From Bacilli bacterium (GTDB lineage Bacteria; Bacillota_I; Bacilli_A; RFN20; CAG-826), in contig JAFSMX010000002.1 of the NCBI GenBank assembly GCA_017447725.1, forward strand, positions 1 to 42,151: a DNA stretch of 42,151 bases. Reading direction: 5' to 3'. The notes beneath the pieces were generated by a model. It did no database searches and was not told the origin of the DNA. It saw nothing but the letters and a program-made list of their open reading frames with translations. Positions 1 through 42,151 of this stretch are shown here, in pieces (positions within the stretch are counted from its first letter, which is position 1; each line of letters starts with the position of its first letter). The position numbers and the translations under genes were made by a program.

Positions 1-915
1 CACATGGTTAGTGTTAAACACTTTGTTAAGGAAAGCGTTTTGAGCAAAAATTGATGTTGAACTGATGTTATTAACAATAACAAGAATAGCAAACAAACAT
101 CCCAAACCGAGAATAACAATAAATGCCCATTTTAATAATTTTTTAAAGAGGTCGTTATCTCTAAAGAACTTATAGACAACACCAATAACCAGAACAATTG
201 CTAAGAAAATGATTCCAGTGATTGATGTTACTGTAACAATCGCAAGAATTGAAATAACTGCATATAGCGCAACAACAAGAAACTTCTTTGTTTCCTTTTT
301 TCGATCAATGAAGAATAAAGCTGGGATTGAAGCAGATAACAAAACGGCAAATTGTGTTCCAAAGGAAATTGTTGATTCATAGAATTTCAAACCAACAAGA
401 ACATTCATTTCTTTGGTGAGATTAATAACTTCACCACGATAGTAGCCATCTGGTTTTGATGAGAAGATAAGCGGATAGAACGGTCCATAATCAAACCATG
501 TAGCAAATGTATTAATAAGAACAAGAAGAGCTAATCCGCCTCCGATACAAATCAATGCTGTTTCAATATTGAATGATTCATTTCTTCTTGCGGCTAATCC
601 CATAAAGAAGAAACCCATAATTCCTAGCAAAGAACAAATATTTTCAAGAATCTTTCCTTCAAAATAATCTGATCCAGCAAGAGAAACCAGTACAGCAAAG
701 ATAAATAGCGGAACAATGAAAACTAGAAGGTGTAACAATTCACCTTTTTTAAATTGGTTTCCACTAGTTAGCAAAGCAAATGTTGCAACTAAAAAGCCAG
801 CAATATGGAAAACGAGATTAATCCCGCCTAATCCAAATGTTGTTAAAGCGAGAACTTCAAAAATAAGGAATGTTACAATTCCCTCATATCCTTTGAACGA
901 TTTCTTCGCAGTCAT
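1..915 (-). CDS. Polytopic membrane protein, 3' part outside the window
   Basis: The reading frame is open from ATG at 915 down to the window edge (305 codons seen), so the C-terminus is missing. The product is very hydrophobic, with about eight likely membrane segments separated by short charged loops (for example KKSFKGYEG at the N-terminus and RKKETKKF near residue 220). A soluble stretch around residues 145-170 may be external. The overall pattern recalls O-antigen ligase/polymerase-like or other multi-pass envelope proteins, but I recognise no diagnostic motif and give no function. It lies just behind rlmH; a TATAAT box sits 6 nt before the ATG and no Shine-Dalgarno sequence is visible, so a leaderless transcript is likely. 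Confidence 0.8.
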   Translation of the reverse strand, partial: MTAKKSFKGYEGIVTFLIFEVLALTTFGLGGINLVFHIAGFLVATFALLTSGNQFKKGELLHLLVFIVPLFIFAVLVSLAGSDYFEGKILENICSLLGIMGFFFMGLAARRNESFNIETALICIGGGLALLVLINTFATWFDYGPFYPLIFSSKPDGYYRGEVINLTKEMNVLVGLKFYESTISFGTQFAVLLSASIPALFFIDRKKETKKFLVVALYAVISILAIVTVTSITGIIFLAIVLVIGVVYKFFRDNDLFKKLLKWAFIVILGLGCLFAILVIVNNISSTSIFAQNAFLNKVFNTNHV

Positions 916-921
916 ACGTTA

Positions 922-927
922 ATTATA
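922..927 (-). promoter_or_regulatory. Candidate -10 box of the membrane-protein gene
   Basis: TATAAT on the minus strand lies directly after the rlmH stop codon and 6 nt before the ATG at 915. A -35 hexamer would fall inside rlmH and is weak. If used, transcription would start at or within a base or two of the ATG. Confidence 0.45.
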
Positions 928-1407
928 TTACTTGTGATAAGTTTCGTGATTTAAAATTTTAAACGAGCGGTAGATTTGTTCCAAAAGAACCAATCTAGTC
1001 ATCTGATGTAAGAATGTCATTTTCGATAAGGAAATAGAGGCATTTGCGCGTTGTTTTAATTCATCAGAAAGGCCATAAGATCCGCCAATCATAAATGTTA
1101 AAAAAGACCCAGCAAATTCCATCTTTTTTTGAATAAATTCAGCAAATTCTTCAGACGAAAATTCCCGGCAATTCAGATCTAAATTTATCAAAACCTCATT
1201 ATTTTTAACAAGTTTCAAAACTCGTTTTCCTTCTTCGTTTTTAACTCGCAAAATTTCAGATGAATTTGGGTTGTCTTTTACTGGCGAATCAGCCACTTCA
1301 ACAATTTCAATTTCACAATATGGTTTAATGCGTTTAACGTATTCTGAAATACCCGACTTCAAATAGTCTTCTTTGATTTTCCCAATGGCAATGATTCTAA
1401 TTCGCAT
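928..1407 (-). CDS. rlmH: 23S rRNA pseudouridine-1915 N3-methyltransferase RlmH
   Basis: RlmH is a small SPOUT-family methyltransferase that uses S-adenosylmethionine to methylate the pseudouridine in helix 69 of 23S rRNA on assembled 70S ribosomes. The 159-residue length is the family norm. The start MRIRIIAIGKIKE, the SAM-binding knot loop FMIGGSYGLSDEL (about residues 104-117), LSKMTFLHQMTRLVLLEQIYR and the C-terminal YHK are all as expected. It is transcribed alone or together with the membrane-protein gene behind it. The TATAAT box 6 nt ahead of the ATG suggests a leaderless message; no good Shine-Dalgarno is present. Confidence 0.97.
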   Translation of the reverse strand: MRIRIIAIGKIKEDYLKSGISEYVKRIKPYCEIEIVEVADSPVKDNPNSSEILRVKNEEGKRVLKLVKNNEVLINLDLNCREFSSEEFAEFIQKKMEFAGSFLTFMIGGSYGLSDELKQRANASISLSKMTFLHQMTRLVLLEQIYRSFKILNHETYHK

Positions 1408-1413
1408 GGCCTT

Positions 1414-1419
1414 ATTATA
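1414..1419 (-). promoter_or_regulatory. -10 box of rlmH
   Basis: TATAAT on the minus strand with 6 nt (AAGGCC) to the ATG. The start point expected 6-8 nt downstream of the box coincides with the start codon. Confidence 0.55.
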
Positions 1420-1435
1420 CTTCTTTTCTATATTT

Positions 1436-1468
1436 ATAAAAAAGAAAACTCTAGCCAGTGACTAGAGT
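1436..1468 (-). terminator. Intrinsic terminator of the tmRNA gene
   Basis: Minus strand: 7-bp stem ACTCTAG/CTAGAGT with a 7-nt loop, followed by TTTTCTTTTTT. It begins 12 nt after the CCA end of the tmRNA. Confidence 0.88.
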
Positions 1469-1479
1469 ATATTTTTCAT

Positions 1480-1875
1480 TGGTGGAGTCGGCGGGTATCG
1501 CACCCGTGTCCACAGAAGGCCCCACAATAACGTCTACAGCTTAGACGATATTAAGTGATCTCGTATGTTCGTTGCATATCGTCTGCTTGAACAATACAAG
1601 GTTCATTGTAGTTCGACAAGGGTTAGCGAACCAACTGTCCTTATCTATCCTTTTGGTATGACACCTACTTCAAGCGTGAAAGGCTAAAACCTTGAAGGGC
1701 GCTCTGTCCGGCGTCTAACGTCGGTCCCTATGTCGGGTAGCTTAAGCTAAGCAGAGAGATTGAGCTCTTGGAGCTCTCATATAACTGTTGTCAGTTATTT
1801 TGTTTTGATGATAGCGTCATCACTCGGCTGCAGTTAATGCCAGGCAATCATCCGTGTCGAAACTATATCGACCCC
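1480..1875 (-). ncRNA. ssrA: Transfer-messenger RNA (tmRNA), one-piece
   Basis: tmRNA rescues ribosomes stalled on broken mRNAs: it enters as an alanyl-tRNA mimic and then encodes a degradation tag. The 5' end GGGGTCG pairs with CGACTCC near the 3' end to form a 7-bp acceptor stem with one G-U pair, and CCA is encoded. The T-arm reads GACACGGGTGCGATACCCGC. The resume codon is most likely GAC at position 84 of the RNA, preceded by AATAACT, which aligns with the AATAGTC seen before the resume codon of E. coli tmRNA. The tag frame (1742-1792) reads DNSYMRAPRAQSLCLA and stops at TAA. The rest folds into the pseudoknot region. About 396 nt is a normal size. The promoter and terminator are both visible. 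Confidence 0.95.
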
Positions 1876-1887
1876 AAATGTGTGACT

Positions 1888-1916
1888 ATCTTATCACGCT
1901 AATTAGTTTTCTACAA
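1888..1916 (-). promoter_or_regulatory. tmRNA promoter, extended -10
   Basis: Minus strand: TTGTAG (-35), 17-nt spacer, TAAGAT (-10) preceded by TGA, which gives an extended -10 element. Initiation should fall a few bases before the GGGG 5' end of mature tmRNA, leaving a short precursor leader for RNase P. Confidence 0.7.
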
Positions 1917-1929
1917 ATATTTATTTGTT

Positions 1930-1957
1930 TTGCCCAATTTCTTTGATAACATATATT
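1930..1957 (+). promoter_or_regulatory. Candidate promoter of the 1963 membrane-protein gene
   Basis: TTGCCC, 16-nt spacer and TATATT, ending 5 nt before the ATG at 1963. It is divergent from the tmRNA promoter. Initiation at about the ATG would give a leaderless mRNA. Confidence 0.4.
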
Positions 1958-1962
1958 GCGCT

Positions 1963-3033
1963 ATGAAAAACTTTAAATTAATACTCAAATCTTTAGTCTC
2001 AAATAATGCCACTGTGGAAGGTGCTCGCCACCGCCCATGGTACTTCGCAGTAATTATTTTCTTTGTTTCACTTATTCTCGCGTTGGTCCCAATCTTTGTC
2101 ACAAATATTTCCAAACGCGGTTCTGACATTGTGAAAACTTATAGTTATGACATGGATAATCTTTCCTTACGTTTCTCTGAAGCTGTTAAGGCAAAGAATG
2201 TCTCTTTAGAAGTCAGCTATAACGAATCTGAAAAGAAAAATATTCTTGTTGACCATGGAACATGGGCAGCCGCTTTCCCAGAAAACGTTTATACCTTCAA
2301 AGATCAGTCATTCAACTACTTTAATCATAAGAACGAAGCTGGTCAAAACGACTTCCAAGTTTACTATCTTGGAAATATGGATTCACAAACTCTCTCTGAA
2401 TTTGCTAAAGCAATTGAACAAAGCAATAAAGATGCTAACACACCACTTCCAAGCTTATTCTTATTAACTGAAAAACAATTTGTCGCCTATTTCTCTAATC
2501 CACAAAGATCAGCTGTTATTGGAACAATCGTTGGCGACTATCAATCAACTAAAGTTGGTTGGAATATGTCTTCTCTTCTTTCAGAAAAGCCAACAGGCAC
2601 TGCTGAAGAATATGCCCAATACCGTGCTGAAACATGGAGCAATTGGAAAGCATTCTTTGATGAAGCCTATAACAATAATCGTTTAACATCTACCTGGACT
2701 ACGACAGGAATTATGGCTGCTATTGATGCTGTTCTTGTCTTCTTCATGGGATTAATGGTCTTTATCTTAACCCGTGGAAAGAACAACCCATTCCGTATCT
2801 ACACCTTCTGGGATTCGATGAAGGTCGGTATGTGGGCCGCCAATACTCCAGCCATCTTAACATGTGGTTTAGGATTCCTCATCACTGGATTTATGCAAGT
2901 CTTATTCGCCTTACTCTTAGGCGTCCGTGTGATGTGGCTCACAATGAAAACACTTGGTCCAAACAATGCACCAACTCCTGCTTCATCCTATAAGGATGTG
3001 AAGACAGTCACTGCTAAACCAAGCAAGAAATAA
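1963..3033 (+). CDS. Membrane protein with large external domain, DUF1189-like
   Basis: 356 residues from ATG 1963, chosen over an in-frame ATG at 1930 because the upstream stretch carries the promoter-like boxes. One membrane segment (about residues 26-46) follows a short basic N-terminus. An external domain of about 200 residues comes next, then two or three membrane segments between about residues 250 and 340 with a cytoplasmic loop RGKNNPFRIYTFWDSMKVGM, and a basic tail. This layout resembles the DUF1189 family, which in Bacillus includes proteins near maltodextrin genes; the match is from memory and is not certain. No enzyme motif is seen. It is a single-gene unit ending in a strong bidirectional terminator. 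Confidence 0.7.
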   Translation: MKNFKLILKSLVSNNATVEGARHRPWYFAVIIFFVSLILALVPIFVTNISKRGSDIVKTYSYDMDNLSLRFSEAVKAKNVSLEVSYNESEKKNILVDHGTWAAAFPENVYTFKDQSFNYFNHKNEAGQNDFQVYYLGNMDSQTLSEFAKAIEQSNKDANTPLPSLFLLTEKQFVAYFSNPQRSAVIGTIVGDYQSTKVGWNMSSLLSEKPTGTAEEYAQYRAETWSNWKAFFDEAYNNNRLTSTWTTTGIMAAIDAVLVFFMGLMVFILTRGKNNPFRIYTFWDSMKVGMWAANTPAILTCGLGFLITGFMQVLFALLLGVRVMWLTMKTLGPNNAPTPASSYKDVKTVTAKPSKK

Positions 3034-3041
3034 TCAAACAA

Positions 3042-3067
3042 AAACTCGCAGCGTTTGCGAGTTTTTT
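3042..3067. terminator. Bidirectional intrinsic terminator
   Basis: Perfect 9-bp stem AAACTCGCA/TGCGAGTTT with a 5-nt loop, flanked by a T-run on each strand. It separates the converging gene at 1963-3033 from the gdpP operon, and the last gene of that operon ends inside its T-run. Confidence 0.9.
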
Positions 3068-3404
3068 AATCTCCGTAATCTGAACCTCGAGACTTATCTT
3101 CGAAGTATACATTTATTGGATCTGATACATCAGTAAACTCGAGAAGTTTATATCCAGGAAGTTCGATAAATGGGTTTTCAAAATCGTTCACAAAGATAAC
3201 TTTTTTTCTTTCAAATGCGGTTTTCTTTAGTTGATTAATCACCTTATCGAAGTTCTCAGGTTGAATCTCTTTAAAGATCATTAATTGAGTATAGAAAGTT
3301 GGTTCAATATAAAATTGTTCTCCACTAGGAAAACGGAATCCACGAATGAAACGTGTATGTTCATCTTCGACTGAAATTAAGTCATTAAATTCTTCGTAGT
3401 TCAT
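3066..3404 (-). CDS. Hypothetical protein linked to walJ
   Basis: 112 residues, starting MNYEEFNDL. This start is chosen over an upstream in-frame codon because GGAGG lies 5 nt before it and the ATG overlaps the walJ stop as ATGA. I do not recognise the family. It is a soluble, acidic protein with FIRGFRFPSGEQFYIEPTFYTQL and an aromatic-rich pattern; there is no signal peptide, membrane segment or metal motif. Its place as last gene of the gdpP-rplI-dnaB-walJ operon with a 4-nt overlap implies translational coupling to WalJ. Function unknown. Confidence 0.8.
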   Translation of the reverse strand: MNYEEFNDLISVEDEHTRFIRGFRFPSGEQFYIEPTFYTQLMIFKEIQPENFDKVINQLKKTAFERKKVIFVNDFENPFIELPGYKLLEFTDVSDPINVYFEDKSRGSDYGD

Positions 3405-4147
3405 TGTTTTCCTCCTAAAGTCATTTCGAATTGGTTCGCACAATGGATTTTTATCAATTGTGTATTTATTTTACGCTTACGAAAGATTTTTTCATATGCG
3501 GAAAGAGCTTTTTCGGGAGTGTTTGCTTCTTGGGAAAGATGAGCTAAGACAATTTCTTTTGTTTTTGATCCAACACAATCGGCCATATAAAAAGCAGAGT
3601 CTTCGTTGCATAAATGTCCGTGATCAGAAAGGATTCTTTGCTTAAGCGTTTCTGGTCGATTGGTTTTTAATAACATTTTTCGATCATGGTTTGATTCGAT
3701 GATGTAATAATCAGCGTTCTTAATTTCATTAAGAGTCTCGTCAGGAATGTAACCAGTATCGGTCAAATAAACTAGTTTTTCATCATCTGCACACAAAATA
3801 TAACCAACAGTATTAATCGCGTCGTGGGATGCTTCTATTGGCATTATTTCAATACCTTTAACATTGAACGATTCTCCGACCTCGATAAAATGGATATCTC
3901 CTTTGGAGTAAGTCTCTTTTGTACAGTAAATTGGAAGTGGATCTAAGTATCGAACTCCCGCGGTGTGATCTCCATGAGAATGGGTTAGTAATAAGGCATC
4001 TATATCGAGAAGTTTTTTGTCCCACACCGCTAAACCTTCACGGAGATTTTTTAGTGGGATTCCCATATCAATTAAAAGAACGCAACCGTTATGTTCAACA
4101 ATGGTTGCGTTTCCTTTTGATCCTGACTCTACAATATTAAATTTCAT
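3401..4147 (-). CDS. walJ: Metallo-beta-lactamase-fold hydrolase, WalJ/YycJ type
   Basis: 248 residues, the usual length for WalJ (YycJ), a probable exonuclease of the metallo-beta-lactamase superfamily that coordinates wall synthesis or DNA metabolism with division. The zinc motif HSHGDH (about residues 56-61) is present, as are further metal-ligand candidates (EASHD, LTDTGY with its Asp, HLSQEANTP). The N-terminus MKFNIVESGSKGNATIV is typical of the family. Its start overlaps the dnaB stop by one base (TAATG). Its TGA stop overlaps the next ATG, and it is one of only three genes here ending in TGA. In Bacillus walJ follows walRK; here it follows dnaB, an arrangement also seen when the wal operon is next to dnaB. 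Confidence 0.88.
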   Translation of the reverse strand: MKFNIVESGSKGNATIVEHNGCVLLIDMGIPLKNLREGLAVWDKKLLDIDALLLTHSHGDHTAGVRYLDPLPIYCTKETYSKGDIHFIEVGESFNVKGIEIMPIEASHDAINTVGYILCADDEKLVYLTDTGYIPDETLNEIKNADYYIIESNHDRKMLLKTNRPETLKQRILSDHGHLCNEDSAFYMADCVGSKTKEIVLAHLSQEANTPEKALSAYEKIFRKRKINTQLIKIHCANQFEMTLGGKQ

Positions 4148-5634
4148 TAGTCGCGGTTAAGATAACTAACACGCTCTTTTTCTAAAGCAAGGATTTGTTC
4201 GCTTGCTTCTTTAGAAGGAGAGTCAAATTTACAGAATGCTTTACGGAATAAGAGCTCCACTGTACCCATCTTGCCAGAACGGTTTTTCACAATCTGGACA
4301 TTGACCATAATTGTGTCTTCTCCACCTTCAGCACGGGCAATCTTTTGTTGAGCTTCATTCACCGCATCATTCTGTTTTTCAAAGATTGATTTATTTGCTC
4401 CACCGTTATTAACAGTCATTCTATTTTCTTGGAGCATCATAACAATATCCGCGTCTTGTTCAATAGAACCAGATTCACGAAGGTCGGATAATTGTGGGTT
4501 AGCATTGATACGGTTTTCAATGTTACGGTTTAACTGGGCAACACCAATGACGGGAACTTGAAGATCCATCGCTAATTTCTTTAAGGTTTGGGAAATCATT
4601 TGGACTTCTAATTGACGGGATTCAGTTTTGGTTTTACCAACAACTCGAACTAGACCAATGTAGTCAACAATAACTAAGGCTAAATCTGGTTCTTTGTTTT
4701 TGAGTTTGCGGCATTTTGCAGCTAAGTCAAAAAGAGAAATACCAGATGTATCATCAACATAAATCTTGGTTTCACCAAGACGTTCACAAGATTGTTGTAA
4801 TTTTAACCTTGTATTTGGAGTGATGTTATAACCGGTTTGTAACCAGTCAAATGGAACATTAGCATCACCAGAAACTAAACGTTTAAAGAGAATATCAGAT
4901 GGCATTTCAAGTGAGAAATAAGCAACTGGGAAACCACGCAACGCGGCATTCATTGCAAGGTTAAGAGATAAAGCTGTTTTACCAACACCTGGACGAGCGG
5001 CGATAACAATAAATTCGCCTTTATGGAACCCATGTGTAAGCAAATTCATCTTTGGAAAACCGGTTGGAACCCCAGTCACTGTATCATCAGATGTGGTTGC
5101 TTTTAAATCTTTGAATTCTTGTTGGAGTTTAGAGGTGACTTCACGAGCAGATTGGAAATCTCCAACACGACGTTTTTCGGTCACAGTATTAATTTGCTTT
5201 TCACTAATAGACAAGAAATCGGAGACATTATCAATGTCGTTATTTTGATAGTTATCTTCAATCTTCTCTAAGGTGATCAGGAAATGTCTTAAAAGAGATT
5301 GGTCTTGAACAATCTTGATGTAATTTTCAATATTTGAAAAAGTAACTACGCTATCAGCAAGTTCAAGTAGATATTCTGGTCCACCAGATGTTTCTAAATC
5401 TTTGGCGTTAATTAATTCATCAACAACCGTTTGAACATCAACGGCAACGCCTCTTTTGAAACAACGTTGCATGGCTTGGAAGATAACAACATGGTTTTTA
5501 TTTTCCGGGAAGAAATCATCATCAGTTAACTTTCCAACGCCATCACTTAAAATGGAGGCACTTTTTAACATTGCACCTAAAACAGCTTTTTCCGCTTCGG
5601 TATTGTGTGGTAAATCTTTGCGATTAATAGCCAT
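4147..5634 (-). CDS. dnaB: Replicative DNA helicase DnaB (DnaC in Bacillus)
   Basis: 495 residues. The N-terminal domain begins DLPHNTEAEKAVLGAMLKS and packs into the hexamer collar that binds primase. The C-terminal RecA-like motor has Walker A ARPGVGKT (about residues 223-230), Walker B LVIVDYIGLV and the DnaB pattern SDLRESGSIEQDADIVMML. It unwinds DNA ahead of the fork. There is an insertion of about 25 residues (KQNDAVNEAQQKIARAEGG) before the last strand. AAAGGAGG stands before the ATG. The gene lies 11 nt after rplI, the usual neighbour in Bacilli. Confidence 0.98.
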   Translation of the reverse strand: MAINRKDLPHNTEAEKAVLGAMLKSASILSDGVGKLTDDDFFPENKNHVVIFQAMQRCFKRGVAVDVQTVVDELINAKDLETSGGPEYLLELADSVVTFSNIENYIKIVQDQSLLRHFLITLEKIEDNYQNNDIDNVSDFLSISEKQINTVTEKRRVGDFQSAREVTSKLQQEFKDLKATTSDDTVTGVPTGFPKMNLLTHGFHKGEFIVIAARPGVGKTALSLNLAMNAALRGFPVAYFSLEMPSDILFKRLVSGDANVPFDWLQTGYNITPNTRLKLQQSCERLGETKIYVDDTSGISLFDLAAKCRKLKNKEPDLALVIVDYIGLVRVVGKTKTESRQLEVQMISQTLKKLAMDLQVPVIGVAQLNRNIENRINANPQLSDLRESGSIEQDADIVMMLQENRMTVNNGGANKSIFEKQNDAVNEAQQKIARAEGGEDTIMVNVQIVKNRSGKMGTVELLFRKAFCKFDSPSKEASEQILALEKERVSYLNRD

Positions 5635-5645
5635 AGTGTCCTCCT

Positions 5646-6095
5646 TTATTTACTCTCAGTAACGTGAACGTTTATTTCACCGATCACACCTTTATATAAT
5701 TCGATTTGTAGTTTCGTATAACCAAATGCATCGACAGTTGTTTTATTGACGAATTTTCTTTTATCAATTTCAATGCCGTATTTGCTTTGTAATTCGGCGG
5801 CAATTTGCTTTGAAGAAATTGTCCCAAACATCCTTCCACCAGTTCCAGAATTTGCTGTAAATTCAAGAGTAATATCTTTGAGTTTTGCAGCAATTTCTTT
5901 GGCATTTGCAATGTTTTTTGCAATTTCAGCAGCTTGGTCAGCTTTTTGGTTTTCTAAGATCTCCAGAGACTTCTCTGAATACATCACAGCAAGACCATGA
6001 GGAATTAAATAATTCGCTCCATAACCGTCTTTAACATTGACGATTTCTTGCTTCTTTCCAACACCTTTGACATCTTTCAGTAAAATAACTTTCAT
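5646..6095 (-). CDS. rplI: 50S ribosomal protein L9
   Basis: 149 residues, full length. The N-terminal rRNA-binding domain begins MKVILLKDVKGVGKKQEIVNVKDGYGANYLIP, which is the L9 signature. A long connecting helix (EKSLEILENQKADQAAEIAKN) leads to the C-terminal domain. L9 binds 23S rRNA near the L1 stalk and limits frame slippage. Its ATG overlaps the gdpP stop as TAATG, so translation is probably coupled. gdpP-rplI-dnaB is a conserved Bacilli cluster. Confidence 0.98.
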   Translation of the reverse strand: MKVILLKDVKGVGKKQEIVNVKDGYGANYLIPHGLAVMYSEKSLEILENQKADQAAEIAKNIANAKEIAAKLKDITLEFTANSGTGGRMFGTISSKQIAAELQSKYGIEIDKRKFVNKTTVDAFGYTKLQIELYKGVIGEINVHVTESK

Positions 6096-8110
6096 TATCG
6101 TTTCTCCGGCATTGTTCGTGCATCATTTAAGTATTCTTTAAGAACATCGAGAAGTTTTTCTTCGACTTTATCAATTGGTGTATTTTTAAATGCACCAGCA
6201 GCCATGGTGAAGTGTCCTCCACCATTCATCTTTTCAGCTAATAATTGAACGTTAACAGTTCCATCACTACGACAGGAAATACGTGTTTCGTTTGTGCCTG
6301 TACGTCCAATCACGAAGCAGGCGTTCACGCCTTTCATCTGCATACATTGGTTACCAACTTTAGCAAGTGTGGCTGATTCGATGATGTCCTCATCATCTGC
6401 CACACAATAAACCACTCCATAATAAGGAGTTTTAAGACTAGAAATAATATGGGTGATAAGTGTGTATTCTTCAAAGTCATCTTTTAAGAAATCGTCAGCG
6501 ACAGAGTTATCAGCACCCATTTCTTTAAGAATCATTGAAGCTTCGAATGTACGAATACCACAGCTTTTTGATTTGAAATAGTTGGAATCCATGAAAATAC
6601 CAGAGAGCATAATTGTGGCGTATGCACTTGGGATATTAATGCGTGGGTTCGCACTAGAATAACGAATTAATTCAGCGATCATTTCACATGAAGAAGAAGC
6701 ACTTGGTTCAATATAGTTGAACACAGGCGATTCGATAAATTCTTCACTACGTCGGTGATGGTCAATAACCATAACCTTGGTTGCTTTTTCAAGCACCTTT
6801 GGAGCCATGGTCATTGTTGGACGGTGAATATCGCAAACAATAACTAATGTATTTGCTTTAAGTAAGTTCAAAGCTTCGTCTGGTGAAACAGTTAATCTGT
6901 CTAATTCTTCTCTAGAGAAGGTTGCTGTCATAGCTGCACGAGTTTTACGTTCGGTACTCTTTGGATCATAAATGACTTTGACCGATTTTCCACAATAATC
7001 ACAAATGGCTTTCATACCTAAGCATGCGCCAATCGCATCCATATCTGCAACCGCGTGGCCCATGATTAAAACGTTGGATGAGTTGCGGATTAATGAAAGA
7101 ACAGAGTCAGCCATAACACGGACTTTAACTTTGTTACGACTTTCTTGAGCTTCAACTTTACCACCAAAGAATTTTAATGGTTGTCCATAAGGAGAAACGA
7201 CGACTTGGTCACCACCACGGGACATGGCGATTTCAATCGCAGCGTTAGTCATTTCATTTAATTTGATAATATCTGGAATATCATGGGCAAAAGCCATTGA
7301 TAATGTTGGCGGAGTATCTTCGTTTTCACCAATAATATGAATCTTCTCTAATAGAGAAAACTTATCTTCTTCCATTCTTTGAAGTGAGTCGTAGTTACAA
7401 ACTAAGAAGTAAGCATCGCTACGATAACGACGTAACAATACGTCGAATTCATCACAATAATTGAAGATTTCGTTACGGATCTTGGAAATGGTATCGTTAG
7501 AATCATCAACACCTTCCGAAACATCGGAGTAGTTATCGATGATAACCATACCGATAACTGTCGAGTTCTTCTTTGCGAAAGCAGTTGTTGTTTCTAGGTT
7601 CGTATTATCTTTAAAGATATATAGACCAGCATCTGGTAAATATTTAACGTCGTAGTTACGAGAGTTGATGACTAATTTGCAAATCGCATCGCCACCTTTT
7701 TGAATTTCTTGTAACTTTGGTTGCCACTCTAAAATGTTTTGATCAAGAATCTCTAAGTTACGATCGTGAAAAATATCGTTAATCCAAATAACAACGTTAT
7801 TTTCATCAACAACAACTAATCCAATCATGCCAAAGTTATAAGCTTCTTGGACGTCGCCACCGATTAAGTCAGCAGCTCTTAAATCTGTTTTCTTTCTCTT
7901 ATAAGAGAAAACAAGAACCGAAACCCAAACGAAAACGATATCTAAGCCGATTAAAGCCGCTGCTGAAATATAGAAAATTGGAATTGTTAAAAGATCTTTA
8001 AAACCAAAAACGTTTTCAAAATAAAACACACCAGAAGTCACAACTAAAGCGAGTTGAACAACGATGAGAATGAAAGCAACTAATTTAAATGTACCTGCGG
8101 TCTTTTTCAT
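6095..8110 (-). CDS. gdpP: Cyclic-di-AMP phosphodiesterase GdpP (YybT)
   Basis: 671 residues, family-typical. Two membrane helices (about 10-30 and 40-68) are followed by a PAS-like sensor domain, a degenerate GGDEF domain (YRSDAYFLVCNYDSL in place of the GGDEF core) and a DHH/DHHA1 phosphodiesterase. DHH residues visible are GHAVADMDAIG, CDIHRP, VIDHHRR and, in DHHA1, GGGHFTMAAGAF. The enzyme degrades c-di-AMP, the second messenger that controls potassium and osmolyte uptake and wall stress. It is first in the operon. An extended -10 box (TGATATAAT) lies 14 nt before the ATG, with no Shine-Dalgarno, so the leader is only a few bases. Confidence 0.97.
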   Translation of the reverse strand: MKKTAGTFKLVAFILIVVQLALVVTSGVFYFENVFGFKDLLTIPIFYISAAALIGLDIVFVWVSVLVFSYKRKKTDLRAADLIGGDVQEAYNFGMIGLVVVDENNVVIWINDIFHDRNLEILDQNILEWQPKLQEIQKGGDAICKLVINSRNYDVKYLPDAGLYIFKDNTNLETTTAFAKKNSTVIGMVIIDNYSDVSEGVDDSNDTISKIRNEIFNYCDEFDVLLRRYRSDAYFLVCNYDSLQRMEEDKFSLLEKIHIIGENEDTPPTLSMAFAHDIPDIIKLNEMTNAAIEIAMSRGGDQVVVSPYGQPLKFFGGKVEAQESRNKVKVRVMADSVLSLIRNSSNVLIMGHAVADMDAIGACLGMKAICDYCGKSVKVIYDPKSTERKTRAAMTATFSREELDRLTVSPDEALNLLKANTLVIVCDIHRPTMTMAPKVLEKATKVMVIDHHRRSEEFIESPVFNYIEPSASSSCEMIAELIRYSSANPRINIPSAYATIMLSGIFMDSNYFKSKSCGIRTFEASMILKEMGADNSVADDFLKDDFEEYTLITHIISSLKTPYYGVVYCVADDEDIIESATLAKVGNQCMQMKGVNACFVIGRTGTNETRISCRSDGTVNVQLLAEKMNGGGHFTMAAGAFKNTPIDKVEEKLLDVLKEYLNDARTMPEKR

Positions 8111-8119
8111 AAATTCGTA

Positions 8120-8134
8120 TTGATATTATATCAA
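8120..8134 (-). promoter_or_regulatory. gdpP -10 region within a perfect palindrome
   Basis: TTGATATTATATCAA has 7-bp arms around one central base and contains the extended -10 TGATATAAT on the minus strand. A regulator binding the dyad would block the promoter. The palindrome may also be a by-product of the AT-rich -10 sequence. Confidence 0.5.
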
Positions 8135-8148
8135 TTCTCTATTTATAT

Positions 8149-8215
8149 AAAAACAAAAAAAGAGCAATTTTGTAGAACTAGTTCACAAAAAGTGGAAAAG
8201 TTTCGAATTGCTCTT
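8149..8215 (-). terminator. Intrinsic terminator of the flavodiiron operon, long loop
   Basis: 10-bp stem AAGAGCAATT/AATTGCTCTT on the minus strand, followed by TTTTTTTGTTTTT. The loop is 36 nt and holds a palindrome of its own (GAACTAGTTC), which probably folds into a nested hairpin. It ends just before the gdpP promoter. Confidence 0.8.
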
Positions 8216-8226
8216 ATTTTTGTTAA

Positions 8227-9549
8227 TTAATCAATTTTTTCAAAGTCACTTGCTGGGTGTTTGCAAATTGGGCAAACAAAGTCTTTTGGTAACTCTTCGC
8301 CTTCATATTCAACAACAAAGCCACAGATTTTGCATGCAAAGTGATGTTTTGGCTTTGAAACTTCAACTTTTCTTTCGCCAGCAAGATGCTTACTTGGTTT
8401 CATTAATTCATCAGCCAAAGAATCAATTTGCTTTTTGTTTTCCTCTGTCAAAGAAGAAACGATTCTGATTGATGGTTCAATGAATTCAAGATTCTTACTG
8501 TTAGCAAGTTTCTCTTTCATTAATTTAGCTGCAGCTGGTGCCCATGTTCCGTTTTCAATCAAAGCAACAGTTTTGTTTTGGAATAAACGTTCAGTTAAGT
8601 GATCAATAAACGTATGCATGAATGGGAAGATTTGCATGTTGTAAGTTGTTGTGGCAAGCACAATCTTTGGATAACGGAATGCATCTTCAACAGCTTCAGC
8701 CATATCTTCTCTAGCAAGGTCGGTAATTGCCACTTTTGGACAACCTTTTTCACGTAGTTTTTCAGCTAATAATTCAGCGGCTTCTTTAGTGTGTCCATAA
8801 ACCGATGTATAGAAGATTGCAACACCATCAGTTTCACTCTTATATGAAGACCAAATGTCGTACAAATTAAGGTAATAACCAAGGTCTTTATCGAGCATTG
8901 GTCCATGAAGCGGACAAATCAATTCAATTTGTAATTTAGCGGCTTTTTGCAGGAGATTTTGCACTTGGAATCCATATTTTCCAACAATTCCAATGTAGTA
9001 ACGACGAGCTTCACAAGCCCAGTCTTCTTCAGCATCTAGAGCGCCAAATTTACCAAAGGCATCAGCACTAAAAAGTGTCTTGGCAAATTCATCATAAGTG
9101 ACCATCACTTCTGGCCAGTGAACCATTGGTGCAAAAACGAATTTTAAGGTATGTTTTCCAAGGTTAAGAGTATCACCGTCGTTAACCACTAATTTGTGTT
9201 TAATTTCCGTATGGAAGAATTGATCCATCATCGCAAATGTTTTGGTATTGCCAACAACAAATGTATCTGGATAAACCTTCAAGAACTCAATGATGTTTGC
9301 GGAATGATCAGGTTCCATGTGTTGGACAATTAAGTAGGTTGGTTTTCGATCTTTTAAAACTTCTTTTAGATTCGCCAACCATTCTTTTGTGAACTTCGCA
9401 TCGACCGTATCAAAAATGGCAATTAATTCATCTTTAATAATGTAGGAGTTATACGCCATTCCGTTTGGAACGATGTATTGTCCTTCAAATAAATCTATCT
9501 TGTGGTCGTTTACACCAACATAGTAGATGTCATCACGTAATAATTTCAT
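8227..9549 (-). CDS. Flavodiiron protein with C-terminal rubredoxin domain
   Basis: 440 residues from ATG 9549, where the start overlaps the previous stop (TAATG); an ATG five codons upstream is less likely. Three domains are seen: a metallo-beta-lactamase-like diiron domain (HMEPDHSANI, then HWPEVMVTYD and LHGP), a flavodoxin domain starting near residue 245 (AIFYTSVYGHTKEAAELLAE) and a rubredoxin tail (CKIC and CPIC, about residues 405-440). Such proteins reduce O2 to water or NO to N2O with electrons passed through the fused rubredoxin, and protect anaerobes. The gene pairs with the flavodoxin-like gene upstream. Confidence 0.95.
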   Translation of the reverse strand: MKLLRDDIYYVGVNDHKIDLFEGQYIVPNGMAYNSYIIKDELIAIFDTVDAKFTKEWLANLKEVLKDRKPTYLIVQHMEPDHSANIIEFLKVYPDTFVVGNTKTFAMMDQFFHTEIKHKLVVNDGDTLNLGKHTLKFVFAPMVHWPEVMVTYDEFAKTLFSADAFGKFGALDAEEDWACEARRYYIGIVGKYGFQVQNLLQKAAKLQIELICPLHGPMLDKDLGYYLNLYDIWSSYKSETDGVAIFYTSVYGHTKEAAELLAEKLREKGCPKVAITDLAREDMAEAVEDAFRYPKIVLATTTYNMQIFPFMHTFIDHLTERLFQNKTVALIENGTWAPAAAKLMKEKLANSKNLEFIEPSIRIVSSLTEENKKQIDSLADELMKPSKHLAGERKVEVSKPKHHFACKICGFVVEYEGEELPKDFVCPICKHPASDFEKID

Positions 9550-10055
9550 TATTTTGCCACCCATTTCGCGACAACTTCGTCTGATTTTTCAGCGTCATAG
9601 CCACGAATTGCTAAACCTTCTTTAAGAATTGCTCCTTTAACTGCTCCACGAAGTTCGAGTTCCATAAATCCGAATGATCCTTCTTCGTTAGTGCAGAATG
9701 GCTTAACAACTTTTCCAACAAAGGAATAGTTCTTTAAGAAACTAGCAATAATTCTTGGATAAGAACGATACCAAAGTGGGAATCCAATATAAATTGTGTC
9801 ATAAGCATCTAATGATGCTGGTAAATTTGCGATCGCTGGAAGAATATTTTCTTCATATTCTTTGCGAGCGCGTTTGTTACATTCTTCATAACCAAATGGA
9901 TATTCTTCAACTGGTTTCAAACCAACTAAAGCTCCACCGGTAATTTTTTGAATTTTTTCAGCGACGATTTCAGTAAAACCTTTTTTAATGATTTCACGAT
10001 TTCCGTCAACAATATTCTCTCCAGTGTGAGAGAAATAAACGATTAATGATGCCAT
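9549..10055 (-). CDS. Flavodoxin-like FMN protein
   Basis: 168 residues. The N-terminus SLIVYFSHTGENIVDG is the FMN phosphate-binding loop of flavodoxins, and DAYDTIYIGFPLWYRSYPRIIASFL is the second flavin-contacting region. It resembles the flavodoxin_4 group of quinone or FMN reductases. AAGGAG stands 8 nt before the ATG. It overlaps the start of the flavodiiron gene by one base, so it probably supplies electrons to that enzyme or belongs to the same oxygen response. The exact partner is inference. Confidence 0.88.
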   Translation of the reverse strand: MASLIVYFSHTGENIVDGNREIIKKGFTEIVAEKIQKITGGALVGLKPVEEYPFGYEECNKRARKEYEENILPAIANLPASLDAYDTIYIGFPLWYRSYPRIIASFLKNYSFVGKVVKPFCTNEEGSFGFMELELRGAVKGAILKEGLAIRGYDAEKSDEVVAKWVAK

Positions 10056-10127
10056 ATTAAAAACTCCTTAAACATAGTTTAGCAAAATCAATTTATGTTC
10101 GCACTATTTTATTATTAAATAATAATA

Positions 10128-11165
10128 TTAATATTGAAAGTCTACTTTTTTGACTCCGTCACCATAAATGGTTTTGAAGTCATTCTTCATTGAAACTACA
10201 TGATAACCAGCAGCTCTCCAACGGGCTTCTCTACGAGCACCTTCGGCTAAATCAGCGTGATCTCTAACGTCGTCATCAGCAACAAGCATAAATGTTTCGG
10301 TTTTATATTTCGTGTTACTCATACATAAGTTATGCATCGCGCAGTCACCACTACTATTTCCAAAGGAAAGAACTGGAACTTTACCGATTTCTTGTTCAAT
10401 TTGTTTAACCTTACTAGTTTTAACGTTTTTAATAATCAGTTCATCGGTTCGAACAACATCTTCTCCGACTTCCATTTCATATTTATAATCTTCAGTATCA
10501 CCTTGCTTTGATGTTTTAAGTTGAACATCCATGCCAATTACGCGGTTTGGAGCAATACCCAATGAGTCAACTAAGGCTCGGCAAATAAATCTGTCAGATC
10601 CAGAAACAACATAATATGTAAAGTCATTTTTCTCTAAATAAGAGAAAACCTCTAACATTGGTTTATAGAAACTTGTTGCATAAGTCATTCCCTCAAAGCC
10701 GAATGGCGTTTTCTTAGCGTACTCTTTGACGTAAGTATCAAATTGACTAATTGTCATGCCTGAATAAGCTTTAGCGGCTGCGTGAGCATGTCTCAAATCC
10801 ATATCACTTGGAAAAGCAGTTCCTTGACGAGCGTGGTCTCTAATAATTTGGGCGGTCTCTTTTACATCATCTGGAGCAATATCCTTATAGGATGGGTCAT
10901 CAAAAACACGATATTCGAGAATGTTGTACTCAAAATATGTTGGATAGAGTTCACCAAGAAATGTTCCATCCATATCAAATGTGACAATTCGATCTTCAAC
11001 TGGAATATAATTATTAGATCCCTTGTTTGTCACATCTGCGACATATTCACAAAGTACATTTAGTGATTCACAATCATTCCACAGTTTAAAGTGACTTTTT
11101 GATGCTTTTGAACATCCACTAATCAGAAAGACTGGTAGTAAAAATAAAAATGCCGATTTTTTCAT
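10128..11165 (-). CDS. HAD-superfamily phosphatase-like lipoprotein
   Basis: 345 residues. The start is ATG 11165, preceded by AAGGAG at the right distance; an ATG two codons upstream has no room for the ribosome site. The signal peptide ends in a lipobox, FLISGC, with Cys18 as lipidation site. The HAD core is visible: DMDGT (about 65-69, motif I), VVSGSD (motif II), and SFGNSSGDCAMH (motif IV, about 272-283). Between motifs I and II lies a helical cap with DLRHAHAAAKAYSGMT. It is an extracytoplasmic, membrane-anchored hydrolase of the HAD type, distantly like phosphoserine or phosphocholine phosphatases. The substrate is unknown. It appears to be a single gene. Confidence 0.85.
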   Translation of the reverse strand: MKKSAFLFLLPVFLISGCSKASKSHFKLWNDCESLNVLCEYVADVTNKGSNNYIPVEDRIVTFDMDGTFLGELYPTYFEYNILEYRVFDDPSYKDIAPDDVKETAQIIRDHARQGTAFPSDMDLRHAHAAAKAYSGMTISQFDTYVKEYAKKTPFGFEGMTYATSFYKPMLEVFSYLEKNDFTYYVVSGSDRFICRALVDSLGIAPNRVIGMDVQLKTSKQGDTEDYKYEMEVGEDVVRTDELIIKNVKTSKVKQIEQEIGKVPVLSFGNSSGDCAMHNLCMSNTKYKTETFMLVADDDVRDHADLAEGARREARWRAAGYHVVSMKNDFKTIYGDGVKKVDFQY

Positions 11166-11227
11166 AATCATCTCCTTAGGATAGAAATATTATTACATAA
11201 CTTCAGACCACGTAAACAAAAAATGTA

Positions 11228-11252
11228 ATAAAAAAGTCGAGCAAGCTCGACT
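11228..11252 (-). terminator. Intrinsic terminator of the repeat lipoprotein gene
   Basis: Perfect 8-bp stem AGTCGAGC/GCTCGACT with a 2-nt nominal loop (4 nt after relaxation), followed by TTTTTT on the minus strand. It lies about 32 nt after the stop of the gene at 11285. Confidence 0.9.
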
Positions 11253-11284
11253 CTTTCGTTTGGTTACTCAATATATCTTTTATT

Positions 11285-12634
11285 TTATTCAAAGAATATG
11301 TTGATTGCAGGACGGACACTATTTTCCTTACAGTCGACTTCTGATCCTTCATGAGTATAGAGTGTGCCATAGTGTCCAACGCACCACGTAACATCACTTT
11401 GACCACTATAAGGAGAACGAGTCCAATAATAACCATTACCGTTATAATTTGGAGTAGCTTCATTTTCAGAAAAAGCGCCTCTTGCTCTGGCCCAATCAGT
11501 TGTTCTACAACATCTAGAATCCGAATCAATAGTTGTTGGAGCAAAACCATAATCTGTATTCTGATAGTCTTTATAGCTTGGCATAAAAACATAATCGAGT
11601 GTGTCGTCGCAGGCATATGTATTGTCTTCTGAGTCTGTTGTAGCGGCACTATTGTCGACAGTAGTTTCAAAAATGTTATCGTTTCCTAAAGCGAATGCCG
11701 AGTTAAAAAAATCATCATTCAGCCAAGAACGAATAGAGGATTCGTCATAAGAATTCTTATCGTCATCATATTGATGAACATCAAGAAGAGTAGATGAGAC
11801 TAAATAATATTCCCCTTCGTTATTTGACAACACATTCCAAACAATTGGTTCACATTTAAACCAGTATGTTTCATCTTTCTCAATTGGGGTTCCGTCATCA
11901 AATTCGTAACTGTCGTTATTTGGTTTGGCAACAGTTTTTGCGTAATATTCATCATTATATAAATACCAACCATTCGTTTTTGGTTCAGTTATTTTATTAA
12001 GTTCAGAAACTAAAGAAGAATCGTTCACATTTTTTTGTGGGTATAAACCGTATTGAACTGTCTTACCATCAGCGCTTAAATGTGGCTTGGTCGCATAAAC
12101 ATCTTTTGGTAAAGTAATATTTTTGGTTTGTAAAACAAACGCATCATTAGTAAATGTAGCGGTGTATGTAGCTGAACCGTCTGCTTCCACTGTAGCAGGA
12201 GTTACCACTTGATATGTCGAATTGACTGTTTCTTCTTCGATATGACTTGCATCACGAGTACAAATTCTTTTAGCGGTACAAGTCTTATTGTCATTAGACC
12301 AAGTATAAGTTGGTGCTCCATAACTATGGCCTAAATGATTTAACACAACATCCTTAGTTTGATCAACAAACGCTTCGCTTGTAAAACCAGCAGAATATCT
12401 ACCTTTTCCATCATTTACACAAGTTGGGGCAGTTATTTCTTGGTAAGTTGTACTAACTGTTTCTGTTTCTTTGTGATTATTATCACCCTTACAAACTCTT
12501 TCTGCGGTACAGGTTGAATAATCGTTTGCCCATGTATAAGTCGTTTCACCCCAGTCATGGTTGTGTTGACCGCAGCCTGATAAAAGAGTAATGGCCATCA
12601 GGGCTGAAATCATTAAGAATGGTTTTTTATTCAT
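11285..12634 (-). CDS. Lipoprotein with two tandem repeats and a DUF6273-like domain
   Basis: 449 residues. The signal peptide ends in lipobox LLSGC (Cys21). Two tandem repeats of about 76 residues follow (from about 29 and 106), each with the pattern TYTW-ND--TCTA-R-C, a Cys pair and TTYQ or STYQ. The C-terminal half (about 185-449) matches the DUF6273 pattern: WFKCEPIVWNVLSNNEGEYYLVSS, SSIRSWLNDDFFNSAF, YYWTRSPYSG and SVRPAINIFF. Such proteins are surface proteins of gut Firmicutes; no biochemical role is known to me. AAAGGG lies before the ATG. A dense shadow frame on the same strand (11203-11670) is not a gene. Confidence 0.9.
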   Translation of the reverse strand: MNKKPFLMISALMAITLLSGCGQHNHDWGETTYTWANDYSTCTAERVCKGDNNHKETETVSTTYQEITAPTCVNDGKGRYSAGFTSEAFVDQTKDVVLNHLGHSYGAPTYTWSNDNKTCTAKRICTRDASHIEEETVNSTYQVVTPATVEADGSATYTATFTNDAFVLQTKNITLPKDVYATKPHLSADGKTVQYGLYPQKNVNDSSLVSELNKITEPKTNGWYLYNDEYYAKTVAKPNNDSYEFDDGTPIEKDETYWFKCEPIVWNVLSNNEGEYYLVSSTLLDVHQYDDDKNSYDESSIRSWLNDDFFNSAFALGNDNIFETTVDNSAATTDSEDNTYACDDTLDYVFMPSYKDYQNTDYGFAPTTIDSDSRCCRTTDWARARGAFSENEATPNYNGNGYYWTRSPYSGQSDVTWCVGHYGTLYTHEGSEVDCKENSVRPAINIFFE

Positions 12635-12655
12635 ATATTTTCCCTTTCAATATCA

Positions 12656-12667
12656 TCGCATATGCGA
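12656..12667. promoter_or_regulatory. Perfect 12-bp palindrome upstream of the repeat lipoprotein
   Basis: TCGCATATGCGA lies 21 nt before the lipoprotein ATG, between a possible promoter and the ribosome binding site. It could be an operator or a small hairpin in the leader. No known regulator is assigned. Confidence 0.4.
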
Positions 12668-12755
12668 AAACACTTATTCACTAAAGATAGTTTACAACAA
12701 AATTTTATAAAAACGAGTTTTTATTAATTCGTTATTTCTTCAACCAATAGCGATA

Positions 12756-12782
12756 TTAAAAAAGCCGCCACGCAGGCAGCTT
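12756..12782 (-). terminator. Intrinsic terminator of the rpsF-ssb-rpsR operon
   Basis: 8-bp stem AAGCTGCC/GGCGGCTT with one G-U pair and a 5-nt loop, followed by TTTT on the minus strand, 15 nt after the rpsR stop. Confidence 0.9.
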
Positions 12783-12797
12783 AATTTTATGAATTAA

Positions 12798-13025
12798 TTA
12801 GTCTTGAACGTATGGAAGTAAGGCCATATAACGAGCGTTCTTAATTGCTTTCGCAAGTTCACGTTGATATTTGGCACATGTTCCTGTCGAATGACGGGAA
12901 GCAATTTTTCCAGTAGGTGTAATAAATTTACTAAGTAATTCAGCATCCTTATAATCAATGTATTTCACTTTATTTTTGGTAAAGTAACACACTTTCTTAT
13001 GAGGTCTAATCTTTTTGAATCCCAT
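12798..13025 (-). CDS. rpsR: 30S ribosomal protein S18
   Basis: 75 residues, full length. The core [54 protein letters not shown] is the S18 signature. S18 pairs with S6 on the platform of the 30S subunit, which matches its place in an operon with rpsF. AAAGGA precedes the ATG. The gene follows ssb after 16 nt. Confidence 0.98.
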
Positions 13026-13041
13026 AATTTATCCTTTCTTA

Positions 13042-13482
13042 TTAGAATGGTAAGTCGTCATCAGTAACTTCGATCGAATCTAAATTTTTAGATTCATCAA
13101 CTGGAGCTTCTTCGTGAACGTCATCAAAGATGACTTCTTCATTTGGAATCTCACGGTTTTTGCTAGCTGGATCTAAGAATGTAACAGAATCCGCCACAAT
13201 TTCGATAACTGATGCCTTAGTACCATCACGGCGTTCGAATGTGCGTTGACGAATACGTCCGTCTACGCCAGCAAGCGAGCCTTTGCGAAGGAACTTAGCA
13301 CAATTGTCAGCTTGGTTATTAAACACAGTGACACCAATAAAGGTTGTGGTTTTGTTTCCTTGCGCGTCTTTAACGCGGTCATCGACCGCAAGTGTGAATG
13401 AGCAAACAGCCACTTCGCTGTTCGTGCGTCTGAGCTCAGGATCACGAGTTAGTCTTCCGACTAAGCAAATTCGATTCATCAT
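13042..13482 (-). CDS. ssb: Single-stranded DNA-binding protein
   Basis: 146 residues. An N-terminal OB fold (NRICLVGRLTRDPELRRTNSEVAVCSFTLAVDD to about residue 105) is followed by an acidic linker and the tail DDDLPF that docks partner proteins. It coats single strands at the fork and recruits repair proteins. AAAGGAG lies before a double ATG; the upstream ATG (13482) is annotated, the next at 13479 is possible. rpsF-ssb-rpsR is a conserved unit that ties replication to ribosome synthesis. Confidence 0.98.
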   Translation of the reverse strand: MMNRICLVGRLTRDPELRRTNSEVAVCSFTLAVDDRVKDAQGNKTTTFIGVTVFNNQADNCAKFLRKGSLAGVDGRIRQRTFERRDGTKASVIEIVADSVTFLDPASKNREIPNEEVIFDDVHEEAPVDESKNLDSIEVTDDDLPF

Positions 13483-13502
13483 AATTTAAATCTCCTTTTC
13501 GA

Positions 13503-13790
13503 TTAGTCTTTGTCAACTGTGATTAAGTGACGTACAACGTTTTGATTGATCTTTGTTAATCTGGCGAATTCGTCAAGAGCGAATTTGTCAGCTGTTACTT
13601 TAATAACAACATAGTAGCCTTTGAGCATATCATCGATTGGATAAGCAAAGTTTCTCAATCCCCATTCATTAACTTTTGTGACTTTAGCACCGTTGCTAGT
13701 AAGAATGGCGTGAAGTTTCTCGATTTCAGCCTTGCGACTTTCATCATCGAGACCGTCTTTCACGATGTACATGATTTCGTACTTTTTCAT
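13503..13790 (-). CDS. rpsF: 30S ribosomal protein S6
   Basis: 95 residues from MKKYEIMYIVK. This start is chosen because GGGAGGTG lies 7 nt before it; a longer upstream frame covers the leader and is not translated in this view. NEWGLRNFAYPIDDMLKGYYVVIKV is typical of S6. S6 binds S18 and 16S rRNA on the 30S platform. It is first in its operon and has a promoter with a leader of about 65 nt. Confidence 0.97.
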   Translation of the reverse strand: MKKYEIMYIVKDGLDDESRKAEIEKLHAILTSNGAKVTKVNEWGLRNFAYPIDDMLKGYYVVIKVTADKFALDEFARLTKINQNVVRHLITVDKD

Positions 13791-13863
13791 ACAGGCACCT
13801 CCCTTTGGTCTATCTGGTTTGTATTCACTACAAACAGAGAGTAATGCGATTTCTCGCTTCATT

Positions 13864-13892
13864 ATTATAAATGAAGTGGTAAATCTTGTATA
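13864..13892 (-). promoter_or_regulatory. Promoter of rpsF-ssb-rpsR
   Basis: Minus strand: TATACA (-35), 17-nt spacer and perfect TATAAT. The predicted leader holds a 7-bp hairpin GTTTGTA/TACAAAC with a 5-nt loop just before the GGGAGGTG ribosome site. Autoregulation by S6:S18 is known in many bacteria, but I do not see the CCG element of that motif. Confidence 0.7.
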
Positions 13893-13925
13893 GAAAAAGA
13901 TAAGAAAGATGAAAAATGGGTAAAG

Positions 13926-13946
13926 AAAAAGGGTAGCAAGCTACCC
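13926..13946 (-). terminator. Intrinsic terminator of lysS
   Basis: Perfect 7-bp stem GGGTAGC/GCTACCC with a short loop, then TTTTTC on the minus strand, about 12 nt after the lysS stop. Confidence 0.9.
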
Positions 13947-13958
13947 AAATTCATTTAA

Positions 13959-15449
13959 TTATTTTGCTGAGTCTCTCATACATGGGAAGAGAATGACTTC
14001 ACGAATTGATTGTTGATTTGTCATTAACATGACAAGACGGTCAATTCCGATTCCAATTCCACCAGTTGGTGGCATTCCATATTCGAGAGCTTCAAGGAAG
14101 TCTTCATCCATTTCGGAAGCTTCTTCATCACCAAGTTTTTTCGCTTCAAGTTGTTTTTCGAAGCGTTCTTTTTGATCAATTGGATCATTTAATTCGCTAT
14201 AAGCATTTCCGTATTCGCAACCACCGATGAATAATTCAAATCGATCAGTGAACATTGGATTATCTTCACACTTTTTAGTAAGTGGAGAAACTTCGATTGG
14301 ATAACGATAGACAAATGTTGGTTCCTGGAGAAGATCATCACATTTTTGATCAAAGAAAGCATTGATGATGTGTCCAACTGTATTGAAGTGTTTTTCTAGT
14401 TTGACACCGTGTTCTTTAGCGAGTTTAACCGCTTCATCGAATGAAACGTTTTTATCAAAGTCAACGCCAGTTGCTTCTTTAACAACTTCAACCATTGTCT
14501 TCCATCCAAATGGCTTTCCTAAATCAAGTGTCTTGTCACCATATGGAATTGTGGTTGAACCAACAACTTTTAAGGCAACTTCTCTAAACAAATTCTCCGC
14601 AAATTCCCGCATATCTTGGAGATTACCGTATGCTTGGTAAAGTTCAATTGTAGTGAATTCTGGGTTATGTTTGGTATCCATTCCTTCGTTACGGAATAAA
14701 CGACCAATTTCATAGACCTTTTCCATCCCACCAACAATACACTTTTTAAGGTTGATTTCTGTAGCAATTCTCAAATAAAAATCTTTATCTAAGGTGTTGT
14801 GATGAGTAATGAATGGACGAGCAGAAGCACCACCTAAAATTGGTGATAAAATGCTTGTTTCAACTTCAACAAATCCAAGGCTATCACAGTAATTTTGAAT
14901 AGCACGAATTACCTTTGGACGAGCAAGGGCAATCTTCATGGAGTCGTCGTTCATAATTAAGTCAACATAACGGTGACGATAACGTTCTTCAACATCGGTT
15001 AAACCATGGAATTTTTCTGGAAGTGGTCGGAGGGATTTTGTGAGGTGGGTGTACTTTTCAACACGAACGGTTAATTCTCCTGTTCTTGTAAGCATCACAC
15101 GACCATAAACTCCAACGATATCTCCAATGTCAGCTAATTTGAAAACGGTATAAGCTTCTTCACCAACAACATCAATACCAACATAGCATTGAATATTGCC
15201 AGAAACATCTTTGATGTTCATAAAAGAGGCTTTACCCATTTTTCGCAGAGCCATAATACGACCAGCTAAGGTCACATAAATAGGATTCTTTTCTAATTCT
15301 TCGTTGTCTTTACCAGCGGCTTTTTCGCGAACAGATTTGATGCTGTCACTACGAACAAATTTCTTGCCGTATGGGTCGACTCCGAGTTCTTTGTATCTTG
15401 CTAATTTAGCACGTCTAGCACGTTCTTGATCTGTTAATTTTTCTTCCAT
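13959..15449 (-). CDS. lysS: Lysyl-tRNA synthetase, class II
   Basis: 496 residues from MEEKLTDQERARRAKL. The start is set by GAGG 9 nt upstream; sixteen extra in-frame codons further up overlap the promoter. An OB-fold anticodon-binding domain (about 55-160) is followed by the class II core: motif 2 FRNEGMDTKHNPEFTTIELYQAY and motif 3 GGIGIGIDRLVMLM. It charges tRNA-Lys with lysine using ATP. It follows dus in the conserved dus-lysS order but has its own promoter in the 52-nt gap. Confidence 0.98.
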   Translation of the reverse strand: MEEKLTDQERARRAKLARYKELGVDPYGKKFVRSDSIKSVREKAAGKDNEELEKNPIYVTLAGRIMALRKMGKASFMNIKDVSGNIQCYVGIDVVGEEAYTVFKLADIGDIVGVYGRVMLTRTGELTVRVEKYTHLTKSLRPLPEKFHGLTDVEERYRHRYVDLIMNDDSMKIALARPKVIRAIQNYCDSLGFVEVETSILSPILGGASARPFITHHNTLDKDFYLRIATEINLKKCIVGGMEKVYEIGRLFRNEGMDTKHNPEFTTIELYQAYGNLQDMREFAENLFREVALKVVGSTTIPYGDKTLDLGKPFGWKTMVEVVKEATGVDFDKNVSFDEAVKLAKEHGVKLEKHFNTVGHIINAFFDQKCDDLLQEPTFVYRYPIEVSPLTKKCEDNPMFTDRFELFIGGCEYGNAYSELNDPIDQKERFEKQLEAKKLGDEEASEMDEDFLEALEYGMPPTGGIGIGIDRLVMLMTNQQSIREVILFPCMRDSAK

Positions 15450-15468
15450 TTTCAAAAACCTCGCTATG

Positions 15469-15497
15469 AATATACCATAAACGAACCATTGGAACAA
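15469..15497 (-). promoter_or_regulatory. lysS promoter, extended -10
   Basis: Minus strand: TTGTTC (-35), 17-nt spacer, TATATT (-10) preceded by TGG. It lies between the dus stop and the lysS ribosome site, so lysS can be expressed apart from ftsH and dus. Confidence 0.65.
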
Positions 15498-15501
15498 TGT
15501 G

Positions 15502-16470
15502 TTATTTATCGATTTGACTTAAAATGCGCACTAACGAGTCACGTGTTGTAAGAGATTGTGCAATGGCATTTTTGATCTTTTTTGTGTTTGGATAACCATC
15601 AAAAAATTTCGTAGCAATTCCTCTTAAAAGCATCATCGCTTTATACTCGCCTTTTTCTTCAATGAGCATATCAACGAATTGCCACAAATATTTAATGTTT
15701 TCTTCTAGTGTTGCATCAGGTAATTTCTCGCCTGTTTCGAAATAATGATTTAATTGTTCAACTAGTCTTGGATGACCAACTCCACCACGGGCTACCATTA
15801 CAGCAGTCGCTTTGGAAATATCAAGGAATTGCAGGGTTTCATCCAAATTATAAATATCACCGGAAATAATCAGTGGAACACTCATTTTTTCTTGCAAATC
15901 ACGGATAATTTCATAATTTGCTTTTCCAGAATATCCTTGTTTTGCGGTTCTTGTGTGAAGTCCAATTGCTTTTACTCCGGCCTTTTCTAAGCTGGCGATA
16001 TTTTCCTTGAAATTAATTGATTTTTCATCCCATCCTAATCTGATTTTTGCTGTAACAGGAATCGGTGAATGGTCGCAGATTTTTTTCATGTACTTAAAAA
16101 GTTTTTCTGGATCCTTCAACATCGCTGAGCCAGCGCCAGTTTTAGTTACTTTTGGAACAGGACAACCAAGATTGATATCTATAAAATCGATGTTTGGATT
16201 TTCTTTCAAAACAATATCGATTGCTTTACAAATGTTATCTGCATCTCCACCAAAAAGTTGAATGGCAACAGGTCGTTCCTCGTTTGTGGTTTTAAGGTAA
16301 TCGATTGTTTTATCATTTCCATAAATAAGACCACAATCGGAAACCATTTCTGTTACTGTTAAACCAACTCCGAATTGTTTCATAAAATTTCGGTATGCTA
16401 AAGAAGTTATGCCCGCCATTGGAGCAAGAACTACTCGAGATTTAATTTCAACGTTTCCGATTTTCCACAT
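15502..16470 (-). CDS. dus: tRNA-dihydrouridine synthase
   Basis: 322 residues, DusB-like in length. The FMN-binding TIM barrel starts APMAGITSLAYRNFMKQFG. The catalytic Cys lies in DINLGCPVPKVTKTGAGSAML (about residue 103), and the phosphate-binding strands ISGDIYN and VMVARGGVGHP follow. It reduces uridines in tRNA with NADPH. It follows ftsH after 27 nt that include a strong hairpin, and no clear Shine-Dalgarno is seen before its ATG. Confidence 0.96.
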   Translation of the reverse strand: MWKIGNVEIKSRVVLAPMAGITSLAYRNFMKQFGVGLTVTEMVSDCGLIYGNDKTIDYLKTTNEERPVAIQLFGGDADNICKAIDIVLKENPNIDFIDINLGCPVPKVTKTGAGSAMLKDPEKLFKYMKKICDHSPIPVTAKIRLGWDEKSINFKENIASLEKAGVKAIGLHTRTAKQGYSGKANYEIIRDLQEKMSVPLIISGDIYNLDETLQFLDISKATAVMVARGGVGHPRLVEQLNHYFETGEKLPDATLEENIKYLWQFVDMLIEEKGEYKAMMLLRGIATKFFDGYPNTKKIKNAIAQSLTTRDSLVRILSQIDK

Positions 16471-16471
16471 A

Positions 16472-16496
16472 ATGAAAAGGGAGATACATCTCCCTT
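16472..16496 (-). terminator. Hairpin between ftsH and dus, possible attenuator
   Basis: Perfect 8-bp stem AAGGGAGA/TCTCCCTT with a 4-nt loop and a short tail TTTTC on the minus strand. It begins 1 nt after the ftsH stop and ends 6 nt before the dus ATG. The short T-run suggests partial termination or RNA processing rather than a full stop. Confidence 0.6.
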
Positions 16497-16497
16497 A

Positions 16498-18549
16498 TTA
16501 TTTTTCTTCAGGTTTAACTTTTTCCTCAACCTTAGGTTCTTCTTTAACTTCTTTTTTTACCTTTGGTTTTGGTTCTTCGTTAACCTGCTCTTTCTTTGCT
16601 TCCTTTTTCAAGGTACCTTCTTTTAGAAGAACATCAATTTCTTCGGCAGTAATTGTTTCTTGCTCAAGAAGAGTTTCAGCAATTAAGATAACTTCTTTTT
16701 TGTTCTTTTCGATGATATCGAGAGCTTTCTTGTGGGCTTCATCGATAATCTTACGAACTTCGGTATCAATTTCATATGCCACTTGAGTAGAGAAATTACG
16801 TTGTGTTGATGTGTAATCTCTTCCAAGGAAGACTGATCCAGTATCGTGTTCATATTGAATTGGTCCAAGTGAACTCATTCCATACTCGGTAACCATCATT
16901 CGAGCAATACGAGTTGCAACTTCAATATCGTTAGATGCACCAGTAGAAACATCCTTGAAGAAAATTTCTTCAGATGAACGCCCACCTAAGTATCCAATAA
17001 TGCGAGCTTCGAGTTCGGCCTTACTTAGTAAGAAGCGGTCATCTTCTGGTGTCATTAAGACATGTCCGCCAGTACGACCACGCGGAATAATAGTAATCTT
17101 TTGAACTTTGTCAGAATCTTTAAGTTTAAGACCAATGATTGCGTGTCCAGCTTCGTGGTAAGCGACTTGCTTACGTTCTTTTTCGTTTAATCCTTTAGAG
17201 GATTTAGCTGGTCCAGCAATACGACGATCGATTGCTTCATCAATTTCTTTGATGCCGATCATTGGCTTATTTCCACGGACAGCTAAAATAGCTGCTTCGT
17301 TCATAATGTTCTCAATATCGGCACCGCTAAAACCAACTGTTCTCTTAGCGAGAGCTTCAAAGTCAACTTTTGGATCAATAAGTTTGTTACGTGAGTGAAC
17401 TTTAAAGATAGCTTCACGACCTTTTTTGTCTGGTAAGTTAACTGTAATTGTTCTATCAAAACGGCCAGCACGAAGTAAGGCTGGATCAAGAACGTCATCA
17501 CGGTTTGTAGCAGCAATAACGATAATTCCGGAGTTATCTTCGAAACCATCCATTTCAACTAATAATTGGTTAAGTGTTTGTTCACGTTCATCGTTTCCAC
17601 CACCTAAGCCAGCACCACGTTGACGTCCAACAGCATCGATCTCATCGATAAAGACTAAACATGGAGCACAAGCTTTGGCTTTTCTGAACATGTCTCTTAC
17701 ACGTCCAGCACCAACACCAACGAACATTTCGACAAAGTCGGAACCAGAAATGGAGAAGAATGGAACACCAGCCTCGCCAGCGACAGCTTTAGCTAATAAT
17801 GTTTTACCTGTACCTGGATTACCAACAAGGAGAATTCCTTTTGGAAGTTTGGCTCCAAATTTGGTGAATTTTCCAGGTTCTTTAAGGTATTCAACGAGCT
17901 CTTGCATTTCGGCTTTTTCTTCATCGCAACCGGCGACATCGCTAAAGCGAACTTTTGAATTTTCCACTTTACGAGCTCTTGAACGACCGAAATCCATGGC
18001 TTTATTGTTTGCGCCATTAACTGATGAGGAGAGACGAGAGAATAAGAAGATCGCAATAAGGACAGTAAAGACTAAAGTAATAATTGTTGGACCCCAAGCA
18101 TCCCAGAATGAAACGTTAAAAGCATATTCATCTCTGAAATATGACTTTTCTTTTTCCTTTGGAAATTCAGCTTGGAAACGTTCAACAGCTTTTTCAAGTT
18201 CTGCACGAATTGTGGTTGGCTCAATCACTTCAGAAGTTACTGGATCTTTATCAAATTCAGTGTTGAATGTTGCGGCATCACAAGTAAATGTGAATGTGAT
18301 TGCATTATTTTCCTTATCGGTTCCCTTGCCACTAATTTCATACATCGTTTCTTTATTAAAGACTTCGACACACTGAATGTGGTTTTCGTTAATTTTTTGA
18401 TAAAGGTTTGATCTATTTGAATCCCATCTTGTGGTCTTGTTACCAGTTAAAGCAACAATCATCCAAACAAATGCACCTACAGCGAGGACAATTAAAAAAT
18501 ACGGAATAAAACTTCCAAATCCTCTTCTTTGACGTCTTTCTTGATCCAT
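16498..18549 (-). CDS. ftsH: ATP-dependent membrane zinc protease FtsH
   Basis: 683 residues from [22 protein letters not shown] lies 4 nt before this ATG, so an ATG three codons upstream is rejected. Two membrane helices (about 14-34 and 132-153) flank an external loop. The AAA domain has Walker [14 protein letters not shown] (about 223-235), Walker [13 protein letters not shown] and [21 protein letters not shown]. The zinc protease motif is HEAGH. A Lys/Glu-rich tail of about 45 residues ends the protein. It degrades unneeded membrane and regulatory proteins. It lies in the usual place after tilS, with three inverted repeats in the gap upstream. Confidence 0.98.
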
Positions 18550-18568
18550 ATGTATCACCTCATTTTCG

Positions 18569-18620
18569 TTGAATTAAATTCAAGTATCGGTACAAAAATA
18601 GTACCAAAACTAATTGTTTT
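18569..18620. promoter_or_regulatory. Cluster of three inverted repeats upstream of ftsH
   Basis: TTGAATTAAATTCAA (18569-18583, arms 7, centre 1), GGTAC-N7-GTACC (18589-18605) and AAAAC-N5-GTTTT (18606-18620) lie side by side in the 83-nt gap between tilS and ftsH. They match neither CIRCE nor the CtsR heptamer repeat. They may be operators or leader hairpins; no strong T-run follows. Confidence 0.45.
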
Positions 18621-18632
18621 GTAAATAGAAAA

Positions 18633-19847
18633 TTAAAATTGAGGAAACTTGATAATGAATTTTGATAAGTGTTTGTCTGTATATGTCTCTCTATAACGAG
18701 GAATATACACTAACTCACCATTTTTGTTATAAATTCCTGGCCACCATCCGCGTAAAAAATGCGGCATTTTCCAGTCAATAAATAATCTTCGAACTTCTGA
18801 ATAATGATCACCAACTTTGTATTTTTCTTTTGAATTAACAGGTCTAATTTTTAAAGGAAAATCATTACAAGTAAGGTTTCGATCTTTCATATTTTCATCA
18901 AAACCAAACGAAACAAATTCAAATTCATAATCTCCAGGTCGATCTACAACGTATTCATAATCAGAAAACTGGCTAAAATCTAGCAAATAAACCTTCGAAT
19001 ATGATTTAACCAGATAGATTGTTCCGATTAGCTTTTGAGCAATGTTTGCGTGACTAGATTGAAATGATTTTTGAAACCCTAAAATTGACGATTTGGTAAT
19101 TTTTTTAAATACGTTTCTCTTTTGTAAATTATTTGAGATTTGTAACACGAGAACTTCTGGATTTTCTCTTAAAAAGTCTGGCAATTCCCAAATATTTCTT
19201 TGCAAATCTGCAATATTTTGATTTTCTTTGTTTTTGTTTAAACCATCAATTTCTTTTCTGGTTTCTTTGCGTTCTTCATCAGTCAATTTTTCTACAATTT
19301 CATGGCGATATTTGTTACGAGTATATAAATCGGTCAAATTCGTCCAATCGACTGAATACGGAACATTGTTTTGAATGTCATATTTTTCCAAATCGGATTT
19401 CTTAAAATATAAAAGTGGTCGAATAATCCTAACGCCAAACAAAACTGTCTCTTTTTCGATTCCATAGTAAGCAACAAATGACTTTTTAGATTTCTGCATT
19501 AGATATGTCTCAATCAAGTCATCTTCTTGGTGTGCCACAACTACTGCATCACATTTGTTTTCTAAGAGTACTTTTTTAAAGAACTCATACCTTACTTTGC
19601 GAGCCCACTCTTGAAAGTTTCCTGTAACTTTAAGCGATGAAGTGTCTAATACAAAGCATTTTAAATTATTTAATTCACAATATTTTTTCAGTGATTGTTC
19701 TTCAAAATCAGACTCTTTTCTTTTGTGATAATTTACATGAGCAACAATAAAGTTGTAGTTTTCCTTTTTCATCATGTCCAAAAGAGCCATTGAATCTGGT
19801 CCAAAGGAACACGCTACAACATATTTTTTATTCTTGTCTAAATTCAT
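18633..19847 (-). CDS. tilS: tRNA(Ile)-lysidine synthase TilS
   Basis: 404 residues from MNLDKNKKYVVACSFGPDSMALL. An in-frame ATG 12 codons upstream lies inside mfd and has no ribosome site, so the ATG 4 nt after the mfd stop is preferred. The N-type ATP pyrophosphatase loop reads SFGPDS, with Phe where most TilS have Gly. Other family marks are AHVNYHKRKESDFEEQ, VVVAHQEDDLIETYLMQ and the C-terminal IRPVNSKEKYKVGDH region. It changes C34 of tRNA-Ile2 to lysidine so that the anticodon reads AUA, an essential step. Confidence 0.94.
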   Translation of the reverse strand: MNLDKNKKYVVACSFGPDSMALLDMMKKENYNFIVAHVNYHKRKESDFEEQSLKKYCELNNLKCFVLDTSSLKVTGNFQEWARKVRYEFFKKVLLENKCDAVVVAHQEDDLIETYLMQKSKKSFVAYYGIEKETVLFGVRIIRPLLYFKKSDLEKYDIQNNVPYSVDWTNLTDLYTRNKYRHEIVEKLTDEERKETRKEIDGLNKNKENQNIADLQRNIWELPDFLRENPEVLVLQISNNLQKRNVFKKITKSSILGFQKSFQSSHANIAQKLIGTIYLVKSYSKVYLLDFSQFSDYEYVVDRPGDYEFEFVSFGFDENMKDRNLTCNDFPLKIRPVNSKEKYKVGDHYSEVRRLFIDWKMPHFLRGWWPGIYNKNGELVYIPRYRETYTDKHLSKFIIKFPQF

Positions 19848-19851
19848 AGCT

Positions 19852-22800
19852 CTATTTTCCAGACTTTCTTGAGAACTTTTCATATAAAGTCTTAATCACA
19901 ACAACAATTGCTTGTAAATCTCTAATCCAATTGCCTTCTTTCTTAAGACGAATACGTAAAACTTTTTGTAAATAAGTAACCACAATTTTGTCTAAATATG
20001 GTTGTAAGCTCTCAAAGAGAGCATTTCCAATACCATTAAGTTCAGAGAATTTTGTAGAAAGAACAAGTTCGATACAATCATTATATTCATTTGTCTTTTC
20101 AAATTCTTCCTCAAGGAGATAGATATCAATTTTTCTTTTATCAATTAGATTTTCTACTTCTTTTGGTAGTCTTCCATAGACATCTCGAACGTGTTTTTTA
20201 ATATCTAAAAGATCTTCCTCGGTCTTGGCGTTTTCGATTTCTTGATAAAGCTGAATTCGATCCTCGTTGGAAGCGTAATCTTCAGGAATGTATGCATCGA
20301 TTTTGAATAATGTAACTGGCTTTGGAGGTTCAGGGGCAACTCCGGTCTTTTTCTCTTCAATAACTTCTTTTAGAAGTTTGAGATATAAATCTAATCCAAC
20401 TGAATCAATAAATCCAGCTTGTTCAGGACCTAAAATATCACCTGCGCCACGAATCATTAGATCTCGTTGAGCAATCTTATAACCACTTCCTAGCTCAGCA
20501 AAATCTTGAATAGCCTTTAATCTCTTCTCTGCGTTTTTATTAATTTGCTTATATTCATTATAGAAAAGATACGCATACGCTAATGTATCTCCTCGGCCGA
20601 CACGACCTTTAATCTGGTAAAGTTGTGATAATCCAAAATGATCGGCGTCCTCAACAATAATCAGGTTAGCGTTTGGAACATCGATTCCGTTTTCAATAAT
20701 TGAGGTGGCAACAAGAACATCAATATCTCCGTTATAAAAGCGAATCATGACGTCCTCAATATCATCTTTATCCATTTGTCCATGTACAACTCCGATTCGA
20801 GCATATGGAATAGCTCTTTGAATAGCATTTGCAGTTTGGTTAATGGAATAAACCGCATTATGAATATAGAAAACTTGTCCTTTTCTAGAGATTTCCCTTT
20901 CAATCAATTCTTTAACGATACCTTTATTAAAAGGAGCAACATAAGTTTGAATAGCGTTTCTGTTTACTGGTGGTGTAGTGATTTGGGAAACTGGTCTAAC
21001 ACCAATTAAAGAAAGTTGTAATGTTCGAGGAATTGGTGTCGCACTCAAAGATAAGACATCTACATTACTCTTTAGTTCTTTGATTCTTTCTTTTTGTTCA
21101 ACACCAAATCGTTGTTCTTCATCAACGACTAACAAGCCTAAATCTTTAAACACGAAATCTTTATTTAACAAGCGATGTGTTCCAATCACTAAATGAATTG
21201 ATCCATCAGCAATTTCTTTCATATAAATTTTTTGTTGTTTTTCTGGAATTAGCCGAGAAATGATGGCGATTTTGACCCCATAATTCGCAAATCTGTTGAC
21301 TGCTAATTCATAATGCTGACGGGCTAATAAAGTTGTTGGACAGAGGATTGCAGCTTGCTTACCAGAGGAGATAGCTTTAAAGATCGCCCTGAAGGCAACT
21401 TCCGTTTTACCAAATCCAACATCTCCACATAAAAGTCGATCCATTACTCGATCTGACTCCATGTCTTCTTTGATTTCCTTGATTGCTGTTTCTTGATCTT
21501 TTGTTAGCTCATAAGGAAATTCGTTCTCAAAATCGATCTGCAGCTGATCGTCTTCTTGGAATTTAAATCCAGTCGCAGTTGCTCTTTCACTATAAAGTTG
21601 ATACAACCGGTCCGCTAATTCGTTGACGCGTTCCTTAATTCTCTTCTTTGTTTTTTCCCAATCTTTAGAATTTAAATGTGAAAGACGAGGTTGTGCGCCT
21701 TCTCTTCCCGCATATTTTCTAACTAATCTAAATTGTGTTAAAGGTACATAGAGTTTATCGGTTCCAGCATATTGAATATTAAGGAAGTCACGATGAATGC
21801 CATCAACTTCAATGGTTTCAATAGAAAGGAATTGACCAATTCCATAAAATTCATGAACTACAAAATCGCCTGGCTTTAAGTCATCAAAATTTTTAAGGAT
21901 AATACCTTCTTTAAACTTCGAAGAATATCTCGACGCGTGACTTTGGAATCCAAACAATTCTTTTGATGAAATAAAGAAGATTTTCTCATCTGAAAATTCA
22001 AAACCTTCATCAAGAGAAAACATTGCAATTCCAACATTTTTTTCAGGAATTGCAAGCGTTTTTAGCTTTTCGTATTCAATTTTTCGATCATCTAAAAATT
22101 CTTTTACAATGTTGTATTGTTGCGTGTTCGAAACACAAAAAATGGTTTTCTTAGCAAGCGGTAAATATGATTCGATTATCAGTTGCAAAGAAGGAATATT
22201 CGCCTTGCTAAAAACTAGTGGCTTAATATCAAATTCGATATCATCAACATGCTCTTTAAATAAGGAACTCGATAGAACAGTCTTTTGAAATTTTAAAACG
22301 TGTTCGATATCATCATACATTTCTAAGTGAGATGGTAAATTTCCATGTTCAAACATCTCTCTTAGATAATTTCTTTCTTCTTTTAAAGAGAACTCCAAAG
22401 CAATTTCAAATTGTTTCTTGTTATTGATAAAAACTAAATCTGAATCATAGTAATCTAAAATTGAACAATAACGCTTTTTAATAGCTTTGAAATATTTATA
22501 TGTTCTTGGATTATAAATCTTGTTTTCGATTCGTTCTAAGTCTCTTGAAAAATTCTCAGAAAGTTTCTCCCCGAGTTCACTTCCAAGTTCGTTTTGGTCT
22601 TTGACCAACTGATCAGATATTTTAGTTTTGAACTCATCTAGCTCAAGGTTAGTGAACAGACAATCTGTTGCTGGTAAAATCTCCACACTATCAATACTCT
22701 CTTTTGAAGACTGTGTTGCGATGTCGAATAGATGAATGCTTTCGATTTCATCATCAAAAAACTCAATTCGAATTGGGTAGTCATAGTTAATTGAGAAAAT

Positions 22801-23367
22801 ATCAAAAATGTCTCCGCGGTGTGCAAATTGCAGAGATTGATCAATCTTATTTACTTGTGAGTATCCTGAACTTATAGCCAACTGTTTAAATTCGCGGATA
22901 TCAATGTGATCACCGACTTTTAATAATTTAGAATGTTGAAGGAACTCAACCTTATTTGGAATAGGAGAGATCACTGCTGTTGCATGAGTTACAAGAATGA
23001 AGTTTTTCTTCTTTTGGACTTCATTTAAAACATAGAGTCTTTGAGCAAGAAATTCTTTTGATGATGTAACTAAATCGCTTCTAAGTAAATCATCTCCTGG
23101 ATAGAGCAAAACATTTTCATTTCCTACAAGGGAAGAAATAAAATCTGCGACCTTCTGAGCGTTATATAGATTTGGACAAATAATTGAGTATTTGCAAGGT
23201 TTTTTAGTAAAAATTGCTGAAAAAAGCAGGGAAATTCCTGTTGTGTCTCCAAAGACAAAATTCCCTTTTTTCTCAAGAAGGGAGGTAGCGGCTTTAGAGT
23301 TCAATACATAATCAAACAATTTGTTAGTCAGCAGATTTACCTCCGTTATATTTACACATTGCAGCAT
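19852..23367 (-). CDS. mfd: Transcription-repair coupling factor Mfd
   Basis: 1171 residues. The N-terminal UvrB-like domains are followed by the RNA-polymerase-binding (CarD-like) module around residues 490-560 (FDDLKPGDFVVHEFYGIGQFLSIE), a RecG-like helicase (Walker A LLCGDVGFGKTEVAFRA; DEEQ box VVDEEQRFG) and the TRCF C-terminal domain. Mfd pushes stalled RNA polymerase off lesions and recruits UvrA. It starts inside pth and overlaps it by 44 nt; AAAGGA lies 5 nt before the ATG at 23367. A second GGAGG lies about 36 nt inside the frame, ahead of CTG codons, so a shorter form is conceivable. The stop is TAG. Confidence 0.97.
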   Translation of the reverse strand: MLQCVNITEVNLLTNKLFDYVLNSKAATSLLEKKGNFVFGDTTGISLLFSAIFTKKPCKYSIICPNLYNAQKVADFISSLVGNENVLLYPGDDLLRSDLVTSSKEFLAQRLYVLNEVQKKKNFILVTHATAVISPIPNKVEFLQHSKLLKVGDHIDIREFKQLAISSGYSQVNKIDQSLQFAHRGDIFDIFSINYDYPIRIEFFDDEIESIHLFDIATQSSKESIDSVEILPATDCLFTNLELDEFKTKISDQLVKDQNELGSELGEKLSENFSRDLERIENKIYNPRTYKYFKAIKKRYCSILDYYDSDLVFINNKKQFEIALEFSLKEERNYLREMFEHGNLPSHLEMYDDIEHVLKFQKTVLSSSLFKEHVDDIEFDIKPLVFSKANIPSLQLIIESYLPLAKKTIFCVSNTQQYNIVKEFLDDRKIEYEKLKTLAIPEKNVGIAMFSLDEGFEFSDEKIFFISSKELFGFQSHASRYSSKFKEGIILKNFDDLKPGDFVVHEFYGIGQFLSIETIEVDGIHRDFLNIQYAGTDKLYVPLTQFRLVRKYAGREGAQPRLSHLNSKDWEKTKKRIKERVNELADRLYQLYSERATATGFKFQEDDQLQIDFENEFPYELTKDQETAIKEIKEDMESDRVMDRLLCGDVGFGKTEVAFRAIFKAISSGKQAAILCPTTLLARQHYELAVNRFANYGVKIAIISRLIPEKQQKIYMKEIADGSIHLVIGTHRLLNKDFVFKDLGLLVVDEEQRFGVEQKERIKELKSNVDVLSLSATPIPRTLQLSLIGVRPVSQITTPPVNRNAIQTYVAPFNKGIVKELIEREISRKGQVFYIHNAVYSINQTANAIQRAIPYARIGVVHGQMDKDDIEDVMIRFYNGDIDVLVATSIIENGIDVPNANLIIVEDADHFGLSQLYQIKGRVGRGDTLAYAYLFYNEYKQINKNAEKRLKAIQDFAELGSGYKIAQRDLMIRGAGDILGPEQAGFIDSVGLDLYLKLLKEVIEEKKTGVAPEPPKPVTLFKIDAYIPEDYASNEDRIQLYQEIENAKTEEDLLDIKKHVRDVYGRLPKEVENLIDKRKIDIYLLEEEFEKTNEYNDCIELVLSTKFSELNGIGNALFESLQPYLDKIVVTYLQKVLRIRLKKEGNWIRDLQAIVVVIKTLYEKFSRKSGK

Positions 23368-23893
23368 TAAAATCCTTTAACAAATATTCACGTATTGCTA
23401 AAGCAGCATTTTTAATGCCTTTTTCAATTAAAGGCTCTTCTTCTTTAGAAGGTTTGCCTAAAACATAATTAATTGGATCAAATGTTGGTTCACCGATACC
23501 AATACGGATACGTTTAATGTTTTGCGTTCCAAGACAGTTGATAATGTTTTGAATCCCATTATGTCCACCGCTTGATCCACTTAATCTTAAACGAATATCT
23601 CCAGGTTTAATTGCCATATCATCATAGATGACAACAATGTCTTCTACAGGGATCTTAAAGAATGAAACAATTTGTTGAACTGCTTCGCCAGAAAGATTCA
23701 TGTATGTTAAAGGCTCAAAAAGAATAATGTCTTCATCGTCCAATTTGAATTTTGTATAACGTCCTTTAAAATCCTCACGATTAAAATCTACTTGTGCCAT
23801 ATCAGCATAAGCTTCAATCGCTCTAAAACCACAATTGTGGCGAGTGTTTTCGTACTCTTTCCCTGGATTTCCTAATCCAACGATTAATTTCAT
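23324..23893 (-). CDS. pth: Peptidyl-tRNA hydrolase
   Basis: 189 residues, normal length. MKLIVGLGNPGKEYENTRHNCGF contains the catalytic His of the NTRHN motif; EPLTYMNLSGEAVQ, VIYDDMAIKPGDIRLRLSGSSGGHNGIQNII and IRIGIGEP are family signatures. It recycles peptidyl-tRNA dropped from ribosomes. It is the first gene of pth-mfd-tilS, a classic Bacilli order. The ATG lies 9 nt after an extended -10 (TGATATAAT) with no Shine-Dalgarno. Confidence 0.98.
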   Translation of the reverse strand: MKLIVGLGNPGKEYENTRHNCGFRAIEAYADMAQVDFNREDFKGRYTKFKLDDEDIILFEPLTYMNLSGEAVQQIVSFFKIPVEDIVVIYDDMAIKPGDIRLRLSGSSGGHNGIQNIINCLGTQNIKRIRIGIGEPTFDPINYVLGKPSKEEEPLIEKGIKNAALAIREYLLKDFNAAMCKYNGGKSAD

Positions 23894-23898
23894 AACGA

Positions 23899-23937
23899 TG
23901 TGATTATATCACAAATAATTTACAAGTATGCTACAAT
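23899..23937. promoter_or_regulatory. Divergent promoters of pth and the DUF368 gene with a dyad
   Basis: Minus strand: extended -10 TGATATAAT for pth (23903-23911), centred in the inverted repeat TGTGAT-TAT-ATCACA (23899-23913). Plus strand: extended -10 TGCTACAAT (23929-23937) for the DUF368 gene, ending 7 nt before its ATG. Both -35 regions are weak. The dyad could let one regulator, for example the TetR protein encoded downstream, act on this gap. Confidence 0.55.
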
Positions 23938-23944
23938 TACAAAC

Positions 23945-24859
23945 ATGAATTCAAAAGTTAAAGAATGTTTAAAAGATGGTGCTGTTGGTGCAGGAATTGG
24001 TTGTGCGGTCATAGTACCAGGAATTTCTGGCGGAACAATCGCTCTTGTTACAGGAGCATTTAAAAAAATTGTTACAGCCGTAGATAAATTATTTTCGAAA
24101 TTATTTTGGAAAAACCTTGCAATTCTCATTCCTTTTGGAATTGGAGCAGTTCTTGCAATTGCTGCATTATATTTTCCAATTACTTTAGCTTTTGAACATT
24201 GCATGCTCGCCATTGTCTGTTTGTTTGCTGGTTTTATGGTTGGCTCCGTTCCAAGCGTAACAGACAAAATAAAAGATAAAAAACCAAATTGTACAGAAAT
24301 AGCTTTTTGTTTAGCGGGATTTATCCTTGTTGTTCTATTCGGTGTTCTTTCGCTTTTGTTTAACTTAAACAGTGCTGTTTTAGAAACTTTCAATAACAAT
24401 CCTTGGTATCTTTATCCAATTCTTCTCTTTGTTGGAATAATTTCATCAACTGGCTTAATCGTTCCTGGTTTCTCAGGATCTATGCTTTTAATGGTAATTG
24501 GTTTTTACGACAAAATTCTAAATTTGGTTAAACAAATTCCATCACAACCTGGTTGGTCAATCTTGAGATTGTTTACCTTTGCTGTTGGAGTGCTTCTTGG
24601 ATTTGTTTTATTTAGTAAACTTATGAAAAAGCTTTTCGAAAAACATCCTCGAATTGCTAATTTTGTTGTTCTCGGATTCCTAGTTGGATCAATTATTGCG
24701 ATATATGTTAACGATCAAATGTTTGATTACCTTAAATCATCACTGGGAACATTGGATTATGTGCTTTCCCCAATCTTCTTAATTGTTGGGTTTGTTATTT
24801 CATATCTAATCGTTCGTTATGAAAGAAAACACCAAGAAAGCGAACTGCCAAATGCCTAG
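23945..24859 (+). CDS. DUF368 polyprenyl-phosphate transporter (PopT-like)
   Basis: 304 residues from MNSKVKECLKDG; an upstream ATT-initiated extension overlaps the promoter and is rejected. About eight or nine membrane segments. Two inverted half-repeats each carry a hallmark: VPGISGGT (about 24-31) and VPGFSGS (about 175-181). Members of this family (PopT) return undecaprenyl phosphate across the membrane so that it can be reused for wall and teichoic-acid precursors. The gene ends in TAG and overlaps the start of the TetR gene by 8 nt. A leaderless transcript is predicted. Confidence 0.92.
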   Translation: MNSKVKECLKDGAVGAGIGCAVIVPGISGGTIALVTGAFKKIVTAVDKLFSKLFWKNLAILIPFGIGAVLAIAALYFPITLAFEHCMLAIVCLFAGFMVGSVPSVTDKIKDKKPNCTEIAFCLAGFILVVLFGVLSLLFNLNSAVLETFNNNPWYLYPILLFVGIISSTGLIVPGFSGSMLLMVIGFYDKILNLVKQIPSQPGWSILRLFTFAVGVLLGFVLFSKLMKKLFEKHPRIANFVVLGFLVGSIIAIYVNDQMFDYLKSSLGTLDYVLSPIFLIVGFVISYLIVRYERKHQESELPNA

Positions 24860-25424
24860 AACAAGCGATATCAACAAGCAAATCAAAGACGAAAGAAAAC
24901 AATCTATCCTTTCTGCTGCTCTTCCTTTATTTGCCTTGTATGGAAACAAAGTTTCGGTAGATATGATCTGCGAAAAAGCAAAGTGTTCACACGGATTGCT
25001 TTATCACTATTTCAGAGATTCAGATAATGTTTTATTCAATATTAAAAAATCCGAATCGTTCGTCGATCTAAAGAATAAACTTTTGCAAACAACCGACAAT
25101 GGTTCACCACTAGATGAAATATACCAAATTTTGCAACACGTTAACTCGTCTATTTGTAAAGCTAAAAACTCTGATTTTGCCTTATTATATTTAATACTAA
25201 ATGATGAAGAAAAATTAGGATTCAAAACTACTCTGATTAACCTTATTAAAAATGGTCAAAAACTAAATCAAATTGCTGCCGGAAAAGCAGAAGATTTAGC
25301 ATCAATTTATATTGAGCAAAATAATGGGGTTTTGCTGAAAAAACTATTGCAAAAGTCCTATAAAATTGAAACTGTGCCTGTTGATAACTTGATGCAAATC
25401 TTCATTAAAAAAACGGTTCGCTAA
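24852..25424 (+). CDS. TetR-family transcriptional regulator
   Basis: 190 residues from MPRTSDINKQIKDERKQSIL. The N-terminal helix-turn-helix is clear: ILSAALPLFALYGNKVSVDMICEKAKCSHGLLYHYFRD (about 19-56). The C-terminal ligand-binding domain is diverged, as usual, with Cys-containing helices. It overlaps the DUF368 gene by 8 nt, so the pair is co-translated; it may sense a lipid-linked or envelope signal and control this operon. The ligand and targets are unknown. Confidence 0.92.
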   Translation: MPRTSDINKQIKDERKQSILSAALPLFALYGNKVSVDMICEKAKCSHGLLYHYFRDSDNVLFNIKKSESFVDLKNKLLQTTDNGSPLDEIYQILQHVNSSICKAKNSDFALLYLILNDEEKLGFKTTLINLIKNGQKLNQIAAGKAEDLASIYIEQNNGVLLKKLLQKSYKIETVPVDNLMQIFIKKTVR

Positions 25425-25448
25425 CTAATCAAGCAAACCGTTTTTATT
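25409..25448. terminator. Bidirectional intrinsic terminator
   Basis: 10-bp stem AAAAACGGTT/AACCGTTTTT around a 17-nt loop that contains the TetR stop codon, with T-rich sequence on both sides. It serves the TetR gene (plus) and the FGGY kinase gene (minus). Confidence 0.85.
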
Positions 25449-25449
25449 T

Positions 25450-27012
25450 TTAATTTTTATCAGCAAATTTTTTAATATCTTTATAGATGTCTTTTAGACG
25501 TGGATACATCTTCATATAAGCATGTCTAAATAAGTAATCATACTTCTCGTGATTTTCCTTATTTGGTAAGAATTCCGTTGATTGATGAACCATCGATTCG
25601 ACTGCTTCTTCAACGCTCTTGAATTCGCCTGCAGCAAGGAATCCAGCAATAGCTACACCAAGCGAAGAGCATTCACCTGTTTGAACTTTTGAAACTGGCA
25701 AACCAAAGATGTCGGCTGTGATTTGGCAAATAGCAGCACTATTCGAACCACCACCAGAAATTCTGATCTTTTCAATTTTGTGATGAAGTCTTTTCTTTTC
25801 AAAAAGTTCTAAACCTTCACGTAAGCAATATGCAATTCCTTCAATAATCGCACGATAGAAGTGGATTTTTGTATGAGTTTCTGAAAAGCCAATAATTGCG
25901 CCTTTAGCTAGAGGTCTTCTTAAACCTGGTCCCCAATATGGTTGAAGGACCAATCCATTACAACCAGGTTCAATTTGAAGCATTTCTTCATTAAGTTCCT
26001 CAAGGTTAACCTGAGATTGAACTTGTTTTTCAACATCAGCTGGATTTCCAGCAAATTCACGGGCAAACCAGTTTAACATCCAATATCCACGATAAACTTG
26101 AACATCAAGATTATAGTAACCTGGAATAATTGCTGGATAAGCAGGTAAGAACGGTTCAGCGTCTTTATATTTTTTGATTGGCACTTCAACCGTGCATGCT
26201 GTTCCATAGGAAATGGAAGCACTCCTATCATCAATCACACCTAAACCAAGAGTTTCTGCAGATTTATCAGAGCCTCCGGAAAACATCATTAGTCTTGCTG
26301 GTAATCCAGTATCTTTGGCGGCTTGTTCAGTGATTGTTCCAATTACACCACCAACAGGAACAAGTTCACAAAGTTTTTTATTATCAACATTAAAAATTTG
26401 TCCCTTCAGGTGTTTATCAGCGTGTTTGTACCAAACACCTTTTTTAAAATTAATTGGAAGGTGACCAGCTTGAGCACATGGTGAATCAGCATATCTACCG
26501 GTTAATAACAACGTAATATACGTTGATAACATCATAAACTTATCTGTCTTTTCCCAAATTTCTGGTTCATTTTCTTGAATCCAGCGACTCATTGAACGTT
26601 TGAGATTTAATTCAATAGTTGGACCCATTCCCACAAGTTTGAAAATCGCTCTAGAAAGAGCTGGTAATTTCTTTAATCCTTTAGCTCTTCTTTCATCAAG
26701 CCAAAGAATCACTGGGCGAAGAGGTTTATTATCTTTGTCTAGAGGTACAACAGAGTCTCTAAAGCAGCACATGTTGATACCAATCACATCCTGCATTTTG
26801 TCTTTGTTGTTTGCGACGATTTCTTTTGTCGCTTCACATAGCTTTTTGTAGTAGTAATTTGGATCTTGCTCAGCATAACCTGGTTTTTGACTAAAATAAG
26901 GAGGTTCGTATGACTTTTTGACTATGTCAATAGCATCTCCTTTTTTGTTGAATAAACCAGCACGAACTGACTGCGTTCCAAAATCAATTGTTAAGATAAG
27001 TTTTTCGTTCAT
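25450..27012 (-). CDS. FGGY-family carbohydrate kinase
   Basis: 520 residues. The N-terminus LILTIDFGTQSVRAGLFNKKG is the phosphate-binding loop of FGGY kinases; LWLDERRAKG, GHLPINFKKGVWY, FSGGSDKSAETLGLG and the C-terminal ISGGGSNSAAICQITADIFGLPV complete the ATPase fold. It phosphorylates a sugar or polyol such as xylulose, ribulose or glycerol; the exact substrate cannot be read, though the length and CQ-rich ends look more xylulokinase-like. It is a lone gene with no transporter beside it. A perfect cre site overlaps its -35 region, so CcpA repression by glucose is predicted. The extended -10 lies 7 nt before the ATG, which implies a leaderless mRNA. Confidence 0.93.
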   Translation of the reverse strand: MNEKLILTIDFGTQSVRAGLFNKKGDAIDIVKKSYEPPYFSQKPGYAEQDPNYYYKKLCEATKEIVANNKDKMQDVIGINMCCFRDSVVPLDKDNKPLRPVILWLDERRAKGLKKLPALSRAIFKLVGMGPTIELNLKRSMSRWIQENEPEIWEKTDKFMMLSTYITLLLTGRYADSPCAQAGHLPINFKKGVWYKHADKHLKGQIFNVDNKKLCELVPVGGVIGTITEQAAKDTGLPARLMMFSGGSDKSAETLGLGVIDDRSASISYGTACTVEVPIKKYKDAEPFLPAYPAIIPGYYNLDVQVYRGYWMLNWFAREFAGNPADVEKQVQSQVNLEELNEEMLQIEPGCNGLVLQPYWGPGLRRPLAKGAIIGFSETHTKIHFYRAIIEGIAYCLREGLELFEKKRLHHKIEKIRISGGGSNSAAICQITADIFGLPVSKVQTGECSSLGVAIAGFLAAGEFKSVEEAVESMVHQSTEFLPNKENHEKYDYLFRHAYMKMYPRLKDIYKDIKKFADKN

Positions 27013-27019
27013 ATTTGGT

Positions 27020-27028
27020 ATTTTAGCA
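27020..27028 (-). promoter_or_regulatory. Extended -10 of the FGGY kinase gene
   Basis: TGCTAAAAT on the minus strand, with ACCAAAT (7 nt) to the ATG. No Shine-Dalgarno is present. Confidence 0.6.
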
Positions 27029-27035
27029 CATTCTT

Positions 27036-27049
27036 TGAAACCGATTTCA
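27036..27049 (-). promoter_or_regulatory. Catabolite-responsive element (cre), CcpA operator
   Basis: TGAAACCGATTTCA matches the Bacillus consensus TGWAANCGNTNWCA at every position and sits in a longer perfect dyad TTTGAAA-CCGA-TTTCAAA (27034-27051). It covers the -35 position of the FGGY kinase promoter, a typical place for repression. Confidence 0.8.
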
Positions 27050-27061
27050 AAAATAAAGTAT

Positions 27062-27111
27062 TTGCGGGCGTTTCTCCCCGCGTGTAATCTATATACGTGT
27101 GTTAAAACACA
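27062..27111 (+). promoter_or_regulatory. Promoter and possible operator of ppdK
   Basis: TTGCGG (27062-27067), 17-nt spacer and TAATCT (27085-27090) form a fair promoter. A GC hairpin GCGGG/CCCGC (27064-27081) lies in the spacer. Downstream, TGTGTT-AA-AACACA (27098-27111) is a perfect dyad near the predicted start point, well placed as an operator. No known consensus fits with confidence. Confidence 0.5.
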
Positions 27112-27137
27112 TATTATTGTCGCTTAGGAGGAATAAT

Positions 27138-29765
27138 ATGGCAAAAAAGTACATCTACAACTTCAAAGAAGCCCATGGTTTAGGCAAAGAGTTGTTAGGT
27201 GGTAAAGGTGCCGGTCTTGCTGAAATGACCAGCATTGGTGTACCAATTCCACAAGGATTCACCATTACAACAGAAGCTTGTAACCTTTACTATGACAGTG
27301 GTAAAAAACTTCCTAAAGAAATCGTTGATGACATCTATGCTCACATCAAAGAAGTCGAAAAAGAAACAGGAAAGAATTTCGGTGGAGATCACAACCCACT
27401 TCTCGTTTCTGTCCGTTCTGGTGCTAGAGTCTCAATGCCAGGCATGATGGACACCATCTTAAACCTTGGTTTAAATGATGTTACAGTTGCTGCTTTAGCG
27501 AAAGAAACAGGAAACGAAAGATTTGCATTTGATAGCTACCGTCGTTTCATCCTTATGTTCACAAACATCGCCAAAGGACATCCACGTACTGAAATGGATA
27601 AGATGCTTGACGAACTCAAGGAAAAGAATGGCTATAAACTCGATACAGAAGTTACAGCCGAACAATTAAAAGAACTTGTTAAAGCTTATAAAGCTTACTA
27701 CAAGAAAACATTCAACGAAGAATTCCCATCTGATCCAAAAGTTCAATTACTCGAAGCTGTTACAGCAGTCTTCCGTTCTTGGGATAACCCACGTGCGAAC
27801 GTCTATCGTATGATGAACTCCATTCCATATTCTTGGGGTACTGCTGTTAACGTTCAATCAATGGCTTTTGGTAACAAGGGTGAAACATCTGGTACTGGTG
27901 TTGCTTTCTCAAGAAACCCAGGTACAGGTGAAAATAAAATTTCAGCTGAATACTTACCAAACGCACAAGGTGAAGACGTTGTCGCTGGTATTCGTACTCC
28001 TCTTCATATTGAAGAACTTAAGAAACGTATGCCAGAAGTTTACGAACAATTCGTTAAGACCATTAAGTTAATGGAACACCACTACCGTGATATGCAAGAT
28101 ATGGAATTTACCGTCGAAGACGGAAAACTCTACTTCTTACAAACACGTAATGGTAAACGTACACCTGCAGCTGCTCTTAAGATCGCCTGCGATCTCGTTG
28201 ACGAAGGTTTAATCACCGAAGAAGAAGCCGTCTTACGTATTGACCCAGTGTCATTCGACAAACTCCTTCTTCCAAACTTCGATAAAGATGATTTAGCAAA
28301 AGCTAAAGAAATCGCTCAAGGTTTAGCTGCTGGCCCAGGCGCTGGTACAGGTAAGATTGCCTTCACTGCTGAAGAAGCTGAAAAACGTCACGCTAACGGA
28401 GAAAAAGTTATCTTAGCTCGTGCCGAAACAAGTCCAGAAGACATTGTTGGTATGGTTGCTGCTGAAGGCATTCTCACAATGCGTGGTGGTATGACTTCAC
28501 ACGCTGCCGTCGTTGCCCGTGGTATGGGTAAATGCTGCGTCTGTGGTTGTAAAGAAGCTCTCATTGATGAAGAAGCTCGTACAATTACCATTAATGGTAA
28601 AGTCTACACCGACAAAGACGAATTATCTCTCGATGGTAACACTGGTAAAGTCTACCTTGGTTCCATCAAGAAAGTTATGCCAGACCTCTCTGCTGGTTAC
28701 TTCGGACGTCTCATGAAATGGGTTGACGCTGCACGTACATTAAAAGTTCGTACAAACGCCGACACTCCAAGAGATGCCAAACAAGCCCGTGAATTCGGTG
28801 CTGAAGGTATTGGCTTATGCCGTACCGAACACATGTTCTTCGACAAAGACAGAATCTTCTCTATGAGAAAAATGATTCTTGCTGATACTGTCGAAGAAAG
28901 AAGAGCTGCATTAGCCGAACTCGAACCAATGCAACAAAGTGACTTTGAAGCCCTCTACGAAACCATGGAAGGACTCAACGTCAACGTCCGTTTACTCGAT
29001 CCACCTCTACACGAATTCCTTCCACAAGAAGAAGATAAGATCGAAGAACTTGCTAAAGCAACTGGTCGTACAGTTGAAGAAGTTAAAGCTCGTATCGAAT
29101 ACTTACACGAATTCAACCCAATGATGGGTCACCGTGGCTGCCGTTTAGCTGTTTCATATCCAGAAATCTGCGAAATGCAAACCGAAGCTATCATTAAAGC
29201 TGCGATTAACGTGACTAAGAAAGGTATCAAAGTTGAACCAGAAATCATGGTACCACTCGTACTCGAAGTTAAGGAACTCAAATTCGTTAAGAAGATTATC
29301 TGCGACACCGCTGATAAGATTATTAAAGAAGCTGGAGTTAACCTTAAATACCATGTTGGTACAATGATCGAAATCCCGAGAGCAGCATTACTCTCCGATG
29401 AAATCGCTCAAGAAGCCGAATTCTTCTCCTTTGGTACAAACGACTTAACACAAATGACATTCGGATTCAGCCGTGATGATGCTGCTAAGTTCTTACCAGA
29501 TTATTATGGCGCTAAGATCCTAGAAGAAGATCCATTCAAGACACTTGATCAACGTGGTGTTGGAAAACTTATTGATATGTCTGTCAAAGCTGGACGTTCA
29601 ACAAGAAAAGACCTCCACATTGGTGTCTGTGGTGAAACTGGCGGTGAACCAAACTCCATCGACTTCTACCATAGAGTTGGTCTTGACTACGTCTCCTGCT
29701 CACCATTCCGTGTGCCAGTTGCTCGTTTAGCTGCTGCTCAAGCTGCTATTCGCAACAAGAAATAG
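27138..29765 (+). CDS. ppdK: Pyruvate, phosphate dikinase
   Basis: 875 residues from MAKKYIYNFKEAHGLGKELLGGKGAGLAEM; AGGAGG lies 7 nt before this ATG. The N-terminal ATP-binding domain has VSVRSGARVSMPGMMDTILNLGLN. The central phosphohistidine domain has GGMTSHAAVVARGMGKCCVCGC with the catalytic His. The C-terminal PEP/pyruvate barrel has RTEHMFF and the catalytic Cys in GVCGETGGEP. The enzyme interconverts pyruvate, ATP and Pi with PEP, AMP and PPi, either as a PPi-saving step of glycolysis or for PEP synthesis. It is a single gene with its own promoter and strong terminator. Codon choice (many AAC, GAC, TAC, ATC) suggests high expression. The stop is TAG. Confidence 0.98.
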   Translation: MAKKYIYNFKEAHGLGKELLGGKGAGLAEMTSIGVPIPQGFTITTEACNLYYDSGKKLPKEIVDDIYAHIKEVEKETGKNFGGDHNPLLVSVRSGARVSMPGMMDTILNLGLNDVTVAALAKETGNERFAFDSYRRFILMFTNIAKGHPRTEMDKMLDELKEKNGYKLDTEVTAEQLKELVKAYKAYYKKTFNEEFPSDPKVQLLEAVTAVFRSWDNPRANVYRMMNSIPYSWGTAVNVQSMAFGNKGETSGTGVAFSRNPGTGENKISAEYLPNAQGEDVVAGIRTPLHIEELKKRMPEVYEQFVKTIKLMEHHYRDMQDMEFTVEDGKLYFLQTRNGKRTPAAALKIACDLVDEGLITEEEAVLRIDPVSFDKLLLPNFDKDDLAKAKEIAQGLAAGPGAGTGKIAFTAEEAEKRHANGEKVILARAETSPEDIVGMVAAEGILTMRGGMTSHAAVVARGMGKCCVCGCKEALIDEEARTITINGKVYTDKDELSLDGNTGKVYLGSIKKVMPDLSAGYFGRLMKWVDAARTLKVRTNADTPRDAKQAREFGAEGIGLCRTEHMFFDKDRIFSMRKMILADTVEERRAALAELEPMQQSDFEALYETMEGLNVNVRLLDPPLHEFLPQEEDKIEELAKATGRTVEEVKARIEYLHEFNPMMGHRGCRLAVSYPEICEMQTEAIIKAAINVTKKGIKVEPEIMVPLVLEVKELKFVKKIICDTADKIIKEAGVNLKYHVGTMIEIPRAALLSDEIAQEAEFFSFGTNDLTQMTFGFSRDDAAKFLPDYYGAKILEEDPFKTLDQRGVGKLIDMSVKAGRSTRKDLHIGVCGETGGEPNSIDFYHRVGLDYVSCSPFRVPVARLAAAQAAIRNKK

Positions 29766-29780
29766 TCAACAAACAAACTA

Positions 29781-29814
29781 AAAAGGTCTCTGATTCGTCA
29801 GGGACCTTTTTTCA
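29781..29814. terminator. Bidirectional terminator with UUCG loop
   Basis: 11-bp stem AAGGTCTCTGA/TCAGGGACCTT with one G-U pair, closed by a TTCG tetraloop, T-run on both strands. It ends ppdK (plus) and the mnmE-to-30110 operon (minus). Confidence 0.93.
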
Positions 29815-29843
29815 TGCAATTCTTAGATATTTTTTGCAAAACC

Positions 29844-30110
29844 TTAATAATTTTCTCTTCTCATTAAGGCTGCTGATTTGAAACATAAATCGTTTTGAGA
29901 CGAGACAAATCCGGCTGGTTCTCCATGGACAATAATTTCATCATTGTCTTCGATATATCCAACATACTCTCCTTGAATATAGATGTCACCATCTGGAGAA
30001 AGTGAACCAAATTTATGTCCTTGAGCGAACATGTCTCCATCAGGGGAAATATAACCAACTAGTTCGTCATCAATATAAACGTTTTTGTTATAACAGCGGA
30101 TATAAAGCAT
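29844..30110 (-). CDS. Small beta-repeat protein after ispE
   Basis: 88 residues built from four similar units of about 17-19 residues: units one and two share SPDGD (ISPDGDMFAQGHKFG, LSPDGDIYIQGEYVG), the third is IEDNDEIIVHGEPAG and the fourth FVSSQNDLCFK. Each unit looks like two short strands with an acidic turn followed by a Gly turn. The pattern recalls small beta-flower or beta-barrel repeat folds; I recognise no exact family. There is no signal peptide or catalytic motif. Its ATG lies 1 nt after the ispE stop, so it is probably translated with ispE. Confidence 0.82.
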   Translation of the reverse strand: MLYIRCYNKNVYIDDELVGYISPDGDMFAQGHKFGSLSPDGDIYIQGEYVGYIEDNDEIIVHGEPAGFVSSQNDLCFKSAALMRRENY

Positions 30111-30111
30111 C

Positions 30112-30966
30112 TTATTTTAATTTTAAAGTCCTTGTTAAGTAGACTTCGTATCCTTCCTTAAGAAGCTTGTGGTACTTCTGGGTAGCTAATTTTTGATCAT
30201 CGGTTAATGCGAACACGCAGCTTCCTGAGCCAGACATTAAAACCATCTTAAAACCTTCCATACGAAGACGATTTTTCACATCTTGAATTTCAGGTACTAA
30301 ACGAATAGATGTTTTTTCTAATCCGTTAAACATTGATTGTTCAAGTAACTTATCATCGCCAGTTTTTAGCGCTTTGATAACATCTTCAACATTTCCGTGT
30401 TCATAAGTATCTTTATCAGATTCTTCAAAGACAAACTTTGTTGATAATCCAAGACTTGGTTTTACAAGTAAAACAAAATATCTTTTCTTAACATCAATAA
30501 GCTCAATCTTTTCTCCAATACCTTGAACGTGGGCTGGTTTATTAATAACGCAGAAAGGAACATCTGCACCAATCTTTTTGCCAACTGCAAGTTGATCCTC
30601 TAAAGGCATATTTAGTTTACAAATTTCATTAAGTGCTCTAATTGTGGCGGCAGCATTAGAACTTCCTCCACCTAACCCAGCACTAATTGGGATTTCTTTA
30701 TGAACTAATACTGAAAAATTTTCATCAATTCTGTACTTTTCTTTCATCTCTTTAAGGGTGAGATTGATGGAATTATATTTTGTTTCCTGCAATTCAACAT
30801 GATCACAGGTAACATAGCAATCAGATAAAAATGGAACATGTTCAAAATCGATTGAATCATGAAGCTCCAAAGGAAGCATCACCATATCGAGGTCATGATA
30901 ACCATCTTCATTACGTTTTAATACATCAAGATAAACGTTAATCTTAGCGTAGGCTTTGATATACAT
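30112..30966 (-). CDS. ispE: 4-diphosphocytidyl-2-C-methyl-D-erythritol kinase IspE
   Basis: 284 residues from ATG 30966 (MYIKAYAKINVYLDV); a TTG two codons upstream is also in frame. GHMP-kinase ATP loop PISAGLGGGSSNAAATIRAL (about 88-107) and the C-terminal VLMSGSGSCVFAL are present. It phosphorylates CDP-ME in the non-mevalonate pathway to isoprenoids, which feeds undecaprenyl phosphate. It lies 21 nt after ksgA, as in many Firmicutes (ksgA-...-ispE). Confidence 0.96.
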   Translation of the reverse strand: MYIKAYAKINVYLDVLKRNEDGYHDLDMVMLPLELHDSIDFEHVPFLSDCYVTCDHVELQETKYNSINLTLKEMKEKYRIDENFSVLVHKEIPISAGLGGGSSNAAATIRALNEICKLNMPLEDQLAVGKKIGADVPFCVINKPAHVQGIGEKIELIDVKKRYFVLLVKPSLGLSTKFVFEESDKDTYEHGNVEDVIKALKTGDDKLLEQSMFNGLEKTSIRLVPEIQDVKNRLRMEGFKMVLMSGSGSCVFALTDDQKLATQKYHKLLKEGYEVYLTRTLKLK

Positions 30967-30987
30967 ATGCAATATTTTATTGAGTCC

Positions 30988-31788
30988 TTAAAGTGACTGC
31001 AATACCTCAAATAAATTTTGGAAATCCTCGATTCTCAGTTGTTCAGGGCGAAGATTTTCGTTTAATCCGCATTTATTTAAAACGGCTTTTCCTTCTTCTT
31101 TTGTTTTACAAACAGTTGAAAGACAATTAAGAATGTTTTTACGTCTGTGTAAGAACAATTTACACATCAATTTATAAACTTCTTTGTTGCTTTTGTCCTT
31201 TATGTTTTCGTTGATGTTTAGTTCAAAAACAACCGAATCAACATGCGGAACTGGAGCAAACGCGTTTCTAGAAACATTCATTGGCGAAGAAATGGTGGAG
31301 ACATAATTAAGTAATATTGATAGAGGACTAATGTTAGTTTGTGTTAGTTTTGGATAAACCTCTTTTTGACACATTAAAACAACTTTCTTTGCGTTTGTTG
31401 CGTTAAGTAAAATGTGTTCAATAATTCCGGATGTTATATAGTAAGGAAGATTACCGATAATTTTGGTGTATTCCGCTAATTCTGCCTTCAAAATATTTTG
31501 CCTTTTTACCTGCAAATCTGGCACATTTTTGTATTTTTCCTGTAAAAACCCCAACATTTTTTCATCAATGTCGATAAGTGTTTTTTTGCCACTTTTTTGA
31601 GCCAGAAAATATGAAAGAGATCCTAATCCAGCACCAATTTCTAAAACATTATCAGAATCATTTACTTCTAACTTTTCAACAATCTTTTCAGCGATCGAAG
31701 AATCAACCAAAAAATTTTGACCAAGCGACTTATTGGCAATGAATTTATATGATTTCACTTCGTCAAAGTATTTTGATTTATCCAACAT
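30988..31788 (-). CDS. rsmA: 16S rRNA dimethyladenosine transferase KsgA (RsmA)
   Basis: 266 residues. KSLGQNFLVDSSIAEKIVEKL starts the Rossmann methyltransferase, SAM loop VLEIGAGLGSLSYFL, catalytic NLPYY motif (IGNLPYYITSGIIEHIL), and a C-terminal helical domain with LFLHRRKNILNCLS. It dimethylates two adenines in helix 45 of 16S rRNA as a late check of 30S assembly. It overlaps rnmV by 11 nt. The pair follows tatD as in Bacillus. Confidence 0.97.
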   Translation of the reverse strand: MLDKSKYFDEVKSYKFIANKSLGQNFLVDSSIAEKIVEKLEVNDSDNVLEIGAGLGSLSYFLAQKSGKKTLIDIDEKMLGFLQEKYKNVPDLQVKRQNILKAELAEYTKIIGNLPYYITSGIIEHILLNATNAKKVVLMCQKEVYPKLTQTNISPLSILLNYVSTISSPMNVSRNAFAPVPHVDSVVFELNINENIKDKSNKEVYKLMCKLFLHRRKNILNCLSTVCKTKEEGKAVLNKCGLNENLRPEQLRIEDFQNLFEVLQSL

Positions 31789-32305
31789 ATTTTCTTAATT
31801 CTTCCTTTGTTATTCCATTGTTATTTAATCTTTTTAAAAAGGTTTTTGCGTTACAGAACCCAAGATGTAATTTATCACAAATCAAATCGCGTTTAGCTCT
31901 TGAATCGTTCGATCCGGTTAGTCCCATTTCATTTAAATCAGACATGGTAAGGTTTCCAATACTTGTTTCTTTTTCTTCGTAGGCATTTTCAATTGCTTCT
32001 AAGATTTCGTTTATATCGCCTTCTGCAACACCAACTTTGCCATGCTTAATTGAGTTTTCTTTCTTAATAAATACGTGTTTTAAATTTGCAATGTTTGAAC
32101 TTAATTCATCACGTATTTTCTTTCCTGGAAAATCAGGATCTGTTAGGACATAGATATCTCTGTTTGAGTTCTTTAAATAAGCGATTGTTTCATCGCTAAT
32201 TGCTGAACCATTTGTTATTACAAATTCCGCATCAATATATGAAGAAAGAAGCTCTACATCACTCTTTCCTTCTACGACAATAATTCCATTAATTTTCTTT
32301 TTCAT
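31778..32305 (-). CDS. rnmV: Ribonuclease M5
   Basis: 175 residues. The Toprim domain has GIIVVEGKSDVELL (catalytic Glu) and VLTDPDFPGKKIR (the DxD pair). RNase M5 matures 5S rRNA, guided by L18, in low-GC Gram-positives. The C-terminal half (about 90-175) is the usual M5 extension. Its ATG overlaps the tatD TGA stop as ATGA. Confidence 0.95.
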   Translation of the reverse strand: MKKKINGIIVVEGKSDVELLSSYIDAEFVITNGSAISDETIAYLKNSNRDIYVLTDPDFPGKKIRDELSSNIANLKHVFIKKENSIKHGKVGVAEGDINEILEAIENAYEEKETSIGNLTMSDLNEMGLTGSNDSRAKRDLICDKLHLGFCNAKTFLKRLNNNGITKEELRKYVG

Positions 32306-33063
32306 CTAAAAATACGGTTGAAATTTTCTGTAGTGTGGCGATCAACTTCCTCAGCTGAAATATTTCGTAATTCAGCAATTTTATCTCTAACTAAATGTAG
32401 GTATTTTGAATGATTTTGCTTTCCGCGATATGGATCAGGAGCTAAATAAGGAGCGTCTGTCTCCAAGATATAGTCTTTATCCGAAATTGATTCGAGAACT
32501 TCTTTTGGCTTTCGTGCGTTTTTGAATGTTAAAGTTCCACCAAAGCCTAAAACAAATCCAAGTTTAATAAACATTTTTGCCATCTCCGGAGATCCGCCAT
32601 AACAATGCATAACACCGCCTTTGTTAACTGGATGAGATTTTAAGATTTCATAGCAATCTTCATACGCATCACGACAATGAATAGAAATTGGTTTGTTAAG
32701 TTTGTTCGCAATATCAATTTGCTTAATAAAGAATTCTTTTTGCTGGTCCTGAACTTCTTTTTCTTTATCCCAATAGTAATCAAGACCGATTTCTCCAATT
32801 GCTAAAACTCGATCATTTTTAGCAAGTTTTTCAATCGATTCTAAATCGCCTTTTTTCATGCGCTTCACATCAGAAGGATGAATTCCAACGGCTGCAAAAC
32901 ATTCTGAGTAGTTTTTTGCGATATCCACAGCAATTCTTGAAGATTTTTCATCGTAACTAACAACTAAAAACTCCGCAATTCCGGCACTTTTTCCTAAATT
33001 GATATATTCTTCTGGATGATCTTTAAATGAAGGATCGTTAATGTGGCAATGCGAATCTATCAT
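32302..33063 (-). CDS. tatD: TatD-family metal-dependent DNase
   Basis: 253 residues from MIDSHCHINDPSF. Metal ligands are visible: DSHCH, AIGEIGLDYYW (Glu), SIHCRDAYED (His), MHCYGG (His) and LETDAPYLAP (Asp). TatD enzymes remove 3' ends of DNA or D-aminoacyl groups in quality control. The start 2 nt after the mnmE stop is preferred over one six codons upstream inside mnmE. It ends in TGA, overlapping rnmV by 4 nt. Confidence 0.96.
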   Translation of the reverse strand: MIDSHCHINDPSFKDHPEEYINLGKSAGIAEFLVVSYDEKSSRIAVDIAKNYSECFAAVGIHPSDVKRMKKGDLESIEKLAKNDRVLAIGEIGLDYYWDKEKEVQDQQKEFFIKQIDIANKLNKPISIHCRDAYEDCYEILKSHPVNKGGVMHCYGGSPEMAKMFIKLGFVLGFGGTLTFKNARKPKEVLESISDKDYILETDAPYLAPDPYRGKQNHSKYLHLVRDKIAELRNISAEEVDRHTTENFNRIFR

Positions 33064-33065
33064 TA

Positions 33066-34376
33066 TTATTTTCCAACACAAAATCTTGAAAAAATTTCGT
33101 CTGTTAAATCGTTTTTATTACTCTCGCCTAAAAGGTCAAGGGAGTAGTTATAAGCAATCATCAAACTCGCTGAAATTAAATCAGTTGGTTCATCGTTTTC
33201 AGCATCTTTAATCGCTAAATCAATATGATTAACAATGTTTTTTAGCAAACCGAGTTGTCTTGTATTTGTAAATGATGGTTTAACACTAATACCATCAAGT
33301 TCTAACATTTTTACCATTCCATCGAGAAGTGGTTTTACATCTCCATCAATAGCGGAAACATAAATGTTGTGTCCATCTTTAACTTTTAGGATATCTGCCT
33401 TGTTATAAACAAGAAGATGCTTTTTATCTTTAATTAAATTAAATAAATCGTCATCGATTCCTGTTTCATCAATCACAAAAAGAATTAAATCCGCTTTATT
33501 AATAACTTCTTTTGCTTTGTTGATACCAATTTGTTCAATCTTATCTTCCGACTCATGTAAACCTGCCGTGTCGTATAAATAAACAGGTACACCATTTAAA
33601 TTAAAACGACCTTCGACAATATCTCTAGTTGTTCCAGCAATCTCGGTAACAATTGCTTTATCTTCGTGAATTAAAGCATTAAGCAATGAGGATTTACCGA
33701 CATTTGGCTTACCAACAATGGCGACTTTAACACCATCAAGATAAATGCGGTTTTTTTCACCAACATCGATTAAATCCTTGAGATCTGCTTTAATTTTTGA
33801 ACAAACTCGAACAACTTCAGTTTTACTTATTTCTTCAATGTCTTCATATTCTGGATAATCGATATTTACTTCAATTTTACTTAGCAATTCACCGATATTT
33901 TTGCGAATCGGAAGGAAAATTTTGGATGTTTCACCAGTCAAAGCATACATCGACATATCTTTCGCTTCTTCACTTGTTGCGTTAATCATATCGTTAATGC
34001 CTTCAGCTTGAATTAAATCAATTTTCCCATTGAGATAGGCACGTGATGAAAACTCACCATTTACCGCCATTCTTGCGCCGTTTTGGATTAATGCTGTAAT
34101 AATCTCGTTAACAATCAACATTGAGCCGTGACACATAATTTCAACTGAATTTTCACCAGTAAACGAATGTGGTGCAACGTAAGTCAATAAAACAACTTGG
34201 TCGATATCTTTATATCCATCATTGATTAAACCAAAATGAATGTCTCTTTTCTTTGTTTTTGTTAAATCCTTACTAAAAACTTTTGAAACAACATTAAAGC
34301 AATCGTCTCCAGAAAGACGAATGATGGATAAAGCACTCTTCATTGGTGCGCTAGCTAAAGCAACAATCGTTTCCAT
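33066..34376 (-). CDS. mnmE: tRNA modification GTPase MnmE (TrmE)
   Basis: 436 residues, slightly short for the family. An N-terminal folate-binding domain (ALASAPMKSALSIIRLSG) is followed by the GTPase inserted in a helical domain: G1 GKPNVGKSSLLNAL (about 220-233), IAGTTRD, G3 DTAGLHE and NKAD. It ends FSRFCVGK, the conserved C-terminal motif with a catalytic Cys. With MnmG it makes the cmnm5U wobble modification; mnmG is not in the window. No Shine-Dalgarno precedes the ATG; the upstream hairpin contains a TATAAT box. Confidence 0.97.
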   Translation of the reverse strand: METIVALASAPMKSALSIIRLSGDDCFNVVSKVFSKDLTKTKKRDIHFGLINDGYKDIDQVVLLTYVAPHSFTGENSVEIMCHGSMLIVNEIITALIQNGARMAVNGEFSSRAYLNGKIDLIQAEGINDMINATSEEAKDMSMYALTGETSKIFLPIRKNIGELLSKIEVNIDYPEYEDIEEISKTEVVRVCSKIKADLKDLIDVGEKNRIYLDGVKVAIVGKPNVGKSSLLNALIHEDKAIVTEIAGTTRDIVEGRFNLNGVPVYLYDTAGLHESEDKIEQIGINKAKEVINKADLILFVIDETGIDDDLFNLIKDKKHLLVYNKADILKVKDGHNIYVSAIDGDVKPLLDGMVKMLELDGISVKPSFTNTRQLGLLKNIVNHIDLAIKDAENDEPTDLISASLMIAYNYSLDLLGESNKNDLTDEIFSRFCVGK

Positions 34377-34380
34377 ATAT

Positions 34381-34409
34381 AAGAAAAATAGAGATTATAA
34401 ATCTCTATT
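34381..34409 (-). terminator. Terminator after jag, with a TATAAT box in its loop
   Basis: Perfect 10-bp stem AATAGAGATT/AATCTCTATT with a 3-nt loop, followed by TTTCTT on the minus strand. Its first bases overlap the jag stop codon. The loop and right arm read TATAAT, which could act as the -10 of mnmE, so the element may both end one operon and start the next. Confidence 0.75.
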
Positions 34410-35007
34410 AATCAACGTATTTAATTGTGACAGCTCGATGATGTCCTTCACCAGAAGACTCAGTCTTGATGTGAGAGAATTCGGAGAGGGCATTGTGAAC
34501 AATGCGTCTTTCATCAGAAGGCATTGGATCAAGAGTTGCATCAACTTTGGTCTTTTGAACTTCTTTTGCGGCTTTACGTGCTAAGAAAGCAACACGTGAA
34601 TATTTAGAGTTCTTATAATCACCGATATCAAGAAGAATTCTGAATCTGTGATGGAACTTACCGGAGACAGCCAAACGAACGAGTTCGTTTAATGCTTGTA
34701 ATGTGACACCGTTTTTACCAATTAAAATTGGATTGTGATCGGTATCGATTTCGATACGAATAATATCATCTTCTAAAGAAGCTTTTGTTTTGATATCGCC
34801 GACACCAAGAGATTCGAGAACACTTTTGATGTATTCTTGGCTATATTCAATAGCATCAGTGAGTTCGTAGACTTCAATTTCGGCTTTCTTACGGAGGCCT
34901 TTCTTTTCATCAATAACACGGAAAATCACGTTATCAGCTGGAATTCCGAGTTCTTCACTTGCTAATGCAACTGCTTCTTCAACTGTTTTAGCAGTATAAC
35001 TTTTCAT
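34408..35007 (-). CDS. khpB: RNA-binding protein KhpB (Jag/EloR)
   Basis: 199 residues. Jag N-terminal domain SYTAKTVEEAVALASEELGI with DEKKGLRKKAEIEVYE, then a KH domain (PILIGKNGVTLQALNELVRLA) and an R3H domain (DERRIVHNALSEFSHIKTESSGEGHHRAVTI). With KhpA it binds many small RNAs and mRNAs and helps control cell elongation. It follows yidC after 9 nt with AGGAG before the ATG, the usual yidC-jag pair. Confidence 0.96.
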   Translation of the reverse strand: MKSYTAKTVEEAVALASEELGIPADNVIFRVIDEKKGLRKKAEIEVYELTDAIEYSQEYIKSVLESLGVGDIKTKASLEDDIIRIEIDTDHNPILIGKNGVTLQALNELVRLAVSGKFHHRFRILLDIGDYKNSKYSRVAFLARKAAKEVQKTKVDATLDPMPSDERRIVHNALSEFSHIKTESSGEGHHRAVTIKYVD

Positions 35008-35016
35008 ATATTTCTC

Positions 35017-36555
35017 CTATTTACGTTTTCTTGAGAAGATTGCGTTGGTAATGAGGGATTGTGCTAATGAAACAAGAGCACCAACGAACCAGTAGAAGCC
35101 CATGGCTGCTGGAAGTGTGAATCCCATAAAGATAATCATTATTAACATGACCCAAGAAACAATATTCATTGTTCTATTTTGTTGAGTTTGAGCAGGGTTT
35201 TTACCTAAACGAGCAATCTTTTTGGCTTTACGTTTTTGAATCCATTGTGGAACTTTCATAGCTAAGAATTGTGCTACAGCCATCAAAATGAAGAGGACTA
35301 AAGCACACCACCATCCACCTGACCAGACTGGGTTAGCGTTTGTTAAAGCATCCCAAACTGATGTTGATAGATTAAGACCTAAGAAAGATCCTGTGGAAAG
35401 AATTGCATTACCTGTCATAGCGCCCCACACACCAATAAAGATTGGGAATTGGACGATTAAGACGATTAAAGAGGATAATGGGTTGACTTTATGTTTCTTA
35501 TAAAGAGCCATTTGCTCTTGAGCAACTCTTTGTTTTTGAGCTGGATTTGTGTTCGAATTTGGATACTTCGCTTGAATCTTTTGTAATTCAGGTTGAAGTT
35601 GAGACATTTTTTGTTGTGCCATAGTTGACTTAAATGACACTAAGAAAATGAATAAACGAACGATAATTGTTACAAGTAACAAAGCTAAGATTTGTGGAAC
35701 ACCATTAGCGTAGTTTGCTGGGTTATGACCACTAAAGGCGCCAGCAAAAACATCAACTAAGCAGGAAACTGGGTAGACGATTAAGCCTTCAATAACAGCT
35801 CCGCCTTGTCCCCATGCATAACCCCAACTCTTGCCATCAATCTTAACTTCAATCTTATCTTGTCCATACGCGCCATATGTACCACTTACACTTGTGATAC
35901 ATGCACGATTGTTATTAATGGCGGTTTCAAGAGTCTTTTTGTAGATGCCTCTAAAGTCGTTGTTAGCACAATTTTCCACTCCGTAATCTCTGATTAGTTG
36001 ATTGTTAACGCTATCAAAGTTAACCCAAAGAGTGTCGACTGCTTTGTCTTTCTTTGTTGTTGTACCAAAGTATTTTAAATAACCATAATCAGTTAAAATA
36101 CGTTCAACTTTTTCCTTATCAATATCATCAAAATAACCAGATTCAACATTGTCGGTTTCAATTGCTTTAGCTTGATCAATAGCATCTTTGAGAACAGCAC
36201 GATCTAAAGCAGCAAAATAACTTGCGCTAGGAACAACAACATTTGCTTTTTGAGCAGCATCAACAACAGTATTCAACTGTTTAGACTTGGTGTAGTTACT
36301 TCCTTCTTGTTCGACAAGCTGCCAAACATTGGTATCTGGAACTTTAATTGTGACAGGATAAGTATACTTTTCAGTGTTTTTGGCTTCATTTGCTTCTGCT
36401 TCCGAGTTGTAATATCTCGAAACACCTGGTTCAATAGCGAAAAGAATTCGGCTCTTTTCTTTCACTGAACAGAAGTTAGCAGTACAGCCGGATAAAACAA
36501 TTGCTCCAAGAGCAACAGCAAATGAGGCTAATCCGAATTTGTGTAATTTTTTCAC
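35017..36555 (-). CDS. yidC: Membrane protein insertase YidC (SpoIIIJ type lipoprotein)
   Basis: 512 residues, starting with GTG at 36555 (TAGGA upstream). The signal peptide ends in lipobox VLSGC (Cys24), as in Gram-positive YidC. An external domain of about 220 residues (25-250), larger than in most Bacillus homologs, precedes the five-helix core. The groove Arg lies in LLLVTIIVRLFIFLVSF (Arg300), followed by the cytoplasmic helical loop ending HKVNPLSSLIVLIVQFPIFIGVWGAM. It inserts and folds membrane proteins. The order rpmH-rnpA-yidC-jag is conserved. The stop is TAG. Confidence 0.97.
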   Translation of the reverse strand: MKKLHKFGLASFAVALGAIVLSGCTANFCSVKEKSRILFAIEPGVSRYYNSEAEANEAKNTEKYTYPVTIKVPDTNVWQLVEQEGSNYTKSKQLNTVVDAAQKANVVVPSASYFAALDRAVLKDAIDQAKAIETDNVESGYFDDIDKEKVERILTDYGYLKYFGTTTKKDKAVDTLWVNFDSVNNQLIRDYGVENCANNDFRGIYKKTLETAINNNRACITSVSGTYGAYGQDKIEVKIDGKSWGYAWGQGGAVIEGLIVYPVSCLVDVFAGAFSGHNPANYANGVPQILALLLVTIIVRLFIFLVSFKSTMAQQKMSQLQPELQKIQAKYPNSNTNPAQKQRVAQEQMALYKKHKVNPLSSLIVLIVQFPIFIGVWGAMTGNAILSTGSFLGLNLSTSVWDALTNANPVWSGGWWCALVLFILMAVAQFLAMKVPQWIQKRKAKKIARLGKNPAQTQQNRTMNIVSWVMLIMIIFMGFTLPAAMGFYWFVGALVSLAQSLITNAIFSRKRK

Positions 36556-36559
36556 GTTT

Positions 36560-36883
36560 TTATCCTACTTTTTTAATCACATCAACGACATCGGCTAGTG
36601 TTTTTTGATAATTATTGATGTCGTAGCCTTTTCTAGCAATTAAGACAATATCATAAGGAATTGTCATATCACATGATGCACTAATCGCAGCGCGTATTTG
36701 ACGCTTCATGCGGTTACGTACAACTGCGTTACCACTTTTCTTTGGAATTGAAATTCCAAATCTAGAAAAGGATGCGGTAACTTTTAGATAGTAAGCATTA
36801 AACGAGTCATTACGAATTAAAGATCCTTCATTAATAATTTTCTGGAATTCTTCGTATTTTTTAACTCGATTAATTACTTTCAT
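36560..36883 (-). CDS. rnpA: Ribonuclease P protein component
   Basis: 107 residues. VKKYEEFQKIINEGSLIRNDSFNAYYLK, RFGISIPKKSGNAVVRNRMKRQIRAAI (the RNR box, about 51-73) and YDIVLIARKG identify the basic protein cofactor of RNase P, which trims the 5' ends of tRNA and tmRNA. It lies 7 nt after rpmH without its own good Shine-Dalgarno, which suggests coupling. Confidence 0.97.
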   Translation of the reverse strand: MKVINRVKKYEEFQKIINEGSLIRNDSFNAYYLKVTASFSRFGISIPKKSGNAVVRNRMKRQIRAAISASCDMTIPYDIVLIARKGYDINNYQKTLADVVDVIKKVG

Positions 36884-36890
36884 TGAAAAA

Positions 36891-37025
36891 TTAAGCGGTT
36901 AATTTCGCTCTTCCTTTTCTGCGACGAGCAGCTAAAACTTTACGACCATTTTTGGTGGCCATTCTTTGACGGAATCCATGGACATTACGTCTGTGGGTCT
37001 TACTTGGTTGGTATGTTCTTTTCAT
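36891..37025 (-). CDS. rpmH: 50S ribosomal protein L34
   Basis: 44 residues from [22 protein letters not shown] to [11 protein letters not shown], a complete L34. AAGGAG lies 7 nt before the ATG, so longer in-frame starts are rejected. It opens the rpmH-rnpA-yidC-jag operon, read away from the origin, and has a consensus promoter. Confidence 0.98.
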
Positions 37026-37064
37026 AATTTGTCTCCTTGTGTTCGTTTTGAACACGCGAGCAAA

Positions 37065-37093
37065 ATTATACATACATACACGCGAACTGTCAA
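37065..37093 (-). promoter_or_regulatory. rpmH promoter, perfect sigma-A consensus
   Basis: Minus strand: TTGACA, 17-nt spacer, TATAAT, each matching consensus completely. This is the strongest promoter in the window. A CGCGA motif lies in the spacer and another just downstream of the -10. Confidence 0.92.
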
Positions 37094-37500
37094 AATAATT
37101 AATTTAGGAAAACTAGGAAAATGACCGAATTTTTCGTGTTTTTTGTAATTTTTCACAATTTTCCACATTTTCGACCAAATTTAGACAATGTACAAAAGTG
37201 TTTTTCCACAAAAAATTTTTTATTCACATTATGTGGAAAGTTACATGTTTTTGAATGTTAAAAAATCAAATAATTTCGATATATTCGGTATTTTTCTAGT
37301 AATTTAAATGTTAATTTCTTTTCAGTTGATAAAAGAATTCACAAGTTAGGTATGAATAACTTTTAACACAAATTTTTAAGATGTTGAAAATTGTGGATAA
37401 CTATGAATAATTTAGTGTTTATCGGAGTTTTTTTAACCCAAAATTGTGGAAAAGTGTGTTTTGGTCATTTTTTTGCTTAATTTTCTTATTTAAATTTAGT
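37094..37500. other. Left half of the replication origin (rpmH-dnaA gap)
   Basis: About 470 nt without a gene, very AT-rich. DnaA-box-like sites are TTTTCCACA (37159-37167 and 37202-37210), CTTTCCACA in reverse (37232-37240), a perfect TGTGGATAA (37392-37400, reverse TTATCCACA) and TGTGGAAAA (37445-37453). Both orientations occur. This matches the bipartite oriC of Bacilli, whose other half lies beyond dnaA. Confidence 0.85.
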
Positions 37501-37511
37501 GTGCGCGAGTA

Positions 37512-37517
37512 TATAAT
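37512..37517 (+). promoter_or_regulatory. -10 box of dnaA
   Basis: TATAAT with a weak -35 (TTTAAA at 17 nt). TGTGCGCGAG stands directly upstream (37500-37509), and the DnaA box at 37445-37453 is close enough for autorepression. Confidence 0.65.
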
Positions 37518-37539
37518 TTTGTCCAACGAGGAATAAAAC

Positions 37540-38886
37540 ATGCCTGAAACAATTACTGAATTATCTAATTTATGGGCAAAGATTAAAAAACTACTCGAAG
37601 AACGCATTGGAGACCAACGTGTTTCTGATGTTTTCTTAGAAAAAACTCGTATTTATTCGTTCGAGAACGATGTGATGATCGTCGCCACAGAAACCGATTT
37701 GGCGGCAGTAATTTTGACATCAAAATACCAAAATATTGTCGATCAAACCGTAAAAGAAGTTGTTGGACGACCAGTCAAAGTGAGTTTTGCACATAGCGAA
37801 AGTTTAAAGAAAACTGCTCCTCTAGAAAAAGATGAACCTCAATTTTTCAAAAATGTGAGTATAAATCCCGCTTTAACATTTGATAACTTTGTCAGTGGAT
37901 CTTCGAACTTAGAAGCTAAACAAGCCGGAATATTTGTTGCAAATAATCTTGGCAAATCTTTCAACCCATTATTTATTTACTCTGATCCAGGTCTTGGAAA
38001 AACACATTTGCTTTATGCAATTGCGAACGAAATCAAAGACCATGATCCAAGTAAAAGATGCTTATATTGCGAAGCAAATGACTTTATTGAACAATATGTC
38101 ACATACGTTAAAGACTCAAATTCTTTATCTGCATTTATTAAGAGTTACGATGTCTTGTTAATGGATGATATTCAATATCTTGCAACTAAAGAGAAAACAT
38201 CCGAATTCTTCTTTAACATCTTCAACCACTACTTAAATCAAGGAAAACAGGTTGTTATTACAAGTGACCGCCATCCACAAGATTTAAAAGGTTTCGAAGA
38301 AAGATTAAAATCAAGATTCGTCCAAGGTTTAACCGTTTCTATTGGTCAACCAGATGTGCAAACTTGTGTAAATATTATCAAGTCAAAGATTGATAATAGC
38401 CCAATTTCTTTAGAAGCTTTTGATCCAAGGGTGATTGAATTTATCGCTGAAAAATTCTCCAAGAATATTCGTGATATCGATCAAGCTCTAAACAAATTGA
38501 TTTATTACACTTCCTACTACCGTCCAACAAAATACATTAGTTTTGAAACAGCGATGGAAGCCTTGCAATCCCTTGTGAATGTGAAGGATGCGAAAGCAAA
38601 GCTTTCCGAGCAAAGAATCATTTCAACGGTAGCGGATTATTACAATTTAATGCCTTCCCAATTAACCGGTCCAAGTCGTCAAGCAGATATCGCACTTGCT
38701 CGCCATATTGCAATGTATCTCATCCGAGTGATGCTTGATACGCCATTTACAAAAATTGGTTACTTGTTTGGAGGCAAGGATCACTCAACTGTGATGAATG
38801 GTGTAACAAAAGTGGAAAAAACCTTGAAAACTAACACTGCTCTACAACAGGCTGTAAATGAGATTAAAGCCAATCTAAAAGCTTAA
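37540..38886 (+). CDS. dnaA: Chromosomal replication initiator DnaA
   Basis: 448 residues. An N-terminal helicase-loading domain (ITELSNLWAKIKKLLEERIGDQ), a short linker, the AAA+ domain (Walker A SDPGLGKTHLLYAIA, about 148-162; Walker B VLLMDDIQYL; ERLKSRF sensor region), and a C-terminal helix-turn-helix with the DnaA signature GGKDHSTVMNGVTKVEK. It opens oriC and loads the helicase. CGAGGA lies 11 nt before the ATG. DnaA boxes flank the gene on both sides. Confidence 0.98.
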   Translation: MPETITELSNLWAKIKKLLEERIGDQRVSDVFLEKTRIYSFENDVMIVATETDLAAVILTSKYQNIVDQTVKEVVGRPVKVSFAHSESLKKTAPLEKDEPQFFKNVSINPALTFDNFVSGSSNLEAKQAGIFVANNLGKSFNPLFIYSDPGLGKTHLLYAIANEIKDHDPSKRCLYCEANDFIEQYVTYVKDSNSLSAFIKSYDVLLMDDIQYLATKEKTSEFFFNIFNHYLNQGKQVVITSDRHPQDLKGFEERLKSRFVQGLTVSIGQPDVQTCVNIIKSKIDNSPISLEAFDPRVIEFIAEKFSKNIRDIDQALNKLIYYTSYYRPTKYISFETAMEALQSLVNVKDAKAKLSEQRIISTVADYYNLMPSQLTGPSRQADIALARHIAMYLIRVMLDTPFTKIGYLFGGKDHSTVMNGVTKVEKTLKTNTALQQAVNEIKANLKA

Positions 38887-38901
38887 ATCTTATATTAAAT
38901 A

Positions 38902-39020
38902 TGTGCGCGCGAGGATTTGTATGGTAAAATGAATAGTGAAATCACAGTTATCCACAATATCCACAGTGCTTATAATTATTAATATTTAATAAGTAAATAA
39001 ATGTATAAGTTATATAAGGA
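38902..39020. other. Right half of the replication origin (dnaA-dnaN gap)
   Basis: A perfect DnaA box TTATCCACA (38948-38956) is followed at once by ATATCCACA (38957-38965) and then by about 50 nt of almost pure A and T (38969-39018), a good candidate for the unwinding element. The arrangement boxes-then-AT-tract is that of Bacillus oriC. Confidence 0.82.
38922..38930 (+). promoter_or_regulatory. Extended -10 upstream of dnaN
   Basis: TGGTAAAAT with no clear -35; TGTGCGCGCGAG lies at 38902-38913. Transcription would run through the DnaA boxes into dnaN. Confidence 0.5.
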
Positions 39021-39028
39021 GATTACAT

Positions 39029-40147
39029 ATGCGTTGCGTAATTGAAAAAGAACAATTTATTAAAGGATTAACAATGGTTAGTAAAGCCATTCCACAAAAA
39101 GCTGAACTACCAATTCTTTCCAATGTGAAATTAGATTTATGTGAAAAAGGATTAGTTTTAATCGGATCAGATAACAACATTATCATTTCCACAGTTGTGC
39201 CTTACATGATTGATGAAAAAGAAATCATCCGTAATGCTCAATTTGGTGAAACTTGTGTCCAATGTAAACTAGTTCTTGAAGTTGTTCGCCACATGGAAGA
39301 CGAATACATTACACTTGAACTCGTTGATAACTCAATTTTAAAAATTGAAGACTCTAAAGCAAACTTCAAATTAAATTCTATCCGTGGTGATGAATACCCA
39401 CAAATTGACCTCACTGTCTCAAACGGCTTTATCGAGGTCAAAGCAAACGACATCAGGGATTTAGTCGACCAAACATCTTTCGCGGCTTCTATGAAGGAAA
39501 CAAGGCCGATTTTGACCGCAATTAACTTTGACGCCGAGGGCGGAAAACTCACTGCCACAGCAACCGACACTGCTCGTCTTGCTCGTAAGTCAGTTGCGAT
39601 CGATTCTGATGCTCATTTCGTGGCGAATATTCCAGCCAAAAAGATGGTTGATATTGTCCGCAGTTTTGAGAATGAAGAATTTGTAAGTGTCGCTGTAAGC
39701 GACAATAAAGCCATTTTTAAGTTCGGTTGAACCACAATTTCGACCCGCTTAATCAATGGCGAATATCCAAACACAAAACACATCGTTCCAAAGACTTTCA
39801 ATTACTTCCTGGAAGTTAATGCTCGTGAGTTCTTGTCCTCGATGGAACGTGTCTCTCTTTTAAGCGCTGATCATGATGGTGTTATTAAGCTCATTCTTGA
39901 TGAAGACGAAGCTGAAATGATTTCTCGTAGTTCATTAGTTGGTTCCGCGAATGAAAAACTCTCCATGTTTAAGTTCTCTGGAGATCACCTCGAAATCAGT
40001 TTCCGCGCTTCATTTGTTGCCGATGCGATTCGTGCAAACAAATCTGAGGATGTGACAATTGCCTTTATCGGCGAAATGAAGCCATTTGTTGTTAGAAACG
40101 ACAAAGATGACTCCATCGATATGTTAGTCACTCCATTACGTGCTTAA
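39029..40147 (+). CDS. dnaN: DNA polymerase III beta clamp, interrupted by an in-frame TGA
   Basis: The reading frame is 373 codons including the stop, the normal clamp length, but codon 234 (39728-39730) is TGA. The frame is the same on both sides, so this is one base change and not an indel. Before it: the clamp start MRCVIEKEQFIKGLTMVSKAIPQKAELPILSNV, the FAASMKETRPILTAINF region of domain 2 and DNKAIFKFG. After it: TTISTRLINGEYPNTKHIVP and the end of domain 3, SIDMLVTPLRA. AAGGAG lies 7 nt before the ATG. The clamp tethers polymerase III to DNA and is essential. Readthrough, recoding as Trp or a sequence error (Ser TCA to TGA fits family members I recall) are the options. A TTG or ATG at 39833 or 39842 could start a C-terminal piece, but no ribosome site supports it. 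Confidence 0.9.
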
Positions 40148-40186
40148 AATACTGAAAAATCATACATTCTAAACATATGGAATATT

Positions 40187-40210
40187 AAGGGAATTTATTA
40201 TTCCCTTTTT
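40187..40210 (+). terminator. Intrinsic terminator of dnaN
   Basis: 8-bp stem AAGGGAAT/ATTCCCTT with a 5-nt loop, followed by TTT and a T-rich tail, 40 nt after the dnaN stop. Confidence 0.85.
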
Positions 40211-40220
40211 ATTTTATATA

Positions 40221-40229
40221 TGATAAAAT
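40221..40229 (+). promoter_or_regulatory. Extended -10 of the yaaA-recF-gyrB operon
   Basis: TGATAAAAT, 30 nt before the yaaA ATG; the -35 is weak and lies in the terminator tail of dnaN. It makes yaaA-recF-gyrB independent of dnaN. Confidence 0.6.
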
Positions 40230-40259
40230 GTTCCTCGAGGGTTAAAAAACAGCTTTTTT

Positions 40260-40484
40260 ATGAAACAAAAAAGGGTTCCAATTTCGATTAAAACCGAATA
40301 CATCACACTTGGTCAATTTTTAAAGTTTGCTGATGTGGTTAGTTCTGGTAGTGATGCGAAATTCTATCTCTCGACTCATGAGATCTTAGTCAATAAGGAA
40401 CCTGATCATCGTCGTGGTCGTAAACTAAGACCAGGTGACGAGTTAGAAATCGAAAATGTTGTTTACGAAATAATCTCCAAATGA
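40260..40484 (+). CDS. yaaA: S4-domain RNA-binding protein YaaA (RlbA)
   Basis: 74 residues. ISIKTEYITLGQFLKFADVVSSGSDAKFYLSTHEILVNKEPDHRRGRKLRPGDELEI is the small S4 domain found between dnaN and recF in Firmicutes; it binds RNA, probably in ribosome assembly. No strong Shine-Dalgarno precedes the ATG. It ends in TGA, overlapping the recF start by 4 nt. Confidence 0.94.
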   Translation: MKQKRVPISIKTEYITLGQFLKFADVVSSGSDAKFYLSTHEILVNKEPDHRRGRKLRPGDELEIENVVYEIISK

Positions 40485-41554
40485 TTGTTTCTAAGTTAAC
40501 TCTTCGGAATTTCCGGAACTACGATCACGTTGAACTTGTCTTTTCCCCAAAGTTAAACGTCATCGTCGGAGATAACGCAGAAGGTAAGACAAATATTGTT
40601 GAAGCCATCTATTATCTGTCGTTAGCTCGGTCGTTCAGGACATCAGAAATCAATGATTTGATAAAGGAAAGGCGCCAATTTGCCACGATTGAGGCGGTAG
40701 TGGACAATCTCACCACTCGTAAAGAAATCGTTGCTCTAATGACCTCTTCCAGTAAGAAAGTTTCCTGCAATGGGAAACAAGTGAGACGGATTTCTGATCT
40801 ATCAAAACTAATTAATGTCATCGTCTTTGAACCAAAAGACGCACTGATGTTCCATGATTCACCTTTGGTGAGAAGGAATTATCTCGACATTAACCTCTCT
40901 AAGAAATCCCCTGTTTACTTGGAGAACCTCATTGAGTTTGAAAAACTTCTTAAGGAACGTAATTCCATTCTGAAAGGAGAAGAAATTGACAAAATCCATC
41001 TCGATGTTGTCACTAAAAAACTAATTGAGGTTGAAGAACAAATCGTCCGTTATCGTCTAGCTTATATTTCTGAGATTAATAAAATTCTCTCAAAAATTGT
41101 AAAAGCCGTAAAAGGTGACGATGACGAGGCAGTCTTGAATTATAATCCATTCATAAGAATGGATGAAAAATTCTCACAGGCGTGTGCGCGTGCGTACGAA
41201 AAAAACCTGGAAAGCGATATTAAACATAAAGCGACCCAGATTGGTATCCATCGTGAAGACTTCTCACTTAGTCTTAATGGAAAAGACATCGCCACACACG
41301 GCTCCCAAGGCGAAAACCGATTAGTCGTTATCGCCTTAAAACTCGCTCCATACTTCTTAATTGAAGATGAAGGCGAGAAACCAATCGTTGTCCTTGATGA
41401 CGCATTAAGTGAACTGGATTATATCCACAGACAACGATTGATTATATTTGTTGCGAAAATGAACCAAGTCTTCATTACCGCAACAGAATTAAATGTATCT
41501 AACGCTACGATATTCGTAGTCAATCATCAAAATATTACAAGGAGGAATACTTAA
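40481..41554 (+). CDS. recF: DNA replication and repair protein RecF
   Basis: 357 residues. [19 protein letters not shown] is the classic start. Walker [20 protein letters not shown] (about 30-48), ABC signature SQGENRL (SQGQQR in most homologs) and Walker [14 protein letters not shown] are visible. With RecO and RecR it loads RecA at gaps. The ATG overlaps the yaaA stop (ATGA); the TAA overlaps the gyrB ATG by one base. Confidence 0.97.
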
Positions 41555-42151
41555 TGGATGACATTAAAGAAGAAGTCGAATTAAACGTCGACGCATCCAG
41601 CGAAGATCGTCCAGACGCTGATTATAGCGCCAAAGATCTTCAAGTTCTCGAAGGCCTTGAGGCGGTTCGTAAACGTCCAGGCATGTACATTGGTACAACA
41701 GCTTCTGCTGGTCTACACCATCTCGTTTGGGAAATTGTCGATAACTCAATCGATGAAGCCTTAGCGGGATTCTGTGACAAAATCATTGTCAAAATTAACA
41801 AGGGAGAAACCATTACTGTTATTGATAACGGTCGTGGTGTTCCAGTCGACATCGTCGCCAAATCTGGCTTAAGCGGTGTTGAAACCGTTTTTACCATTCT
41901 CCACGCTGGTGGTAAGTTTGGCGAGACTGGTGGATACAAAGTATCCGGTGGTCTACATGGTGTTGGTGCTTCCGTTGTTAACGCATTATCCGAATGGTTA
42001 GAAGTCACAGTCAAAAAGAACGGCGGAATTTACTACATCAAATTCGGTCGTGGTGGAAAACCGCTCGACCATTTAAAGAAGATTGGTGAATGTCCAATTG
42101 AGGAAACTGGAACAACAGTTACCTTTAAACCAGACGACACCATCTTTACTG
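41554..42151 (+). CDS. gyrB: DNA gyrase subunit B, 3' part outside the window
   Basis: 199 codons are visible. An acidic N-terminal extension of about 20 residues precedes [24 protein letters not shown]. The GHKL ATPase motifs are [21 protein letters not shown] and [26 protein letters not shown] lies 8 nt before the ATG. With GyrA it introduces negative supercoils. Its place after recF marks it as gyrB rather than parE. Confidence 0.97.

What the first reader, a model, noticed from the sequence alone, without database searches (positions are those of the whole stretch)
39728..39730. In-frame TGA in the middle of dnaN
The clamp gene is otherwise a perfect 373-codon frame, with conserved sequence on both sides of codon 234 (DNKAIFKFG before, TTISTRLINGEYPN after). 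A nonsense codon in an essential gene must be an error, be read through, or be decoded as an amino acid. All other Trp codons in the window's genes are TGG, and no other gene contains an internal TGA, so full reassignment to Trp looks unlikely. A substitution from TCA (Ser) or TGG (Trp) is the simplest source. If real, it would be a rare case of a split or recoded beta clamp.
Basis: partly seen in the sequence, partly recalled or inferred. Interest (0 to 1): 0.75.

Follow-up and report, generated by a model that had tools for sequence, protein, structure and literature searches.

The report
Lone stop codon in clamp gene
The DNA-clamp gene of this uncultured bacterium carries one stop codon where its four closest relatives have an arginine codon; the organism reads TGA as an ordinary stop, so this is most likely a one-base error or rare variant in a metagenome assembly rather than a new genetic code or a split clamp.

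Summary
In detail: dnaN (window 39029-40147, 372 codons plus stop) has an in-frame TGA at codon 234 (39728-39730), and it is the only dnaN in the genome. The proposed sources (TCA or TGG) are wrong. The four closest relatives (dnaN protein 92-99% identical) all have AGA (Arg), and most of the genus has Asn, so the change is a single A>T. TGA is not reassigned: at 857 positions where the closest relative has Trp, this genome has TGG at 855 and TGA at none; about 12% of long ORFs end in TGA; RF2 is intact behind a CTTTGAC frameshift site; no UCA-anticodon tRNA was found. The nonsense load is not TGA-specific: 332 proteins show one TGA, one TAG and one TAA. A split clamp fits poorly, because the stop lies inside domain II and no ATG, GTG or TTG start precedes domain III. 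Best explanation: a consensus error or rare strain variant in a MAG. Main rival: a real, very recent nonsense mutation tolerated by leaky UGA readthrough, with one unexpected support: nearly all tRNA-Trp(CCA) genes of this genus have a 4-bp anticodon stem, most with A24, features linked to UGA decoding. Raw reads would settle it; none were available.

The parts
39029..40147 (+). dnaN (beta sliding clamp), 372 aa plus TAA when read through TGA codon 234
   Evidence: Pfam domains on the read-through protein; single copy in genome; solved clamps matched, best 4TR6 at E 4.6e-59
39728..39730 (+). in-frame TGA, codon 234; AGA (Arg) in the four closest relatives
39029..39730 (+). 233-aa product if TGA terminates: domain I and most of domain II, without the last ~15 residues of domain II and all of domain III
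39833..40147 (+). first downstream ATG/GTG/TTG-initiated in-frame ORF (TTG, 104 aa); it starts about 18 residues inside domain III, so it is a poor candidate for a separate domain III protein
37540..38886 (+). dnaA, intact, upstream neighbour in the usual origin gene order
   Evidence: open frame; named from sequence and position
40260..40484 (+). small S4-domain-like (YaaA-type) gene that itself ends in TGA overlapping the recF start: TGA used as an ordinary stop next door
   Evidence: name from position and established gene order
40481..41554 (+). recF, intact
   Evidence: open frame; named from sequence and position

Best explanation
The TGA is a single-base A>T difference (AGA Arg to TGA) private to this metagenome-assembled genome. 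It most likely does not represent the dominant living sequence: it is either a consensus error of the assembly or a rare, short-lived strain variant picked up in it. The organism reads UGA as a normal stop through RF2 and makes an ordinary 372-aa clamp with Arg at a variable site in domain II. Shown: the codon, the ancestral AGA, the absence of UGA reassignment, and strong constraint on both halves of the gene. Inferred: that the base is wrong or rare in the population.
For: All four nearest relatives have AGA, and no other dnaN listed in an order-wide search (roughly 150 genomes) carries an internal stop. Differences after the TGA are all synonymous against G018 (20 codons) and 53 synonymous to 2 non-synonymous against G023, so the 3' half has been under selection until now. 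There is one dnaN copy only. Isolated stops of other types occur in the same assembly: AAG>TAG in a 699-aa molybdopterin-binding xanthine-dehydrogenase-like protein, intact in the other relatives that have it, and TAA near the end of an aminotransferase; in all one TGA, one TAG and one TAA in 124,981 aligned codons. TGA is a stop genome-wide. dnaN is essential in studied bacteria (established knowledge), so a fixed truncation inside domain II would not be expected. The contig ends about 2 kb downstream.
Against: There is no direct evidence of an error, because no reads were available. This assembly shows no general excess of odd changes: radical private changes number 24, against 25 in the closest relative, with the same base-change spectrum. 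Frameshifts are rare. So the assembly is generally clean, and a real mutation cannot be excluded.
Confidence: 0.62

Rival explanations
1. The TGA is a real, very recent nonsense mutation. Enough full-length clamp is made by near-cognate decoding of UGA by tRNA-Trp(CCA), which would put Trp at a site where relatives tolerate Arg, Asn, Lys, Gly or Ala.
For: Codon 234 is variable among relatives. 20 of 21 recovered tRNA-Trp genes of the genus, including this genome's, have a mismatched 27-43 pair (4-bp anticodon stem), mostly A27/C43, most also with A24 and C9. An E. coli tRNA-Trp with unpaired A27 raised UGA readthrough about 2.5-fold when overexpressed (PMC13092985), and about 6% UGA readthrough is cited for a B. 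subtilis reporter (PMC7918605). In-frame stops in conserved bacterial genes are reported as widespread and short-lived (PMC7918605).
Against: The tRNA is shared by relatives that keep AGA. In-frame stops in this genome are not biased to TGA (1 TGA, 1 TAG, 1 TAA), as leaky UGA would predict, though the numbers are tiny. No stimulating structure follows: fold z-score 0.11. RF2 is intact and conserved.
Confidence: 0.32
2. UGA is reassigned to an amino acid in this genome (Trp, Arg or other).
For: The frame stays open on both sides; the unusual tRNA-Trp could read UGA.
Against: 855 TGG and 0 TGA at 857 positions where G018 has Trp; 72 of 622 long ORFs end in TGA; no UCA-anticodon tRNA found; intact RF2 at 478.7 bits with SPF and GGQ motifs and a CTTTGAC frameshift site; no relative examined has Trp at the site.
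Confidence: 0.01
3. A split clamp: a 233-aa N-terminal part and a separately started C-terminal part assemble together.
For: Clamp domains repeat one fold, so a split between domains is conceivable (established knowledge).
Against: The stop lies about 15 residues before the end of domain II (137-248), not at the 249-250 junction. The first ATG/GTG/TTG downstream in frame is a TTG at codon 269, inside domain III (251-371). There is no promoter-like site. No relative is split there.
Confidence: 0.02
4. The gene is a decaying pseudogene.
For: It holds a premature stop.
Against: It is the only dnaN in a genome estimated 94% complete, with almost only synonymous change over the whole length.
Confidence: 0.03

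Closest known systems
Bacterial beta sliding clamp DnaN (best solved match PDB 4TR6)
   Same: Full length, all three domains, canonical dnaA-dnaN-(S4)-recF neighbourhood
   Different: One in-frame TGA at codon 234; the aligned residue in 4TR6 is Asn
Short-lived in-frame stop codons in conserved bacterial genes (PMC7918605)
   Same: Single stop, gene under purifying selection, private to one genome
   Different: Essential single-copy replication gene; one MAG only, so error is not excluded
4-bp anticodon-stem tRNA-Trp(CCA) (PMC13092985)
   Same: Mismatch at 27-43, 7-base anticodon loop, with A24 and C9 as in the paper's largest class of such tRNAs
   Different: Standard genetic code in this genome; any link to the dnaN TGA is untested
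UGA=Trp codes of Mycoplasmatales/Entomoplasmatales (NCBI table 4)
   Same: Small genome of a Firmicutes-type bacterium with an in-frame TGA
   Different: RF2 present, no UCA tRNA found, no TGA at positions where relatives have Trp

Membership tests
DnaN beta sliding clamp | Three Pfam clamp domains in one frame | tested here: met
   PF00712, PF02767 and PF02768 all above cut-off on the read-through protein
DnaN beta sliding clamp | Uninterrupted reading frame | tested here: not met
   TGA at codon 234; the relatives listed are uninterrupted
UGA-reassigned genetic code | TGA at positions where relatives have Trp (or another constant residue) | tested here: not met
   0 of 857
UGA-reassigned genetic code | Loss or degeneration of RF2 | tested here: not met
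   prfB 478.7 bits over a cut-off of 370; 97% identical to the relative's
UGA-reassigned genetic code | tRNA with UCA anticodon | tested here: not met
   None among tRNAs found on the fetched contig stretches, which cover nearly the whole assembly; genome 94% complete, so absence is not absolute
Leaky UGA readthrough | tRNA-Trp with features that raise UGA decoding | tested here: met
   A27/C43 mismatch, A24 and C9; effect known from other systems only
Leaky UGA readthrough | Excess of TGA over TAG/TAA among internal stops | tested here: inconclusive
   1 TGA, 1 TAG, 1 TAA; numbers too small
Leaky UGA readthrough | Full-length protein made from the TGA-bearing message | not testable with these tools
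   Needs proteomics or a reporter
Assembly error or rare variant | Reads disagree with T at 39728 | not testable with these tools
   No reads held

The most novel reading that the evidence does not exclude
Probability: 0.12. Interest if true: 0.6.

Novelty: not a real feature. Interest (0 to 1): 0.2.

Why it matters
If the TGA were real and read through, it would be a natural case of an essential replication protein depending on stop-codon readthrough, and a test case for the ambiguous-intermediate model of codon reassignment. As it stands it is a caution: a lone in-frame stop in a metagenome-assembled genome, with RF2 present and relatives carrying a sense codon, is not evidence of recoding. 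The tRNA-Trp anomaly of this genus is the part worth keeping.

Tried and rejected
(1) Trp or Ser as the ancestral residue: rejected, AGA in the four nearest relatives, Asn in most others of the genus. (2) Genome-wide UGA reassignment: rejected. (3) A systematic A>T error signature: the dnaN and 699-aa-protein nonsense changes are both A>T, but private A>T and radical changes are no commoner here than in the closest relative, so not supported. (4) High assembly error load shown by frameshifts: only one junction in 352 queries, so not supported. (5) First-pass stop counts with short ORFs contained spurious and antisense ORFs with changes at every third base; replaced by a non-overlapping set of ORFs of 150 aa or more. 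(6) Stops near N-termini against G023 are likely start-site overextension and were not counted as nonsense. (7) The only other internal stop seen in an essential gene, in rpoC of a more distant relative (G212), lies next to an alignment gap and looks like an indel or assembly artefact. (8) Readthrough-stimulating structure: none. (9) Internal promoter for a split gene: none. (11) A literature search for MAG assembly errors and premature stops returned nothing.

Full report
Observation. The codon is there. Window 39728-39730 reads TGA in the frame of dnaN, which starts at ATG 39029. Read through, the frame gives 372 residues and ends with TAA at 40147, and it holds all three clamp domains. It is the only locus with a clamp N-terminal domain in the assembly, 896,635 bases in 39 contigs, estimated 94% complete. 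The nearest solved clamp is 4TR6, where the aligned residue is Asn.

What the codon was. Among same-genus genomes, the four whose DnaN is 92-99% identical (G018, G021, G023, G005; the matching named records are MAGs of uncultured 'Bacillales' bacteria) all have AGA. Most other genus members have AAC or AAT; more distant ones have Gly, Lys, Ala, Asn or Arg. The change is therefore one A>T substitution on this genome's own branch, and the site is variable. Against G018, dnaN has 43 codon differences; besides the TGA only one, N215T, changes the protein. All 20 differences after codon 234 are synonymous. Against G023 the 3' part shows 53 synonymous and 2 non-synonymous differences. Both halves have been under strong selection, so the stop is extremely recent or not real.

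Does this organism read TGA as an amino acid? No. Across 332 proteins (124,981 codons) aligned from G018, this genome has TGG at 855 of 857 Trp positions and TGA at none. Of 622 long ORFs, 72 end in TGA; one gene with a TGA stop lies next to dnaN, its TGA overlapping the recF start. RF2 is intact: prfB scores 478.7 bits against a cut-off of 370, is 97% identical to the relative's over 346 residues, keeps the SPF and GGQ motifs, and is preceded by a CTTTGAC site at L070:6226, the form of the classical RF2 programmed frameshift (the function of that site is established knowledge), which makes sense only if RF2 terminates at UGA. No tRNA with a UCA anticodon was found.

Is TGA special among the internal stops? 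No. The same comparison gives three internal stops: TGA in dnaN, TAG (from AAG) in a 699-aa xanthine-dehydrogenase-like protein, and TAA at codon 361 of a 379-aa aminotransferase. The TAG is absent from the other relatives that carry that gene. In the reverse direction, G018 has none. Order-wide, no other listed dnaN holds a stop. Among family rpoC genes one of about 126 genomes shows a TGA, beside an alignment gap. Isolated stops in such assemblies are therefore rare but not unknown. The base-change spectrum and the number of radical changes are the same as in G018, so I found no sign of a systematic error in this assembly.

A possible readthrough route. The single tRNA-Trp(CCA) found in this genome has an A27/C43 mismatch at the top of the anticodon stem, leaving 4 pairs, plus A24 and C9 (positions assigned by me from the cloverleaf, as the automatic partition used a variable loop one base too long). 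A mismatch at 27-43 occurs in 20 of 21 recovered genus copies, A27/C43 in most. In E. coli, overexpressed tRNA-Trp with unpaired A27 raised UGA readthrough about 2.5-fold; the same paper finds 4-bp-stem forms as the only tRNA-Trp in about 6.5% of standard-code genomes (PMC13092985). So leaky UGA is plausible in this genus, but the feature is shared by relatives without the TGA and does not show as an excess of TGA stops here. No stimulating RNA structure follows the codon.

Split clamp. The stop is about 15 residues before the end of domain II; the first ATG, GTG or TTG in frame afterwards is a TTG at codon 269, inside domain III. No promoter-like site is present. A two-piece clamp is unlikely.

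Verdict. Most likely a consensus error or rare strain variant in a metagenome-assembled genome (0.62), next a real recent nonsense mutation tolerated by leaky UGA decoding (0.32). Reassignment is about 0.01. The split between error and real variant rests on the essentiality of dnaN and the absence of reads; it is a judgement, not a measurement.

Noticed in passing
G000:C19:25219-25292 (locus L191, 1501-1574): tRNA-Trp(CCA) with A27/C43 mismatch (4-bp anticodon stem), A24 and C9; a 27-43 mismatch is found in 20 of 21 copies recovered from the genus. It predicts raised UGA near-cognate decoding and deserves its own test.
   Followed up: partly
L069:10121 (G000:C30): In-frame TAG (AAG in relatives) at codon 521 of a 699-aa molybdopterin-binding, xanthine-dehydrogenase-like protein, 97-99% identical to intact relatives.
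   Followed up: partly
L055:4073 (G000:C16): In-frame TAA at codon 361 of a 379-aa class-V aminotransferase, a short C-terminal truncation.
   Followed up: no
L070:6226 (G000:C31): prfB has the CTTTGAC programmed +1 frameshift site before an intact RF2 frame.
   Followed up: yes
window 1480-1875 (-): tmRNA with an unusual predicted tag, DNSYMRAPRAQSLCLA, not ending in the common LAA; G018 has the same tag and G023 DNSYMRAPRAQAVCFA.
   Followed up: partly
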